Below, in pieces: positions 1 to 64,000 of a stretch of 64,000 nt of DNA. Made by a program: the position numbers and the translations under genes. Positions within the stretch are counted from its first letter, which is position 1. Each line of letters opens with the position of its first letter. The stretch lies in contig NZ_JAAGAA010000010.1 in NCBI RefSeq assembly GCF_010435965.1, forward strand, positions 62,001-126,000. Reading direction: 5' to 3'. Below the pieces are notes generated by a model. That model had not been told where the DNA came from, did no database searches, and saw nothing but the letters and a program-made list of their open reading frames with translations. Source of the stretch: Crenobacter caeni (lineage in GTDB: Bacteria; Pseudomonadota; Gammaproteobacteria; Burkholderiales; Chromobacteriaceae).

Positions 1-851
1 TCAAGGGCTGCCCGCTCAAGTGCGACTGGTGCTGCAACCCCGAGGGCATCCACCGCTACCCCGAGATGCTGTACTACGAGAGCCGCTGCGTGCGCTGCGG
101 CCACTGCGTGGACGCGTGCCCGCACGGCGCGATCTCGGTGGTGGACGGCCTCGCCCGCCACGACCGCGACAAGTGTGCGCACTGCGAGACGCATGACTGC
201 GTGACCGTGTGTTACCACGAGGGAAAGTGCCTGACTGGCAAGTACTACACCGTCGACGAACTGATGCAGATCTTCCAGCGCGACCGCCAGTTCTGGGGCG
301 GCAAGGGCGGCGCCAGCTTCTCCGGCGGCGAGCCCCTGCTGCAGCGCCACTTCATCCGCGAAGTGCTGCGCCGCTGCAAGGAGGCGATGATCCACACCTG
401 CATCGAAACCACCTCGCACGTCCAGCCGGAGTTCTATCTGGACGTGATGCAGTACGTCGACTGGGTGTTCACCGACATCAAGCATATGGACCCGGACGCG
501 CACAAGGCGCGCACCGGTGTCGACAACGCGCGCATCCTCGCCAATATCGAGGCACTGGCGAAGAAGCCCGACTGGGACGGCGTGCTGGTGGTGCGGGTGC
601 CGGTGATCACCGGTTACAACGACAGCGAGGAGAACATCCGCGCGACCGCGCGCTTCATCCGCGACATCGGCATGGACGCGCTGAACCTGCTGCCCTTCCA
701 CCGGATGGGTGAATCCAAATACCGCCAGCTCGACCAGAGCTACCCGTTCGCCGAGATGAAGCCGCCACAAGACGCGCATATGCGCGCCTTGCAGCGCGCC
801 GCGCTGGACGAGGGCATCTACTGCTTCGTCGGCCACGAGACGCCGTTCTAG
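1..851 (+). CDS. Glycyl-radical enzyme activating protein (radical SAM), 5' end missing
   Basis: The left edge cuts this gene. The frame is open from base 3, giving 282 visible residues before the TAG at 849-851. The first visible residues carry the radical SAM CxxxCxxC motif (CPLKCDWC). Two ferredoxin-like clusters follow, CxxCxxCxxxCP near visible residues 30-41 and a second Cys set near 57-69. This layout is typical of activases that put a glycyl radical on a pyruvate-formate-lyase-like partner. A GGEP motif near residue 111 fits SAM binding, and LLPFHRMGESKY near the end is common in the family. The glycyl-radical enzyme is not visible and probably lies upstream. The substrate cannot be told; the MFS carrier and sigma-54 regulator that follow suggest an anaerobic catabolic locus. 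Confidence 0.9.
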   Translation, partial: KGCPLKCDWCCNPEGIHRYPEMLYYESRCVRCGHCVDACPHGAISVVDGLARHDRDKCAHCETHDCVTVCYHEGKCLTGKYYTVDELMQIFQRDRQFWGGKGGASFSGGEPLLQRHFIREVLRRCKEAMIHTCIETTSHVQPEFYLDVMQYVDWVFTDIKHMDPDAHKARTGVDNARILANIEALAKKPDWDGVLVVRVPVITGYNDSEENIRATARFIRDIGMDALNLLPFHRMGESKYRQLDQSYPFAEMKPPQDAHMRALQRAALDEGIYCFVGHETPF

Positions 852-896
852 GCGCACGGCGCACGAACCTCACCTTAAACTTCGGGAGAAACGGCC

Positions 897-2135
897 ATGC
901 AAGGCAGACACTGGCTGATCCTGTGGGTCGCCTTCCTGTGCGGCGTGCTGGCGACCTTCGCCCAGTTCGCCGTGCCGCCGGTCATGCCGGCACTGTTCGA
1001 GCGCTACGGCATCTCGTACACCGAGGCCGGGCTATTGATGTCGATGTTCGCCATCGCCACCTTGCTGTTCGCGACGCCGTGCGGCTTCATCATCCCGCGC
1101 TACGGGGTCCGCAACGTCGGGCTGGCCGGCCTGCTGCTGATCATGGCCGGCCTCGCTTGCACGCTGTACGCCGGCAGCTTCGCGCAGTTCGTCGCCGGAC
1201 GCGCCGTGCAGGGGATCGGCTTCGGGCTGGTCGCCGTCTCGGCGCCGACGGCGATCGGGCAGTTCCTGCCCGCCGACAAGATGCCGGTGGCGATGGGCAT
1301 CTGGTCGACCTGGATTCCGGTCGGCAACCTGATCGTGTTCTTTGCCGCGCCGCGCGTGCTCGCCTCGCTGTCGATCGAGGCCTACTGGGTGCTGCTGATC
1401 GCGTCGATGGTGCCGGGCGTCCTGCTGTTCGCGCTGGTGATCCCCAACCCGCCGCGCGACCCTTCGGCGCGGCTGCTGCCCGAGCGCGCGGTCCTGGTCG
1501 ACGAACTGAAGAATACCGACGTGTGGGCGGCCGCGCTGACCTTCGCCGCATTCACCTTCGGCATCTTTTCGCTGACCACCTGGAGCGCGACCTACCTGAA
1601 CGAGGTGATGGGCCTGCCGCTGGTGCTGGCGGTAAGCGGCACGCTGATCTACGCGGTCGCGTCGATCGCGAGCGACCTGTACGGCGGGGTGCTGCTGCAC
1701 AAGTTCGGCCATCGCCGGGCGATGTTCGTGCTGCCGCCGACCCTGCTTCTGCTGCTGTGGCCGCTGTTCGCGATCCCCGACCTCACGGTGTTCTGCGTGA
1801 CCATCGGCGTGTTCTCGCTGATCTCGGGCGTGATCCCGCCCATCGTGTTCGCGTCGGCACCGCTGCTGGCACGCCGCCCGCAGGGCATCGGCGTGGCGAT
1901 GGCCATCGTGATTATCGGCGAGAACCTCGGCTTCCTGATCGGGCCGCAGGTATTCGGCTGGCTGCGCGAGGTGACCGGCACCTTCACCGCCAGCTTCTGG
2001 GCGATGGGGCTGGGTGCGCTGCTGCAGATCTTCACGCTCAACCACCTGTACCGCACCGGCGTGTTCGCCCGCCGCCACGCGGCCGTGCCGGCTCTCGCGC
2101 CCGCTAGCCAGCCCCCGGCCCGGCCGGCCTGCTGA
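897..2135 (+). CDS. MFS transporter, CynX/NimT-like
   Basis: This 412-residue protein has about twelve hydrophobic segments and the general look of the major facilitator superfamily, with short loops and a basic stretch after the second segment (IPRYGVRN). The start has a good ribosome site (GGGAGA, 8 bases upstream of ATG). It follows the activase by 45 bases in the same direction, so the two are probably co-transcribed. A role in importing the substrate of the unseen glycyl-radical enzyme, or exporting its product, is inferred from position only. The C-terminal tail is rich in Ala, Pro and Arg. It ends 16 bases before the stop of the convergent regulator, and no clear terminator lies between them. 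Confidence 0.85.
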   Translation: MQGRHWLILWVAFLCGVLATFAQFAVPPVMPALFERYGISYTEAGLLMSMFAIATLLFATPCGFIIPRYGVRNVGLAGLLLIMAGLACTLYAGSFAQFVAGRAVQGIGFGLVAVSAPTAIGQFLPADKMPVAMGIWSTWIPVGNLIVFFAAPRVLASLSIEAYWVLLIASMVPGVLLFALVIPNPPRDPSARLLPERAVLVDELKNTDVWAAALTFAAFTFGIFSLTTWSATYLNEVMGLPLVLAVSGTLIYAVASIASDLYGGVLLHKFGHRRAMFVLPPTLLLLLWPLFAIPDLTVFCVTIGVFSLISGVIPPIVFASAPLLARRPQGIGVAMAIVIIGENLGFLIGPQVFGWLREVTGTFTASFWAMGLGALLQIFTLNHLYRTGVFARRHAAVPALAPASQPPARPAC

Positions 2136-2151
2136 ACGCCGCGCGGGGCTG

Positions 2152-3423
2152 TCAGGCGCCGCCGGCCAGCTCCCACAGGCCGAACTGGTGCAGCTTCTTG
2201 TAGAGCAGCGCACGCGAGATGCCCAGCCGCCGGGCCGCCTCGCTGCGGTTGTTGCCGCAGGCGGCCAGCGTGCGCAGCAGGCAGTCGGCGTCGAGCACCG
2301 GCGAAAACTGCACGGGCAGCGCCTGGCCCAGCGCCGCGTCGAACAGGGTACGGATCTCGTCCGGGCCGATCACTCCTTGCGGCAGCAACACCAGCGCGCG
2401 CTCCAGCGTGTGCTTGAGCTCGCGGATATTGCCCGGCCACGTCTGCTCGGCGAGCAGCGCGACGGCCGACTGCGACAGCTGGCTGTAATGGTGGTGCCGG
2501 CTGCACAGCTCGCCCCACAGCCGCTCGACCAGCACCGGGATGTCGAGCGTCTGCTCGCGCAGCGCCGGCACGCGCAGGTGGACGACGTTGAGCCGGTAAT
2601 AGAGGTCTTCACGGAAAGTGCCCTCGCGCACCATCTGCGCAAGGTCTCGGTTGGTCGCAGCGATCACCCGCACGTCGACGTGGCGGCTGCGCTCGGCGCC
2701 GACGCGGTCGACCTGCCCTTCCTGCAGCGCGCGCAACAGCTTCGCCTGCTGCCCGGGCGGCAGCTCGCCAATCTCGTCGAGGAACAGGGTGCCCTGGTCG
2801 GCCAGCTCGAACTTGCCCTTGTGGCCGTCGCGCGACGCGCCGGTGAACGCGCCCCTGTCGTAGCCGAACAGTTCGCTCTCGGCGAGCGCGTCGTTGATCG
2901 CCGCGCAGTTGAGCTTGATGAAGGGGCGCGCGGCGCGGCGGCTGCGCTCGTGGATGGCGCGGGCAAACACCTCCTTGCCCGCGCCGCTCTCGCCGGTCAG
3001 CAGCACCGTGGTGTCGAAGGCGGCCACCTGCTTGAGCTGGTCGCGCACCAGCCGCGCCAGCGGCGACAGCCTGGGCAGGCTGTCGAAACACGGCGTCTTG
3101 CCCGGGCCTGCACGCAGCACCTTGTCGACGTAGCCGAGCACGCCGCATACGCGCCCGTGCGCCATCACCGGCACCCGAGACACCAACAGTTCGAGCGCGC
3201 AGCCGTCGCTCCACGGCGTGTGCCGCTCGAGCTGGCCCGTTTCCAGCGTCTGGTGCAGCAAGGTGGCCGGGAACACGTCGTCGACCCGTGCACCGACGGC
3301 GTCGGCCACCGGCACGCCGCGCAGCAGCGCGCAGCTCTCGCTCATGAAGGAAATCCGGCCCTCGGCGTCGACCATCAGCGCGCCGTCGCCAACGCCCACC
3401 TCCATCGCAGCCTGATCAGCCAT
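2152..3423 (-). CDS. Sigma-54-dependent transcriptional regulator (PAS-AAA+-Fis)
   Basis: This 423-residue enhancer-binding protein has an N-terminal PAS-like sensor (about residues 10-110), an AAA+ domain with Walker A (GESGAGKE) and the sigma-54 contact loop GAFTGA, and a C-terminal Fis-type helix-turn-helix ([13 protein letters not shown]). It should drive sigma-54 promoters in response to a ligand sensed by the PAS domain. An in-frame start at 3498 exists, but ATG at 3423 has a GGGGCAGGT ribosome site and begins the domain properly. It faces the activase and MFS genes and is a plausible regulator of them. An FNR-like box lies about 80 bases upstream of the start. No receiver domain is present, so it is not a classic two-component regulator. 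Confidence 0.9.
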
Positions 3424-3451
3424 ACCTGCCCCATATTGGATAGCGTGCGAT

Positions 3452-3480
3452 ATCTTAGCAAGGCTGGCGCAAACGGGTAA
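3452..3480 (-). promoter_or_regulatory. Candidate promoter of the sigma-54 regulator
   Basis: On the minus strand TAAGAT (3457-3452) resembles a -10 box, with a weak -35 (TTACCC, 3480-3475) 17 bases upstream. Transcription would begin near 3445, 22 bases before the ATG at 3423. The FNR-like box would then be centred near -60, a usual place for class I activation. This is inference from spacing. Confidence 0.4.
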
Positions 3481-3498
3481 TGCTAGACGAACCAGCAA

Positions 3499-3512
3499 TT
3501 GACCCTTGTCAA
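3499..3512 (-). promoter_or_regulatory. FNR/DNR-like inverted repeat
   Basis: TTGAC-CCTT-GTCAA is a perfect 5-bp inverted repeat with a 4-base spacer. One more pair extends it outward on one register (ATTGAC/GTCAAT, 3498-3513). The form matches FNR/FixK/DNR-type boxes (TTGAT/C-N4-A/GTCAA). It lies between the stop of the MliC-like gene and the start of the sigma-54 regulator. An anaerobic role would suit a glycyl-radical locus. Confidence 0.5.
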
Positions 3513-3528
3513 TGGCTCAACATGCCGG

Positions 3529-3966
3529 CTACTGCGCGTTGCAGTTGCGCACCAGCATGCGCCCGCCGCGGGTGCTCAAAAAGGCGGTATCGCCCTTGGT
3601 CCACCACACGTAGCTGCGGTTCACGTAGCGCGCGCCGCTGCCGCTGCGCGCGATCTTCAGCGTCTCCCTGCCGCCGAGCCAGCTGATGGTCACCGGGTCG
3701 TCGGCACGGTCCAGCGGCGGGTAGACCGCCTCGATCGCCACGTCGCCCTCGCAGCGGTAGCGCACCGGCCGGGGCGCAGGTGGCGGCGGTTCGGGCGCAA
3801 CGACGGGTGCCGGAACAAGCACCGGCGCCGGCGGCTCTGCCAGCGGGGCAGAAGCCGCCAGTGGTGCGCGCTCGGGCGCGGCCTGCGGGGCGGAGGCGTC
3901 CTGCGCCCACGCGCTCGCGGCCGACGCGAGCAAAACGGCCAGTACGGGGATGCGGATGGAAGTCAT
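3529..3966 (-). CDS. MliC-family (C-type lysozyme inhibitor-like) periplasmic protein
   Basis: This 145-residue protein has a signal peptide (about residues 1-21, ending AWAQ), a Pro/Ala-rich linker (about 22-70) and a C-terminal domain resembling MliC/PliC lysozyme inhibitors. That domain starts at YRCEG, has SGARY and WWTKGD, and ends with a Cys (RNC) that can pair with the YRC cysteine. Known family members bind the active site of C-type lysozyme. The signal end has no lipobox cysteine, so it should be soluble rather than a lipoprotein. Its ATG overlaps the TGA of the AmpG-like gene by four bases, so the two are translationally coupled and both concern peptidoglycan. The long Pro/Ala linker is unusual for the family. 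Confidence 0.75.
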   Translation of the reverse strand: MTSIRIPVLAVLLASAASAWAQDASAPQAAPERAPLAASAPLAEPPAPVLVPAPVVAPEPPPPAPRPVRYRCEGDVAIEAVYPPLDRADDPVTISWLGGRETLKIARSGSGARYVNRSYVWWTKGDTAFLSTRGGRMLVRNCNAQ

Positions 3967-5228
3967 GCGCTCTGTTCTCCTTTCCACGGCGCCACCTTCA
4001 GGAGCAGGACCATGCCGGGCAGCGCGATCGCGGTGCATAGCCAGAAAAAGGACGCCCAGCCCAGCCCCTCGACCAGGTAGCCGGTGCCGGCGTTGGCCAG
4101 CGTGCGCGGCACCGCGGCGAGGCTGGTGAACAGCGCGAACTGCGTCGCCGTGTACGCCGGGTGGGTGGTACGCGCGATAAAGGCGACGAAGGCTGCGGTG
4201 CCGAGGCCGACGCCGAGCGCCTCGAAGCCGATCACCAGCGCAAGATAGGTCAGCTCGCGCGCGCCGACTTCGGCAAACGGTCCCTGCTGCGCGAGCCAGG
4301 CAAACCCGACGATGGACGCGACCTGCACCACGCCGAACGCCCACAGCGCGCGGTTGATGCCGAGCTTGAGCATCCATGCGCCGCCGATCAGCCCGCCGAT
4401 CACCGCCGGCCACAGCCCGGCGTGCTTGGCGACCAGGCCGATCTCGGACTTGGAGAAGCCCATGTCGAGGTAGAACGGCGTCGCCAGCGCGGTGGCCATG
4501 CTGTCGCCCAGCTTGTAGAGGAAGATGAAGCCGAGCACCCACAGCGCGCCCTTGACGCCGTTGCGGGTCAGGAACTCGTGGAAGGGCTCGACCACCGCCT
4601 CGCGCAGTGTCTTCGGCGTCGAAGCCGCCAGCGCCGGCTCCCTGACCAGCAGCGTCATCGCGATACCCGGCAACATGAAGAGCGCGGTGATCAGGAATAC
4701 CTGCGCCCACGGCAGGTGGTCGGCCAGGATCAGCGCGAGCGAACCCGGGATCAGGCTGGAGAGGCGGTAGGCGTTGATGTGGATGGTGTTGCCCAGGCCC
4801 AGTTCGCGGTCGGGCAGGATCTCGCGGCGGAACGCGTCGATCACCACGTCCTGGCTCGCCGAGAAGAAGGCAACCGCGAAGCTCAAGGCGGCGATCGACG
4901 CCAGGTTCTGCTGCGGCGTGTAGAGGCCGAACGCGGTCATCGACCCCATCAGCGCAAGCTGGGTGACCAGCATCCAGCCGCGGCGGCGCCCCAGGATCGG
5001 CAGCACGTAGCGGTCCATCAGCGGCGCCCACAGGAATTTCCAGGTGAACGGCAGCTGGATCAGCGCGAACAGGCCGATCGCCTTGAGGTCGACCCCCTCG
5101 CCGCGCAGCCACGCCGGCAGCAAGTTGATCAGCAGATAGAGCGGCAGACCGGAGCTGAAGCCGGTGAACACGCAAATCAGCATCCGCCGCGAGAAAACCT
5201 GCTGCCAGGTGGACGGGGTGTCGGACAT
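3963..5228 (-). CDS. ampG: AmpG-like muropeptide permease (MFS)
   Basis: This 421-residue, 12-segment MFS protein resembles AmpG, which brings GlcNAc-anhydroMurNAc peptides from the periplasm into the cytoplasm for cell-wall recycling. Diagnostic stretches are GFSSGLPLYLL near residue 20, FTWKFLWAPLMDRY near 61, and SASQDVVIDAFRRE near 125. The start is ATG at 5228 with AAGG eight bases upstream. It follows metW by 43 bases and overlaps the MliC-like gene at its 3' end. In many Gram-negative bacteria AmpG flux feeds AmpR/beta-lactamase signalling, but no ampR or ampC is visible here. Confidence 0.9.
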   Translation of the reverse strand: MSDTPSTWQQVFSRRMLICVFTGFSSGLPLYLLINLLPAWLRGEGVDLKAIGLFALIQLPFTWKFLWAPLMDRYVLPILGRRRGWMLVTQLALMGSMTAFGLYTPQQNLASIAALSFAVAFFSASQDVVIDAFRREILPDRELGLGNTIHINAYRLSSLIPGSLALILADHLPWAQVFLITALFMLPGIAMTLLVREPALAASTPKTLREAVVEPFHEFLTRNGVKGALWVLGFIFLYKLGDSMATALATPFYLDMGFSKSEIGLVAKHAGLWPAVIGGLIGGAWMLKLGINRALWAFGVVQVASIVGFAWLAQQGPFAEVGARELTYLALVIGFEALGVGLGTAAFVAFIARTTHPAYTATQFALFTSLAAVPRTLANAGTGYLVEGLGWASFFWLCTAIALPGMVLLLKVAPWKGEQSA

Positions 5229-5271
5229 GTAAAAGCCTTGTCGGGGTGGGCCGCCGGCGGCGGCAAAACCG

Positions 5272-5889
5272 CTATTGTACGCCGGCGGCGCGCCCCGGGC
5301 GGCTGACGCGGTAGAAGGCGAGGCTGCCCATCAGGTTCGGCCACAGGCTGACGCGGCGCTCGCCGGTCATCACCACCCGCTCCAGCACCGAGATGCCGTT
5401 CTTCGCGCACAGCGCCTCGAAGTCGCCCAGCATGCACCAGTGGATGTTCGGCGTGTCGTACCACTGGTAGGGCATCGCGTCCGACACCGGCATCCGCCCG
5501 CCGACGATCTGCCAGCGGTTACGCCAGTAGCCGAAGTTGGGGAAGGACACGATCGCCTCGCGGCCGACGCGCAGCATCTCGACGAGGATGGCCTCGGTGT
5601 GGCGCATCGCCTGGATGGTCTGCGAGAGCACCACCACGTCGAAGCTCGCGTCGCCGAATTCGGCGAGCCCGCTCTCGAGGTCGGCCTGCACCGCGTTCAC
5701 GCCGCCTCCGACGCAGGCGACGATATTGTCGACGTCGAAGTCGACGCCGTAGCCCGTCACCCGCCGTTCGGCCTGCAGGTGGGCGAGCAGCTCGCCGCGG
5801 CCGCAGCCCAGGTCGAGCACACGGCTGCCGGGGGCGATCCAGCCGGCGATCAGCGCGAGGTCGGCGCGCAAGGGGGTATGCGGTTTCAT
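5272..5889 (-). CDS. metW: Methionine biosynthesis protein MetW
   Basis: This 205-residue protein has a SAM-dependent methyltransferase fold, with the SAM-binding motif [13 protein letters not shown] near residue 24 and [14 protein letters not shown] near 90. It matches MetW, the partner encoded next to MetX in beta- and many other proteobacteria; MetW is reported to be needed for MetX activity in some species. It overlaps metX by four bases (ATGA at 5886-5889), which supports coupled translation and a complex with MetX. A late motif ([11 protein letters not shown]) closes the protein. Confidence 0.93.
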
Positions 5890-7028
5890 GCGCCGGCCTC
5901 CTGGGCGACTCGGTCAAGATAGGCACGCATCAGCGCGACGTACGGGGGGTCGGTCATCAGGAAGGCGTCGTGGCCGTGCGCCGACTCGATCTCGGCGTAG
6001 CTGACGCGCTTGCCGGCAGCGATCAGCGCCTTGACCGTCTCGCGCGAGCGCGCCGGCGAGAACCGCCAGTCGCTGGTGAAGCTGGCGACCAGAAACTCGG
6101 CCCTGGCCGGCGCGAGCGCGGCGGCGAGATCCCCCCCGTAGGCGGCGGCCGGGTCGAAGTAGTCGAGCGCCTTGGTCATCAATAGATAGGTGTTGGCGTC
6201 GAAACGGTCGGAGAACTTGTCCCCCTGGTAGCGCAGGTAGGACTCGATCTCGAATTCGACGTCGAAGCCGAACTTGTACTCGCCCGAGCGCAGCATGCGG
6301 CCGAATTTCTCGCCCATGCCGTCGTCGGACAGATAGGTGATGTGGCCGAGCATGCGCGCCAGGCGCAGGCCGCGCCGCGGCAGCACGCCGTGCGCGTAGA
6401 AGTCGCCGCCATGGAACTCAGGGTCGGTCAGGATCGCCTGGCGGGCGACGTCGTTGAACGCGATGTTCTGCGCAGAGAGCTTGGGCGCGGACGCGATCAA
6501 GAGCGCGTGGCGCACCCTGTCCGGGTAGCGGATCGACCATTCGAGCGCCTGCATGCCGCCCAGGCTGCCGCCGATCACCGCCGCCCAGCACTCGATGCCG
6601 AGCCTATCAGCCAGCCGCGCCTGCGCGCACACCCAGTCGGCGACCGTCACCAGCGGGAAGGTCGACCCCCACGGACGCCCGGTGTCCGGGTTGACCGACG
6701 ACGGGCCGGTGCTGCCGTGGCAGCCGCCCAGGTTGTTGACGCCGACCACGAAGAAACGGTTGGTGTCGATCGGCTTGCCCGGGCCGACCATATTGTCCCA
6801 CCAGCCGGCGGCCTTGTCGGTTTCGGCGTAACGGCCGGCAACGTGGTGGTGGCCGGAGAGCGCGTGGCAGATCAGCACGGCGTTGCTGGCGTCGGCGTTG
6901 AGCGTGCCGTAGGTCTCGAACACCAGCTCGTACGCGGGCAGCACGCTGCCGCTGGCAAGCGGCAGGGGCGTGGCGAACGCCGCGCGCTCTGCGCGCACGA
7001 GGCCGACGGAGGATGAAGAATCGGTCAT
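5886..7028 (-). CDS. metX: Homoserine O-acyltransferase MetX
   Basis: This 380-residue alpha/beta-hydrolase-fold enzyme acylates homoserine at the start of methionine synthesis. The nucleophile elbow GGSLGGMQ, the later Asp (TSDWRF) and the His (ESAHGHDAF) form the triad. Early hallmarks are [11 protein letters not shown] and a [10 protein letters not shown] stretch. Whether it uses acetyl- or succinyl-CoA cannot be decided safely, since betaproteobacterial MetX enzymes are often succinyltransferases. The ATG at 7028 is preferred to a longer in-frame start because it places the usual N-terminus. No good Shine-Dalgarno precedes it; a T6 run ends three bases before the ATG. The leader carries a strong hairpin (separate entry). 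Confidence 0.95.
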
Positions 7029-7046
7029 TACAAAAAACCCGGACGG

Positions 7047-7077
7047 GTACCGGCGGCGGCAGGGGCGCCACCGGTAC
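7047..7077 (-). promoter_or_regulatory. Leader hairpin of metX, candidate attenuator
   Basis: The minus-strand RNA can form a continuous 12-bp stem (7077-7066 with 7058-7047) around a 7-base loop, with one U-G wobble. In plus-strand RNA the same position would be an A-C mismatch, which favours a role in the metX transcript. A short CCGG/CCGG pairing that uses part of the 3' arm is followed by six U residues (7037-7032) just before the start codon, so an either/or fold is possible. No known riboswitch class is recognised. Confidence 0.45.
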
Positions 7078-7093
7078 ATTCGTTTGACGAATG
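7077..7093. repeat. Inverted repeat in the metX / small-membrane-protein divergent region
   Basis: CATTCG-TTTGA-CGAATG is a perfect 6-bp inverted repeat with a 5-base spacer. It overlaps the plus-strand -35 box and lies just downstream of the likely metX transcription start, a fitting place for an operator. The binding protein is unknown. Confidence 0.4.
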
Positions 7094-7112
7094 ATTGGCC
7101 GATTAATTATAT
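7084..7112 (+). promoter_or_regulatory. Promoter of the 60-residue membrane protein gene
   Basis: TTGACG (7084-7089) and TTATAT (7107-7112) are separated by 17 bases, a near-consensus sigma-70 arrangement. Transcription would start near 7119, about 67 bases before the ATG. Confidence 0.55.
7106..7111 (-). promoter_or_regulatory. -10 element for metX
   Basis: On the minus strand this reads TATAAT, a perfect -10 box, though no good -35 is seen 16-18 bases upstream. Transcription would begin near 7099 and give a leader of about 70 bases that contains the hairpin. It overlaps the opposing promoter. Confidence 0.5.
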
Positions 7113-7185
7113 CCTCGACATAAGGTTGCGCGCGCATAAAACCCGAAGAGATAATGCGCCACCTCACCCTGCGGCTTCTCCTGCC

Positions 7186-7368
7186 ATGTTCGGACGCCTG
7201 TTCAAGCTCTTCGTGTTCTGCCTGCTGCTGTGGGCGGCGTGGCGCTGGCTGTTCGACCGCGGGCAGAAGAAGACGCTGCGCGAATGGGCCGAGGTCCTCG
7301 CGCAGGCGCTGCTGATCAGCTCGGCGATCTTCGGCGTGCTCTACTACTTCGGCCTGCACCGGCTGTAG
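7186..7368 (+). CDS. Small membrane protein, 60 residues
   Basis: I do not recognise a named family. The protein has two hydrophobic helices, about residues 4-21 (FKLFVFCLLLWAAWRWLF) and 40-55 (around LLISSAIFGVLYYFG), joined by a charged stretch (DRGQKKTLREW). It is predicted to be a small inner-membrane hairpin protein. A longer in-frame start at 6970 would run inside metX and is not credible; the ATG at 7186 begins just before the first helix. The gene stands between divergent metX and the YhcC-like gene, with its own likely promoter. Confidence 0.7.
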   Translation: MFGRLFKLFVFCLLLWAAWRWLFDRGQKKTLREWAEVLAQALLISSAIFGVLYYFGLHRL

Positions 7369-7414
7369 GTGTGCGCAAGTCCTTGATCCGCCACGAGGCA
7401 TCAGCAAACACTGT

Positions 7415-7440
7415 TATACTTGCGGCCTTTTGCCGGCCGC
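7415..7440 (+). promoter_or_regulatory. Extended -10 promoter and hairpin at the YhcC-like start
   Basis: TGT-TATACT (7412-7420) is an extended -10 element without a good -35. Immediately after it, GCGGCC (7422-7427) and GGCCGC (7435-7440) form a 6-bp stem with a 7-base loop ending one base before the ATG at 7442. The transcript leader would be about 15 bases and mostly within this hairpin. No Shine-Dalgarno is visible. Confidence 0.45.
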
Positions 7441-7441
7441 C

Positions 7442-8362
7442 ATGCAACTCGACCACCTCGTCCACACCTTCGGCCAGCACCTGAAGCGCCGTTTCGGCGA
7501 GCGGGTGCACAAGCTGTCGCTCTCCGGCGACTTCACCTGCCCGAACCGCGACGGCACGCTGGGCCGCGGCGGCTGCACCTTCTGCAATGTGCGCAGCTTC
7601 GGCCGCGACGCGGGCACCCTCTCCATCACCGAACAGATCGCGCGCGAGAAGGCGAAGACCGACCGCGCCCGCCGTTATCTGGCCTACTTCCAGGCGTACA
7701 CCAGCACCTACGCCGAGGTCGAGACGCTGCAGGCGCTGTACGACGAGGCGGCCACACAAAGCGACATCGTCGGCCTGTGCGTCGGCACCCGCCCGGACTG
7801 TGTGCCGGACGCCGCGCTCGACTTGATGGCCGGCTACCGCGACGCCGGCCTGGAAGTGTGGCTGGAGCTCGGCCTGCAAAGCGCGCACGACGCGACGCAA
7901 ACCCTGATCCGCCGCGGCCACACGCTGGCTGACTACCGCGATGCGGTGCGCCGCGCGCACGCGCGCGGCCTGCAGGTATGCACCCACCTGATCGCCGGGC
8001 TGCCCGGCGAGAGCGTGCCGCAAATCCACCAGACACTTCAGACCGTGCTCGACATCGGCGTCGAGGGGCTGAAACTGCACCCACTGATGATCGTGCGCGG
8101 CAGCCGGATGGCCGCGCAGTACCGCCGCGGCGAGGTCGCGCCGATGGCGCTCGCCGACTACGCGGCGCTCGCCGCCGACCTGATCCGCGCGACGCCGCCC
8201 GAGGTGGTCTACCACCGGGTATCGGCGACCGCGCAGCAGCCGACGCTGATCGCGCCCGACTGGTGCGGCCCGCGCTGGAGCGCGATCCAGGCGATCGCCG
8301 CCGACCTCGCCGCCCACGGCGCGCAGGGCGCGAGCCTCGGTAGGCCCTGGCAGCCGGCGTAA
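7442..8362 (+). CDS. Radical SAM protein, YhcC / TIGR01212-like
   Basis: This 306-residue protein resembles E. coli YhcC in length and order of motifs. The FeS-SAM cluster is in the CPNRDGTLGRGGCTFC region near residue 31, with the long C-x6-x2-C spacing that marks this Elp3-related group. VGTRPDCV near residue 117 and LELGLQSAHD near 139 are also typical. Its reaction is not firmly known; YhcC has been linked to RNA modification or to GltB-type partners only loosely, so I assign no function. ATG at 7442 gives the usual N-terminus (MQLDHLV) in preference to an earlier in-frame ATG at 7430. Confidence 0.85.
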   Translation: MQLDHLVHTFGQHLKRRFGERVHKLSLSGDFTCPNRDGTLGRGGCTFCNVRSFGRDAGTLSITEQIAREKAKTDRARRYLAYFQAYTSTYAEVETLQALYDEAATQSDIVGLCVGTRPDCVPDAALDLMAGYRDAGLEVWLELGLQSAHDATQTLIRRGHTLADYRDAVRRAHARGLQVCTHLIAGLPGESVPQIHQTLQTVLDIGVEGLKLHPLMIVRGSRMAAQYRRGEVAPMALADYAALAADLIRATPPEVVYHRVSATAQQPTLIAPDWCGPRWSAIQAIAADLAAHGAQGASLGRPWQPA

Positions 8363-8449
8363 GCACACCGCCCACCCGGGCTAGGCTGCACGTCGGCGCT
8401 TTACCCGCTGCGCGCGAGCGCCTACCCTTGTGCTTTTGGGAGGGCAACG

Positions 8450-8932
8450 ATGGCGAAGGACAAACTGCCGGTCACCCAGGCGGTGCGCGTGTTGCGCGAA
8501 CATCAGGTCGACTTCAGCGGCCACCTGTACAAGTACGAGGAAAAGGGCGGCACCCGCGTGTCGTCGCGCGAGCTCGGCATAGACGAGCACGCGTGCATCA
8601 AGACGCTGATCATGGAAGACGACGCGCACCAGCCACTGATCATGCTGATGCACGGCGACCGCGAAGTGGCGACCGGCCTGCTCGCGCGCCAGATCGGCGC
8701 GAAGAAGGTGACGCCGTGCGACCCGAAGACCGCCGACCGCCACAGCGGCTACCAGGTCGGCGGCACCAGCCCGTTCGGCACCCGCCACCCGATGCCGGTC
8801 TACCTGCAGGCGTCGATCGCCGAGCTGCCGCGCATCTGGATCAACGGCGGCAAGCGCGGCTTCCTGGTCGGGCTCGCCCCGTCCGAGCTGATCCGCGTGC
8901 TCAAGCCGGTGCTGGTCGACGCCGCAGGCTGA
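8450..8932 (+). CDS. ybaK: Cys-tRNA(Pro)/Cys-tRNA(Cys) deacylase YbaK
   Basis: This 160-residue single-domain protein matches the YbaK/EbsC family of trans-editing factors that hydrolyse Cys mischarged on tRNA-Pro. Family features are the motif around VGGTSPFGTRHPMPVY (residues 103-118), the conserved Lys in ACIKTLIM near residue 55, and INGGKRGFLV near residue 129. The start has a strong Shine-Dalgarno (GGGAGG). It stands as a single gene between the YhcC-like gene and arsC. Confidence 0.93.
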   Translation: MAKDKLPVTQAVRVLREHQVDFSGHLYKYEEKGGTRVSSRELGIDEHACIKTLIMEDDAHQPLIMLMHGDREVATGLLARQIGAKKVTPCDPKTADRHSGYQVGGTSPFGTRHPMPVYLQASIAELPRIWINGGKRGFLVGLAPSELIRVLKPVLVDAAG

Positions 8933-9025
8933 GTCCGTGGCACGCGGCGCCGGAAGGTGGCATCCTTAAGCTTGCCGGCCACGCGCGAGCGCCCAGCCGG
9001 CGGTTGCCAAAACAAGGAGACGGCC

Positions 9026-9376
9026 ATGATCCGCTTTTACCACAACCCACGTTGCTCCAAATCAAGGGAAGCCTTGCAGCTGCTGCAGGACGCCGGTGCC
9101 GAAGTCGAGGTGATCGACTACCTGAAGACGCCGCCGTCCCCCGAAGAACTGACCCGCCTGCTCGACATGCTCGGGCTCGAGCCGCGCGCGCTGATGCGCA
9201 AGCACGAGGAGGAGTACAAGGAACTCTACCTGGACGACATCACGCTGGAAGACCGCCACCTGATCGCCGCCATGCACGACAACCCGCGCCTGATCGAGCG
9301 GCCGATCGCGGTGGGCACTGGCAAGGCGGTGATCGGCCGCCCGCCCGAGCGCGTGCTGGAACTGCTCGAACGCTGA
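9026..9376 (+). CDS. arsC: Arsenate reductase-like protein ArsC (glutaredoxin-dependent family)
   Basis: This 116-residue thioredoxin-fold protein has the ArsC signature YHNPRCSKSREAL, whose Cys is the attacking residue, and later RPIAVGTGKAVIGRPPE with arginines that bind the anion. ATG at 9026 is preceded by AAGGAGA, so the earlier in-frame start at 8957 is rejected. No arsR, arsB or acr3 gene is nearby, so it may be a housekeeping ArsC/YfgD-type protein rather than part of a resistance operon. A strong terminator follows. Confidence 0.88.
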   Translation: MIRFYHNPRCSKSREALQLLQDAGAEVEVIDYLKTPPSPEELTRLLDMLGLEPRALMRKHEEEYKELYLDDITLEDRHLIAAMHDNPRLIERPIAVGTGKAVIGRPPERVLELLER

Positions 9377-9398
9377 GCACGCCACCTGGCGCAGACAA

Positions 9399-9431
9399 CA
9401 AAAAAGGGACGCCTCGGCGTCCCTTCCTGTT
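9399..9431. terminator. Bidirectional intrinsic terminator between arsC and mrcA
   Basis: AAGGGACGCC (9404-9413) and GGCGTCCCTT (9416-9425) are perfect reverse complements. The hairpin is flanked by an A-run on the left and a T-rich run on the right, so it can stop transcription from either side. It sits between two convergent genes. Confidence 0.85.
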
Positions 9432-9455
9432 TTGGCGGCGTGACGCCACCTTCCG

Positions 9456-11816
9456 CTAGAACAGCAGTTCCTTGACGTTCTCGACCGCGTCCTGCGCGGC
9501 GTCGGGCACCGGTGCCGCCGTGCCCTCTTCCTCGGTGCGCGCCGCGCCGGGTACCGCGCCCTGGTTGTTCAGGCGCAGTTCGGGGTTGGTGCGCTGGAAC
9601 TCCTCGAGATAGTACTCGTCGCCACCGCGCAGGCCGGCGCCCGGCTTGACCACGATGCCTTCCGGCGGCGGCAGGTCGACTTCCGGCTGGCCCTTGAGCG
9701 CGTTGGCCATGTAGTTGGTCCAGATCGGCAAGGCGGCGGTACCGCCGTAGCCGTAACGGCCGAGGCTGCGTGGCTGGTCGTAGCCGACCCAGGTCACCGC
9801 GACCAGGTTCGGGCTGTAGCCGGCAAACCACGCGTCGCGGAAGTCGTTGGTGGTGCCGGTCTTGCCGGCGAGGTCGGTACGGCCGAGGCTCATCGCGCGG
9901 TTGGCGGTGCCGAAACGGACCACGTCGCGCAGCATGCTGGTCATGATGAAGGCGTTGCGCGGGTCGATCACCTGCGGCGCGCCCTGGCCTGCGACCTGCG
10001 GCGAGGTGCGCGCGATCACCCGTCCGTCGATGTCCTCGATGCGGTCGATGAAGTAGGCGCGGGTGCGGTAGCCGCCGTTAGCGAATACCGAGTACGCCTC
10101 GGCCATCTGCAGCGGAGTGACCATGCCGGCGCCCAGCGCCATCGTGAGATAAGCCGGGTTGTTCTTCGCCGCGAAACCGAAACGCGACGCGTACTGCTGG
10201 CCGTAGTCGGTACCGATGCCCTGCAGGATGCGGATCGACACCATGTTCTTCGACAGCGCGAGCGCGCGGCGCATGGTGATCATCCCCGCGTAGCGGTTGT
10301 CGTCGTTCTTCGGCTCCCAGCGCTGGCCGCCGATGCTGGCTGGGTCGATCGACAAGGGCGCGTCGTTGATGAAGGTCGACGCGGTGAAGCCGCGGTCGAG
10401 ACCCGCCGAGTAGATGAAGGGCTTGAAGGTCGAGCCGGGCTGGCGCCACGCCTGCGTCACGTGGTTGAAGCTGCGGCGGTTGAAGTCGAAGCCGCCGACC
10501 AGCGAGCGGATCGCACCGTTATGCGGGTCCATCGACACGAACGCGCCCTCGACCTCGGGCATCTGCGTGATTTCCCACTGCCCCTTGCGGTTGGGCTGGA
10601 TGCGCACTACCGCCCCAGGGCGGATCTGCTGGGCCGGCGTCAGCTTGCTGGAGAGGGCGCGCCGTGCGAAGGCGAGCCCCTCGCCCTTGACGCGGGCGAA
10701 GCGCCCGCCGCGCAGGTAGACCTTGACCTCGGACGGTGACGCCTCAAGCACGACGCCCGGCTCGAGCTGGCCACTGTCGCGGATCGACGACAGCGCCTCG
10801 TCGAGCGCCTCGTCGCGGTCCTCGGTCAGCGCGCTCAGGTCGACGAAGGATTCCGGGCCGCGGTAGCCGAGCTTGCGGTCGTAGTCCATCAGGCCGGCAC
10901 GCAGGCTGTCGAACGCCCAGCGCTGGTTGGCCGCGTCGATGGTGGTGTAGACGCGGAAACCCTCGGTATACGCGGCGTCCTTGTATTTGTCGTACATCGC
11001 CTGGCGGACCAGCTCGGCGACGAACTGCGCCGGGACGCCGGTATCGCGTCCGGGGGACGCCAGTTCGAGCGGCTCCTGCTTGGCCGCCTCATATTGCGCG
11101 GTATTGATATAGCCCAACTCGTGCATGCGGCGCAGCACGTATAGTTGGCGCAGGCGGGCACGTTGCGGATTGACCACAGGGTTGTACGAGGACGGCGCCT
11201 TGGGCAGGCCGGCCAGCATCGCGTACTGCGAAATGCTCAGGTCTTTCAGCGGCTTGCCGAAATAGGCCTGCGAAGCGGCGGCGAAGCCGTACGCACGCTG
11301 GCCGAGGTAAATCTGGTTCAGATAAAGCTCGAGGATCTGGTCCTTGCTCAGCGTGTGTTCGATCTTGAAAGCGAGCAGCGCTTCGTTGAATTTGCGGGTA
11401 AATGTCTTTTCACTGGACAGGAAAAAGTTTTTAGCAACCTGCATGGTGATCGTGCTTGCACCCGACCGGCTATATCCAGATACTATGTTTCCCAAGGCCG
11501 CCCTAAGAACGCCGACATAATCAACGCCGCCGTGCTGGTAAAAGCGCTCGTCCTCCGCGGACAGCAACGCATTCTTCATCAGCGGCGGAATGTCGTGAAT
11601 TCTGGTGAAAGAGCGTCGTTCTTCGCCGAATTCCCCGATCAACTCGCCGCCGGCCGCGTAAACGCGCAACGGCACCTTCGGGCGGTAGTCGGTGAGCACG
11701 TCGAGGCTGGGCAGCCGCGGCCAGGTCACGAGGACAGCCACGGCCAGCACACCGGCCGCCAGGGTGGAAACGCCGATCACGACGCCGAGGATGACCTTGA
11801 GAATTCTCTGCAACAT
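9456..11816 (-). CDS. mrcA: Penicillin-binding protein 1A (bifunctional)
   Basis: This 786-residue class A PBP has an N-terminal membrane anchor (about residues 5-30), a GT51 glycosyltransferase domain (EDERFYQHGGVDY near residue 85) and a transpeptidase domain. The transpeptidase motifs are STFK with the catalytic Ser (in PGSTFKPF), SKN (in LALSKNMVSIR) and KTGTT. It polymerises and cross-links peptidoglycan in the periplasm. The insertion between the two domains fits the OB-fold insert of PBP1A. A TTG four codons upstream is possible, but the ATG at 11816 is preferred. It is divergent from pilM, as in many beta- and gammaproteobacteria. Confidence 0.95.
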   Translation of the reverse strand: MLQRILKVILGVVIGVSTLAAGVLAVAVLVTWPRLPSLDVLTDYRPKVPLRVYAAGGELIGEFGEERRSFTRIHDIPPLMKNALLSAEDERFYQHGGVDYVGVLRAALGNIVSGYSRSGASTITMQVAKNFFLSSEKTFTRKFNEALLAFKIEHTLSKDQILELYLNQIYLGQRAYGFAAASQAYFGKPLKDLSISQYAMLAGLPKAPSSYNPVVNPQRARLRQLYVLRRMHELGYINTAQYEAAKQEPLELASPGRDTGVPAQFVAELVRQAMYDKYKDAAYTEGFRVYTTIDAANQRWAFDSLRAGLMDYDRKLGYRGPESFVDLSALTEDRDEALDEALSSIRDSGQLEPGVVLEASPSEVKVYLRGGRFARVKGEGLAFARRALSSKLTPAQQIRPGAVVRIQPNRKGQWEITQMPEVEGAFVSMDPHNGAIRSLVGGFDFNRRSFNHVTQAWRQPGSTFKPFIYSAGLDRGFTASTFINDAPLSIDPASIGGQRWEPKNDDNRYAGMITMRRALALSKNMVSIRILQGIGTDYGQQYASRFGFAAKNNPAYLTMALGAGMVTPLQMAEAYSVFANGGYRTRAYFIDRIEDIDGRVIARTSPQVAGQGAPQVIDPRNAFIMTSMLRDVVRFGTANRAMSLGRTDLAGKTGTTNDFRDAWFAGYSPNLVAVTWVGYDQPRSLGRYGYGGTAALPIWTNYMANALKGQPEVDLPPPEGIVVKPGAGLRGGDEYYLEEFQRTNPELRLNNQGAVPGAARTEEEGTAAPVPDAAQDAVENVKELLF

Positions 11817-11844
11817 GGTGTTTGGCAATAAAAATCGAAGGCTG

Positions 11845-11850
11845 ATTATA
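11845..11850 (-). promoter_or_regulatory. -10 element of mrcA
   Basis: The minus strand reads TATAAT, a perfect -10 box, 29 bases before the mrcA ATG. I see no strong -35. The divergent region 11817-11955 must also hold the pilM promoter, which I cannot place with confidence. Confidence 0.5.
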
Positions 11851-11955
11851 CCGGTTTCACGTCAGCGGCAGGGCAAAGTTCCCGGCGGCGGCGATTAGCG
11901 GATTCATTACAAGGGAGGCAGACCCCCGCGGTCACAAGGGGGCTGAAAACAACGC

Positions 11956-13071
11956 ATGCCCGGTGGAAAACTGGAATTTCCGCAGGCGATCGGCCGGCTG
12001 CTCGGCCGCTTTGCCCCCCGCGCCGACGGACTGATCGGCGTAGACATCAGCGCGACGGCCGTGAAGATGGTCGAGATCGGCCGCGTCGGCAGGACGCTGC
12101 AGCTCGAGCGCTACGTGATCGAGCCGCTGCCGCGCGACGCGGTCAGCGAAGGCAACATCAACGACGTGGACGCCGTCGCCGACACGCTGCGCCGCGCCCG
12201 CGCCAAGCTCGCCAGCCCGAGCCGGCGCGTCGCGCTGGCACTGCCGACGACGATGGCGATCTACAAGAAGATCCTGATCCCAGCGACGCAGGACCGCAAC
12301 GACCTCGAATTCCAGGTCGAGAGCGAGGCCGGCCAGTACATTCCCTTCCCGCTTGACGAGGTCAACCTCGACTTCCAGGTGCTGGGGCCGTCCGCCACCC
12401 AGGCGGACGACTTGGACGTGCTGATTTGCGCGTCGCGCAAGGAGAAGGTCGAGGAGCGCGTCGCGGTCGCCGAGATGGCGGGCTTCGAAGTCGCGGTGAT
12501 GGACGTCGAGGCATTCGCGATGCTCACCGCGTTCGAGCAGCTGCAGCAGCAGCTGCCCGACCAGGGCTTCAACCAGACCTTCGCACTGTTCGACATCGGC
12601 GCGACCAAGATCCACTGCTCGGTGGTGCGCAACGGCCAGCAGCTCTACTTTCGCGAACAGGCGTTCGGCGGCATGCAGCTGACCCGCGAGGTGCAGCGCC
12701 GCTACGGCCTCACTCAGGAAGAGGCCGAGAAGGGCAAGCGCTCGATGCTGCTGCCGGAAGGCTACGAGTCCGAGCTGCTGCAGCCCTTCGTCGACTCGCT
12801 GGCGCAGGAGATCCAGCGCGCGCTGCAGTTCTTCTACACCACGGTCAGCGTGTCGCAGTACCTGCGCGTCGACTACATCCTGCTCGCCGGCGGCTCGAGC
12901 ATGCTGACCGGGCTGGACGACGCCGTCGCGCTGCGCACGCAGATCAGCACCATGATCGCCAACCCGTTCACCTCGATGACGCAGGCGCCGGGCATCGCGC
13001 TGCGCGAGCTGCTGCTCGACGCACCCTCGCTGCTGGTCGCCAGCGGACTCGCGCTGAGGAGGTTCGACTGA
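11956..13071 (+). CDS. pilM: Type IV pilus inner-membrane platform protein PilM
   Basis: This 371-residue protein has the actin-like (FtsA-type) fold, with DISATAVKMVEIG near residue 30 and the second phosphate motif FDIGATKIHCSVV near 213. PilM sits on the cytoplasmic side of the type IV pilus machine and binds the N-terminus of PilN. It is the first gene of a five-gene pilMNOPQ operon. Its stop overlaps the pilN start by one base (TGATG). A leader G-run (AAGGGGG, about 15 bases upstream) is the nearest candidate ribosome site. Confidence 0.95.
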   Translation: MPGGKLEFPQAIGRLLGRFAPRADGLIGVDISATAVKMVEIGRVGRTLQLERYVIEPLPRDAVSEGNINDVDAVADTLRRARAKLASPSRRVALALPTTMAIYKKILIPATQDRNDLEFQVESEAGQYIPFPLDEVNLDFQVLGPSATQADDLDVLICASRKEKVEERVAVAEMAGFEVAVMDVEAFAMLTAFEQLQQQLPDQGFNQTFALFDIGATKIHCSVVRNGQQLYFREQAFGGMQLTREVQRRYGLTQEEAEKGKRSMLLPEGYESELLQPFVDSLAQEIQRALQFFYTTVSVSQYLRVDYILLAGGSSMLTGLDDAVALRTQISTMIANPFTSMTQAPGIALRELLLDAPSLLVASGLALRRFD

Positions 13072-13658
13072 TGATCCGCATCAACCTGCTCCCCTACCGC
13101 GAACTGAGAAAAGCGGCGCACCGCAAGACCTTCCAGCTTTATCTGGCCGGTGCGCTCGGCCTCGCCGGCGCGCTGATCGCCGGCGCCTACCTGTGGCAGG
13201 GCTCGACGCTTGACACGCAGCTCGCCCGCAACCAGCGCCTGGACGACGCGATCGCGATGATGACCGCGCGGCTGGGCAAGGTCGACAACTTGCGCGCGCA
13301 GAAGGCCGCGCTCCTGGCGCGCAAGGACATGGCGATGCGCCTGCAGGAGGGCCGCGTCGAGGCGGTGCTGCTGTTCGACGCGCTGGTGCGCGACCTGCCC
13401 GAGGGCGTCTACCTGAAGGACTTCAAGCAGACCGAGCGCACCGTCGCGATCAGCGGCTACGCGCTCTCCGGCGCCCGCGTCTCCAACTACATGAGCCAGC
13501 TGGGCAACTCGGCCGTGTTCGCCAACCCGGTGCTGATCGAGGTCAAGGCTGCGCCGCAGGGCAACCTGCGCACCAGCGAGTTCAGCCTGACGGTCAGCCT
13601 GAAGGCGCGTGACGTGCAGGCCACGCCTACCGCACCGGCACAAGGAGCCAAGCCATGA
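13071..13658 (+). CDS. pilN: Type IV pilus assembly protein PilN
   Basis: This 195-residue bitopic protein begins with the highly conserved cytoplasmic INLLPYRE motif that docks on PilM. A single membrane helix follows (about residues 23-42), then a coiled coil and a periplasmic domain that pairs with PilO. It starts at the ATG overlapping the pilM stop, and its own TGA overlaps the pilO ATG. The first nine residues are exactly what the family requires, so the start is secure. Confidence 0.95.
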   Translation: MIRINLLPYRELRKAAHRKTFQLYLAGALGLAGALIAGAYLWQGSTLDTQLARNQRLDDAIAMMTARLGKVDNLRAQKAALLARKDMAMRLQEGRVEAVLLFDALVRDLPEGVYLKDFKQTERTVAISGYALSGARVSNYMSQLGNSAVFANPVLIEVKAAPQGNLRTSEFSLTVSLKARDVQATPTAPAQGAKP

Positions 13659-14281
13659 CGCTCGAAGAATTGCGCAACCTCGACCTCAAGACCGCGCCCG
13701 ACTGGCCGCGCGCACGCCAGTTCGGCCTGCTCGCGGTGATGGTGGCGGCGCTGCTTATCGCCGCCTGGTTCCTGCTGTTGGGCCCGCAGCGCGACGAGAT
13801 CGCCGCCGCCGAGGCGCGCGAGGCGGAGCTGAAAACCAGCTACACCGACAAGCGCCGCCAGCTCGCCAACCTCGAAGTGCTGCAAGCGCAGCTCGCCGAG
13901 ATCGAGAAGAGCTACGGCAGCCTGCTGCGCCAGTTGCCGACCAAGGCGGAAATGGCGTCGGTGCTCGCCGAGATCAACCAGGCCGGCGTCGGCCGCGGCC
14001 TGCAGTTCGAACTGTTCCGCCCCGGCCAGGAAGTCGCCGGCCCCGAACTTGCCGAGCTGCCGATCGAGATCCGCCTGACCGGCAGCTACAGCGACCTCGC
14101 CACCTTCGTGTCCGACCTCTCGAAGATGCCGCGCATCGTCACGCTTAACAACATCACGCTGACGCCGGGCGGCAAGGACGGGCGGCTGACCATGCAGGCG
14201 ATCGCCAAGACCTACCGCACGCTGGAGCCCGAAGAGAAGATGGCGCAGCAGCAGGCGCAGAGCCAGGGGGCCAAGCCATGA
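13655..14281 (+). CDS. pilO: Type IV pilus assembly protein PilO
   Basis: This 208-residue protein has a short cytoplasmic tail, a membrane helix (about residues 26-45), a coiled coil (about 48-90) and a periplasmic ferredoxin-like domain. PilO heterodimerises with PilN and connects to PilP and PilQ. The motif TGSYSDLATFVSDLSKMPRIV near residue 130 is typical of the family, and its four-base ATGA overlaps on both sides keep it in the operon. Confidence 0.94.
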   Translation: MTLEELRNLDLKTAPDWPRARQFGLLAVMVAALLIAAWFLLLGPQRDEIAAAEAREAELKTSYTDKRRQLANLEVLQAQLAEIEKSYGSLLRQLPTKAEMASVLAEINQAGVGRGLQFELFRPGQEVAGPELAELPIEIRLTGSYSDLATFVSDLSKMPRIVTLNNITLTPGGKDGRLTMQAIAKTYRTLEPEEKMAQQQAQSQGAKP

Positions 14282-14805
14282 ACACCCGCTTCTTCCTCTG
14301 CACGGCGGCCGCCGCCCTGATCACCGGCTGTTCGGCCGGCCCGGACGACCTGGACCAGTGGATGCAGGCGCAGGACCGCGACATCAAGGGGCAGGTCGAG
14401 CCGATCCCGGCGCTGCCGCAGGCGCAAAGCGCCGAGTTCACCGCCTACGGCCTGCCCTCGCCGTTCGACGCGGCCCGCCTCAAGCTGGCCGGGCGCAACG
14501 CCGCCAATGCGCCCGACCTGAGCCGGCCACGTGACGCGCTGGAAAACTACGACCTCGAACGCCTGAAAATGATCGGCAGCCTGCAAATCAAGGGCGTCCG
14601 CCACGCGCTGATCCAGGCGCCCGACGGCGTCGTCTACACGGTCCGCGCCGGCAGCTTTATCGGCAGCAACTTCGGCCGCGTCACCGCCATCACGCCGGAC
14701 GCGCTGCGCCTGAGCGAGACCGTCGAGGACGCCAACGGCGAGTGGGTCCGCCGCGATACGGAACTGCTGCTGACCCAGGAACAAGGACAAGGGCAAACCA
14801 AATGA
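14278..14805 (+). CDS. pilP: Type IV pilus lipoprotein PilP
   Basis: This 175-residue lipoprotein has a signal peptide with the lipobox LITGC, giving a lipidated Cys near residue 18. The C-terminal beta-domain includes [20 protein letters not shown]. PilP links the inner-membrane PilN/PilO pair to the secretin PilQ. It overlaps pilO and pilQ by four bases each. Confidence 0.94.
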
Positions 14806-16910
14806 AAAGCACGCAACTGACGACCCTGGCCGGCTCGCTGGCCCTGTTGGGCGCCTCGCAACTCTTGTGGGCGGCCGGCAACACCATCACCAGCATCGAG
14901 GTGCTGCGCAACCAGGGCGGCGCCCAGGAACTGGCGATCACCCTGACCGGCCCGGCCGCCCTGCCGCAGAGCTTCGCGCTGAGCAACCCGCCGCGCATCG
15001 CCTTCGACTTCGCGGGCACCGCGAGCACCCTCAAGCAAAGCCAGCCGCTGCCCGGCCCGCTGCTCTCCGGCGCCACCGTCGTCGAGGCCGGCGGCCGCAG
15101 CCGCGTGGTCCTCGCGCTGACTCAGGCCGCGCCCTACCGCACCCGCACCGACGGCAACCGCGTGCTGGTCAGTCTGGGCGGCGCGCAGGCGCCGGCGAGC
15201 GTCACCGCGCCCGCCCCTGCGGCAGCGCCCCTGCCGGCACCGACCATCGCCCCGCTGAACACCCGCGCGGCCGGCGGCTACGAGGTGGGCCAGATCGACT
15301 TCCGCCGCGGCGCCGACGGCGCGGGCAAGCTCGTCGTCGACCTGCCCGCCGGCGCCAGCACCGACATCAACCGCAACGGCCGCGCGCTGACGGTCAGCGT
15401 CGGCGCGCCGCTGCCGGCCCGCCTCGCGCGCAACCTGGACGTCACCGACTTCGCGACGCCTGTGCAGCGCGTCGACGCGGCCGCCGCCGGCAAAGGCAGC
15501 CGCATCGTGCTGCAGAACAACGGCGAGTGGGACTACTCCTCGTACCAGACCGACCGCCAGCTGGTCGTCGAGGTGCGCAAGCTCAGCCGCGAGCAGGCGA
15601 ACGCCGCGCTCGCCGCGCAGGACAAGCCCGCCTACAAGGGCGACAAGCTGTCGCTGAACTTCCAGAACGTCGACGTGCGCGTCGTGCTGCAGACGCTGGC
15701 CGAGTTCGCCGGCTTCAACCTGGTCACCGGCGACTCGGTCAGCGGCAACGTGACCCTGGTGCTGAAGAACGTGCCGTGGGATCAGGCGCTCGAACTCGTG
15801 CTGCAGCAAAAAGGCCTCGCCAAGCGTCAGGTCGGCAACGTGATCCGTGTCGCCCCGCAGGCGGAAATGATCGAGATGGCCAAGCAGGCGGCCGAAGTGC
15901 GCGCGGCAACCACGCTGCAGGATCCGCTGGTCACCGAGATCTTCAAGATCAAGTACCGCTCGGTCGAGGACGTGATGGCCGCGGTGCGCGGCCTGGTGCA
16001 GATCGGCGGTGGCGACAAGGACAAGCCGCAGGCGACCAGCCCGGGCGCGCAGGCCGCGTCGGCGTACGCGGACGCCAAGACCAACCAGCTGATCGTGCGC
16101 GACAAGCCGCAGGTGCTCTCGGAGATCCGCGACGTGCTGCGCATCATCGACAAGCCGTCCAAGCAGGTACTGATCGAGGCGCGCATCGTCGAGGCGCGCG
16201 ACACCTTCCAGCGCGACCTCGGCGTCAAGCTGGGCTTCGCCAAGGTCGGCGGCGACACCTCGGTCGGCTCCGGCATCGGCCCGGGCAACATCACCCCGCC
16301 CGGCGGGGGCGCCACCACCCTGCCGACGCCGCCCAACGTCAACCTGCCGATCACCGGCGCCACCGGCAGCCTCGGCGTGATCTACAAGGGCGCGAGCTCG
16401 ATCATCGGCTTAGAGCTGCAGGCATCGCAGCAGCAGGGCAACTCGAAGATCATCTCCAGCCCGCGCGTGCTGACCGCCGACCGCACCAAGGCGATCATCA
16501 AGGAAGGCACCGAGATCCCGTACAAGACGGTCAGCGACAACGGCACCGAAACCGAATTCAAGGAAGCCGCGCTGGTGCTCGAGGTCACGCCGCAGATCAC
16601 GCCGGAAGAAGAGCTGATCCTCGACATCCAGATCAACAAGGACGCGCCGAAGTTCCTCGACAACCTGAGCGAACCCGCGATCGACAAGCGCGAGGTGAAG
16701 ACGCAGGTACGCATCGAGAACGGCGGCACCGTGGTGATCGGCGGCATCTACGTGCAGGACCAGAGCGACACCGTCACCAAGGTACCACTGTTGGGCGACA
16801 TCCCGGTGCTCGGCCACCTGTTCCGCAGCAACGGCAAGAAGAGCGAACGTCGCGAGATGCTGGTCTTCCTGACCCCGCGCATCATCGAGAGCGAAGCGCT
16901 GGTCCGCTGA
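14802..16910 (+). CDS. pilQ: Type IV pilus secretin PilQ
   Basis: This 702-residue outer-membrane secretin has a signal peptide (about 1-26, ending LLWAA), AMIN-type beta domains in the first 270 residues, the secretin N-domain starting [16 protein letters not shown], and the C-terminal secretin core. The core includes a VIIGGIY-like segment ([10 protein letters not shown]) and the closing [15 protein letters not shown] stretch that is nearly universal in secretins. It forms the gated ring through which the pilus leaves the cell. The ATG at 14802 overlapping the pilP stop is preferred over an earlier in-frame ATG. A Gly/Pro/Thr-rich loop lies near residues 495-515. Confidence 0.96.
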
Positions 16911-16911
16911 G

Positions 16912-16941
16912 GCGACACCGTCTCATGACATCCGGTACAAT
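16912..16941 (+). promoter_or_regulatory. Candidate aroK promoter giving a leaderless transcript
   Basis: GCGACA (16912-16917) and TACAAT (16936-16941) are 18 bases apart and resemble -35 and -10 boxes. The predicted start, seven bases after the -10, falls at or next to the aroK ATG (16949). The resulting mRNA would have almost no leader. This is inferred from spacing alone. Confidence 0.45.
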
Positions 16942-16972
16942 GCCTGCCATGAAACTGGCAGGCAATTTTTTT
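16941..16972 (+). terminator. Intrinsic terminator of pilMNOPQ overlapping the aroK start
   Basis: TGCCTGCC (16941-16948) and GGCAGGCA (16957-16964) form a perfect 8-bp stem with an 8-base loop, followed by A and a T7 run (16965-16972). This is a good rho-independent terminator 30 bases after the pilQ stop. The loop begins with the ATG of aroK, so the terminator lies within the aroK start region. Confidence 0.75.
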
Positions 16973-17497
16973 CTGGTCGGCCTGATGGGTGCCGGCAAGA
17001 CGACGGTCGGCCGCGCGCTGGCGCGCCGCCACGGCAAGACCTTCTTCGACTCGGACCAGGAGATCGAGGCGCGTACCGGCGTGCGCATCGCGACCATCTT
17101 CGACATCGAGGGCGAGGCGCGTTTTCGCGAACGCGAGCGGCAGATGATCGCCGAATTGGCCCAGCGCAAGAACATCGTGCTGGCGACCGGCGGCGGCGCG
17201 GTGCTTGACCCGGAGAACCGCCGCCAGCTCGCCGCGCACGGCACGGTGATCTACCTGCGCGCCAGCATCGACGACATCCTGACCCGCACCCAGCACTGCA
17301 CCAACCGCCCGCTGCTGCAGACGGCCGACCCGCGCGGCAAGCTCGAACAACTGTTCGCCGAACGCGACCCGCTGTACCGCGAGATCGCCGATCTGGTAAT
17401 CGACACCACCCAGCAGAACGTCAACCTCTTGATCAGCCAGCTGGAAGAACGCCTAGGCCAGCCCCCCAAGCCGCTCACGGAGCCCGACCAAGCATGA
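16949..17497 (+). CDS. aroK: Shikimate kinase
   Basis: This 182-residue enzyme phosphorylates shikimate at O3 using ATP. Motifs are Walker [17 protein letters not shown] with the shikimate-binding Asp, ATGGGAV, and the lid/adenine region TNRPLL. Upstream in-frame ATGs exist at 16925 and 16940, but [17 protein letters not shown] is the usual N-terminus of the neisserial type. None of the three has a good Shine-Dalgarno. The chosen ATG lies in the loop of an intrinsic terminator. The stop overlaps aroB by four bases, so the pair is coupled. Confidence 0.94.
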
Positions 17498-18591
17498 GAA
17501 CGCTCGACCTTGTCCTGCCGGATACCCGCTACCCTATCCATATCGGCCAAGGCCTGCTCGACCAGGGGGCACTGATCGCCCGCGTGCTGCCGCAGCAGAA
17601 GGCGATGATCGTCAGCAACGAGACGGTCGCGCCGCTCTACCTCGAACGCCTGCGCGCCGCACTCGCACGCGAGGGCGTGGAGACGCTCACCGTCGTGCTG
17701 CCGGACGGCGAAGACTACAAGGACTGGCCGACGCTCAACTTGATCTTCGACGCGCTACTCGCGGCCGGTTGCGAGCGCAAGACCGCGCTCGTCGCGCTGG
17801 GCGGCGGCGTGGTTGGCGACATGACCGGTTTTGCCGCCGCCTGCTACCAGCGCGGCGTCCCTTTCGTGCAGGTGCCGACCACCCTGCTCGCGCAGGTCGA
17901 CTCGTCGGTCGGCGGCAAGACGGCGATCAACCATCCGCAGGGCAAGAACATGATCGGCGCCTTCTACCAGCCGCGCGCGGTAGTCGCCGACATGGACCTG
18001 CTCGACACCCTGCCCGACCGCGAACTGTCGGCCGGCCTCGCCGAGGTGATCAAGTACGGCCTGCTCGGCGACGCGGCGTTCTTTGGCTGGCTGGAAGACA
18101 ACATGGCCCGCTTGCGTGCACGCGACAAGCAGGCACTCGCGTACGCGGTCGAGCACTGTTGCCGGATGAAGGCCGACATTGTCGGCCAGGACGAGAAGGA
18201 ACAGGGCGTGCGCGCGCTGCTCAACCTCGGCCATACCTTCGGCCATGCGATCGAGGCCGGGCTCGGCTTCGGCGTGTGGCTGCACGGCGAGGCGGTCGCT
18301 GCCGGCATGCTGCTCGCCGCCGACACCTCGCGCGCGCTTGGCTGGATCAGCAATGACGACGTCGTTCGCGTCGAAGCCCTGCTCGCCGCGGCAGGCCTGC
18401 CGACCCGCGCGCCGGACTTGGGCGCCGAGCGCTGGATGTCCTTGATGTCTCACGACAAAAAGGCAGAGAATGGTAGTGTTCGCTATGTTTTATTGAAGCG
18501 TATCGGCGACGCTGTTGTGGCGAATGCGCCCACTGATATTGTAAACAGCATACTTTCCGGGAAATTTATACAACACTCGTTGAAAGTGTAG
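17494..18591 (+). CDS. aroB: 3-dehydroquinate synthase
   Basis: This 365-residue NAD- and metal-dependent enzyme makes 3-dehydroquinate from DAHP in the shikimate pathway. The recognisable segments are DGEDYK near residue 71, [13 protein letters not shown] near 102, [21 protein letters not shown] near 125, and the metal-binding histidines in [12 protein letters not shown] and [10 protein letters not shown]. Length is normal. It forms a coupled pair with aroK. The 3' end, from about 18460, is less GC-rich than the rest. Confidence 0.97.
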
Positions 18592-18657
18592 CTTTTCGAT
18601 TGAGCCACCCGCCGGACGCTGGTAATCTTTTCCCCGCTACCACATTCGGGGGGTGTC

Positions 18658-19023
18658 ATGTTCAGTGCGATCGCGAGTCTTGCCGGACAGGCCAGTGCCA
18701 ATACGGCGCGCAAGCTGTGGCGTCAGTTGAATTTCGTTCCCCCGCACAAACGCGGCATCGATCCTGTCGGCGAAGCCGAGGTGTTCCTGCACTACGGCAG
18801 GCTCGACGACGCGGTACTGGTGCTGCGCGACGCGCTCAAGCGCGACGCCGGCAACACCGCCGCCAAGATCGCGCTGCTGCGCGCCTACTCGCTGCAACGC
18901 AACGCCGACGGCTACTCGCAACTGGCCAAACAACTGCGCGAAGAACTGCACACCTACCCGGTGTGGAACACCGTGCGCAAGAACGGCCAGGCGATCGACC
19001 CGCACAACCCGCTCTACCAGTAA
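18658..19023 (+). CDS. FimV C-terminal-domain-like TPR protein
   Basis: This 121-residue protein has a tetratricopeptide-like region, VGEAEVFLHYGRLDDAVLVLRDALKRD (about residues 38-65) followed by TAAKIALLRAYSLQRNADGYSQLAKQL. This resembles the conserved C-terminal domain of FimV/TspA, whose full-length members are large LysM-containing inner-membrane proteins acting in pilus function and polarity. Here only that module is present, with no signal peptide, LysM or membrane segment, so it should be cytoplasmic. Its place between the pil operon and the minor pilin genes supports a pilus-related role, but this is inference. GGGGGG before TGTC-ATG is the ribosome site. Confidence 0.7.
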   Translation: MFSAIASLAGQASANTARKLWRQLNFVPPHKRGIDPVGEAEVFLHYGRLDDAVLVLRDALKRDAGNTAAKIALLRAYSLQRNADGYSQLAKQLREELHTYPVWNTVRKNGQAIDPHNPLYQ

Positions 19024-19032
19024 GCACCTGCC

Positions 19033-19434
19033 TTACCGCCAGCCCGCGTCGCCGCTTTCCGCGAAGAGACGCAGGCTTTGTCGTGCGCTCGCGCCCTGCC
19101 AGCCAACCGTGACCGTCAGCTGGAAGCGCACGGGCGAGCAGCGGCTATCCACCTGCCAGCCGACCCGGTAGTCCGTATTCTTGATGCGCTCGTCGCGCGA
19201 GCCCTGCGCCACGCCCGCTTCCCGGCAGGGGACCTGGGCGATGCCGTACTCCCCGCGCAAACGCTCCAGTTCTAGCTCTGCCAATTGCAAGGCCAGAGAA
19301 CGCTGCCGCGCGTCGCCCAGACTCTGGCTGCCTATCCACAGCAACTGCTCGCCGAGCAAGGCAGCCAGCACCAGCAAGGCGAGCGCGACCAGCACCTCGA
19401 GCAGACTGAACCCCGCTGCCGGACGCCTCAGCAT
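19033..19434 (-). CDS. pilV: Minor pilin, PilV-like
   Basis: This 133-residue prepilin has a class III signal peptide: a short leader, the cleavage Gly before Phe, and Glu5 of the mature protein (GFSLLEVLVALALL). PilD-type peptidase should cut after the Gly at residue 8. It is the last gene in a minor pilin cluster that runs fimT-pilW-pilX-pilV on the minus strand. The order and the two Cys in the C-terminal half fit PilV of other species. It ends nine bases from the convergent FimV-like gene. Confidence 0.8.
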   Translation of the reverse strand: MLRRPAAGFSLLEVLVALALLVLAALLGEQLLWIGSQSLGDARQRSLALQLAELELERLRGEYGIAQVPCREAGVAQGSRDERIKNTDYRVGWQVDSRCSPVRFQLTVTVGWQGASARQSLRLFAESGDAGWR

Positions 19435-19436
19435 GG

Positions 19437-20351
19437 TTAGCCCTGCCAGTTGCGCCAGCTATGCGGCACGACGTGGCGCAAGCGCCGGCCGGCGAGGGAC
19501 GCCAGCAGCAGCGGCGCATGGTCGACCCGCGCCTGCGCGTCGGCCACCAGCGTCTGCGCCAGCAACGCCCCGACCAGCCGGCTGCCGGCGGCCAGCTCGA
19601 TGCGCGGCGCGACCAGCAGTCCGTAAACCGTCACCCCGGCCGGGACCGCCAGCGTCTGCCCGGACACCAGTAACACCGGTGCGGCAGCCGAACCGGCATC
19701 CGCCGCCGCGACGGGCGTCGCCGCACCATCGGCAGAGGGCGGGTATGCCCGCAACAGCAATGCCTGCCCATCCTCGTCAAACACACCCTCGCCAGCGTCC
19801 AGCGCCAGCCAGCCGGACAACGTGCGACCGCTCACCGCGCGCAGGGCGGTTTCAAAGTCGGCGACCGTCTCCAACGGGCCGCCTTGCGGCAAAGCGGCGC
19901 TGCGCTCGACCACGATCGCGGCCACCGGCACCCGGGGCAACAGCGGCCCGCTGGACAGCCGCACCGTCACCACCCGCCTGATCTGCCCGTCCGCCGATGT
20001 CGCCTGCGCAAGCAGGCGAAGCGGCTCTGCCATACCAGGCGCTACGCAGGCGGGGCTGACCTGCGCGGCCGCGCAATACCCCACCTGCCAACGGTAAGCA
20101 CCCAGTTCGCCACGCCATGGTGCGTCGGCCATCCCGTTGCCGTCGGCGTCCGCGCCACGCGCGAGATATCGCGCGACACCGTGCAACAGGCCGGCTCGGG
20201 CGGCCTCCTCGACTTGCCTCGCTTGCACCTGCAGCGCGACCTGCCGCCGGTAGGCCTCCACGGCCGACAGCAGGTGGACACTGAGCAGCCCCAGCACCAG
20301 CAACATCATCACCACGAAGAGCAGGGCCAGCCCGCGTTGAGCGCTGCGCAT
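19437..20351 (-). CDS. pilX: PilX-like type IV pilus assembly protein
   Basis: This 304-residue protein starts with RGLALLFVVMMLLVLGLLSVHLL, the PilX form of the pilin-like N-terminal helix, without the usual Glu5. The rest is a periplasmic domain with few landmarks and an Ala-rich middle. It is longer than the PilX proteins of most species, which are near 150-200 residues. It sits between pilW and pilV and abuts both within five bases. The name rests on the N-terminal helix and position. Confidence 0.65.
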   Translation of the reverse strand: MRSAQRGLALLFVVMMLLVLGLLSVHLLSAVEAYRRQVALQVQARQVEEAARAGLLHGVARYLARGADADGNGMADAPWRGELGAYRWQVGYCAAAQVSPACVAPGMAEPLRLLAQATSADGQIRRVVTVRLSSGPLLPRVPVAAIVVERSAALPQGGPLETVADFETALRAVSGRTLSGWLALDAGEGVFDEDGQALLLRAYPPSADGAATPVAAADAGSAAAPVLLVSGQTLAVPAGVTVYGLLVAPRIELAAGSRLVGALLAQTLVADAQARVDHAPLLLASLAGRRLRHVVPHSWRNWQG

Positions 20352-20354
20352 CGC

Positions 20355-21005
20355 CTACTCCGGCAGCAGCGGAGCAACGGGCAGCGCCACGCGCGCCGCC
20401 AGGGCAACCGGCGGCAGGGTTCGCGCCCTGTCCTGTGCCCGCAGCCTGACCTCGAGCTCGCGCCGAACCAGCAGACGCTCACCGGCGCCGGCATGCTGCG
20501 GACACGGGCGCCTGGCTGCGCTCGCCGCGTCGTAACAGGCTTGATCCAGCGCGACAAACTCGAGAGAAGTGACCTCGATCGATGCCGGGTCCGACAGCGT
20601 CTCCCAGCTGCCCTCCGCGCAATCAGTTAGCCCTGCGCCGCTCTTGCGCATCCTGAGCACTCCTACACCGTCGACACGTTGCCACTTGAAGCCGAAACGT
20701 TCGTTGGCCGACGCCACGCCGTCGGCGTAGCGGTCATAGCTATACAGCACACAGTCTGTCGCCGGCAGCCTCAGGTCGAAATCGGCCGAGGCCTGCTCAT
20801 GCTCACGGTAGCCGGTACGCCGCAGGTCCCGCGTCATGCGCTCGAGCAGCGTACCCGCCTGCGCGTGCAGGCGAGTCTCGCTCAGCAGCCGCTGGCCATA
20901 TCCCAACTGGTGCGTGAGCACGAAGGACGCGGCACCCAGCACCGTGAGCGCGATCGCCACGGCGACCAGCAGTTCGATCAGGGAGAAACCGCCCGCACTG
21001 CGCAT
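20355..21005 (-). CDS. pilW: Minor pilin, PilW-like
   Basis: This 216-residue prepilin has the class III signal GFSLIELLVAVAIALTVLGAA with Glu5 in place. Features common to PilW are the LLERMTRDLRRTGYRE stretch near residue 50 and two or three cysteines in the C-terminal domain. PilW, PilX and PilV prime pilus assembly at the tip together with FimU/FimT and PilE/PilY1. One base separates it from the fimT stop. Confidence 0.8.
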   Translation of the reverse strand: MRSAGGFSLIELLVAVAIALTVLGAASFVLTHQLGYGQRLLSETRLHAQAGTLLERMTRDLRRTGYREHEQASADFDLRLPATDCVLYSYDRYADGVASANERFGFKWQRVDGVGVLRMRKSGAGLTDCAEGSWETLSDPASIEVTSLEFVALDQACYDAASAARRPCPQHAGAGERLLVRRELEVRLRAQDRARTLPPVALAARVALPVAPLLPE

Positions 21006-21006
21006 C

Positions 21007-21507
21007 TCAGCAAGCCTCGCGCGTGCCCTCGCCGCAACGGCGGATCCGCCCGACGCTGCTGAGGATCACGCCGGCACGCAAGCCGCCACGGCTCTCCAGC
21101 ACCACCTTGCCGTTGTCGGCTAGCCCGCGCACCGGGTCGAACTCGGTCTGGTTGCCGCTAAAGGTCGTCGAGAAGAGACGGATGCCCGGATAGTCGTCGT
21201 CAGCCAACACCTGCGTGCCGCAGCCGGCACTGCTGCACGCAGCCAGCTCGGAGCGCACGACCTCCCAACCATCCGCAGCCAGTGGTACGAAGGCAAGATA
21301 CAGACGGGTGTCATGCGCCAGCGCCTGCTGCTGCGTAACGCTCAGTACATCCTGCAGCGCGTCGGCGGCCGCCAGCAGACGCCGACGCTCAAGCCAACCG
21401 GAGAGCGCCGGCCACGCCATGCCCAGCAAGACGCCGAGGATGGCCAGCACCACGACAAGTTCCAGCAGGCTGAAGCCATCCGCATGTGCCCGGTTCCACC
21501 CCAGCAT
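21007..21507 (-). CDS. fimT: Minor pilin, FimT/GspH-like
   Basis: This 166-residue prepilin has the class III signal GFSLLELVVVLAILGVLLGMAWPAL with Glu5. The GspH/FimT domain includes LQDVLSVTQQQALAHDTRLYL near residue 50 and ends with paired cysteines. It is the first of four minor pilin genes. GGAGGG lies before the ATG. The cluster's own promoter is not obvious; a terminator for the upstream LPS genes lies only 17-46 bases before this start. Confidence 0.85.
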   Translation of the reverse strand: MLGWNRAHADGFSLLELVVVLAILGVLLGMAWPALSGWLERRRLLAAADALQDVLSVTQQQALAHDTRLYLAFVPLAADGWEVVRSELAACSSAGCGTQVLADDDYPGIRLFSTTFSGNQTEFDPVRGLADNGKVVLESRGGLRAGVILSSVGRIRRCGEGTREAC

Positions 21508-21523
21508 CAGCTAGCCCTCCATG

Positions 21524-21553
21524 AAAAAAGCGGCACCCAGATGGATGCCGCTT
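21524..21553 (-). terminator. Intrinsic terminator after the UDP-glucuronate epimerase gene
   Basis: AAGCGGCA and TGCCGCTT (21528-21535 and 21546-21553) form a perfect 8-bp stem with a 10-base loop. On the minus strand it is followed by a T run (complement of 21524-21529), which marks the end of the LPS gene series. Confidence 0.8.
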
Positions 21554-21600
21554 GATGCGGTCTGCGCTTACTGTAGACCTGCTGCCGAGAAATGCGAGCC

Positions 21601-22575
21601 TCAATCCTTGAACTGATGATAGCTACGGTACCAGTCGACAAAACGCTGCATGCCATCCCGCAGTGACGTATCCGGTGAGAAACCAACCGCCTCGCGCAGA
21701 CGGGTGGTATCGGCGTAGGTGATCGGCACATCGCCATCCTGCATCGGCAGGTACTCCTTGACCGCCTCGCGCCCGCACGCCGCTTCAGTGGCCTCGATAA
21801 AGGCCATCAGCTCGACCGGGTTGTGGTTTCCGATATTGAACAGCGCATAGGGCAACTCGCCCGTCGGCACATGCTCCATCACCCGCAGCACGCCCTCGAC
21901 GATGTCGTCGATATAGGTGAAGTCACGCTGCATCTTGCCGTGGTTGAACACCTTGATCGGACGACCGTCGAGGATGGCGTCGGTGAACAGCCACGGCGCC
22001 ATGTCCGGCCGCCCCCAGGGGCCGTATACGGTAAAGAAGCGCAAACCGGTGGCAGGCAGTGCGTAGAGGTGGGCGTAACTGGCGGCCATCACCTCGTTGG
22101 ACTTTTTGGTCGCAGCGTAGAAGCTAACCGGCAGATCGACCCGGTCATCCTCGCTGAACGGTACCTTGGCGTTGCGCCCGTAAACGCTGCTCGAGCTGGC
22201 AAACACCAGATGACTGACCGGATAGCGACGGCACGCTTCCAGCACATTGGTAAAGCCGGTCAGATTGCTCTCGGCATAGGCATGCGGGTTCTGGATCGAA
22301 TAGCGCACACCGGCCTGTGCCGCCAGATGGATCACATAATCGAAGCCCTCTGCCGCAAACAACGCGTCCATGGCAGCCCAGTCTGCAATGTCCAGCCTGC
22401 GGAAAGAAAACCCGGTCTGCCCCTGCAACGTGGCTAAGCGGGCATGCTTGAGTTCGACCGCGTAGTAGTCGTTCAGGTTGTCGATACCGACCACCTCGAC
22501 CCCGCCGCGTTCCAGCAACCGCTCACAAATGGCTCGCCCGATAAAGCCGGCGGCACCGGTGACCAGAACTTTCAT
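21601..22575 (-). CDS. UDP-glucuronate 4-epimerase-like NAD-dependent epimerase
   Basis: This 324-residue extended short-chain dehydrogenase has the NAD motif GAAGFIG, the Asp that reads the cofactor ribose (VVGIDNLNDYY) and the catalytic YxxxK (YAATKK) after SSSSVYG. NDYYAVELKHARLA and GPWGRPDMA are typical of the UDP-GlcA 4-epimerase group (LspL, WbnF, CapI). It should make UDP-galacturonate from the product of the adjacent Ugd. UDP-GlcA decarboxylase-type or UDP-Glc epimerase activity is less likely. It is 16 bases downstream of ugd and ends the LPS series. Confidence 0.82.
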   Translation of the reverse strand: MKVLVTGAAGFIGRAICERLLERGGVEVVGIDNLNDYYAVELKHARLATLQGQTGFSFRRLDIADWAAMDALFAAEGFDYVIHLAAQAGVRYSIQNPHAYAESNLTGFTNVLEACRRYPVSHLVFASSSSVYGRNAKVPFSEDDRVDLPVSFYAATKKSNEVMAASYAHLYALPATGLRFFTVYGPWGRPDMAPWLFTDAILDGRPIKVFNHGKMQRDFTYIDDIVEGVLRVMEHVPTGELPYALFNIGNHNPVELMAFIEATEAACGREAVKEYLPMQDGDVPITYADTTRLREAVGFSPDTSLRDGMQRFVDWYRSYHQFKD

Positions 22576-22591
22576 GACTCTGCTCCTCTAC

Positions 22592-23911
22592 TCAGCGGCC
22601 AATAGCCAGGTACTCGAATCCCTCGCCCCGCAACCAGGCCGGATCGTACAGGTTGCGGCCATCGAAGATCAGCGGCTGCTTGAGCGAGGTGCGGATGCGC
22701 TCGAAGTCCGGCGCCCGGAACGCCTTCCACTCGGTGACGATCAGCAAGGCGTCCGCTCCGAGCAGCGCACTGTCCATATCGGCGGCAAACGCGAGCCTGG
22801 GGTTGCTCCCCATCACCCGCCTCGCTTCGTCGGTGGCGACCGGGTCGAAGGCGACCACTGCCGCGCCGCGGCGGGTCAGTTCGTCGACGATGACCCGGCT
22901 CGGCGCTTCGCGCATATCGTCGGTATTCGGCTTGAACGCCAGCCCCCACAATGCGAAACGCCTCCCCGACAAATCTTCGCCAAAGCGGGCGACCACCTTG
23001 TCGACCAGGCGCAACTTCTGCGCGTCGTTGGCCGCCTCAACCGCGTTGAGCACACGCATCGCATGGCCGTGTTCGCGGCCGGTCGCTGCCAGCGCCTTGA
23101 CATCTTTCGGGAAACACGAGCCACCGTAGCCCGCCCCCGGATAGAGAAAATGGTAGCCGATACGCGGGTCGGCACCGATGCCTTTGCGCACCCATTCGAT
23201 GTCCGCACCCAGCGTCTCGGCCAGGTTCGCCAACTCGTTCATGAAGGAAATGCGCGTCGCCAGCATCGCGTTCGCCGCGTATTTGGTCAGTTCCGCACTA
23301 CGCACGTCCATGCACAGGATGCGCTCGTGGTTGCGCTGGAACGGCGCGTACAGGCGGCGCATCGTCGCGATGGCCTGCTCGTCCTCGGCCCCGACGATGA
23401 TGCGGTCGGGCTTCATGAAGTCCTCGATCGCCGCGCCTTCCTTCAGGAACTCCGGGTTCGACACCACGCTGAACGGCAAGGCCGCGCCGCGCTCGGCTAA
23501 CACCTCCTGCATAGCCGCCTTGACCTTGTCCGCCGTCCCTACCGGCACCGTCGACTTGTCGACCACCACCCGGTAGCCGTCCATATGGCGCGCGATATTG
23601 CGCGCAGCCGCCAATACATACTGCAAGTCTGCAGAGCCGTCCTCGTCAGGCGGCGTGCCGACCGCGATGAACTGGATCTCGCCGAAAGCCACCGATTCGG
23701 CGACGTCGGTCGTGAATGACAGGCGCCCTGCCGCGGCGTTGCGCCTGACCATCTCGTCCAGCCCCGGCTCGTAGATCGGGATGCCCCCTTGCTGCAGCAA
23801 CTCGATCTTGGCTGGGTCGACGTCCAGACACAGCACATGGTTGCCCATTTCGGCCAGACAGGTGCCGGTAACCAGCCCGACATAGCCGGAACCAATGACG
23901 GTAATCTTCAT
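22592..23911 (-). CDS. ugd: UDP-glucose 6-dehydrogenase
   Basis: This 439-residue enzyme oxidises UDP-glucose to UDP-glucuronate with two NAD+. It has the N-terminal [13 protein letters not shown] motif, the catalytic Cys in [11 protein letters not shown] near residue 260, and the later [21 protein letters not shown] domain. Length and order are normal for the family. Its downstream partner is the epimerase, so UDP-GlcA and UDP-GalA are the expected products for LPS or capsule. A GAGGATTG ribosome site precedes ATG at 23911. Confidence 0.95.
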
Positions 23912-23946
23912 ACTTCAATCCTCAATTCATTTCTTTTTTGCCAACC

Positions 23947-25569
23947 TCACCGTTCGAGCGCGGATAGCGGCAACACCTGGCCATCCACATTGAACAGGTA
24001 GGCCGCGTCATTTCTTGCCTGCTGCACAACAGCAGCAGAAAACCGGTAACCCATCGTCTCGGACAACACGAAGGGAAGATTCACCGTGTTGAAATAGACA
24101 CCGGAAGGCTCCCGGAAGGCCTTCAGCGCATTCGCAATGGATGCGACATGAGACTCACCTCCCCAGACCAGCATTGGGATATCGTACTGGCGCGCGTCAG
24201 GGGCAAGAAAACCGTGCCCCTTGTTCACGATCTCGCCATGATCGGGGACATACAGCATCAAGGACGTCTGCCTCGGCAGCACATGAACAATACCCGCCAG
24301 CACGCGGTCAGTATGCGCCACCGTCGCATCGTAGTGGCGCACCTCGGCTGTGGAGCTTGCTGCAGACTCCCAGTCGGCATTGTCATGCTGCCGAGCGTAC
24401 GCAAGGTGGCTGCCCTGCAGGTGCAAGACAATCAACTGGCGTGTGCCGGGCCTCAACACCTGACGAAATCTATCCAACAGCCGGATATCCAGCCCGCCAC
24501 CCCGGTTGAAGTAGACCTGGTCGGCGGTATTGGCCATCACGCCTACGCTGGTATCGTGCCGCCCTACCTCGGACTGATTAGAAAGCCAGACAGTCTGGTA
24601 ACCGGCTTGCCGTGCCATTTCGACGAGGTTGAGGTTACGCACGAAAGGCTGGTCGTCACGGGCAGAAGCGAAAGAAAGCACGCGCACCAACGATTCACGG
24701 GTAATGGGAGCGGGCGCAACGGCCTTATCGACAACGAGCGCATGCCCATGCTGGCTAGCCAGGTCCTGCATGGCACGGTCCGCACCCGCGCGATAACCGT
24801 ACAGCCCGTAGTGCCCCTTTGCCGCACTCTCGCCAATCACAAGCACGATGGTGTCCGGACGCCCCTGCGCATCGCGCTCAAAATGGGTGCCCGGCAACAG
24901 GCTGCGCGGCCGAGTGGACTCCTCCATCAGCTTGGACATCTCATGGCGATAGCTGGCAACCGCCATCGCATCGGTCAGCAACTGCATCCGCAAATACGCC
25001 CTACTCAGGGTAGACACCGGGTTGATCTTGAATTCGTACGCTTCGCGTCCGCCTGCGCCAAAGGCGGCGGGCAGCAGCAAATTCAGTAGCGGGAAAAGGA
25101 CGATGAACAGCAGCAGAGAACCGCCCTTGCGCCCGACAGGCTGTACCTTTCCTGCTAGCCAGTAGATCAAAGCCGAAATCGCGGCGAACAAGGCAAACGG
25201 CAATACACCTACATGCTCGATAAAACCTAGCGCCTCATGGGGGTTAGTCTCGAACGCGGAAGCAATCGCTCCCCCCGTCAGCCTGCTGCCGTAGAACCAG
25301 ATAAAAGACAAATTGATCGAGAACAACAACCCGATCAACAGCGCGCCGAGCATCCTGCCCATTCCCGGCAACCGAGCTAGCAGAAAGAACGTCAGCGCGT
25401 TGACCACGACCCAGCTCAGTCGCTTGGTCTGGATTTCCGCAAACGGGTAATACATCAACACAAAGGCGTAGGCCAGAAACAGGCTGAACAGTAGCCAGCC
25501 CCAACCGTTGCGCCAGACTAGCTTGGCCGGTAGCTTAAGACTGAGCGACTGCATGACTCCGCGACTCAT
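23947..25569 (-). CDS. Phosphoethanolamine transferase (sulfatase-fold, inner membrane)
   Basis: This 540-residue protein has five N-terminal membrane segments (about residues 20-190) and a periplasmic alkaline-phosphatase-like domain. It resembles the EptA/EptB/CptA group, which moves phosphoethanolamine from phosphatidylethanolamine to lipid A, Kdo or heptose. The nucleophile region is GESAAKGHYGLYGY, with Ser where EptA/MCR enzymes have Thr; CptA-type proteins also use Ser. DHGEIVNKGHGF supplies metal ligands. It overlaps the preceding glycosyltransferase by four bases, and its acceptor is probably the core sugars of this LPS. Confidence 0.85.
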   Translation of the reverse strand: MSRGVMQSLSLKLPAKLVWRNGWGWLLFSLFLAYAFVLMYYPFAEIQTKRLSWVVVNALTFFLLARLPGMGRMLGALLIGLLFSINLSFIWFYGSRLTGGAIASAFETNPHEALGFIEHVGVLPFALFAAISALIYWLAGKVQPVGRKGGSLLLFIVLFPLLNLLLPAAFGAGGREAYEFKINPVSTLSRAYLRMQLLTDAMAVASYRHEMSKLMEESTRPRSLLPGTHFERDAQGRPDTIVLVIGESAAKGHYGLYGYRAGADRAMQDLASQHGHALVVDKAVAPAPITRESLVRVLSFASARDDQPFVRNLNLVEMARQAGYQTVWLSNQSEVGRHDTSVGVMANTADQVYFNRGGGLDIRLLDRFRQVLRPGTRQLIVLHLQGSHLAYARQHDNADWESAASSTAEVRHYDATVAHTDRVLAGIVHVLPRQTSLMLYVPDHGEIVNKGHGFLAPDARQYDIPMLVWGGESHVASIANALKAFREPSGVYFNTVNLPFVLSETMGYRFSAAVVQQARNDAAYLFNVDGQVLPLSALER

Positions 25570-26345
25570 TTCTGCCTTGCCTTGCGCTTGATCTGTTCTG
25601 CCGCATGCGCGTATTTCAGGTAAGAGCCTACGCCCTTGCCCAAGGCAATTGCCAGACCGTCCTGGCCGGCCAGAAAGCCAAGCTTCACCACGTAATGCCG
25701 GAAAAATGACCAGAAACCGTGTAGCGGCGCGCTCAGCGGAGAAACCGGCTTGCCTCGCTCGGCAAGGTTATCCGCCATCCACTTGGCGTACTTGACCTGC
25801 CGCGCAAACAAGTCCGCGTAGTCCCGGTATGAATAGTGCGTGATATGGCAAGGGATCCGGATATGCCTAGAACCAGTAACGCGGGTATGCGCGACGACGG
25901 GGCTGAACGCTGCCCGAGTCCGGTTGAATATCCGCGACACATAATCCGGATACTGGCCACCAAACCGGGTCGTACGCTCGCCGATGTAGTTGCGTCGCCG
26001 GCTATCGACCACGTCACAAGCCAGCACATCAAGATCCGTCCGACGCAACCAATCAACCAAGTCCGGCTCCAAGCGTTCGTCGGCATCCAGGTTGACGACC
26101 CAGTCGTGTCGGCAATGCGGCAAGCCATGAATCCGCTGCGGGCCGTCGCCGAGGAAAGGCTGGATCAGTACCGTCGCGCCCTCGGCCCTAGCCAGTTCAA
26201 CTGTCCGGTCGGTACTGCACGAGTCAACGACCACCACGTCGTCACACACCTGCTTGAGCGACCGCAGGCAATCAACGATGTTGTGCTCTTCATTGAAGCT
26301 GATTACCAGTCCACTTATTTTATGCATCACGGCACCATTAACCAT
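25566..26345 (-). CDS. Family 2 glycosyltransferase, WaaE/KdtX-like
   Basis: This 259-residue GT-A protein has the N-terminal SGLVISFNEEHNI motif, the DSCSTDRT segment and the LDADERLEPD Asp motif for nucleotide-sugar/metal binding. The shape resembles WaaE-type enzymes that add glucose to inner-core heptose. ATG at 26345 overlaps the upstream stop by eight bases and has AAGAAAT before it; a start at 26327 is also possible. The GC content is close to the chromosomal average, unlike the AT-rich genes read before it, so the compositional boundary is here. Confidence 0.82.
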   Translation of the reverse strand: MVNGAVMHKISGLVISFNEEHNIVDCLRSLKQVCDDVVVVDSCSTDRTVELARAEGATVLIQPFLGDGPQRIHGLPHCRHDWVVNLDADERLEPDLVDWLRRTDLDVLACDVVDSRRRNYIGERTTRFGGQYPDYVSRIFNRTRAAFSPVVAHTRVTGSRHIRIPCHITHYSYRDYADLFARQVKYAKWMADNLAERGKPVSPLSAPLHGFWSFFRHYVVKLGFLAGQDGLAIALGKGVGSYLKYAHAAEQIKRKARQK

Positions 26346-27492
26346 TTATTTCTTCACCATGCATCAAGTGAATTTTCTCAGCCAATTCAATGTACTGATC
26401 TGCAATATGCTCGGCATCGAATCGGCGCAAACAATCATCTCGAATGACATAAGGAGAATCGACAAACCTGTCAATCAAGTCCGGCAAACGAGCCATCTGA
26501 TTCATTGGTACGACAGCTTCAGGACAAAGCGGCTCAATAATTTCACGTGGACCATGAGGGCAATCAAGACTGAGCACAGGCACACCTACAATCAAGCTTT
26601 CTACTATCACATTGCCAAAGCCCTCAGCACTTGAAGTTGACACCAACAACTTAGCTTTAGAAACAAGGGCATGATGATTTTCATGAAAATGAACTATTTT
26701 GACTCGCGACTGCAAGCCGAGCCTGGCAATCTCCTTTCGCAAAAACCCTTCATCTTCACCTTGCCCGATCAGAATCAAATCACCATCAAACTTACAACGC
26801 GAAAATGCATCAATGAGACGTTCAAAATGCTTAGATCTTATAAAACGCCCGACACCAACAATAAAAGGTTTTTCCTGAGCAATGGATTCCGGCGTTGGAA
26901 TACATGCCTGCTTTCTTATAGCAAGGATATCAAATGGGTTATATATAACAACCAACTTCTCTGGCCTCACACCAAACGAGCCCGTCAACTCCAAGCTCAG
27001 ACCTCCTGATACGCAATGCAACGGCCTTCCATTCAGCACATGCTGAATCCCTGACGTACGTCGCAATATTCGTAAACACTGCCGGAAACGCCCCAACAAC
27101 CCTGGACATTTCTGCACCCCAAGCTTAGATGCGTGCACGCTGTTTAATATGTGAGCATGCTTGGCATTGCATGCAACCAATGGAACTCGATCTCCGGCCA
27201 CCAAAACAATAGCCGAACCAAATACAGATTCAAACTCAGCAATAGCCACCTCAAGAAATCGCAATGAATCCCCAATGTATTTATGAGATTTCCCAACCCG
27301 GCCAGAATGGCCGTCCTTGTTTATCCGAAACCAAGCACCTAAAGGGAAAGACAATTCAACCCTATTTTCGGCAATAATAAATCCAACCGGCACACCCCGT
27401 TGCAGCAAAACCTCGGCAAGCGAAATATAAACCTTGGATATCCCACCCGCACCCAAACCGTCCAGATAAAACAGGAAGCCAGACTTACTCAT
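26338..27492 (-). CDS. Family 4 glycosyltransferase
   Basis: This 384-residue GT-B protein has a FVGVGRF-like donor-domain start (FIVGVGRFIRSKHFERLI near residue 220) and the donor-site motif STSSAEGFGNVIVESL near 290, as in GT4 retaining enzymes. Early residues GLGAGGISKVYISLAEVL fit the acceptor domain. ATG at 27492 is favoured because GGAG is seven bases upstream; it overlaps the waaL-like stop. Codons are visibly AT-richer than in flanking genes. The donor sugar and linkage cannot be told. Confidence 0.82.
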   Translation of the reverse strand: MSKSGFLFYLDGLGAGGISKVYISLAEVLLQRGVPVGFIIAENRVELSFPLGAWFRINKDGHSGRVGKSHKYIGDSLRFLEVAIAEFESVFGSAIVLVAGDRVPLVACNAKHAHILNSVHASKLGVQKCPGLLGRFRQCLRILRRTSGIQHVLNGRPLHCVSGGLSLELTGSFGVRPEKLVVIYNPFDILAIRKQACIPTPESIAQEKPFIVGVGRFIRSKHFERLIDAFSRCKFDGDLILIGQGEDEGFLRKEIARLGLQSRVKIVHFHENHHALVSKAKLLVSTSSAEGFGNVIVESLIVGVPVLSLDCPHGPREIIEPLCPEAVVPMNQMARLPDLIDRFVDSPYVIRDDCLRRFDAEHIADQYIELAEKIHLMHGEEING

Positions 27493-28744
27493 CATTGATC
27501 TCCGCCGCTGCAAATAGCGCATAGACCGAAACAAACATCGTCAACATGCTTTTTTTGAAAAACAACAGATCAACAAACGAAAAGAAAACCCAAGAAAAAA
27601 CCAAAAACAAGATGTAAACATTTTTCCGATGCAAAACAGCAATCAGCAGCTGGGACGCAACCAACCCAGACAACAGAAAAGCCCCCCCCTGTACAACACT
27701 TTGCATATAGTCATTATGAAAATGAACATGACTAGCGACAACAGGGTCAATAACCCCAATTAATGGCATATCCGCCTGCAATTGCGAGTAGGATACAAAC
27801 CCCATTCCAAACAATGGGTTTTTAGACCATGCAAGCAGTGCGATCCTCCACATCTCCAGTCGAGCGCCGACGGAGGAGAACGTAAAGCTAGGCTCGGTAA
27901 AGTAACGGTGCACTTCCGTCCAAGCCAGCATAATTCTTGCCAAGGCATCAGGATAGGCAACCAGCGCTATTCCGGCCAAGACTACGCCACTGAAAGACAA
28001 GACCGCAATCCATTTCTTTAACGACTGGTCTGCAATATAAAAAACCAGCAACACCAGCGGCACAATAGCTAACAACGGACCACGCGACAGTGTCAGCAAC
28101 GTAGCCACCACCAATAAGGCAATAGATAACAACCAAAGTGATGCAACCTTGACATCATGCTTTGCAGCACCTGAAAAAACACCCAATACCAACATACCAA
28201 ATAGGAAAAATGTTACCTGCCCAAAATGAATAGGATTGCTTCCACCTCCGGCACGAATCGCCCCATCTTCGCCCAGGTAAACTTTATAACCAGAGCTCAT
28301 CCTCTCAGGCGAGAGCATAAATACATCATGAATAGCAATGACAAAGTAAACCAACCCAGCAAAAAAACCTGCCCATAACAAGTGATGAACACGCACACCC
28401 AGCAAGCGCGCAGCGATAAACAATAAGGCCCCATAGATGATGCGGCTAAATGTCTCGCCATGCATTTCCGTTCCGGGGTGAATAAGCGTCGAAACCCAAA
28501 AAGCAAACGTAAAAGGCAGCAAGGGCAGCAACCACTTACCCCCCTCCGACCATCCATCGCGCAAAGAAAATTGTCTAGTCGAGATGGCGTAACCGATTAA
28601 CAACACGCTAACAGGTGCTGCCAGCACCGACAGATAACGACCACCATCGCCTAACGGAAAAACCCTGGCGCCTACCACAGGATATAGACATAGCAATCCA
28701 ATCAGCAGATAGCGAATATTTCGGTTTATATTTATTACTTTCAT
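27485..28744 (-). CDS. waaL: O-antigen ligase / Wzy_C-family membrane protein (WaaL-like)
   Basis: This 419-residue protein has about eleven membrane segments and a periplasmic loop in the second half. It fits the Wzy_C family of O-antigen ligases and polymerases. LTLSRGPLLAIVPL near residue 215 and the loop with SHVHFHNDYMQ near 345 hold the Arg and His typical of WaaL. It should join O-antigen or another glycan to lipid A-core in the periplasm. Context favours ligase over polymerase, but no wzx or undecaprenyl initiator is in view. It starts at an ATG overlapping the kinase stop (TAATG), with GAGG upstream. Confidence 0.75.
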   Translation of the reverse strand: MKVININRNIRYLLIGLLCLYPVVGARVFPLGDGGRYLSVLAAPVSVLLIGYAISTRQFSLRDGWSEGGKWLLPLLPFTFAFWVSTLIHPGTEMHGETFSRIIYGALLFIAARLLGVRVHHLLWAGFFAGLVYFVIAIHDVFMLSPERMSSGYKVYLGEDGAIRAGGGSNPIHFGQVTFFLFGMLVLGVFSGAAKHDVKVASLWLLSIALLVVATLLTLSRGPLLAIVPLVLLVFYIADQSLKKWIAVLSFSGVVLAGIALVAYPDALARIMLAWTEVHRYFTEPSFTFSSVGARLEMWRIALLAWSKNPLFGMGFVSYSQLQADMPLIGVIDPVVASHVHFHNDYMQSVVQGGAFLLSGLVASQLLIAVLHRKNVYILFLVFSWVFFSFVDLLFFKKSMLTMFVSVYALFAAAEINDE

Positions 28745-29283
28745 TACTTAACCTCAAAAAGATCCGTACTATTCACATCCACCCGATTCAAACAACTCGG
28801 ATAAACAACTGCATCAAGTTTGCTTTCCCGCTGCAAGCGTTCTACTGCACGCCCCCCTTCTCTAGACAGCAGGCGACTTCTTCGCACATCATCCTCACAA
28901 TGCAGAACAATCAACAAATCACAATGACTGATTCTATCAAGCGGGGTAGAGCAAACAAAGAAAATAAACCGTACCGAACTTGAAATGAAAGGCAAAAAAG
29001 GCGAAAGGTCATCCTGAATCCCTTTGTACGGAAACTTGACCTTTGGCCGCAAAAAGCCCCAAAACAGGTTCCTCGTCATCACCCCATCATCAATGACAGC
29101 CACCTGACGCATGGGAAGTCCAGGCAGACCTCCTTTCCGAATATACTTACCCAGGAAAGACTTTCCGCTCCCACTGGCGCCAGCGATGCAAACCAAAGCG
29201 GGTCTACCCTGCCTTTTTATACACTCCAGCGCAGACAACAACCTTAAGCCGTCAGCGCCGAGCCTATTTTCTTTTCGACCCAT
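28744..29283 (-). CDS. P-loop kinase-like protein of unknown role in the LPS locus
   Basis: I cannot assign a family. The 179-residue protein has a Walker A motif GASGSGKS near residue 37, an acidic VIDDG segment near 62, and a basic lid-like stretch RRSRLLSREGGRA near 136. It is built like a small-molecule kinase of the adenylate/uridine/APS-kinase shape. A TTG start at 29322 is possible, but ATG at 29283 is preferred. Position between the OpgB-like and waaL genes suggests sugar or glycan phosphorylation; that is inference. Base composition is AT-rich like its neighbours. Confidence 0.6.
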   Translation of the reverse strand: MGRKENRLGADGLRLLSALECIKRQGRPALVCIAGASGSGKSFLGKYIRKGGLPGLPMRQVAVIDDGVMTRNLFWGFLRPKVKFPYKGIQDDLSPFLPFISSSVRFIFFVCSTPLDRISHCDLLIVLHCEDDVRRSRLLSREGGRAVERLQRESKLDAVVYPSCLNRVDVNSTDLFEVK

Positions 29284-29373
29284 GAAATCACTCAAAAAAT
29301 CTAAAATATGGCAGCAAATCAAATCACGAACTCAATCCCATGAGATCCATAACGCTCAGTCTCAACGAGCGCA

Positions 29374-30795
29374 TCAATGCGCGGAGAACCACAGCGCATC
29401 ATACACAGGGCTATCGTTTAGGGAATTCCTGCGCAGGCCATCCAGCCATTCAGGATCTGGATTGACTGCATCTAACCCAACTGCTGCATAACCCAGCCCA
29501 AGACGACCGCCATCAACTCTCCCCCCCATGGAAGCCAGCACAGTCGGATACATATCAAAACTATTAATCACCGAGCGAGAAGATCGTAAACCCGGATAGT
29601 AAAAAGCATTAAACACACTACGATTTTTTGATTTTTCCAGTTTTTCGGAGACCGGATTCTTCATAGCCAGATGATCGCCAACCACCACAACACTCAAACG
29701 GTCACTTCATCCTTTTGCTTCAACATAATCCAGCAACGAAGCAAGATCATGTACCGAACATTCGAGCACCGACTCAAAACCGCCAACAAAGCCCCGCTTC
29801 TGACAGGATTCAGACAAAAAACCCTCTGGCCCATGAGCGTCAATTGTCAACACTGTAAGATTGAACGGCTCTCTCTCTGCCATCAGCCGATCCAAGGCAA
29901 TCCTAGACTCATTGAACAAGTCTCCATCGTACAAACCCCAACCATTCATCTGCTCTCTCGGATAGCCTTTTTTCAGCCATTCCTGTCGCCCGTACATCTC
30001 GTCATATCCATGCGTTGCCATAAAAACCCCCATCCCGGAAAAAGATAAGTCAGCCCCGTTCATGAATACGTTTTTATAACCATTTTGCTTCAAAACATCG
30101 CCCAGACACATGGCTCCTGGCAGATAACTTGCCAAATTCTGGCCTTGCTTGTTTCCGCCAAACACCATTACTGACTTAAGCGGAATTCCACACTGACTGG
30201 ATACGACGGAAGCAATCGTCCAACTAGCCCCCGGCATTTGCTCAAATTGCTCAAAAGCAAGTCCATTGCGCCGCTCTACAGACAATGGAGCAAGTAGATC
30301 CTTCCCGAATATACTCTTATCCGAATAGGCACGTTCCAAACTCTCAACGTACACAAGCAAAAGACTACGTCCATTGCTTAAATCAACGGAGACTGATTTA
30401 GGATTAATATAGTTTTTCGAGAAAAAATCTTCCTGGCCAGGCTGTCTAAAATGCGCTGCAACACCGAATTGGTGAGAAAAAGCCAGTCCCCACACAACAC
30501 ATACACCAACCGCACCGCGCCAACTAAAAATCAGGCGGAAACGCTTATACACATCAAAACGACAAACCATTACACAAAGGATAGCCGCCAACACGAATGG
30601 CCAAAAAACCACACCACGAATGAAACTTCGTATCAACTTAGGGTCGACATCAACCATCCCTGCCGACTCCATCTGCATGTGAAAAACAAGCTGATTGAAC
30701 GTTACCTCGCCAAAATTCTTGTCAAGCCAATACAAGAAAAAAAATAAAGAACATGCCAACCACAGAAAACAGAACAAAAGCCAAGACTTACGCAC
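29374..30795 (-). pseudogene. OpgB/MdoB-like phosphoglycerol transferase interrupted by an in-frame TGA
   Basis: The reading frame runs from GTG at 30795 to 29374 but has a TGA at 29709-29707 in the same frame, splitting it into 362 and 110 codons. Before the stop are three or four membrane segments, YVESLERAY, and SWTIASVVSSQCGIPL, which holds the likely catalytic Thr of OpgB-type enzymes. After the stop, the frame continues with VVVVGDHLAMKNP, the C-terminal metal-binding part of the same domain. OpgB-type enzymes add phosphoglycerol to periplasmic glucans; here LPS may be the acceptor. The loss of DHLAM should inactivate the truncated protein. A sequencing error or TGG/CGA/GGA-to-TGA mutation would explain it. 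Confidence 0.8.
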
Positions 30796-30819
30796 AGCAC
30801 ACCTTTTATAAAACGATTA

Positions 30820-32574
30820 TCAATCGACAGAGGGCAGCGTCGAATGCTTCTGCAAATGGGCATAAATCCCACCTCGAGCCATAAGATCCAGATGTGCCCC
30901 TGACTCAACCATCCTGCCTCGCTCCATCACGACAATCCGGTCCGCCCGCTCGATGGTAGACAAGCGATGCGCAATCACTACCGTCGTACGCCCACGCATC
31001 AGGTTTTCCAAGGCGGACTGAACCAACCTCTCGGACTGGGTATCGAGCGCGCTGGTCGCCTCGTCGAGGATCAGGATCGGTGCATTTTTCAGGATGGCGC
31101 GGGCGATCGCCAAGCGTTGACGCTGGCCACCGGAAAGACGCGAGCCATCCTCGCCGATCACGGTTGCAAAACCGTCCGGCAGTGCCTCGATAAATTCGAG
31201 CGCGTTGGCGGCGCGCGCAGCCTCGACCAATTGCTGCTGGCTCACATCGGTACGGCCATACGCAATATTCGCGGCGATGGTATCGTCGAACAGCGCGACG
31301 TTCTGGCTAACCAATGCGATCTGGCTACGCAGGCTGGCCAGCGTGTACTCCCGTAGCGGGCGACCATCGAGCAGGATCTCGCCTGCGGTCGGCTCGTGGA
31401 AACGCGCCAGCAAACTAGCCAGTGTCGTCTTGCCACTGCCACTTGCCCCAACCAAGGCGAGCGTCTCTCCCGCGCGGATCTCCAATGAAATCCCATCCAG
31501 CGCAGGATGCTCCGCACCCGGGTAGAAGAAGGAAACGTCGCGTAAAGTCAGTTCACCGCGCGTTTCTTGCAACACATGGCTGCCAGTGTCCCTCTCTGGC
31601 GTCTGGTCAAGGAACTCGAACACGCTTTCGGCTGCTGCCAGACCTCGCTGCATGTTCTGCGAGATGCCGGTGATCCGCTTGAGCGGCGCGAACAGCATCA
31701 ACATCGCGGTCAGGAACGACATGAAGTCGCCGGCCGAGAAGTTGGCGGTCTGCGCCAGCACACCGGCGAAATAGAGGATCACCGCGAGCGCTACCGCGAT
31801 CAGCAACTGGGTGATTCCGGTACTCGCGGCGTTGGTCGCCCTGCGTTTGATCTGGTTACGGCGCATCGCTTCGGCCGACTTGCCGAAGCGATGCATTTCC
31901 TGCGCTTCACCTTGATAAACGCGCACGTCACTCTGGCAGGCGATCACCTCGGACACGATCTGCGTCATCTGCGCCTGGTCCTGCCGGTTCTTGCGCGACA
32001 GCTTGCGCAGTTTGCTGCTGACGTAGCGCACGCACACGGCAACCACCGGCATTACGGCAAAGCAGATCAGTGCCAGGCGCCAGTCGGTGTAGAGCAGCAG
32101 GCCAAGCAGGCCGACGATAGTCAGGCCGTCCTTGACAGTGACGGTGATCACGTTGAAGCCTGCGTCGCTGACCTGGGTGGTTTCGCTGACGATACGCGAT
32201 AGGGTATTGCCGGACGGATGAGCGTCGAAATAGGCCATCGGCAGCGTCTGCATGCGCTCGAACATTTCTGTACGCAAGCGCTCGACCAGTTGCCCCGTCA
32301 ACCACGCGGAGGCGTACTCGTTGACATAGGTCGCAACACCCCGCACCACAAACAATCCGACAATTGCCAACGGCGTCCAGATGATGGCCTCGCGGCTTTT
32401 TTCGACAAACCCGCCGTCGATCAAAGGCTTCATCAGGCTGGCAAAGGCCGGCTCGGTCGCCGCCGCAACGACCATCGCCAGCGTCGACACGGTGAAGATC
32501 TTCCAATGCGGCAGCAGGTAGCGCATCACCCTGCGGTACAGGGCGAGGCTCTCCTTGAACGACGAGGCAGACAT
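30820..32574 (-). CDS. msbA: Lipid A export permease/ATPase MsbA
   Basis: This 584-residue half-transporter has six membrane helices (residues 20-310) and a C-terminal ATPase. The ATPase has Walker A GASGSGKTT, Q-loop, signature LSGGQRQRLAIARA, Walker B ILILDEATSALD and a His switch (IAHRLST). It flips lipid A-core across the inner membrane. GDFMSFLTAMLMLFAPLKR near residue 275 is typical of MsbA. It has its own likely promoter (TATAAT at 32606-32601) and an AGGGA ribosome site, and it is followed in 24 bases by the OpgB-like gene. Confidence 0.94.
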   Translation of the reverse strand: MSASSFKESLALYRRVMRYLLPHWKIFTVSTLAMVVAAATEPAFASLMKPLIDGGFVEKSREAIIWTPLAIVGLFVVRGVATYVNEYASAWLTGQLVERLRTEMFERMQTLPMAYFDAHPSGNTLSRIVSETTQVSDAGFNVITVTVKDGLTIVGLLGLLLYTDWRLALICFAVMPVVAVCVRYVSSKLRKLSRKNRQDQAQMTQIVSEVIACQSDVRVYQGEAQEMHRFGKSAEAMRRNQIKRRATNAASTGITQLLIAVALAVILYFAGVLAQTANFSAGDFMSFLTAMLMLFAPLKRITGISQNMQRGLAAAESVFEFLDQTPERDTGSHVLQETRGELTLRDVSFFYPGAEHPALDGISLEIRAGETLALVGASGSGKTTLASLLARFHEPTAGEILLDGRPLREYTLASLRSQIALVSQNVALFDDTIAANIAYGRTDVSQQQLVEAARAANALEFIEALPDGFATVIGEDGSRLSGGQRQRLAIARAILKNAPILILDEATSALDTQSERLVQSALENLMRGRTTVVIAHRLSTIERADRIVVMERGRMVESGAHLDLMARGGIYAHLQKHSTLPSVD

Positions 32575-32600
32575 GCCTGAATTCCCTGAAAAAACACAGG

Positions 32601-32606
32601 ATTATA
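32601..32606 (-). promoter_or_regulatory. -10 element of msbA
   Basis: The minus strand reads TATAAT 27 bases upstream of the msbA ATG; predicted transcription start is near 32594. The -35 is weak. A loose CCCTG/CAGGG inverted repeat surrounds the box. The 85-base gap after the WaaG-like gene supports a separate promoter here. Confidence 0.5.
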
Positions 32607-32659
32607 AACAGGGAACGGACTGAGCGACACCCTGTCCGCCCCGGACCCGTCACGCGCTG

Positions 32660-33793
32660 CTAGGCTGCGGCCAGCAAACGGCGATAACAGGCGAGCAGCG
32701 TCTCGGCCATCGCGTCCAGTGTCAGCGGCTCGGCAGCCTCCCTTGCCGCAGCCGACAGCGCGGACCACTGCCCACGCAGCGCCAACCACGACGACACCGC
32801 CTGCTGCAGTGCAGGCTGGTCGAGTGCGTCGACCACCCAGCCATTCTCCCCTTCTCGCACGAATTCCGCTGCACCGCATTGACGGGTGGTCAGCAAGGGC
32901 AGCCCGCAGGCCAGCGCCTCGACACAGACATTGGGGAAAGGGTCGTACAAGGTCGGCAGGATGAAAGCGTCAGCCATCCCGTAGAACGGCTTCACATCAT
33001 GCTGGGGGCCGGTAAAGCGTACCCTGGCCTCAATACCCAGCCTGCTGGCCAGCGTCTGGTAACGGTTCAGGTGTTTGTCGCCGCCGACCACCACCAGATG
33101 CACCCGCTCTTGGCCAACAACCGCGCGCAGGGCACGCTCGACACCCTTGCGCTCGAAACCGGAGCCCACGTACAGCAGCACTGGCGCATCAGCAGGAACC
33201 TGCCAGCGCTCGCGCATCGGCTCGCGGTGTAGCACCCGCAGACGGGGGTGGAACGCCTCGGTATCGACGCCGTTGTAGATCACCGCAACCTTGTCATCGG
33301 AGAGGCCGAAGTCTTGCTGGATTTCGTGCATTACCATCCGCGAGTTACAGATCACCAGACGCAAGGCCGGGTCGAGGAACATCCGCCGCTCGGCATTGCG
33401 CACATAGTGGTGATAGGGGTTGATCGCCAGACGTAGCCGTCCCGCCCAGCCCATGGTCCTGCGCCGCAAATCGAGCCAGCGTGCGTGCACGCCGTCACCA
33501 GCACGGAAAATCTGGCAACCGGGGATGCGTTCGTGCGACTGCACCAGCTCAAATCCTTCCCGCTGCCACAACGTCCGCGCCGCCCGGGCAAAGCCGGCAT
33601 CCCGCCACAAGCTTCCCAGATACCAGGGGTCAGCCTTCAGCGCATGCACACCCGTTATCTGTTCCCAATGCCTCGCAATCAGACTGACCTCGAGCGACCC
33701 CTCGCGGGCCAGCGCGTCGAGCGCGCGGCTGACAAAACGCTCGGCACCACCGGCCGGATTGTACTTCTGCCTGACGATCGCCAATCGGGTCAT
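32660..33793 (-). CDS. waaG: LPS core glycosyltransferase, WaaG-like (GT4)
   Basis: This 377-residue GT-B enzyme resembles WaaG, which adds the first outer-core hexose to heptose II. Key segments are RQKYNPAGGAERFVSRAL at the N-terminus, SHERIPGCQIFRAGDGVHARWL near residue 90, YVGSGFERKGV near 208, and LPTLYDPFPNVCVEALACGLP near 285 with the donor-binding Glu. It overlaps waaQ by four bases (ATGA). Confidence 0.88.
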   Translation of the reverse strand: MTRLAIVRQKYNPAGGAERFVSRALDALAREGSLEVSLIARHWEQITGVHALKADPWYLGSLWRDAGFARAARTLWQREGFELVQSHERIPGCQIFRAGDGVHARWLDLRRRTMGWAGRLRLAINPYHHYVRNAERRMFLDPALRLVICNSRMVMHEIQQDFGLSDDKVAVIYNGVDTEAFHPRLRVLHREPMRERWQVPADAPVLLYVGSGFERKGVERALRAVVGQERVHLVVVGGDKHLNRYQTLASRLGIEARVRFTGPQHDVKPFYGMADAFILPTLYDPFPNVCVEALACGLPLLTTRQCGAAEFVREGENGWVVDALDQPALQQAVSSWLALRGQWSALSAAAREAAEPLTLDAMAETLLACYRRLLAAA

Positions 33794-34875
33794 GCCGTCT
33801 CTTCCATCAATTCATGGACCGCGCCGAGCACCTGTTCGACCGGAATCTGCTCGATGCAATCGCTGCGCTCCCCTCCTCCACAACCTCTGCGATCGCAAGG
33901 ACGGCAAGGCATGTCGAGCATCACGAGCTTATGCGGGGACATCCAAGGCCCCCACACCTTATCGAGCGTAGGCCCAAACAGAGCTACCGAAGGCGTCTGC
34001 ATGGCAGCCGCCATATGCATCGGAACAGAGTCGACACCTACAAACAGCCTGGCCTCACCGATCAGCGCTGCAAGCTCCTTGAGGCTCAGTTTTCCGACCA
34101 GATCCAGCACCGGTCTATTTACCTTCGACAATATCTCGGTTGCCATGTTTTTTTCTTCTGTCGATGGTGCACCAGTGAGTATGACCGCCCCACAAGACTC
34201 GGGCAGTCGGTTAATCAGGTCAGCCATCCGCTCTGCAGGCCAACATTTGAAAAACCAGCGCGACCCCGGATGAACCACCGTGAAATCACGGCCAGACAGC
34301 CCATATTCGGAAAGCATGGCACGAATGCGGTCCTGGGCAGACGTCCCGGGTTCAAGAACCAAACGCTGCTCATCAGTTCCCGGGTAAATGCCTAGGCGTC
34401 GCAAGGCATCGAGATGGGCGGCAGCGGTATGGCGGGTATTGCCCGGAACCCGAGCGTGCAAATGCGTGAAACTCTTGCGAAAAAAACGGCCATGCCAAGG
34501 CAGTTGGGGTGCAACAGACCAGCGAGCCCCCAACCAGCGGGTCACCAGTGCGGCTCGGTTGTGATCATTCAGCGCGACCACCAGGTCATACCCGCGCGCC
34601 TTCAATTGCTTCAGCAAGGACCACTCGGCGCGCAGTTGCCCGAGCGCACCAAGCTTCTTCCAGTTGCGATCGATGGTGAACACTTCGCTCACTGCTGGGT
34701 GCAGCGTGACCATCTCCCGCGTGTCGTGGTACACCAGCGCGTCGATCTCGACATGTGGTGCGTGGTTTTTCAGTACGGTCAGCACTGGCGACGCCAGCAG
34801 CACGTCGCCGTGGTGGCGCAACTTGATCACCAGCGCGCGTCGCACCTGGCCAAGATCGATGGCGTCTTTGAGCAT
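33790..34875 (-). CDS. waaQ: LPS heptosyltransferase, WaaQ-like (GT9)
   Basis: This 361-residue GT9 protein matches heptosyltransferase III (WaaQ). Segments are ALVIKLRHHGDVLLASPVL near residue 15, VVHPGSRWFFKCWP near 190, and FVGVDSVPMHMAAAM near 264, where the Asp binds ADP-heptose. A Cys-rich CRPCDRRGCGG stretch near the end is also found in WaaQ. ATG at 34875 is chosen; a TTG lies two codons earlier. No Shine-Dalgarno is visible, because the region just before holds the T-run of the ptsI terminator. It begins the minus-strand LPS series. Confidence 0.88.
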   Translation of the reverse strand: MLKDAIDLGQVRRALVIKLRHHGDVLLASPVLTVLKNHAPHVEIDALVYHDTREMVTLHPAVSEVFTIDRNWKKLGALGQLRAEWSLLKQLKARGYDLVVALNDHNRAALVTRWLGARWSVAPQLPWHGRFFRKSFTHLHARVPGNTRHTAAAHLDALRRLGIYPGTDEQRLVLEPGTSAQDRIRAMLSEYGLSGRDFTVVHPGSRWFFKCWPAERMADLINRLPESCGAVILTGAPSTEEKNMATEILSKVNRPVLDLVGKLSLKELAALIGEARLFVGVDSVPMHMAAAMQTPSVALFGPTLDKVWGPWMSPHKLVMLDMPCRPCDRRGCGGGERSDCIEQIPVEQVLGAVHELMEETA

Positions 34876-34878
34876 AAG

Positions 34879-34905
34879 CAAAAAAGCCGGATCAGGCGTC
34901 CGGCT
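34879..34905 (-). terminator. Intrinsic terminator overlapping the ptsI 3' end
   Basis: The minus strand has AGCCGGA (34905-34899) and TCCGGCT (34891-34885) as a 7-bp stem with a 7-base loop, then a T6 run. It covers the last codons and the stop of ptsI, and the T-run ends four bases before the waaQ ATG. Confidence 0.75.
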
Positions 34906-36631
34906 CGGCGTTCAGTTGTTGTAGCAGATCGGCAATTCTATCAGGGTCCTCGCTCCTGAGCATGCGCGCGACGGTCGGCGCGATATGGTCAAGGTGGGTG
35001 TCGCGCACCACCTGCTTGACCGCCAGCACGCACGCCGGGTGCATCGAGAAGCGGCGCAGCCCCATGCCGAGCAGCAGCCGGGTGAGGCGCGCGTCGCCGG
35101 CCATCTCGCCGCATACCGACACCGGGATGCCGGCGCGGGTCGCGGTCTTGATGGTGTGCGCGATCAGCTTGAGCACCGCTGGGTGGATCGGGTCGTACAG
35201 GTGGCTGACCGCGTCGTCGTTGCGGTCGATCGCCAGCGTGTACTGGATCAGGTCGTTGGTGCCGATCGACAAGAAATCCACATGCTTGAGGAAGCTGCCG
35301 ACCACCAGCGCGGCCGACGGGATCTCGATCATCGCGCCGACCTCGATGTCCTCGGCGAACGGGAAGCCGACCTCGCGCAGTTCGGCCTTGGCGTACTCAA
35401 GCTGGGCGAGCGCCTGCTTGAGTTCGGGCAGCGCGTTGACCATCGGGAACAGGATGCGGATCTTGCCGTGCGCGGACGCGCGTAGCAGCGCGCGCAGCTG
35501 CTCGCGGAACATCAGCGGCTCGGCCAGGCACAGGCGGATGCCGGTCAGCCCGAGCGCGGGGTTTTCGGCGCTGCTGCGCCCCAGCCACTTGGGGTTCTTG
35601 TCGACGCCCAGGTCCATGGTGCGCACGGTCACCGGCGCGCCCTTTAGCGCCTCGGCGACTTGGCGGTACGCGGCGTACTGCTCTTCCTCGCTGGGCAGCG
35701 TGTCGCGGCCGAGGAACAGGAACTCGCTGCGGAACAGGCCGACGCCGACCGCGCCGCTGCCCGGTACGTCCTCGACGTCGGACGGCAGCTCGATATTGGC
35801 GAGCAGCTCGATATCGGTGCCGTCCTGCGTGTTGGGCAGCGCCTTGCGCACGCGCGAGAGCTTGCGCTTCTTCTCGCGCCAGGCGCGCGCGCGGCGCCGG
35901 TACTCGGCCAGCACCGAGGGCTCCGGCGCGACGATCACCACCCCCTGCACGCCGTCGACGATCACCGTCTCGTCCTCGCGGATCAGCTCGCGCGCGTGGT
36001 GCAGCGCGATCACCGACGGCAGGTCGAGGCCGCGGCCGAGGATGGCGGTGTGGCTGGTCGCGCCGCCGACGTCGGTGATGAAGGCGGCGATGTTCGCCTC
36101 CTTGAAGTACACCATGTCGGCCGGCGACAGGTCGTGGGTGACCAGAATGGTGTCGTCGGACAGCAGATCGGGCGCGAGCAGCTCGCCGCCGTGGCCACGC
36201 AGGTTCTTGAAGATGCGCTCGGTCACCTGCAGCACGTCGTGCTTGCGCTCCTTCAGGTAGTCGTCGTCCATCGCGTCGAACTGCTCGACCAGGCGGTCGC
36301 ACTGGCTCTTCAGCGCCCACTCGGCGTTACAGCGCTGCGTCTCGATGATCTCGCGCGGCTCGTGCGACAGCGTGACGTCGCCCAGCAGCATGATGTGCAG
36401 CGACAGGAAGGCGCCCAGTTCGGCCGGCGCGTTCTGCGGGATGCTGCCGCGCAGCATCTCGAGTTCGCGGCGGGTGGCGCGGATCGCCTCGTCAAAGCGC
36501 AGCTGCTCGGGCGCGACCTCGCCCTCGTCCAGCTGAACGTGCGGCACGTCGGCCATGCTCTGCGCGAGCAGGTGCGCGCGGCCGATCGCGATGCCGCCGC
36601 CGACGGCGACCCCGTGCAGGATGATGCTCAT
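34892..36631 (-). CDS. ptsI: PTS enzyme I (phosphoenolpyruvate-protein phosphotransferase)
   Basis: This 579-residue enzyme takes phosphate from PEP onto a His and passes it to HPr. The active-site motif GGATSHTAILGRGL is near residue 190, the PEP-binding domain has IRLCLAEP and IGTNDLIQYTLAIDRND, and the C-terminus has SVCGEMAGD with the catalytic Cys. ATG at 36631 fits the normal N-terminus (MSIILHGVAVGGG); a longer frame upstream lies over ptsH and is rejected. It is the last gene of an EIIA-HPr-EI operon with no sugar permease, the pattern of a regulatory PTS. Confidence 0.96.
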   Translation of the reverse strand: MSIILHGVAVGGGIAIGRAHLLAQSMADVPHVQLDEGEVAPEQLRFDEAIRATRRELEMLRGSIPQNAPAELGAFLSLHIMLLGDVTLSHEPREIIETQRCNAEWALKSQCDRLVEQFDAMDDDYLKERKHDVLQVTERIFKNLRGHGGELLAPDLLSDDTILVTHDLSPADMVYFKEANIAAFITDVGGATSHTAILGRGLDLPSVIALHHARELIREDETVIVDGVQGVVIVAPEPSVLAEYRRRARAWREKKRKLSRVRKALPNTQDGTDIELLANIELPSDVEDVPGSGAVGVGLFRSEFLFLGRDTLPSEEEQYAAYRQVAEALKGAPVTVRTMDLGVDKNPKWLGRSSAENPALGLTGIRLCLAEPLMFREQLRALLRASAHGKIRILFPMVNALPELKQALAQLEYAKAELREVGFPFAEDIEVGAMIEIPSAALVVGSFLKHVDFLSIGTNDLIQYTLAIDRNDDAVSHLYDPIHPAVLKLIAHTIKTATRAGIPVSVCGEMAGDARLTRLLLGMGLRRFSMHPACVLAVKQVVRDTHLDHIAPTVARMLRSEDPDRIADLLQQLNAEPDA

Positions 36632-36651
36632 GCCCGTCCCCTTCGCGACGC

Positions 36652-36921
36652 TTATTCCGCCTCGTCGAAGCGGTTGTTGATCAGCGTGACGATGGCGTCC
36701 ATCGCCGCCGTCTCGTCCTCGCCGTTGACCTCCAGCTCGACGGTCGCGCCCTTGCCGGCGGCCAGCATCATCACCCCCATGATGCTCTTGCCGTTGACCC
36801 GGCGGCCATTGCGCGCGATCCACACCTCGCTCTTGAAGCGGCTCGCCGTCTGCGTGAACTTGCTCGACGCGCGTGCGTGCAGGCCGAGCTTGTTGATGAT
36901 TTCCAGTTCTTGCTTGATCAT
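36652..36921 (-). CDS. ptsH: Phosphocarrier protein HPr
   Basis: This 89-residue protein has the His phosphorylation site in GLHARASSKF (residues 13-22) and the regulatory Ser in NGKSIMGVMMLAA near residue 46, the site that HPr kinase uses where present. HprK is not in this window. It overlaps the EIIA gene by four bases (ATGA at 36918-36921), and 20 bases separate it from ptsI. Confidence 0.96.
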   Translation of the reverse strand: MIKQELEIINKLGLHARASSKFTQTASRFKSEVWIARNGRRVNGKSIMGVMMLAAGKGATVELEVNGEDETAAMDAIVTLINNRFDEAE

Positions 36922-37322
36922 GCTTTTCCTTGTCCCTGGTCGATCGCCTGCACCCCTTCGCCGCCGCCGCTGAGCGCCTTGGCCTTCACTTCGGCAAGCG
37001 TGAGGCACGCCGCGTAGCTCGCCGCGCGCACCAGCATCGGCAGGTTGACGCCGAACACCACTTCCACCTGCCCCGCCACCGCCAGGCGCGACGCGATATT
37101 GGCGGGCGTACCGCCGAGCATGTCGGAGAGCACCAGCACGCCGGCGCCCTCGTCCACGCGCGCAAGCAGGGTGCGCGCCGCCTCCAGCGCCGCGTCGGGG
37201 TCGACGTCGCGCTCGACGGGCAGCGCGACGATATTGGCCGGCGCCTGCCCCAGCACATGGCTTGCGCACTCGAGCAGGCTCTCGCCGAGCTTGTAATGGG
37301 TGATCAACAAGATGCCGACCAT
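36918..37322 (-). CDS. PTS EIIA component, mannose class
   Basis: This 134-residue protein has the EIIA-Man fold. The phosphorylated His is at residue 9 (LLITHYKLGESLL), and VLSDMLGGTPANIASRL near residue 65 is the conserved second loop. In E. coli this domain is part of ManX, but in betaproteobacteria a stand-alone version is commonly encoded with HPr and EI and is thought to be regulatory. No EIIB, C or D gene is adjacent. AAGGAA precedes the ATG. Confidence 0.9.
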   Translation of the reverse strand: MVGILLITHYKLGESLLECASHVLGQAPANIVALPVERDVDPDAALEAARTLLARVDEGAGVLVLSDMLGGTPANIASRLAVAGQVEVVFGVNLPMLVRAASYAACLTLAEVKAKALSGGGEGVQAIDQGQGKA

Positions 37323-37367
37323 CGCTTTTCCTTCAAATACGGAGTTTGGCGGACACAGATGACGGCC

Positions 37368-37376
37368 ATTGTATCA
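37368..37376 (-). promoter_or_regulatory. Extended -10 promoter of the EIIA-ptsH-ptsI operon
   Basis: The minus strand reads TGA-TACAAT, an extended -10 box, with no good -35. Its TGA is also the stop codon of cysG. The predicted start is near 37361, giving a leader of about 39 bases. Confidence 0.5.
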
Positions 37377-38768
37377 GCCCGCCTCCTCGTTGCGCCTGAA
37401 CCAGGCGAGCGCCCCGGAGAGCTGGACCACCTCGCCGACAATGATCAACGCCGGCGACTTCACCGCGTGCGCCCGGGCAAGCTCCGCCAGCGTCTCCAGC
37501 GTGCCGGTGAACACCCGCTGCCGCTCGGTGGTCGCAGACTCGATCAGCGCGGCCGGCGTCGAGCCCGGCTTGCCATGCTGCATGAATCCTTCGGCAAGCT
37601 CCTTGATGCCCGACAAACCCATGTAGACGACTACCGTCTGCTGCGGGCGCACCAGCGCCGGCCAGTCGAGGCCGACACTGCCGTCCTTCAGGTGTCCGGT
37701 GACGAACACCACCGATTGCGCGTGGTCGCGGTGGGTCAGCGGGATGCCCGCGTACGCCGCCGCGCCCGACGCCGAGGTGATGCCGGGCACCACCTCGAAC
37801 GGGATGCCCTCGGCCGCCAGCGTCGCGATCTCCTCGCCGCCACGGCCGAAGGTGAACGGATCGCCCCCCTTCAGGCGCAGCACGCGCCGCCCGTCCTTGG
37901 CCAGGCGCACCATCAGCGCGTTGATGTCGTCCTGCGGCAGCGTATGGTCGGCACGCGCCTTGCCGACGTACACGCGCTCGGCGTCGCGGCGCACCAGTTC
38001 GAGCAGTTCCGGTGCGATGAGCTTGTCGTACAGCACCACGTCGGCCTGCTGCATCAGGCGCAGCGCGCGAAAGGTCAGCAGGTCGGGGTTGCCCGGGCCG
38101 GCACCGACCAGATACACGCAACCGGCGTGCCAGCGCACGTCTTGGTCGATCAGCGCCTGCATCTGCCGGCCGGCGTCCGCGTCGGCGCCGGCCATCACCG
38201 ACTCGGCGAGCGGCCCCTGCAAGGCGGCTTCCCAGAACGCGCGCCGCTCGTCGACATTGGCAAAGCGCACCTTGACCCGCTCGCGCCAGGCGCCGGCGAA
38301 GCGGGCCAGACGCCCGAAGCCGGCCGGGATCATGCTCTCCAGCCGTGCACGGACCAGGCGGGCGAGCACCGGCACCGCACCGCCGGTCGATACCGCGACC
38401 ACCAGCGGCGAGCGGTCGATGATCGCCGGCGTGATATAGGTAGAGAGCGCCGGCGCGTCGACCACGTTGACCGGGATATTGGCCGCCTGCGCGGCGTCCG
38501 ACACCGCGCGGTTGACCGCCGCGTCGCAGGTGGCGGCGACCACCAGCCGCTGAGTGCCAATCTGCGCGGGGTCGAACCGCGCCGGCAGGTGACGCAGGCG
38601 GCCGGCCCCGGCCAGTTCAGCCAGTTCGGGCGCAAGTTCAGGCGCGACCACGGTCAGCCGGGCGCCGGCGTCCAGCAACAGCCGCGCCTTGCGCAGCGCG
38701 ACCTCGCCGCCGCCGACCAGCAGGCACGGCGCGCCTTCGAGTTTGACGAAGATCGGGAAATAATCCAC
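37374..38768 (-). CDS. cysG: Siroheme synthase (fused), CysG
   Basis: This 464-residue fusion has an N-terminal precorrin-2 dehydrogenase/ferrochelatase (NAD motif LLVGGGEVALRKARLLL, near residue 15) and a C-terminal uroporphyrinogen-III methyltransferase (VGAGPGNPDLLTFRAL near 215, RLKGGDPFTFGRGGEE near 290). It makes siroheme from uroporphyrinogen III for sulfite and nitrite reductases. The start is GTG at 38768, giving the usual VDYFPIF beginning and a perfect GGAGGG six bases upstream; an upstream start at 38873 is rejected. Length matches E. coli CysG closely. Confidence 0.95.
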   Translation of the reverse strand: MDYFPIFVKLEGAPCLLVGGGEVALRKARLLLDAGARLTVVAPELAPELAELAGAGRLRHLPARFDPAQIGTQRLVVAATCDAAVNRAVSDAAQAANIPVNVVDAPALSTYITPAIIDRSPLVVAVSTGGAVPVLARLVRARLESMIPAGFGRLARFAGAWRERVKVRFANVDERRAFWEAALQGPLAESVMAGADADAGRQMQALIDQDVRWHAGCVYLVGAGPGNPDLLTFRALRLMQQADVVLYDKLIAPELLELVRRDAERVYVGKARADHTLPQDDINALMVRLAKDGRRVLRLKGGDPFTFGRGGEEIATLAAEGIPFEVVPGITSASGAAAYAGIPLTHRDHAQSVVFVTGHLKDGSVGLDWPALVRPQQTVVVYMGLSGIKELAEGFMQHGKPGSTPAALIESATTERQRVFTGTLETLAELARAHAVKSPALIIVGEVVQLSGALAWFRRNEEAG

Positions 38769-38825
38769 GGACAGCCCTCCAGAAACCCGGACAGCATACC
38801 GCAAGCCGCGTGCGGACGGGCAGTG

Positions 38826-38855
38826 ACAAAAAGCCCTGCACGCAGGCAGGGCTTT
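38826..38855 (-). terminator. Intrinsic terminator after the Dcu gene
   Basis: AAAGCCCTGC (38830-38839) and GCAGGGCTTT (38846-38855) make a perfect 10-bp stem with a 6-base loop. On the minus strand it is followed by a T-run, so it ends the Dcu transcript before cysG. Confidence 0.85.
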
Positions 38856-38876
38856 CGGGTGGCCAGACAACACGGC

Positions 38877-40187
38877 TTACAGCATGACGAGCAGCCAGCC
38901 GATGGCGACCGCACTCCAGGTGGCGACCAGCCCGGGAACCATGAAGCTGTGGTTGAGCAGCCAGCGGCCGATGCGCGTGGTGCCGGTGGTGTCAAAGTTG
39001 ATCGCGGCGATCAGGGGCGGGTAGTTCGGGATGAAGAAGTAGCCGTTCACCGCCGGGAACATCGCGATCAGGCTGGCGCCGGGCAGGCCGAGGCCCATGC
39101 CCAGCGGCACCAGCGCGCGCACGGTCGCCGCCTGGCTGTTGAGCAGCACCGACATCATGAAGAGCGCCAGCGCGAACAGCCACGGCGCCTGCGTCACCAG
39201 GTGCTGCACCGACGCGGACAGGTAGTCCATGTGCGCGTGGAAGAAGGTGTCGCCCATCCACGCGATGCCGAAGATCGCGATCACCGCGGCGGCGCCTGCC
39301 TGGAACACCGAGCCCTGCGCGACGCGGCCGACCTCGACCCGGCACGCGAGCACGATCAGGCCTGCCGCGCTCAGCATGATCATCTCGATCGCCAGCGCCA
39401 TCGACAGGCGGTCGCTGCCACCCTCGGTGGTTGGCCACGCCGGACGCAGTTCGGGGAAGGTGCCGACCAGCACCACCGCGAGCGCGGCGGCGAGGAAGAT
39501 CCATACCGACAGCCGCGCACCGGCCGGCAACGCAGCCTGCTCGGCCGCGCCCGTCTCGGCGATCAGCCCGGCGTCCAGCCGGCGGCGGTATTCGGGGTCG
39601 TCGTTTAGCTCGCGTCCCATGCGGTTGACCACGGCGGCGCCGATCAGGCAGCCGCAGAAGGTCGCCGGCAGCGAGATCTTCAGGATGTCGATCAGCTCGA
39701 AGCCCTGGCCGGACAGCATGCCGAGCAAGGCGACGGTCGCCGCCGAAATGGGGCTGGCGACAATTGCCTGCTGCGAGGCGATCACCGCGATCGACAGCGG
39801 GCGCTCGGGGCGCACGCCGGACTCGCGCGCGACCTGCGCGATCACCGGCAGCACCGAGTACGCGACGTGGCCGGTGCCGGCGAACAAGGTAAACACGTAG
39901 GTGACCAGCGGGCCGAGGAAGGTGACGCGCGACGGGTTGCGGCGCAGGATGCGTTCGGCCATGCGCACCAGGTAGTCGAGGCCGCCGGCGGTCTGCATCG
40001 CCGCCGCCGCGGTGATCACCGCGAGGATCATCAGCATCACGTCGATCGGTGGCGCGGTCGGTTTGAGGCCGAACACGAAGGTGAGCACGGCAAGGCCGAG
40101 CCCACCCATCATGCCCAGGCCGACGCCGGAGAGGCGGGCGCCGACGATGATCGCCAGCGCGACCACCGCGAGTTGCATTGCAAACAT
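38877..40187 (-). CDS. Anaerobic C4-dicarboxylate transporter, DcuA/DcuB family
   Basis: This 436-residue membrane protein matches the Dcu family of fumarate/succinate exchangers. AMQTAGGLDYLVRMAERILRR near residue 62, FAGTGHVAYSVLPVI near 101 and SQQAIVASPISAATVALL near 136 are clear family signatures. It imports fumarate, malate or aspartate in exchange for succinate, mainly without oxygen. Starts at 40199, 40187 and 40178 are all in frame; 40187 is preferred because a GGGG lies six bases upstream. DcuA and DcuB cannot be separated by eye. It is a single-gene unit. Confidence 0.93.
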   Translation of the reverse strand: MFAMQLAVVALAIIVGARLSGVGLGMMGGLGLAVLTFVFGLKPTAPPIDVMLMILAVITAAAAMQTAGGLDYLVRMAERILRRNPSRVTFLGPLVTYVFTLFAGTGHVAYSVLPVIAQVARESGVRPERPLSIAVIASQQAIVASPISAATVALLGMLSGQGFELIDILKISLPATFCGCLIGAAVVNRMGRELNDDPEYRRRLDAGLIAETGAAEQAALPAGARLSVWIFLAAALAVVLVGTFPELRPAWPTTEGGSDRLSMALAIEMIMLSAAGLIVLACRVEVGRVAQGSVFQAGAAAVIAIFGIAWMGDTFFHAHMDYLSASVQHLVTQAPWLFALALFMMSVLLNSQAATVRALVPLGMGLGLPGASLIAMFPAVNGYFFIPNYPPLIAAINFDTTGTTRIGRWLLNHSFMVPGLVATWSAVAIGWLLVML

Positions 40188-40278
40188 GAAAAACCCCATC
40201 TGGAAATCGATGGGGCCGGATTATTGCAAAGTACGTACTATCTTCTCATGTGCCAGATCAAATCCGGCTTGATTCGGC

Positions 40279-43038
40279 TCAGTGCGCAGCCTCCCAACTC
40301 TCGCCCGCGCCGACCTCGGCCAGCAGCGGCACCTTGAGTGCGGCGACCCCGGCCATCAACTCGGGCAGCTTGTGGCGGATCAACTCAAGCTCGGCCTCGG
40401 GCACTTCGAGCACCAGTTCGTCGTGCACCTGCATCACCAGGCGGCTGCCGAGCTTCGCCTCGTCCAGATAACGCTGCACGGCGATCATCGCCAGCTTGAT
40501 CAGGTCGGCCGCCGTACCCTGCATCGGCGCGTTGATCGCCGCGCGCTCGGCGCCGGCGCGGCGCATGCCGTTGGACGAGCGGATCTCCGGCAGGTAGAGC
40601 CGGCGGCCGAAGGCAGTCTCGACGTAGCCCTGCTCGCGCGCCTCCTCGCGGGTGCGCGCCATATAGTCGGCGACGCCGGGGAACTTGCGGAAGTAGCTGT
40701 CCTTGTACACCTTGGCGGCAGCATTGCTGATGTCGAGCTGGCTGGCGAGACCGTACTCGCCCATGCCATAGATCAGCCCGAAGTTGATCGCCTTGGCCGC
40801 GCGCCGCTGTTCGCTGCTGACCTCGTCGCGCGCCACGCCGAACACCTCGGCTGCCGTCGCGCGGTGGATGTCCTCGCCGGCGGCGAACGCCGCGCACAGG
40901 CCCTCGTCACCCGACAGGTGCGCCATGATCCGAAGTTCGATCTGCGAGTAGTCGGCGGAGACGATCACATGCCCCGGCGGCGCGACAAATGCCTCGCGCA
41001 CTCGCCGCCCCTCGGCGGTGCGTACCGGGATGTTCTGCAGGTTGGGGTCGGAGCTGGACAGGCGGCCGGTCACCGCGACCGCCTGTGAATAACTGGTGTG
41101 CACGCGGCCGGTTTGTGGATTGATCAGTTGCGGCAGCTTGTCGGTATAGGTCGACTTGAGCTTGGCAAGCCCCCGGTACTCGAGGATCAGCTTGGGCAGC
41201 GGGTGGTCGAGCGCGAGCTGTTCGAGCACCGACTCGTCGGTCGAGTAGCCGCCGCTGGCGGTCTTCTTCACGCCCTTGGTCGGGATGCCGAGCTTGCCGA
41301 ACAGGATCTCCTGCAGCTGCTTGGGCGAATTGATGTTGAAGCTCTGCCCGGCCAGCTCGTGGATGCGGGTCTCCAGCGCCAGCATCTGTAGCCCCAAGCC
41401 GTGGCTCTGCGCCTGCAGCCGCTCGCGGTCGATCAGCACGCCGTGCCGCTCCATGCGGAACAGCACCTCGGCCACCGGCAGCTCGATGTTGCGGTACACG
41501 TTCTCCAGCCGCCCCTCCAGCATCGGCGCAAGGGCGGATGCGAGGCGCAGCGTGATGTCGGCGTCTTCGGCCGCGTAGCGGGTCGCCGTGTCAAGGTCGA
41601 CCTCGGCAAAGCCGATCTGCTTGGCGCCCTTGCCGCACACCTCCTCGTAGGAGATGGTCGTCTCGCCCAGATGGCGGCGCGCCAGGTCGTCCATATTGTG
41701 CCGCTCGTGGCTCTCGACGACGTAGCTTTGCAGCATGGTGTCGTCGACGACGCCGGCGAGCGCGATGCCGTGGTTGGCGAACACGTGGCGGTCGTACTTG
41801 AGGTTCTGCCCGAGCTTGGGGCGGGACGCGTCTTCCAGCCACGGTTTGAGCCTGGCGAGCACCGCGTCGCGGTCCAGCTGGTCTGGCACGCCCGCGTAGT
41901 GGTGCGCGAGCGGGATATACGCGGCCTCGCCTGCCACCACCGACACACTGATGCCGACGATGCGCGCGGCCATCGGCTCGAGGCTGTCGGTCTCGGTGTC
42001 GACCGAGCTCACTTTCGCCGCGGTGAGCCTCCCTAGCCATTCATCCAGTTGCGCGTCGGTGAGCACCGTCTGGTAGCGCCGCTCGGCGGGTGCCGCCGGC
42101 AGGGTAGCAGGCAGGCTGCCTGCCGGGTCGGCGAACAAGTCGTCCATGCTGCCCGCCGGCTGCGCGGCCGTCTCCGGCGCGGCGGCCTCCAGTTCGCGCA
42201 GGAAGGTGCGGAAGCCGAATTCGCGGTACAGCTCGGCGAGCCTCGCCGCGTCGCGCTGGCACGGGGCCAGGCCTGCGAGCGCGTGCGGCAGGTCCTGCGA
42301 GAGGTCGACGTCGCACTTGATGGTCACCAGCTCGCGCGCGGTCGGCAGCCAGGCAAGCGATGCGCGCAACTTGTCGCCGGTCTTGCCCTTCACCTCGTCG
42401 GCGCGTGCGATCACGCCGTCCAGGCTACCGAATTCGGCGAGCCACTTGACCGCGGTCTTCGGGCCGCAGCCGTCGACGCCGGGCACGTTGTCGACCTTGT
42501 CGCCGATCAGCGCGAGGTAGTCGACGATGTGCGCGGGCTCCACGCCGAACTTCTCCTGCACGCCCGCTTCGTCGAGCACTTCGTTGGTCATGGTGTTGAC
42601 CAGCGTCACCTGCGGCGTGACCAGTTGCGCGATGTCCTTGTCGCCGGTGGAGACGACCACCTTGAGGCCCGCCGCCTCGCCCATGCGCGCGAGCGTACCG
42701 ATCACGTCGTCGGCCTCGACGCCGTCGACCACCAGCCGCGGCCAGCCCAGCGCGTCGACCACCGCGTGCACGCCTTCGACCTGGCTGCGCAAGTCGTCGG
42801 GCATCGGCGGGCGGTGCGCCTTGTACTCGGGGTACAATGCATCGCGGAATGTCTTGCCTTTAGCATCGAAAATGCAGGCGCTATAATCGGAGGCAACCTC
42901 TTTTTCCAGCCGCCTGAGCATGTTGACCATGCCGTAGATCGCGCCGACCGGCCGGCCGTCCGGCGAGCGCAAGTCGGGCATCGCGTGGAACGCGCGATAA
43001 AGATAAGAAGAGCCGTCAATCAGTAGCAGTGTTTTCAT
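40279..43038 (-). CDS. polA: DNA polymerase I
   Basis: This 919-residue enzyme has all three domains: the 5'-3' exonuclease (residues 1-290, with LLIDGSSYLYRAFHA and GVEADDVIGTLA), the 3'-5' proofreading exonuclease with its acidic residues intact (SVDTETDSL near 343, NLKYD near 413, YAAEDADIT), and the polymerase (DYSQIELRIMAHLSGD, RRAAKAINFGLIYGM, QVHDELVLEV). It works in DNA repair and Okazaki fragment processing. Its ATG is only 13 bases from the ATG of the divergent LOG-family gene, so each promoter must lie within the other's coding region. Confidence 0.97.
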   Translation of the reverse strand: MKTLLLIDGSSYLYRAFHAMPDLRSPDGRPVGAIYGMVNMLRRLEKEVASDYSACIFDAKGKTFRDALYPEYKAHRPPMPDDLRSQVEGVHAVVDALGWPRLVVDGVEADDVIGTLARMGEAAGLKVVVSTGDKDIAQLVTPQVTLVNTMTNEVLDEAGVQEKFGVEPAHIVDYLALIGDKVDNVPGVDGCGPKTAVKWLAEFGSLDGVIARADEVKGKTGDKLRASLAWLPTARELVTIKCDVDLSQDLPHALAGLAPCQRDAARLAELYREFGFRTFLRELEAAAPETAAQPAGSMDDLFADPAGSLPATLPAAPAERRYQTVLTDAQLDEWLGRLTAAKVSSVDTETDSLEPMAARIVGISVSVVAGEAAYIPLAHHYAGVPDQLDRDAVLARLKPWLEDASRPKLGQNLKYDRHVFANHGIALAGVVDDTMLQSYVVESHERHNMDDLARRHLGETTISYEEVCGKGAKQIGFAEVDLDTATRYAAEDADITLRLASALAPMLEGRLENVYRNIELPVAEVLFRMERHGVLIDRERLQAQSHGLGLQMLALETRIHELAGQSFNINSPKQLQEILFGKLGIPTKGVKKTASGGYSTDESVLEQLALDHPLPKLILEYRGLAKLKSTYTDKLPQLINPQTGRVHTSYSQAVAVTGRLSSSDPNLQNIPVRTAEGRRVREAFVAPPGHVIVSADYSQIELRIMAHLSGDEGLCAAFAAGEDIHRATAAEVFGVARDEVSSEQRRAAKAINFGLIYGMGEYGLASQLDISNAAAKVYKDSYFRKFPGVADYMARTREEAREQGYVETAFGRRLYLPEIRSSNGMRRAGAERAAINAPMQGTAADLIKLAMIAVQRYLDEAKLGSRLVMQVHDELVLEVPEAELELIRHKLPELMAGVAALKVPLLAEVGAGESWEAAH

Positions 43039-43051
43039 AAGAGGCTAGGCC

Positions 43052-43780
43052 ATGAGCTTGTCCGACAAGATCCCGCAAACCAGCGACCGCTACGCGATGA
43101 TGCAGCGCTTCCGCGCGCGCGAGGCGTGGCACGTGATGAAGATCCTGTCGGAATTCGTCGAGTCGGCGGAAGAGTTGCAGGGTATCACGCCGGCAGTGAG
43201 TATTTTCGGCAGCGCGCGCACCGCGCGCGATCACCGGCATTATAAGCTGGCCGAGGAGATTGCCCGCCTGCTGTCGGACGCCGGCTTCTCCATCATCTCA
43301 GGCGGCGGCCCCGGCATCATGGAGGCGGCCAACAAGGGCGCGTTCTACGGCAGAAGCCCGTCGGTCGCGCTCAATATCGTGCTGCCGCACGAACAGCACC
43401 CGAACCCGTACCAGGACCTGAGCCTGAAGTTCAACCATTTCTTCAGCCGCAAGGTGATGTTCGTCAAGCACGCGATCGCCTACGTGGTGATGCCCGGCGG
43501 CTTCGGCACGCTGGACGAGATGTTCGAGGCGCTGACGCTGGTGCAGACCGGCAAGAGCCGGCGCATCCCCATCATCCTGTGCGGGCGCGAGTTCTGGTCC
43601 GGCCTGATCGACTGGATGCGCGCGCACCTGGTCGAAGGCGGCATGATCCGCCCGGACGACCTGGACCTCGTCAAGCTGATCGACGAGCCGCAGGCCATCG
43701 TCGACACCATTTTCAAGCATTACGAAACCCGCGGCTTCGAGGCGTCGCCCGAAGAACGCGAACAACTGCTCAACCTGTGA
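43052..43780 (+). CDS. LOG-family (TIGR00730) nucleotide-phosphate ribohydrolase-like protein
   Basis: This 242-residue Rossmann-fold protein has the SIFGSAR, SGGGPGIMEAANKGA and PGGFGTLDEMFE motifs that mark the LOG/PpnN family, with the Arg and Glu used for nucleotide 5'-monophosphate phosphoribohydrolase activity. Members either release nucleobases from nucleotides or, with prenyl-AMP, form cytokinins; for a chromosomal housekeeping gene the former is more likely. AGAGG precedes the ATG. It is head-to-head with polA and 14 bases ahead of the DUF2782 gene. Confidence 0.88.
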   Translation: MSLSDKIPQTSDRYAMMQRFRAREAWHVMKILSEFVESAEELQGITPAVSIFGSARTARDHRHYKLAEEIARLLSDAGFSIISGGGPGIMEAANKGAFYGRSPSVALNIVLPHEQHPNPYQDLSLKFNHFFSRKVMFVKHAIAYVVMPGGFGTLDEMFEALTLVQTGKSRRIPIILCGREFWSGLIDWMRAHLVEGGMIRPDDLDLVKLIDEPQAIVDTIFKHYETRGFEASPEEREQLLNL

Positions 43781-43794
43781 GCGAAGGACTCCCC

Positions 43795-44121
43795 ATGCGC
43801 CGCACCCTGTTTGCCCTGCTCGTTGCCAGCCCGCTCGCGCTGGCCGACACCCCGCCCGCCCCCGCGCCACTGCCGCCCCCGCCTGCGATCGCCGACGGCG
43901 TCGTCCAGCCGGGCGCGCCCGAGCCGGAGGTGCGCATCATCCAGAAGGGCAGCGACAAGATCGAGGAATACCGGATCAACGGCCTGCTCTACATGATCAA
44001 GGTCACCCCGTCGATCGGCGTGCCCTACTACCTGGTCGACGAGGACGGCAGCGGCAACCTCAAGCAGATCGACCCCACCCGCCGCGTCGTGATCCCGCAG
44101 TGGGTCCTGATGCGCTTCTGA
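43795..44121 (+). CDS. DUF2782-family periplasmic protein
   Basis: This 108-residue protein has a short signal peptide (about residues 1-17, ending ALA) and a Pro-rich stretch, then the conserved DUF2782 domain: IEEYRINGLLYMIKVTP, GVPYYLVDEDGSG and VIPQWVLMRF. The function of this family is unknown. It is commonly found next to thrB and polA in betaproteobacteria, as here, where thrB follows after eight bases. It is likely periplasmic. Confidence 0.85.
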   Translation: MRRTLFALLVASPLALADTPPAPAPLPPPPAIADGVVQPGAPEPEVRIIQKGSDKIEEYRINGLLYMIKVTPSIGVPYYLVDEDGSGNLKQIDPTRRVVIPQWVLMRF

Positions 44122-44129
44122 GGAACAGC

Positions 44130-45068
44130 ATGTCGGTCTATACCACCGTCGACCCGCGGCAACTCGAAGACTGGCTCGCCGGCTACAGCCTGGGCAATCT
44201 GGTCGGGCTCAAGGGCATCGCCGCCGGGATCACCAATACCAACTACTTCGTCACCACCACGCAGGGCCGCTACGTGCTGACGCTGTTCGAGGCGCTCGCG
44301 CTCGAAGAGCTGCCGTACTACCTCGCGCTGATGAGCCACCTCGCACGGCACGGCGTCGCCTGCCCGACGCCGGTCGCCGACAACAGCGACCGTTTCGCGT
44401 CCATGCTCGCCGGCAAGCCGGCGTGCCTGGTCAGCTGCCTGGACGGCGCCGACACCGCGACACCGAGCGCCGCGCAATGCCGCGCGGTCGGCGCGATGCA
44501 GGCCGCGCTGCACAAGGCGGGCGACACCTTCACGCTGCGCATGAAGAACCCGCGCGGGCCGCGCTGGTGGAGCCAGAGCGCGCACAGGCTGTACCCGCTG
44601 CTCACCGACGCGGACCGCGCGCTCCTGAAGGAAGAGATCCAACTGCAGGACAGCCACCGCTTCGACCACCTGCCCTCGGGCGTGATCCACGCTGACCTGT
44701 TCCGCGACAACGTGCTGCTCAAGGGCGACGCGGTCGCCGGCTTCATCGATTTTTACTATGCGTGCAACGACATCCTGCTGTACGACGTGGCGATCGCGGT
44801 CAACGACTGGGCGCGCCGGGCGGACGGCACGATGGACGACGCGCTCGCGCGCGCCTTTCTGGAAGGCTACCGCAAGGTCAGGCCGCTGACCGGCGAGGAA
44901 GAAAACGACTGGCCGGTGATGCTCCGGGCCGGCGCGCTGCGCTTCTGGGTGTCGCGCCTCTTGGACCTGCACTTCCCGCAGGCGGGCGAGCTGACCTTCA
45001 CCAAGGACCCGAACGCGTTCCGCGACCTGTTGCTCGCCCACCGCGAGCGCCGGGACTTCTGGCTGTAA
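44130..45068 (+). CDS. thrB: Homoserine kinase (aminoglycoside-phosphotransferase fold)
   Basis: This 312-residue enzyme phosphorylates homoserine in threonine synthesis. It is of the choline-kinase/APH type, with GITNTNYFVTTTQGRYVLTLFE at the N-terminus, the catalytic motif VIHADLFRDNVLL near residue 188, and FIDFYYACNDILLYDVAIAVNDW near 207. This form is normal for betaproteobacteria and differs from the GHMP-type ThrB of E. coli. The start has AGGAACAGC upstream. Confidence 0.95.
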   Translation: MSVYTTVDPRQLEDWLAGYSLGNLVGLKGIAAGITNTNYFVTTTQGRYVLTLFEALALEELPYYLALMSHLARHGVACPTPVADNSDRFASMLAGKPACLVSCLDGADTATPSAAQCRAVGAMQAALHKAGDTFTLRMKNPRGPRWWSQSAHRLYPLLTDADRALLKEEIQLQDSHRFDHLPSGVIHADLFRDNVLLKGDAVAGFIDFYYACNDILLYDVAIAVNDWARRADGTMDDALARAFLEGYRKVRPLTGEEENDWPVMLRAGALRFWVSRLLDLHFPQAGELTFTKDPNAFRDLLLAHRERRDFWL

Positions 45069-45072
45069 GCGC

Positions 45073-46605
45073 TCAGGCCGGCTGCGCCGCCGCGAGCCAG
45101 GTCGCGCGGCCGCGGCCGGCGTGCTTGCTCTGGTACAGGCGCGCGTCGGCCAGTTGCAGCAAGGCTTCGGCGTCGGCGGTCTCGCCCGAGGCAGCCGCGC
45201 CGACGCTGACGCTGACCACCAGTTCGCGCTCCCGCCACTGCAGGGCGCACACCCGCGCGAACATCCTGTCCAGCAATGCCGCGATATCGGCCGACCCGTC
45301 CGCCAGCGCCATCAGCTCGTCGCCGCCGGTGCGGTAGAGCGCCAACGCCGTCTCGCCCTCCTGCAGGGCCGCGCCCAGCCGCTGCAGCACGGTGTCGCCG
45401 AACAGGTGGCCGTAGCGGTCGTTCAACTGCTTGAAATGGTCGATGTCGATGGCCAGCAGCCAGAACGGCGCGCCGGCCTGCCAGCGGCGGGCGAAGTCGG
45501 CGTCGAAGGCGCGGCGGTTGGCCAGGCCGGTCAGCACGTCCTGCTGCGACGCCCGTTTCGCGTCGTCCAGTTCGCGCGCGACGCGCTGGATCACCCCCAA
45601 CTGCTCGCCGACAAACCAGGTCCGCGCGCGCCGCGGCAGGGGCTCTGCAGGCATGGCTCCCTGCGATAACGCCGCCATCGCCGAGGACAGCAACGCCTGC
45701 TCGCGCACGAAGATGCGCTTGAACAGCGAGAACCCGACCAGCCACAAGGCCAGCAGGCCGAACAGCCCGACCAGGTAACGGGGCGCGGCCTCAAGCAGTT
45801 CGCGGCGCACCTCGGCAGCCGGCGTATAGAGCACGACGTCCCATGCCGGCGACGGCAGTTGCCGGTACACCAACACGCCGTATCGCAAGGCCTGCACGAG
45901 GTCCGCCGAAGTGGCCGCACGCCGCAGGGATGCAGCGCCGATCGGCGTGCGCAAAGGGTTGGCCGCCGCGACGACACGCCCGTCCCGGTTGAAAATGGTC
46001 AGCGTCGCAGGCGTGGTGCCGACCACGCGTTCGAGCGCCCGTTCGAGCGGAGAGATCGCCAGGTCGACCATCAGCAGCCCACGCAAAGCACCGTCCGCGC
46101 CACGCACGCGGCGCACCGCCGTCATCATCGGCTGATGGCTGCTGAATTCGGAGTAAGGGCCAACCCAGGTGGTTTCGTCCCGGACAGCCGGGTCAAGCAG
46201 TACGGCCCACGGCCGCTCGGCGGCGACAAAACCGGCCGGCCGCGTCCATGCGGGGTAGGCGTCGATATGGTCGGTGCGGGCATTGTAAAAATAGGCATGT
46301 TCGCCACCGGCCTTGAGCGCGCGCACCAGGACCGGCCAGGACGGTGACAACGCGAGCCCGCTCTCTCCCGACTCCTCTAGCTGGGCCGACAAGGCGCCCA
46401 ACAGCGCACGGTCCCTTTCAAGTTGCTCCTGCAGGTAGACACCGGTAAAGGTGTCGAGCAGCGCTTCGTAGACCTGGCGCCGCCGCTCGAGCGCGGACTG
46501 CAGATCGAACGCCAGTAGTAAGCCGGCCAGCAGCGAGGTCAGCAGCGCCATCAGCAGGGTGGCCGACACCAGCAAACGGTGCAGGGAATGCTTGCCGTTA
46601 AGCAT
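45073..46605 (-). CDS. Membrane diguanylate cyclase with periplasmic sensor domain
   Basis: This 510-residue protein has two membrane helices (about residues 12-33 and 272-296) around a periplasmic Cache-like sensor, and a cytoplasmic GGDEF domain (about 345-505). The active-site motif reads GGDEL (in YRTGGDELMAL), with all catalytic positions but the last matching. The metal/substrate residues DIDHFKQLNDRYGH are intact, so activity is likely. The inhibitory RxxD site is absent. It should make c-di-GMP in response to an external ligand. A promoter with TTGTTT and GATAAT is seen upstream. Confidence 0.88.
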   Translation of the reverse strand: MLNGKHSLHRLLVSATLLMALLTSLLAGLLLAFDLQSALERRRQVYEALLDTFTGVYLQEQLERDRALLGALSAQLEESGESGLALSPSWPVLVRALKAGGEHAYFYNARTDHIDAYPAWTRPAGFVAAERPWAVLLDPAVRDETTWVGPYSEFSSHQPMMTAVRRVRGADGALRGLLMVDLAISPLERALERVVGTTPATLTIFNRDGRVVAAANPLRTPIGAASLRRAATSADLVQALRYGVLVYRQLPSPAWDVVLYTPAAEVRRELLEAAPRYLVGLFGLLALWLVGFSLFKRIFVREQALLSSAMAALSQGAMPAEPLPRRARTWFVGEQLGVIQRVARELDDAKRASQQDVLTGLANRRAFDADFARRWQAGAPFWLLAIDIDHFKQLNDRYGHLFGDTVLQRLGAALQEGETALALYRTGGDELMALADGSADIAALLDRMFARVCALQWRERELVVSVSVGAAASGETADAEALLQLADARLYQSKHAGRGRATWLAAAQPA

Positions 46606-46617
46606 CAGACAAATCTA

Positions 46618-46645
46618 ATTATCATGTACCCCCCAGCCTAAACAA
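46618..46645 (-). promoter_or_regulatory. Promoter of the diguanylate cyclase gene
   Basis: On the minus strand TTGTTT (46645-46640) and GATAAT (46623-46618) are separated by 16 bases and lie just ahead of the ATG at 46605. The predicted start is close to 46611, giving a very short leader. Confidence 0.4.
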
Positions 46646-46659
46646 ATCCCGCCTTCCGG

Positions 46660-47520
46660 TCAAAGCAGGTCGAGGAAGGCCTGCAGGCCGCGTCCCGGCA
46701 CGCGCTCGCGCCGGCGCACCCGCCACAGCGTGCGGGCAAGGACCGGCAGCGCGCCTTGCAGCGTGCACAGGCGGCCATCGGAGAGCCAGTCTTCGACCAC
46801 CCGCCGCGACAGGCAGGACACGCCAAAACCCGCAGCGACCGTGCGCTTGATCGCTTCCGAGTCCCCCAGCTCCAGTTCCAGCCGCAAGCCGGGCAGGTGT
46901 GCGAGCAGCAGCCGCTCGACTTCCTCGCGGGTGCCCGACCCCGCCTCGCGCAACACCCACGGTGCGTCGGCGAGTTCCTCAGCCGTCAGCGTCCGCCCGG
47001 CCAGCGGGTGGCCGGGGGCGGCGAATACCACCAGCTCGTCCTCTTGCCACGGCTCGACCAGCAGCGCCGGATGCTGGCACGGCCCTTCGACCAGGCCGCA
47101 GTCGACCGAAAAATCGACGACCGCGTCGACGATGTCGCGGGTATTGGCGACCCGAAGCTCAAGCTGGGCGCCCGGGTAGCGCCGGCGAAAGTCGGCCAGC
47201 GGGCAGGGCAGCAGGTAGTTGGCGATGGTGGTGCTCGCCCCGAGGCGGAACAGCGGCAGCTCGGTCTCGAACAGGCGCTCGAGCGCGGCGGCGTCGGCTA
47301 GCAAAGCGCGCGCCTGAGGCAGCAGCCGCCGCCCGTTCTCGTTGAGGACCAGCCGCCGTCCGGCGCGGTCGAACAGGCGCACGCCGAGGCTGACTTCGAG
47401 CTTGTCGAGCGCCTGGCTCGCCGCCGACTGGGTCAGCGCGACACGCGACGCCGCCGTGGTCGCCGAGCCGTGCACGGCGATGGCGACGAACACCTCGAGT
47501 TCACGCAGGGTAATCCTCAC
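46660..47520 (-). CDS. LysR-family regulator, divergent from YeiH-type genes
   Basis: This 286-residue protein has an N-terminal winged helix (SATTAASRVALTQSAASQALDKLE near residues 19-42) and a two-lobed LysR substrate-binding domain. It starts at GTG 47520 with a G-rich ribosome site. It is divergent from the first YeiH gene, the usual pattern for a LysR activator of its neighbour; in E. coli YeiE is next to YeiH and controls sulfite-related functions. Analogy is strong but not proof of the same ligand. Confidence 0.9.
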   Translation of the reverse strand: MRITLRELEVFVAIAVHGSATTAASRVALTQSAASQALDKLEVSLGVRLFDRAGRRLVLNENGRRLLPQARALLADAAALERLFETELPLFRLGASTTIANYLLPCPLADFRRRYPGAQLELRVANTRDIVDAVVDFSVDCGLVEGPCQHPALLVEPWQEDELVVFAAPGHPLAGRTLTAEELADAPWVLREAGSGTREEVERLLLAHLPGLRLELELGDSEAIKRTVAAGFGVSCLSRRVVEDWLSDGRLCTLQGALPVLARTLWRVRRRERVPGRGLQAFLDLL

Positions 47521-47650
47521 CCGCCCCCCTTATTAAATTTACTGATACCAAGAATGAAATATATCCATTTTTTTTATTTAAGCAAAAAAGGTATCGTCCG
47601 CTCCCATTAAATGTCGGCCACATCCCGTCCGGCACCCTACGGATCACACG
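47521..47650. promoter_or_regulatory. Divergent control region between LysR and YeiH genes
   Basis: This 130-base gap is strikingly AT-rich between about 47531 and 47590 and contains the palindrome TAAATTTA (47534-47541). Such a region normally holds LysR boxes and both promoters. I cannot place a single certain T-N11-A site because several overlap. GGATC precedes the YeiH ATG. Confidence 0.45.
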
Positions 47651-48586
47651 ATGAACCTTCCTACCATCCTGCACGGGCAAGATCCCCGTCTGCTGCCCTT
47701 TATCGCGCTGGCGCTGCTCAGCCCGCTGTTCTCGCCGGCCATCGGCCTGTTCGCCGGCCTCGCCTTCGCGCTGTCGGTCGGCAACCCGCTGCCTGCGCTG
47801 AGCAAGAAACTGTCCAAACAACTGCTGCAGTACTCGGTGATCGGCCTGGGCTTCGGCATGAACCTGCACGAGGCGCTGGCGTCCGGCCGCGACGGCATGC
47901 TGTTCACCATCGTTTCGGTCAGCCTGATCATGGTGCTGGGTTGGGTGATCGGCCGACGCCTGAAGCTCAGCGACGGCACCGCCTACCTGATCGCCGCCGG
48001 CACCGCCATCTGCGGCGGCAGCGCGATCGCCGCCGTCTCGCCGCTGACCCGCTCCAGCGAGAGCGAGATCTCGGTGTCGCTGGCAACCATCTTCGTGCTC
48101 AACGCGGTCGCGCTGTTCATCTTCCCGCCGCTGGGGCACTACTTCGGGCTGACCGACCAGCAGTTCGGCATCTGGGCCGCGATGGCGATCCACGACACCA
48201 GCTCGGTGGTCGGCGCCGGCGCCGCGTACAGCGAGACCGCGCTCAAGGTGGCAACCACGGTCAAGCTGACCCGCGCGCTGTGGATCATCCCGCTCGCCTT
48301 CGTCACCACCCTGATATTCCGCGACCGCGACGCCAAGATCCAGATCCCCTGGTTCATCTTCTTCTTCGTGCTGGCGATGGTCGCCAACACCTATGTCGAG
48401 ATCCCGGTGGCGTTCAGCCATGCGGTAGTGTGGGTGTCGAAGAAGGCGCTGGTGCTGACGCTGTTCCTGATCGGAGCCGCGCTGTCGCGCGACGTGCTCA
48501 GGCAGGTCGGCCTCAGGCCCATGCTGCTGGGCGTGCTGCTGTGGGCGATCATCGGCAGCGCCAGCCTCGCCGTCCTCAAGCTGTAG
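47651..48586 (+). CDS. YeiH/UPF0324-family transporter, first copy
   Basis: This 311-residue protein has about nine or ten membrane segments. The YeiH family motifs are LLQYSVIGLGFGMNLHEAL near residue 58, AAGTAICGGSAIAAVSP near 115, and AIHDTSSVVGAGAAY near 178. YeiH proteins are putative sulfate/sulfite exporters; the LysR neighbour fits this, since E. coli YeiE responds to sulfite. The second copy downstream is only distantly alike in sequence but has the same motif order. Confidence 0.85.
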   Translation: MNLPTILHGQDPRLLPFIALALLSPLFSPAIGLFAGLAFALSVGNPLPALSKKLSKQLLQYSVIGLGFGMNLHEALASGRDGMLFTIVSVSLIMVLGWVIGRRLKLSDGTAYLIAAGTAICGGSAIAAVSPLTRSSESEISVSLATIFVLNAVALFIFPPLGHYFGLTDQQFGIWAAMAIHDTSSVVGAGAAYSETALKVATTVKLTRALWIIPLAFVTTLIFRDRDAKIQIPWFIFFFVLAMVANTYVEIPVAFSHAVVWVSKKALVLTLFLIGAALSRDVLRQVGLRPMLLGVLLWAIIGSASLAVLKL

Positions 48587-48604
48587 GCACTCCGCCGGCA
48601 AGAC

Positions 48605-48655
48605 GGGAGCGGGCAACTATCATCTGGATAGAAAACTCCAGATGAGCTCGCTCCC
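48605..48655 (+). repeat. Nested inverted repeats in the leader of the second YeiH gene
   Basis: Two perfect inverted repeats are nested: an outer GGGAGCG/CGCTCCC pair (48605-48611 with 48649-48655) and an inner 9-bp TCATCTGGA/TCCAGATGA pair (48620-48628 with 48637-48645) around an 8-base loop. The structure ends three bases before the ATG at 48659. The bases before the ATG are CTCCCTCC, with no Shine-Dalgarno. No T-run follows, so it is not a terminator. Confidence 0.6.
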
Positions 48656-48658
48656 TCC

Positions 48659-49699
48659 ATGAAAAACGACAAAATCATTTCGCTGCTGCCCGGCCTTGCC
48701 CTCTCGATCGCGCTGGCGCTGGCCTCGATGTGGCTCGCCGAGCTGGATGCCATGCGCCGGCTTGGCTTTTCCGCGCTGACCATCGCCATCGTCGGCGGCA
48801 TGCTGCTGGGCAACACGGTCTACCCGGCCATCGCCGGCCGCTGCCACGACGGCGTCGACTTCGCCAAGGCCAAGCTGCTCAGGCTGGGCATCATCCTGTT
48901 CGGCTTCAGGCTGACCTTCCAGGACATCGCCGCGGTCGGCGTGATGGGCATCGTGATCGACGCGCTGATCGTCGCGTCGACCTTTTATCTCGCGTGGGTG
49001 CTCGGCCGGCGCGTATTCAAGCTCGACGAGCAAAGCACCATCCTGATCGGCGCCGGCAGCTCGATCTGCGGCGCAGCGGCGGTGCTCGCGACCGAACCGG
49101 TGCTGCGCGCGCAGGCGGACAAGGTGGCGGTCGCGGTCGCGACCGTGGTGGTGTTCGGCACCCTCGCCATGTTCGTCTACCCCGCCGCCTGGCACGCGCT
49201 GGTCGCGGCGGGCTGGGTGCACAACGACACCTTCTTCTACGGGGTCTTCAGCGGCGCGACCATCCATGAAGTCGCGCAGGTGGTCGCCGCCGGCAAGGCC
49301 GTCGGCGAAGACGCGGCGACCAGCGCGGTGATCACCAAGATGATCCGCGTGATGATGCTCGCGCCCTTCCTGATCTTCCTGTCGGCGTGGCTGGCCCGCC
49401 GCCACCGCGGCGGTGGCGCCAAGGGGCGCGGCAAGGTGCAGATCCCCTGGTTTGCCGTGCTGTTCCTGGCCGTCGCCGGCTTCAACTCGCTCGCGCTGCT
49501 GCCGCAAGGCTGGGTCGCCGAAGTCGTGGTGTTCGACAATGTGGTGCTGGCCGCCGCGATGGGCGCGCTCGGGCTGACCACCCATGTCTCGGCGATCCGC
49601 CGTGCGGGCGTCAAGCCGCTCACCCTCGCCGCGATCCTGTTCGCGTGGCTGGTCGTCGGCGGCGCCCTGCTGTGTACCCTGCTGCTGGGTGCGCCCTGA
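48659..49699 (+). CDS. YeiH/UPF0324-family transporter, second copy
   Basis: This 346-residue protein has about ten membrane segments and the family motifs [19 protein letters not shown] near residue 73, [17 protein letters not shown] near 130, and [16 protein letters not shown] near 198. It is a complete YeiH-family member and differs widely from the first copy. The 72-base gap between the two holds a nested inverted repeat. It ends five bases before the stop of the convergent EAL gene. Export of sulfite or a sulfonate-like anion is a guess. Confidence 0.86.
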
Positions 49700-49704
49700 A
49701 CCCG

Positions 49705-52994
<3,290 letters not shown>

Positions 52995-53023
52995 CCGCCA
53001 ACTACCCGCCCCGAGGAGCCCGC

Positions 53024-53809
53024 ATGCCGACACTTGCCGAGTTATACGTCTACCCGCTCAAGTCCTGCCGCGGCAACGCCGTCGCCCGCGCGCTGGCGAC
53101 TCCGACGGGCCTGCTGCACGACCGCGAGTGGCTGCTGGCCACCCCCGAGGGCGACTTCATTACCGCCCGCTCCGACCCGCAACTGGTGAGCGTTACGGCC
53201 GAGCTGTGGCCGGGGATGGTGCTGTTTTCCGCGCCGGGCCAACCGCCCGTCGCGGCACTCGCCACCCGCTACACCGAACACGCACGCGCCAAGGTGTGGG
53301 GCGACGCGTTCGACGCCCGCCACGGCGACGCGCGTGTCGACGCGTGGTTCAGCGAACTCGTCGGCCGCCCGTGCCGCCTGTTGTGGCTGGGCGAAACGTC
53401 GCAGCGGCGGCGCGAGGCGCTGCGCGAACCGCTGTCGTTCGCCGACGGCTACCCTTACCTGCTCGCCAACCGCGCGTCGCTCGCGGCGCTCAACGCGGCG
53501 ATAGCACCGCCGGTGCCGATGCGCGCGCTGCGGCCCAACCTGGTCGTCGATGGCGCGTTGCCGTGGGCGGAAGACGGCTGGCGCCGCCTGAGGATAGGCG
53601 AGGTCGAATTTGAAGTGGCCAGCCCCTGCACGCGCTGCGTGCTGACCACCATAGACCCGGACACCGCACGGCGGCGCACCGACGGCGAACCGCTGAAGAC
53701 ACTCGCCCGCGAGCGGCGTTACGCGGACGGCGTGCATTTCGGCATCAATCTGGTCGCCCGCAACGCAGGCGTGCTCGAAACCGGCGCCAGGGTCGAGATC
53801 ATCGCGTAG
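53024..53809 (+). CDS. MOSC-domain protein, YcbX-like
   Basis: This 261-residue protein has the MOSC N-terminal beta-barrel (LAELYVYPLKSCRG) and the C-terminal MOSC domain with LRPNLVVDG near residue 175 and the conserved Cys in SPCTRCVLTTID near 207. In family members this Cys carries molybdenum cofactor or sulfur. YcbX reduces N-hydroxylated bases using CysJ. It lacks the C-terminal ferredoxin of YcbX, as many homologues do. GAGGAG precedes ATG, 29 bases after hemF. Confidence 0.85.
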   Translation: MPTLAELYVYPLKSCRGNAVARALATPTGLLHDREWLLATPEGDFITARSDPQLVSVTAELWPGMVLFSAPGQPPVAALATRYTEHARAKVWGDAFDARHGDARVDAWFSELVGRPCRLLWLGETSQRRREALREPLSFADGYPYLLANRASLAALNAAIAPPVPMRALRPNLVVDGALPWAEDGWRRLRIGEVEFEVASPCTRCVLTTIDPDTARRRTDGEPLKTLARERRYADGVHFGINLVARNAGVLETGARVEIIA

Positions 53810-53827
53810 CGCTGCTTTGCCGGTGCG

Positions 53828-53836
53828 TGCTAGCAT
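53828..53836 (+). promoter_or_regulatory. Extended -10 of the Cys/His-DUF411-DUF305 operon
   Basis: TGC-TAGCAT is an extended -10 box without a good -35. It overlaps the 8-bp palindrome TGCTAGCA (53828-53835), which could be an operator. Transcription would start near 53843, some 25 bases ahead of the first ATG. Confidence 0.35.
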
Positions 53837-53867
53837 CGGCTCCAGTCTGAATAGGTTTCTCCATACC

Positions 53868-54188
53868 ATGCGTCTTGTCCGCCAGGTCCTGCTGATGCTC
53901 TCGCTCGCGCTGTTGCCGCTGGCGGGCTTCGCGCTGCCTGCGAACATGACCGAGGCGCACACGTGCTGCGCAAGCGAAGCGGCCGGCTGTCAGGACACGC
54001 AGGCGAAGGCGCACCCGCTGCCCGCCACCGACGCGCACTGCTGCCCGGTCATCAACGGCGCGGTGCCGACGGGCGTCGGTGCGGCCCTGCCCGGCACCCA
54101 CTACTCGCAAGTGCACAACCCACACCTCGAACCGGCTGCGATCACCTGTAGCCACGCCCCGCCGCACAAGCCTCCGCGTTCCGTCTGA
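53868..54188 (+). CDS. Secreted Cys/His-rich protein of unknown family
   Basis: I do not recognise this 106-residue protein. A signal peptide (about 1-24, ending GFALPA) is followed by a short mature part with two CC pairs (HTCCASEAAGC and HCCPV) and several His residues near the C-terminus. Such a layout fits metal binding, and the two following genes are also metal-associated, so copper or another soft metal is a reasonable guess. ATG at 53868 is chosen because it begins the signal peptide. Confidence 0.6.
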   Translation: MRLVRQVLLMLSLALLPLAGFALPANMTEAHTCCASEAAGCQDTQAKAHPLPATDAHCCPVINGAVPTGVGAALPGTHYSQVHNPHLEPAAITCSHAPPHKPPRSV

Positions 54189-54198
54189 GCCCGGCCAC

Positions 54199-54219
54199 GA
54201 CGCGGCACCCTGCCGCGTC
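54199..54219 (+). other. Hairpin between the Cys/His gene and the DUF411 gene
   Basis: GACGCGGCA and TGCCGCGTC form a perfect 9-bp stem with loop CCC, directly after the first gene. It is followed by TTCCTG rather than a T-run, so it is at most a weak terminator or an mRNA stabiliser. Confidence 0.45.
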
Positions 54220-54247
54220 TTCCTGAACTCGATACACGGAAGCATCC

Positions 54248-54679
54248 ATGAAAAAGACCACCTCCGCCGCGGCGCTGATCGCCGCGCTGATCGCCGTGCC
54301 TGCGCTCGCCGCGCCGGCCGCTACCATGTACAAGGATCCCCACTGCGGCTGCTGCGACGCGTGGGCCAAACATATGCAGGACAACGGCGTCAGGGTCGAC
54401 AGCAAGATCGACGCGCAGATGTCGCAGACCAAGGACAAGCTTGGCGTGCCCGGCAGCCTGCGCTCCTGCCATACAGCGAAGATCGGCAACTACCTGTTCG
54501 AAGGCCATGTGCCGGCTGATCTCGTGAAAAAGGTGCTGCGCGACAAGCCGGCGATCGCCGGCCTCGCCGTGCCGGGCATGCCGCTGGGCAGCCCGGGCAT
54601 GGAAGGCCCGACCCGCCAGCCCTACCAGGTGCTGACCTTCGACCGTCAGGGCCGCACCACCGTCTACGCTCAACGCTGA
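54248..54679 (+). CDS. DUF411 metal-binding periplasmic protein
   Basis: This 143-residue secreted protein has a signal peptide (about 1-21, ending ALAAPA), the DUF411 motif [13 protein letters not shown], and the later [26 protein letters not shown]411 proteins occur in copper-resistance clusters and are thought to bind or pass on metal with the Cys and His residues. It is the middle gene of three secreted proteins. The conserved cysteines are all in place. Confidence 0.88.
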
Positions 54680-54693
54680 ACGAGGAGAACACC

Positions 54694-55149
54694 ATGAAAA
54701 AACTGCTGATCGCCGCCTGCCTGGCCGCCGCCGGCACCGCCTACGCCGCCGCGCCTACCCCTGCCGGCACGCCTGCCCCGGCCTGCCCGATGGCCTCGCA
54801 GAACGCCTGCCCGATGGCCGGTACGATGCCGCACGGCAGCCACATGATGCCCGGCGGGCACCCGATGATGCACGGCGCACCGGCCGATGCCAGCGCGTCG
54901 ACCCGCGCGTATATCGCCGCGCACGGCAAGATGATGCAAGGCATGAATATCGCGTATAGCGGCGACGCCGACCGGGACTTCATGGCCGGCATGATTCCGC
55001 ACCACCAGGGCGCGGTCGAAATGGCGCGGGTCGTACTGCAGCACGGCAAGGATCCGGAAGTGCGCAAGCTTGCGCAGGACGTGATCGCCGCGCAGGAAAA
55101 GGAAATCGCGCAGATGCAAAACTGGCTGGCCAACCACCCGCTGAAGTAA
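54694..55149 (+). CDS. DUF305 periplasmic protein (CopM-like)
   Basis: This 151-residue protein has a signal peptide (about 1-19), a Met/Cys/Pro-rich N-terminal part ([23 protein letters not shown]), and a ferritin-like DUF305 domain with the signature [17 protein letters not shown]. The Met/His/Cys content is that of copper-binding proteins. CopM of cyanobacteria belongs to this family. It ends the three-gene series before a strong terminator. Confidence 0.88.
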
Positions 55150-55171
55150 GGCGGGCGCGACGCCACGCAGG

Positions 55172-55201
55172 CAGGCAGCCGCCCGGGCTGCCTGTTTTTT
55201 T
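55172..55201 (+). terminator. Intrinsic terminator after the DUF305 gene
   Basis: CAGGCAGCC (55172-55180) and GGCTGCCTG (55186-55194) form a perfect 9-bp stem followed by T7. It ends the Cys/His-DUF411-DUF305 unit. Confidence 0.85.
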
Positions 55202-55226
55202 CGCGCGCCGGGTGCCGCCGCGCGGC

Positions 55227-55254
55227 TTGCTTTTTGCAGGGCAGGGTCTAGTTT
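55227..55254 (+). promoter_or_regulatory. Candidate promoter of the alanine-rich lipoprotein
   Basis: TTGCTT (55227-55232) and TAGTTT (55249-55254) are 16 bases apart, followed by an untranslated leader of about 75 bases. The stretch 55150-55334 also holds the preceding terminator and nothing else that I recognise. Confidence 0.4.
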
Positions 55255-55334
55255 TCCCGCATGGAGACGGCGCGCGAGCAGGAAATGGACCTGCCGTGCT
55301 GAGCCATCTTCAGCATCGAGCAAGGAGATCCACC

Positions 55335-55583
55335 ATGAGAATCCTGTCCGCAATCGCAATGGGCGCGCTCACGCTGTCGCTCGCCGCCTGCGCCACGACC
55401 GACCAGACCGCCCGCGACATGGCAGCGAAGGCCCAGTCCACCGCCGACCAGGCACTCGCCAACGCCAACCAGGCCAACGCCAACGCGCAGGCTGCCGCGC
55501 AAATGGCGCAGCAGGCGCAACAGACCGCCAACCAGACCGCGTCCCAGCTCAACAGCATGATGAACAAGGGTATGGTCAAGTAA
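55335..55583 (+). CDS. Alanine-rich lipoprotein, Lpp/OprI-like
   Basis: This 82-residue protein has a lipoprotein signal (LSLAAC, Cys near residue 19) and a mature part of Ala/Asn/Gln heptads typical of an alanine zipper. It resembles Lpp and OprI in size and layout and should form a helical trimer under the outer membrane. The C-terminus ends MVK, with a terminal Lys like that used by Lpp for peptidoglycan linkage. AAGGAGA precedes the ATG. The convergent gene codes for an L,D-transpeptidase, the enzyme class that attaches Lpp. Confidence 0.8.
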   Translation: MRILSAIAMGALTLSLAACATTDQTARDMAAKAQSTADQALANANQANANAQAAAQMAQQAQQTANQTASQLNSMMNKGMVK

Positions 55584-55600
55584 GCATTGCTCCCCAGCCC

Positions 55601-55633
55601 ACGACAAGGCCCGGCATCGCCGGGCCTTGTCGT
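55601..55633. terminator. Strong hairpin between convergent lipoprotein and L,D-transpeptidase genes
   Basis: A perfect 15-bp stem (55601-55615 with 55619-55633) with a three-base loop separates two convergent genes. Flanking T-runs are short, but stem strength and position support a bidirectional terminator. Confidence 0.7.
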
Positions 55634-55648
55634 TTGGGGCTTGCCGTC

Positions 55649-56683
55649 TCACCCCCCATCGGCCGGCACCCGCTCGGGCACCCGCGCGCGGTTGGCATCC
55701 TCGCCGTACGGCGGCAGGGTGTAGGGTTCGACCGGCAGCGCGTCGACGCGCTCGGCGTCGGTCGGCGCGCCCGCCGACACGAAGGTCGGCAACACCGTCG
55801 GCTGCGCGAGCACCGCCTCGACGCGTGCAGTGTCGAGCTCTACATCGGTCTTTTCCCCGAGTTGCCCGACCAGCTCGCGCGCGGTTTCCAGCGTCGGCGC
55901 CGCCTCTTGGTACTCGGCGACCAGCGGGTAGGACGCGAGCACCGGCAGGCCGTCCAACAGGCCCGCGACCAGCGGCTGGTTGACGATGCGGATAGGCGTG
56001 CCGCGCGGCAGGATCTTCAGCAGCGCCTCGGCGTTTTCCGGGTACAGGTGCAGGCAGCCGTGGCTCGCGCGGGTGCCCAGCCCCCACGGCTTGTTGGTGC
56101 CGTGGATGAAGATGCTCTTGAAGCCGGTCTGGAAGGCAATCAGCCCCATCGGGTTGTCCTCGCCCGGCGGCACGTAGTCGGGCAGCACCTCGCCCTGCTC
56201 GAGGTGCTCGGCCTTGATGCTGTCAGGCGGCGTCCAGCCCGGGTCGCGGATGGTCTGCACCAGCCGCGTCTCGCCCAGCGGGGTCGACCAGCCCTCGCGC
56301 GCGATGCCCAGGGGCACGGTGACCACCTGCGGGCGCGTGCCCTTTTTCGCCGGCAGGAAATAGAATAGCCGGCGCTGCGGGATATTGACGACGACGCCGC
56401 GCCACGGCTTGGGCGGCAGGATGTACTGGCTGGGGATCAGCAGGGACGGCGCCTGCTGCGGCGTCCACAGGCTGACGCCGGGGTTGGCCAGCGTGATCTC
56501 CATCAGCCCGGTATTGAAGTGGCGGGCAAGGTCGAGCAGCGAATTGCCCTCGGACTCGACACGGATGCGTTGCGGTGTTCCGACCACGGTGTCGCCGTTG
56601 TCCGGCAGATCGAACACCTCGGCGCGCAGCACCGGCGGACACAGCAGCGTGCCCAGCAGCAGCAGCCTGAAAAAAATCGACAT
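55649..56683 (-). CDS. L,D-transpeptidase (ErfK/YbiS/YkuD family)
   Basis: This 344-residue secreted enzyme has a signal peptide (about 1-21), a LysM-like region (SLLDLARHFNTGLMEITLANPGV near residue 45) and a YkuD domain with the catalytic His (FIHGT) and Cys (ASHGCLHLYPE near residue 210). Such enzymes anchor Lpp-type lipoproteins to peptidoglycan or make 3-3 cross-links. ATG at 56683 has GGAGG upstream. The last 75 residues form a Pro/Ala-rich tail. Proximity to the Lpp-like gene suggests that protein as substrate, though other roles are possible. Confidence 0.9.
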   Translation of the reverse strand: MSIFFRLLLLGTLLCPPVLRAEVFDLPDNGDTVVGTPQRIRVESEGNSLLDLARHFNTGLMEITLANPGVSLWTPQQAPSLLIPSQYILPPKPWRGVVVNIPQRRLFYFLPAKKGTRPQVVTVPLGIAREGWSTPLGETRLVQTIRDPGWTPPDSIKAEHLEQGEVLPDYVPPGEDNPMGLIAFQTGFKSIFIHGTNKPWGLGTRASHGCLHLYPENAEALLKILPRGTPIRIVNQPLVAGLLDGLPVLASYPLVAEYQEAAPTLETARELVGQLGEKTDVELDTARVEAVLAQPTVLPTFVSAGAPTDAERVDALPVEPYTLPPYGEDANRARVPERVPADGG

Positions 56684-56805
56684 GGCAGCCTCCCTATGAG
56701 GCAGTGTGACAACTTCAGTCAAGCAGCCCGCCCGCGGCGGCGCCAGTGCGTCCGGCTTCCCGCTGCCAAGGGCATGAGCGCCGGCCACGCTTTACCCGCG
56801 CGGCG

Positions 56806-57159
56806 TCAGAAACTGAGCACCTTGTCGGCATCCAGCGTCAGCTTGGCGAGGATGGGCATGGTGCCGACCTCGACTCCCGCCAGCAGCCGGTCGGCCGTCA
56901 GGCCGCGCGCATCCAGGCAGGTACGGCAGGCGTAGACCCTGACGCCGGCGCCGATCAGCTCGGCGAGCATCTGCCCCAGCGGCACGCCGGCGGCGGCCTG
57001 CTGGCCGGACAGCACACAGCCGACCGCGTCGGACAACAGGAAGACCTGCAGCGCGGGCGGAAACTCCTCGGCAGCGAGCTGGGTCGCCAGCCTCAACGCC
57101 GACAGTACGCGCTCGCTGCCGTACGGCGGCGCGTTGACGATAAACAGGATGTTCTGCAT
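56806..57159 (-). CDS. DsrE-family sulfur-relay-like protein
   Basis: This 117-residue protein has the DsrE/TusD fold, starting ILFIVNAPPYGSERVLSALRLA, with VFLLSDAVGCVLSG near residue 42 and the conserved Cys motif CRTCLDARGL near 80. The cysteines could carry a persulfide. It is the last gene of the PPC-ECF operon; its ATG shares one base with the preceding stop. Homologues next to transporters are known, but a direct job here is inferred only. No TusB or TusC partner is seen. Confidence 0.82.
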   Translation of the reverse strand: MQNILFIVNAPPYGSERVLSALRLATQLAAEEFPPALQVFLLSDAVGCVLSGQQAAAGVPLGQMLAELIGAGVRVYACRTCLDARGLTADRLLAGVEVGTMPILAKLTLDADKVLSF

Positions 57160-58007
57160 CAGGCTTCTCCTCGGGACTTGGACAAGGCGGCACGCCGCTC
57201 GCAGGCCACGCGCCACGCCGCGTCGAAGCACGCCGCGTCGGTGGTCGGCGGCAAACCTATCGCGCGGCACAAGGCTGGCAGGGTCGGCGCGGCGCCGGGG
57301 CTGTCGCCTTGCAGCGCCGGGTCGTGCAGCACCTGTTCGGGCGGGCCGTCGGCGATGACGCCGCCGCCGGCCAGGTGCAGCACCCGCGGGCAGTTGCGGG
57401 CAACAAAATCGTAATCGTGGCTGATCAGCAGGATGGCACGCCCTGCGGACTTTTCCCGCGCGAGCCACGCCTCGAACAGCGCCAGTTGCACGGCGTCGAA
57501 GTCGCGGGTCGGCTCGTCGAGCAGCATGAGCGGCACGTCCTGCGCGATCAGCGCGGCGAGCGTCAGCAGGCGGCGCTCGCCGGCGTTCAGGTCAAAGGGG
57601 TGAGCGTCGGCGTGCGATGCGAGCGCGGTCGCTTCGAGCGCCCGCGCGGTGCGCCGCTTGACCTCTGTCGCGGATAAGCCGCCGAGGCGGGGCGCAAACG
57701 CCACTTCGTCGCGCACGCGGCCGCAGCAAAGCTGGCGCTCGGCCTCCTGGAACATCATGCCGGCGACGCGGGCAAGCGCCGAGGGGCGGGCGAGTCGGGT
57801 ATCGAGCCCGCCTGCGCTCACCCTGCCGTCCGATGGCGCCAACAAGCCGCAGGCGAGGCGCAATAGCGTCGACTTGCCGGCGCCGTTGGCGCCGACCAGC
57901 GCGACGCACTCGCCGGCGGCGACCGTCAGCGACAGCGACGCGAGCAACGGCGGCGCGCCGTCCCAGCCGTAGCCGACCTGCTCGAAGGAAAGGACGGGTT
58001 CAGCCAT
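57159..58007 (-). CDS. ECF transporter ATPase (second, EcfA'-like)
   Basis: This 282-residue ABC ATPase has Walker A GANGAGKST near residue 39, a Q-loop (MMFQEAERQL), Walker B LMLLDEPT near 162 and a His-loop (LISHDYD). The signature is unusual, LNAGERR in place of LSGGQ, and the D-loop reads RDFD. It pairs with the other ATPase to power an ECF-type vitamin or metal importer. The two ATPase genes overlap by eight bases. Confidence 0.88.
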   Translation of the reverse strand: MAEPVLSFEQVGYGWDGAPPLLASLSLTVAAGECVALVGANGAGKSTLLRLACGLLAPSDGRVSAGGLDTRLARPSALARVAGMMFQEAERQLCCGRVRDEVAFAPRLGGLSATEVKRRTARALEATALASHADAHPFDLNAGERRLLTLAALIAQDVPLMLLDEPTRDFDAVQLALFEAWLAREKSAGRAILLISHDYDFVARNCPRVLHLAGGGVIADGPPEQVLHDPALQGDSPGAAPTLPALCRAIGLPPTTDAACFDAAWRVACERRAALSKSRGEA

Positions 58008-58836
58008 CGGCCACCTCGGCAAAGCGCGTGAGCGCGTCCGCAGCCGAACACGGCGCGGCGACACCGTCGCGCCACAGATCCGCCGCGCGCGACCGCCACG
58101 CGGCGCGCACTGCGTCGCTCGCGGTGAGCGCGGGCAACACGCGGTCGAACAGCACGCCGGCCTCTGCACACGCGCGCTGCACGCCGCCGTCCAGCCACAA
58201 CATGAGGTCTGCGCCGGCCGCGCGCTCGAACGACTTCTCGAACAGCACCAGCGTGAGCATAGGCAGCACACGGAGTCTCTCCAGCAGCCGGTCGGCAGCG
58301 GCCGGGGTGAGCCGGTTGAACGCCTCGTCGAGCAGCAGCAGCCGCGGCCTCATCGCCAGTGCACAGGCGAGCGCGACGCGCTGCGCCTCGCCGCCGGACA
58401 GCGTGGACGGCGCGCGCACCGCGAGCGCTTCGGCGTCGCACAACGCGAGCGCCTCGCGGCAGCGCGCGCGGATCTCTTCTTCGCACAGGCCGAGGTTTTC
58501 CGGGCCGAAGGCGACCTCGTCGTACACGGTAAACGCGCAGCCGGTCAGCGCGGCGTACGGGTTGCCCTGCACCAGCTGCACTTGGCCCGCGCGTACGGCC
58601 GGCAACGCGCCCGACAGCGGCGCGCCGTCGAATTCGGCGACGCCGGCCTCGGTGGCCGGCAGCGCGTGCGGCACCCAGCCGGCGAGCCAGCCGGCCAGCG
58701 TGCTCTTGCCGCTGCCGCTGCCGCCGACCACCGCCAGCGTCTGCCCGGCAGGCAGCGCAAAGTCGATGCACGAGAGGCAGGGTGCAGTAGCACCGGCACG
58801 GGTCAGCGACGCCTGCGCAAAACGGATCAGCGCCAT
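58000..58836 (-). CDS. ECF transporter ATPase (first, EcfA-like)
   Basis: This 278-residue ABC ATPase has Walker A GGSGSGKST near residue 38, the Q-loop QLVQGNPYAAL, the signature LSGGEAQRVALACAL near 139 and Walker B LLLLDEAFNRL. It overlaps the EcfT gene by ten bases and the second ATPase by eight. It forms the motor with the other ATPase. The standard signature here contrasts with the degenerate one in its partner. Confidence 0.9.
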   Translation of the reverse strand: MALIRFAQASLTRAGATAPCLSCIDFALPAGQTLAVVGGSGSGKSTLAGWLAGWVPHALPATEAGVAEFDGAPLSGALPAVRAGQVQLVQGNPYAALTGCAFTVYDEVAFGPENLGLCEEEIRARCREALALCDAEALAVRAPSTLSGGEAQRVALACALAMRPRLLLLDEAFNRLTPAAADRLLERLRVLPMLTLVLFEKSFERAAGADLMLWLDGGVQRACAEAGVLFDRVLPALTASDAVRAAWRSRAADLWRDGVAAPCSAADALTRFAEVADG

Positions 58837-59537
58837 AACCAGCTCCCGGCCACCAGCACAAAGGCGGCGAGCGCGGCCGCGAGCAGCGCGCGGTCTCGCG
58901 CGGTGAAGGCCGGTGCGTCGAGCGTGGTGCGGCATGGCACGCTGCGAAATGCGCGTGCGTCGAGCGCGTTGGCGCGCTCGCCCACGTCCGACAGCGTCCA
59001 CACCACCAGCGGGCCGGCCAGCGCGATCAGCGTGCGGGCGCGCTGCGGCCACGGCGCGGCCGGGTCGACCCCGCGTGCGCGCTGCGCCTCAGTCACTTCG
59101 GCGAGGCGCCGACGCAGCTGCACCGACAGCAACAGCGGGCTCGCCAGCAGGTAGGCAACGCTCGGCGGCAGGCGGCTGGCAAACAGCGCACGGGTGAGGC
59201 GCGCCGGCGGTGCTAGACGCAGCGCGACTTGCGCGCCGGCGAGCAGGCAGCCGACGCGCAGCCACAACAGGGCAGCCGCGTACAGGCGTTGCGGCCGGTC
59301 GGCGACATCGGCGCCGAAGACCAGGCTGTCGAGATAACGCCCGTGCACCAGCCAAAGGCCGGCGGCCAGAGGCAGCATCAACAGGGCCCAGCGGCGCAAC
59401 CGCACGCGGTGCTCGCCCCCCATCCACACCAGCACCAGCAAGACGACCAGCAGCGCGGCCAGCGCCCGCGCGTCGGTAAGCCGTAGCGTCAAGAGCAGCA
59501 AGGGCGGCAACAGCGCGAAGCCGGTGAACGGATGCAT
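58827..59537 (-). CDS. ECF transporter T component (CbiQ/EcfT-like)
   Basis: This 236-residue membrane protein has about five or six helices and an AQRARGVD motif near residue 158. The Ala-Arg-Gly motif is what EcfT/CbiQ uses to touch the ATPases. It couples the ATPases to the S component. Its ATG shares one base with the S-component stop. It is on the short side for the family but complete. Confidence 0.88.
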   Translation of the reverse strand: MHPFTGFALLPPLLLLTLRLTDARALAALLVVLLVLVWMGGEHRVRLRRWALLMLPLAAGLWLVHGRYLDSLVFGADVADRPQRLYAAALLWLRVGCLLAGAQVALRLAPPARLTRALFASRLPPSVAYLLASPLLLSVQLRRRLAEVTEAQRARGVDPAAPWPQRARTLIALAGPLVVWTLSDVGERANALDARAFRSVPCRTTLDAPAFTARDRALLAAALAAFVLVAGSWLWR

Positions 59538-60112
59538 CAGCGCACGGCGGCTGCGGCGGGGAAGGTCGCAGAGAGACGCGCGGGCAAGGCGCGTACCAGC
59601 GTCCACGCCAGCAGCGCGCTGACGACCTTGTCGGCTAGGTTGACGCCGAACACGGTCAGCGCGACCGATTCGATCAGCTTGCTGCCGACCGCGTTCAGGT
59701 AGGCGACGAAGAAGTCGGCGCCGCTGCCGGTCGCACCGCCGAACAGGTAGGCGCGGATAGGCGTCGCCACCACCACCACGGCGACGGTCACCAGCAGGGC
59801 CGACAACAGCACGCGCGGCAGCGAGCGAAAGCCGCCGGCACGCGCGCACAGGCCGGCGACGAGGCCGATCACGCCGGCCACCGGCGCGAACGCGGCGGCG
59901 ACCGGGCTGGTGAGCACGCCCCAGATCAGGTTGGTCGCGACGCCGGTGACCAGCGCGGCGAGCGGGCCGGCCAACAGCGCGACGACGAAGGTGCCGATCG
60001 CGTCGAGGAAGATCGGCAGCTTGAGCATGGACGCGAGCTGGCCGAGCACCATATTGAAGGCGATGCCCGCCGACATCAGCGTCAGCGTGCGGGTGGAAAA
60101 CAGCGGATTCAT
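59537..60112 (-). CDS. ECF transporter S (substrate-binding) component
   Basis: This 191-residue protein has about six membrane helices, including FLDAIGTFVVALLAGPLAALV near residue 35 and NLIWGVLTSPVAAAF. It matches the general form of ECF S components, which bind vitamins or metals in the membrane. The substrate is unknown: I see no motif that marks thiamine, riboflavin, biotin, folate or cobalt. It overlaps the PPC-domain gene by four bases. The leader has no room for a riboswitch. Confidence 0.8.
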   Translation of the reverse strand: MNPLFSTRTLTLMSAGIAFNMVLGQLASMLKLPIFLDAIGTFVVALLAGPLAALVTGVATNLIWGVLTSPVAAAFAPVAGVIGLVAGLCARAGGFRSLPRVLLSALLVTVAVVVVATPIRAYLFGGATGSGADFFVAYLNAVGSKLIESVALTVFGVNLADKVVSALLAWTLVRALPARLSATFPAAAAVR

Positions 60113-60537
60113 TGCGCGGAGTCTTTCCGGTCTGGTTGAGGGAGGACGACGAGTTCATCGTAGCCCGACAACGGGCAGGGTTCGCGGCCGAAGGCGACGC
60201 CTTCGAGCACGCCGATCACCAGCTCGCAGGTGGTGCGCACCACCGAGCCTGGCATCACATGCCCGCCCAGCACCGCGCCTTGCGCATCGGCCACTGTCAT
60301 GTGCAGGTGGCCGCCACCCGCGTCCAGCGTACCGCACAGCGAGACGATCTCGAAAACGTTGCAGAGGCAGGTGGTGTCCGGACGGCCGGCGAAGCGCAGC
60401 GCGGCGACGCTCAGGCTGCCGACCACGCCGGCGATCCAGCCGGCGGCCACACCCTGCCCGGCAAGACGGCTGGCGAGCGCGGACAACAACTCCTCGCCCG
60501 GCAGCAGCCGGACGACGACAAAACGGGCGGAATGCAT
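60109..60537 (-). CDS. PPC/DUF296-domain protein
   Basis: This 142-residue single-domain protein matches PPC/DUF296: a GEELLSALASRLAGQGVAAGWI start and the GGHLHMTVADAQGAVLGGHV core near residues 75-95. The domain is known in plant AT-hook proteins and as bacterial stand-alone trimers of unclear role; the conserved histidines may bind metal or a ligand. It is first in the ECF operon. ATG at 60537 has GAGG seven bases upstream; the longer start at 60603 overlaps the promoter and is rejected. Confidence 0.82.
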   Translation of the reverse strand: MHSARFVVVRLLPGEELLSALASRLAGQGVAAGWIAGVVGSLSVAALRFAGRPDTTCLCNVFEIVSLCGTLDAGGGHLHMTVADAQGAVLGGHVMPGSVVRTTCELVIGVLEGVAFGREPCPLSGYDELVVLPQPDRKDSAQ

Positions 60538-60574
60538 GGACAGGCCTCGCGGCGACAGTAACTTGAGGCGCGCG

Positions 60575-60603
60575 ATTTTACGCAGGGCGCGCCGCGCGCT
60601 CAA
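60575..60603 (-). promoter_or_regulatory. Promoter of the PPC-ECF-DsrE operon
   Basis: TTGAGC (60603-60598) and TAAAAT (60580-60575) on the minus strand are 17 bases apart, a good sigma-70 arrangement. Transcription would start near 60568, with a 31-base leader to the ATG. Confidence 0.6.
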
Positions 60604-60669
60604 TCCTTGCGGCAGACGGGAAGGCCGGCAGTGTGCTGCCGCCGGCTCGCCAAGGCAGCGGACGGGCCG

Positions 60670-61731
60670 TCATTCCGGTTCGCGGTGACGGCGGTTGACC
60701 TCGAGGACCGCTTCGAGGTTGGCGAGAAAGTGTTCGACCACCAGCGGGTCGAAATGATGGCCGGCCTCGCGCTCGATCAGCGCGAGCGCCTCCTCGATGG
60801 GCCACACCCGCTTGTAGGGACGCACCGACACCAGCGCGTCGAACACGTCGGCCACCGCGCAGATGCGCGCCTCCAGCGGGATCGCCTCGCCGGCAAGCCC
60901 GTCTGGGTAGCCGCTGCCGTCCCACTTCTCATGGTGCGAGCGCGCGATGCGGCACGCCATCTGCAGCAGCGGGTCGTCGCTGCCTTCGAGGATCTGTGCG
61001 CCGATCGCCGAGTGCGTACGCATCACGCGCATCTCCTCGTCGTCCAGTCGCCCGGGCTTGAGCAGGATCTGGTCGGAAATGCCGATCTTGCCGATATCGT
61101 GCATCGGGCTCGCGCGCAAGATCAGCTCGCACTGCGCCTCGTTCCAGCCCAGCGAACGGGCGATGATCGTGGCAACCTCGCTCATCCTCAGCACATGCTG
61201 GCCGGTCTCGTTGTCGCGGAACTCGGCGGCGCGGCCGAGCCGCTGGACGATCTGCACGCGCGACTGGGCCAGCTCGCGCGTACGCGCGGCGACTTCCGCC
61301 TCCAGTTGCTGCCGGTGCTCGTGCAGCAGCCGGTGCGCAAGCTGCGCGTCGAGCATGTTGCGCACCCGCATCAAGAGCTCGCTGCGGTCAAAAGGCTTGC
61401 AGATGAAATCACGCGCACCGGCGGCGAGCGCCCGCAACTGCCACTCGCGGCCGCTTTGCGCGGTCAGCACCACGATGGGGGGCAGCAAGGGGTCGTCCAG
61501 CGCGCGCAAGGCAGCCATCACCCCGAAGCCGTCCAGATGCGGCATGTTCAGGTCGAGCAGGATCAGGTCGGGGCGCTGCGCCTGGTAAGCGGCGACCGCC
61601 TCGCACGGGTCCTGCACCAACAGCGGCGCCGCGTAGCCCTGGCTTGCGAGCATCTTGGACAGCAGTTTCAGGTTGGCCGGCTCGTCGTCGATGGCGAGGA
61701 TGCGGGCGCTCTGGTGGTTCGGGTCGATCAT
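60670..61731 (-). CDS. Response regulator with HD-GYP phosphodiesterase domain
   Basis: This 353-residue protein has a receiver domain (ILAIDDEPANLKLL; phospho-Asp in ILLDLNMPHLDG near residue 61; KPF), a helical linker, and an HD-GYP domain with HDIGKIGI near 222 and HHEKWDGSGYPDGL near 277. The metal ligands are intact, so it should hydrolyse c-di-GMP. It overlaps the upstream histidine kinase by four bases, so the two form a cognate pair. Confidence 0.93.
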   Translation of the reverse strand: MIDPNHQSARILAIDDEPANLKLLSKMLASQGYAAPLLVQDPCEAVAAYQAQRPDLILLDLNMPHLDGFGVMAALRALDDPLLPPIVVLTAQSGREWQLRALAAGARDFICKPFDRSELLMRVRNMLDAQLAHRLLHEHRQQLEAEVAARTRELAQSRVQIVQRLGRAAEFRDNETGQHVLRMSEVATIIARSLGWNEAQCELILRASPMHDIGKIGISDQILLKPGRLDDEEMRVMRTHSAIGAQILEGSDDPLLQMACRIARSHHEKWDGSGYPDGLAGEAIPLEARICAVADVFDALVSVRPYKRVWPIEEALALIEREAGHHFDPLVVEHFLANLEAVLEVNRRHREPE

Positions 61732-64000
61732 GCGATGGTCTCGGGCCTGCTGGCCGCCTCCGCAAGCAGGCGGTCGACGGTCTCCAGGAACTGTGGAATA
61801 TCGAGTGGCTTGGTCAGGTAGGCGGCAAAACCGGCAGCTAGGCCGCGCTCGATATCGCGCGGCATGGCGTTGGCGGTGACGGCGACCACCGGCACCCGGC
61901 TTAGCGAGCGTTCGGCGCGCAGGATGCCCAGCAACTGGTAGCCGTCCATCTGCGGCATGTTGACGTCGAGCAGGATCAGGTCAGGCCTTGTCTCCAGCGC
62001 GAGTGCCAGCCCCTGCTGGGCGTCTTGCGCGCTCGAAAAGTCGACCGGGTGGCGCCGCGCGAACAGCTGGCCGACCAGTTTGAGATTGGCTGGATTGTCG
62101 TCGACGTAGAGCACCCGCTGGCGCGGACGTGCTGCATCCTGCACGTCCATCCGGGCGCTGGCCGCCGCTTGACCGGCCTGGACCGCGTCGGCAAGCGGCA
62201 TGCTGAAATGGAAACGGCTGCCGACGCCCTCTTCGCTGATGGCACCGATCTCGCCACCCATCAGTTCGACCAGCCGCTTGCAGATGCTCAGGCCGATGCC
62301 GGTTCCCTCGACCGAGCTGTTTTCCACGCCCAGCCGGTTGAAGGGCTCGAACAAACCTCCCAGCTTTCCTGCCGGGATACCCGGCCCGGTGTCGGCGACC
62401 TCCAGCGTCAGCCGGCCGTCTTGTACCCGGCTCGACACCTGCACGCTGCCGCCATCGCGGTTGTACTTGATCGCGTTGGAGAGCAGGTTGAGCAGCACCT
62501 GCTTGAGGCGGACGCGGTCGCCCTGCATGGTGCCGGACACCGCGACAGGCGCCAGCGAGATGCCGCGCGCACGCGCCAGCGGCAACACCAGATGCATGCA
62601 CTCGTCGACCAGTTCACGCGCGTCGACCGGTTCCGGGGAGAGTTCGACGCGGCCTGCCTCGATCTTGGCAAGGTCCAGCACCTCGTTGATCAGCGCGAGC
62701 AGGTGACGGCCGGCCTTAAGGATCTCGGCGACATTGTCGTGCTGGTCCTCGTCGAGCGCGTCGTCGAACTCGAGCATCTGCGCGAAACCGATCACCGCAT
62801 TCAAGGGCGTGCGCAACTCGTGGCTCATGCTGGAGAGGAAGCTCGACTTGGCCTGGTTGGCCGCGTTGGCTTCGGTCAGCGCGGTCTCCAGCGCCTGGCT
62901 GCGCGCAATCTCCTCGCTGTGGTCGCTAAAAGTATTGAAGCTGTAGAGCAGCGAACCGTCATGCACGTCGCGGATCGGCTGCACGCTGCTCAGGCTGAAG
63001 AATTTGCTGCCATCCGGGCGACACAGCTGGGCGAGCCCTTGCCAGCTGCTACCGTTCTCGATCGCCGCAACGATCAGGGGAAAAATAGTGGCCGCAGACT
63101 CTGTCGTGGCGATACAGTCGAAACGCCGGCCGAGCACATCTTCGCTGCGTACACCAACCATCCGCTCATAGGCCGGGTTCACGTAGATGATGCGGTGTGC
63201 CGCGTCCGCCACGCGGATCGCCTGGTCGGTACTTTCGACCAGACGGCGAAACAACTGCAATGCGTCCTCTGTCTGCTTGCGCGCCGTGATATCGGCATGC
63301 AGCCCGATCACGCGCTGCGGCAAGCCATCGGCGCTACGCTCGACAATGGTGCCGCGGCTATGGATCCAGATGTAATGACCGTCCTTGTGCCTCAGGCGGA
63401 ATTCGACGGAGTAGCTGTCTTGCTGTCCGGCCAGATAGCCAAAAAAGGCCGTCCTCGTGCCCAGCCTGTCGTTAGGGTGGAGCATCGACAGCCAGGCGTC
63501 GAGGGTCGGTGCCAACTCGCCCTGCGCATACCCCAGCATCGCTTCGTAGTGGCCGGAGAACTTCACCTGCCCGCTCGACAAATGCAGGTCCCACACCCCT
63601 TCGCCCGCACCGTCGATGGCGAAGGCAAAGTGCGTTTCCAGATTCTTGCGCCGCGTGGCGTCGTGGACCACGAGCAGGCAGCGCCGCTTGCGGTCCGCGT
63701 CGGGCAAGCGCGAACCGGACAGCTCGAAAAAATGCTGCCGCCCATCGACGCGAATCCACAGCGGCAGGTCACTGCACTGCCCGCTGCCGATCGCCTCGGC
63801 CAACGCCACGCGTAGCTGGCCAGCCGAGACCGTATCGAAGGCCTCGTCTACGTTGCGGCCAAGCAGCTGGCAACAGAATACCGGTCCGTCGTGGCATTCG
63901 GCGCCATGGCCGATCCGCAGGAAACGGCCGTCCTCGTCCAGTTCGATCAGGGTGTCCGGAATCGCGCTCAGCGTCGCCGACAGCTGCTCTGCTGCCAACC
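61728..64000 (-). CDS. Hybrid sensor histidine kinase with PAS domains, 5' end beyond window
   Basis: The right edge cuts this gene; 757 codons are visible. From the N-terminal side there are at least three PAS-type segments (about visible residues 5-115, 120-245 and 245-365), a HisKA domain with SHELRTPLNAVIGF near 391, an HATPase domain with NAIKYN, DTGPGIP and GTGIGLSI, and a C-terminal receiver domain (VLYVDDNPANLKL, Asp in ILLDVNMPQMDG). No membrane segment appears in the visible part. It should phosphorylate its own receiver and the HD-GYP regulator encoded next. Confidence 0.92.
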   Translation of the reverse strand, partial: LAAEQLSATLSAIPDTLIELDEDGRFLRIGHGAECHDGPVFCCQLLGRNVDEAFDTVSAGQLRVALAEAIGSGQCSDLPLWIRVDGRQHFFELSGSRLPDADRKRRCLLVVHDATRRKNLETHFAFAIDGAGEGVWDLHLSSGQVKFSGHYEAMLGYAQGELAPTLDAWLSMLHPNDRLGTRTAFFGYLAGQQDSYSVEFRLRHKDGHYIWIHSRGTIVERSADGLPQRVIGLHADITARKQTEDALQLFRRLVESTDQAIRVADAAHRIIYVNPAYERMVGVRSEDVLGRRFDCIATTESAATIFPLIVAAIENGSSWQGLAQLCRPDGSKFFSLSSVQPIRDVHDGSLLYSFNTFSDHSEEIARSQALETALTEANAANQAKSSFLSSMSHELRTPLNAVIGFAQMLEFDDALDEDQHDNVAEILKAGRHLLALINEVLDLAKIEAGRVELSPEPVDARELVDECMHLVLPLARARGISLAPVAVSGTMQGDRVRLKQVLLNLLSNAIKYNRDGGSVQVSSRVQDGRLTLEVADTGPGIPAGKLGGLFEPFNRLGVENSSVEGTGIGLSICKRLVELMGGEIGAISEEGVGSRFHFSMPLADAVQAGQAAASARMDVQDAARPRQRVLYVDDNPANLKLVGQLFARRHPVDFSSAQDAQQGLALALETRPDLILLDVNMPQMDGYQLLGILRAERSLSRVPVVAVTANAMPRDIERGLAAGFAAYLTKPLDIPQFLETVDRLLAEAASRPETIA

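Follow-up and report, generated by a model that had tools for sequence, protein, structure and literature searches.

The 72-nt gap between two YeiH-family genes of Crenobacter caeni folds into a non-random hairpin that stops just short of the second gene's start codon, and across a small group of relatives the sequence of this operon junction appears to have turned over with its RNA shape kept. We tentatively suggest that the gap is an intercistronic stem-loop that would insulate yeiH from the first gene's ribosomes and restrict its own initiation. The DNA analyzed was a 64,000-nt stretch of contig NZ_JAAGAA010000010.1, here called the window, to which coordinates refer unless another record is named.

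The yeiE-yeiH locus

The gap separates two co-directional genes that diverge from a regulator gene:

46660-47520, minus strand: LysR regulator of the yeiE type, the gene from which the pair diverges (PF00126 and PF03466)
47651-48586, plus strand: first gene, a divergent YeiH-like (UPF0324) protein (PF03601, 196.9 bits)
48587-48658, plus strand: intercistronic gap, 72 nt, folding into a hairpin (gap plus ATG, z -4.8; 0 of 300 shuffles as good)
48597-48604, plus strand: block GGCAAGAC, immediately 5' of the main hairpin
48605-48614, plus strand: outer stem, 5' arm, holding the sole GGAG-like bases of the gap
48615-48619, plus strand: bulge of 5 nt, AACTA, with no counterpart on the 3' side
48620-48628, plus strand: inner stem, 5' arm
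48629-48636, plus strand: loop of 8 nt, TAGAAAAC
48637-48645, plus strand: inner stem, 3' arm
48646-48655, plus strand: outer stem, 3' arm, sitting where a ribosome-binding site would be
48659-49699, plus strand: second gene, canonical YeiH, a putative sulfate/sulfite exporter, with an ATG start (TIGR00698, 369.7 bits, above the cut-off of 232.6)

The regulator scored 376.9 bits against NCBIfam PRK10837.1, exceeding the cut-off of 281, and 374.1 against the YeiE equivalog model, under that model's cut-off of 480. The first gene scored 117.4 bits against TIGR00698, under the cut-off of 232.6; the second protein has a 95% identical orthologue in C. intestini. Both genes are likely sulfite exporters. 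A Salmonella study describes YeiE as an activator, with yeiH transcription requiring YeiE and sulfite, and sulfite resistance depending on yeiH (PMC12880088); judged from gene order and family only, the same control of yeiH is the likely setting in Crenobacter. The spacer between yeiE and the first gene (47521-47650) contains AT-rich blocks (TTATTAA..TTTACTGAT and TATCCNTTTTT) that recur by eye in the yeiE-yeiH spacers of many relatives, and these are likely a YeiE control region. Cyclic-di-GMP genes, encoding a GGDEF protein and a CHASE4-GGDEF-EAL protein, flank the module (45073-46605 and 49705-52068).

Among the genomes searched, both the tandem pair and orthologues of its first gene were found only in this genus; the pair is in all four of its genomes, and each of the three besides that of the window carries a first-gene orthologue (84-97%). 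In 50 of 57 other genomes of the family the first gene gave matches of 26-32%, which, in genomes covered by both searches, were mostly canonical yeiH itself. An order-level sample of 399 genomes contained 14 besides the window's with a first-gene homologue (E <=1e-40, 38-43% identical); 11 fetched loci of these (L102-L112) had no canonical yeiH within the fetched flanks, and 3 of the 11 had a yeiE relative. A yeiH search of contigs returned 17 loci, comprising the three relatives and 14 without an adjoining first-gene ortholog, and 25 of 26 yeiH loci from outside the genus (L006-L031, with L026 the exception) lie opposite a yeiE relative with no first-gene ortholog between them. These extra-genus pairs lack the first gene, so in this genus it seems to have become interposed between yeiH and the promoter on the yeiE side. 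Literature searches found no paper joining Crenobacter and sulfite, and, among the matches listed, no title on tandem YeiH paralogues or on bacterial gaps of this kind.

Separately, the yeiE-yeiH DNA of a Kineococcus record (L037) is 96-99.9% identical over 2.1-4.2 kb to that of L034, L035 and L036, records of Pseudoalteromonas, Acinetobacter and Alkanindiges; two of these records contain a short repeated segment. This near-identity would reflect either recent mobile-element transfer or, for Kineococcus, a contaminant contig.

Structure and stability of the hairpin

Two perfect inverted repeats, of 7 bp and 9 bp, can be read directly in the gap where the initial annotation had placed them. The outer arms (48605-48614 and 48646-48655) form 7 perfect pairs, GGGAGCG with CGCTCCC, extending to 10 with one G.U, and the inner arms (48620-48628 and 48637-48645) form 9 perfect pairs, TCATCTGGA with TCCAGATGA; the repeats stack into a single bulged 19-bp hairpin. 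The outer 3' arm stops at 48655, followed by TCC and the ATG at 48659, so that the repeats do reach to 3 nt from the start codon, with CTCCCTCC directly 5' of it, as had been described. In the other three genomes of the genus, the closing stem draws bases from a block similar to GGCAAGAC, spelled GGCAAGGC or GGCATGGC; these blocks were matched by eye across both subgroups. A mini-ORF of six codons, ATGAGCTCGCTCCCTCCATGA (MSSLPP), runs from 48642 to 48662, its TGA overlapping the yeiH ATG; C. intestini has a GTG mini-ORF with the same ending, and the Craterilacuibacter gaps lack a mini-ORF overlap.

The hairpin has a minimum free energy of -37 kcal/mol over 104 nt, against -23.5 +/- 3.2 for dinucleotide shuffles (z -4.2; 0 of 200 as good). 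We ranked the stretch from -75 to +3 among 320 gene starts predicted by our own script on two contigs: the window's yeiH start came second, with z -6.9, and that of C. intestini eleventh, with z -3.5, and several of the other top entries resemble terminators with a T run. Raw energy is not extreme, as 7-11% of 72-nt windows in this GC-rich genome fold equally well; adjusted for GC content, the folding energy of the gap lies in the best 0.36-0.65%.

Conservation of shape among relatives

The conservation sample consisted of four genomes in two pairs, C. caeni with C. intestini and two Craterilacuibacter, whose gaps measure 72, 67, 115 and 115 nt, respectively. With the ATG included, these gaps gave z of -4.8, -2.3, -4.1 and -3.9, with 0, 7, 0 and 0 of 300 shuffles as good. 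A four-way DNA alignment misplaces the start codons of the subgroups, and counts were not taken from it.

Over gap plus ATG, C. intestini and the window agree at 41 of 70 aligned positions and differ at 29. C. intestini nevertheless has a nested hairpin, with arms GGCGGGCC/GGCCCGCC and TCTGTGG/CCACAGA, flush with the ATG. Its 5' inner arm carries a TG insertion that two extra 3'-arm bases match, a pairing read from the sequences, as the MAFFT alignment puts the gap elsewhere. When the 29 differing positions were redrawn at random, 0.35% of draws were as stable (p 0.0035), and 0.075% in the reverse direction (p 0.00075); under a second null, in which the differing letters were permuted, the values were 5.4% for C. 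intestini (p 0.054) and 0.025% in reverse. Taken alone, C. intestini is the weakest case, its z varying with the stretch folded from -1.6 (14 of 200 shuffles as good) to -3.5.

The two Craterilacuibacter gaps, folded with 30 nt more, gave z of -5.0 and -5.1 (0 of 200 each). In their outermost stem, GGCATGG close to the stop codon is paired to CCATGCC at the start. The gaps differ at 16 of 130 positions, and within the central stem a T-A pair is exchanged for C-G; redrawing gave p of 0.024 and 0.028 and permutation 0.066 and 0.046. The gap of the fourth genome is 89% identical to that of its relative.

The initial annotation had proposed aligning this leader in relatives in search of paired changes, and its general idea survives that comparison: each of the four gaps folds, and the pairing persists although the letters have changed. 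Structure kept where sequence is not fits an RNA element, and the hairpin is probably real, because its shape persists in close relatives while the letters change.

A DNA element, that is an operator palindrome, an internal yeiH promoter or both, is by the same token very unlikely. The inner palindrome is symmetric over 26 bp, it shares CTATCATCTG with C. intestini, and TATCAT resembles a -10 box in our own reading. Minus-strand folding (z -3.1, -3.2, -4.7 and -2.1 for the four gaps) shows no consistent difference from the sense strand, and strand bias is thus no argument against DNA. However, the arms are re-spelled in C. intestini and the Craterilacuibacter gaps differ in sequence, on which grounds a protein-binding operator is disfavored, and prediction over 47400-49800 gave no sigma-70 promoter-like site, which leaves a transcript starting in the gap without support. 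The initial annotation had suggested here a regulatory switch or a binding site setting the level of the second transporter relative to the first: the general idea of an element that would act on that level survives, nothing positive points to a switch, and the binding site is disfavored, since C. intestini does not preserve the sequence of the palindrome.

Disfavored element types

No intrinsic terminator was called in the gap, the sole site in 47400-49800 lying inside yeiH (48957-48980), and the hairpin with TCCATGAAAAA downstream does not combine a GC-rich hairpin with a T run. Nor is the gap a REP/MITE-type repeat or mobile element, being single-copy with other matches limited to fragments of <=25 nt at E >0.01; three of the four gaps served as queries, self matches and the Craterilacuibacter orthologue were excluded, and the fourth genome was searched with its relative's gap. 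Rfam covariance models gave two sub-threshold matches in the window region, neither in the gap, and no match at E 0.5 in the gaps of the three relatives. Comparison with C. intestini, and of the Craterilacuibacter pair, found no long conserved unpaired motif in the gap. Operator, repeat, terminator and known riboswitch are thus all disfavored on these sequence comparisons.

The Rfam result and the missing conserved unpaired core also make it highly improbable that the gap is a switch responding to a ligand or to temperature (a riboswitch or thermometer), or that the mini-ORF at 48642-48662 encodes a leader peptide. Each gap could also form an earlier, competing small hairpin around CTATC, of uneven stability (-2.6, -8.4, -9.0 and -6.6 kcal/mol), which we take only as a lead. 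Against a leader peptide, the Craterilacuibacter gaps lack the overlap; against a thermometer, the stem is stronger than usual for that class.

The start codon of the second gene

The yeiH start is the ATG at 48659, with no in-frame start upstream before a stop. An internal start with a ribosome site of its own, which the initial annotation had held would count against its leader, is unlikely. We rejected the in-frame ATGs at 48728, 48752 and 48800, which all lie past the conserved LLPGLALS segment; none of them has a Shine-Dalgarno (SD) match of at least 4 bases, and none with such a site was found in the first 50 codons. The ATG at 48659 itself has no SD, as claimed: the best anti-SD pairing is -0.4 kcal/mol by our own score, and 88.8% of starts are at least as strong. 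The only SD-like bases of the gap are in the outer 5' arm, where they are paired, none being exposed. A looped-out SD, using AAGA/AAGG just 5' of the stem, was judged by eye too weak. Lack of an SD is common here: no motif of at least 4 nt from our own list precedes 61 of the 164 genes predicted on one contig and 64 of the 157 on the other.

In both Crenobacter the bases just upstream of yeiH are hidden. Mean unpaired probability over -18 to -1 is 0.13 in the window and 0.12 in C. intestini against a median of 0.45, placing both within the least accessible 1% of the 320 starts (-60 to +40 fold). Across 24 relatives whose yeiH is immediately next to yeiE, this region is open (0.19-0.76). The ATG is about half open (0.58 in the window, 0.43 in C. 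intestini). Both Craterilacuibacter bury the ATG itself, with an unpaired probability of about 0.001 when gap plus 30 nt is folded; among 95 comparable gaps (co-directional, 40-160 nt) this burial is equaled by 1 and 0. With 60-nt flanks on each side, the ATG bases of Craterilacuibacter RT1T are 0.16, 0.25 and 0.002 unpaired. Positions -18 to -1 are not hidden in this pair (0.53 and 0.66 in the -60 to +40 fold; 0.42 and 0.62 in the whole gap).

Listed by how near to the start their stems close, the window comes sixth and C. intestini third for the 95 gaps, and 8 of the 95 equal or surpass both Craterilacuibacter. The closeness of stem to start in all four genomes is the sole unusual point, and even this is paralleled by a handful of gaps on the same contigs. 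Two further gaps drew our attention. A small gene at 18658-19023 (plus strand), with its C. intestini counterpart at G002:C42:116938-117303, follows a gene that we take to be aroB-like across 66-67 nt, and the fold closes near the ATG in both species, a further conserved structure on the start side. At L084:4242-5141 (G000:C33:24242-25141, minus strand) and G002:C42:168222-169121, presumably an EamA-like transporter gene after a symporter-like one, a 58-nt gap has, in both species, a strong stem flush with ATGA and an AAGG inside the stem.

A crude initiation score over -35 to +35 ranks the second start at the 36th percentile in the window, the 72nd in C. intestini and the 12.5th and 16.6th in Craterilacuibacter (lower is better), marking it as poor in none except, moderately, C. 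intestini. In the window the second start scores 7.6, slightly better than the 9.8 of the first gene, whose own ATG is mostly paired (unpaired 0.08, and 0.001 in C. intestini). This score is a weak test because the cut at -35 and +35 opens long stems; as it slightly favors the second start, we only infer a low second-to-first ratio.

Discussion

The hairpin belongs to a known and common regulatory type and may keep yeiH translation low. Each functional step set out here is what we infer. A single YeiE-controlled, sulfite-induced mRNA would begin upstream of the first gene, with the gap forming an RNA stem-loop in the transcript of a two-gene operon. Counted in gap positions past the stop codon of the first gene, the stem of the window starts at 16-19, that of C. 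intestini at 12 and those of Craterilacuibacter at about 10-14, one Craterilacuibacter fold adding weak outer pairs from 6 onward. An onset about 10-19 nt past the stop would put the stem where the edge of a terminating ribosome is expected or slightly past it, and that ribosome would for this reason be released and not continue to yeiH. Because the stem takes the place of the SD or the ATG itself, loading of fresh 30S subunits would be limited to moments when the stem breathes or to binding without an SD at the A-rich codons that follow the ATG. Translation of yeiH would in this way be both insulated and restricted, at a fixed set-point and not by a switch.

This proposal is reminiscent of a synthetic operon in which stable structure right after a stop codon is reported to block re-initiation, such post-stop structures being enriched at gaps of at least 25 nt (Chemla et al. 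2020, PMC7518266). The gaps studied here resemble published RTS elements in having a stable fold just past the stop of a co-directional pair separated by at least 25 nt; they differ in that the hairpin is longer than the 40-nt folding window used there and, in addition, reaches up to or over the start codon that follows. We re-coded the RTS definition as at least 5 consecutive 40-nt windows, opening from -10 to +20, that fold better than shuffled sequence, one of them at <=-6 kcal/mol, in a gap of at least 25 nt. With 100 single-base shuffles per window, the four gaps (72, 67, 115 and 115 nt) gave runs of 8, 16, 16 and 7 windows with minima from -13.0 to -17.5 kcal/mol, and all four are RTS by this definition. 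This says little, because 113 of 144 co-directional gaps of at least 25 nt on these contigs qualify as well (20 shuffles).

The same position bears on translational coupling, in which the stem would repress yeiH until first-gene ribosomes open it, or the nearness of stop and start would hand the ribosome over. A review of such coupling describes several coupled second genes with a structure-masked start, and hairpins ending just before second genes (PMC12548453). The stop-to-stem distance is short in all four gaps, and with the main hairpin looped out only 21 nt (window) or 11 nt (C. intestini) separate stop from ATG. However, in contrast to the start-masking structures of phage f1 VII-IX and E. 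coli rpmI-rplT, here the upstream stop precedes the hairpin, so first-gene ribosomes should not melt it and its opening by first-gene translation is not expected. In f1, as the same review notes, placing the upstream stop far ahead of the hairpin abolished coupling (PMC12548453), and structure just after a stop is described as lowering re-initiation (PMC12548453, PMC7518266). We therefore favor insulation and start masking over opening by first-gene ribosomes, and regard coupling as unlikely.

The main rival of insulation and masking is an mRNA-decay barrier. The hairpin would block 3'-5' exonucleases, the first-gene segment would outlive the yeiH segment and yield unequal amounts of protein, and the nearness of the start codon would be incidental. 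A decay barrier needs shape without sequence conservation, as seen here, and the gap is nearly all hairpin in both Crenobacter. In E. coli, intergenic structure between malE and malF is reported to act as such a barrier, and about 12% of polycistronic mRNAs to be reshaped by differential decay (PMC5927463). Like malE-malF, the present locus has an intercistronic hairpin between two transporter genes that is kept in shape; unlike it, the hairpin is not a repeated element and is flush with the start codon. E. coli barriers are described as lying generally within the coding region of a flanking gene, at a mean of 107 nt into the downstream gene (PMC5927463), unlike here, and a barrier leaves unexplained why, in each of the four genomes, the stem either stands 0-3 nt from the ATG or overlaps it. 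We consider this reading somewhat unlikely. Between insulation, masking and decay, the effect may be largely one of insulation or mRNA stability, not switching.

A more elaborate scenario, which we hold to be quite unlikely, is that a stop-to-start stem selected only for its shape and quickly re-spelled evolved once the YeiH-like gene stood between yeiE and yeiH in this genus. It would hold the start at the edge of the ribosome finishing the first gene and meter ribosomes to the second exporter, possibly by a choice between two hairpins in sulfite stress.

Insulation, start masking and mRNA protection are usually confounded, and this junction offers a natural, compact case that could separate them. 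The YeiE-YeiH sulfite-resistance module around it has two exporters, a version that we found in a single genus and in which the ratio of the two proteins may matter.
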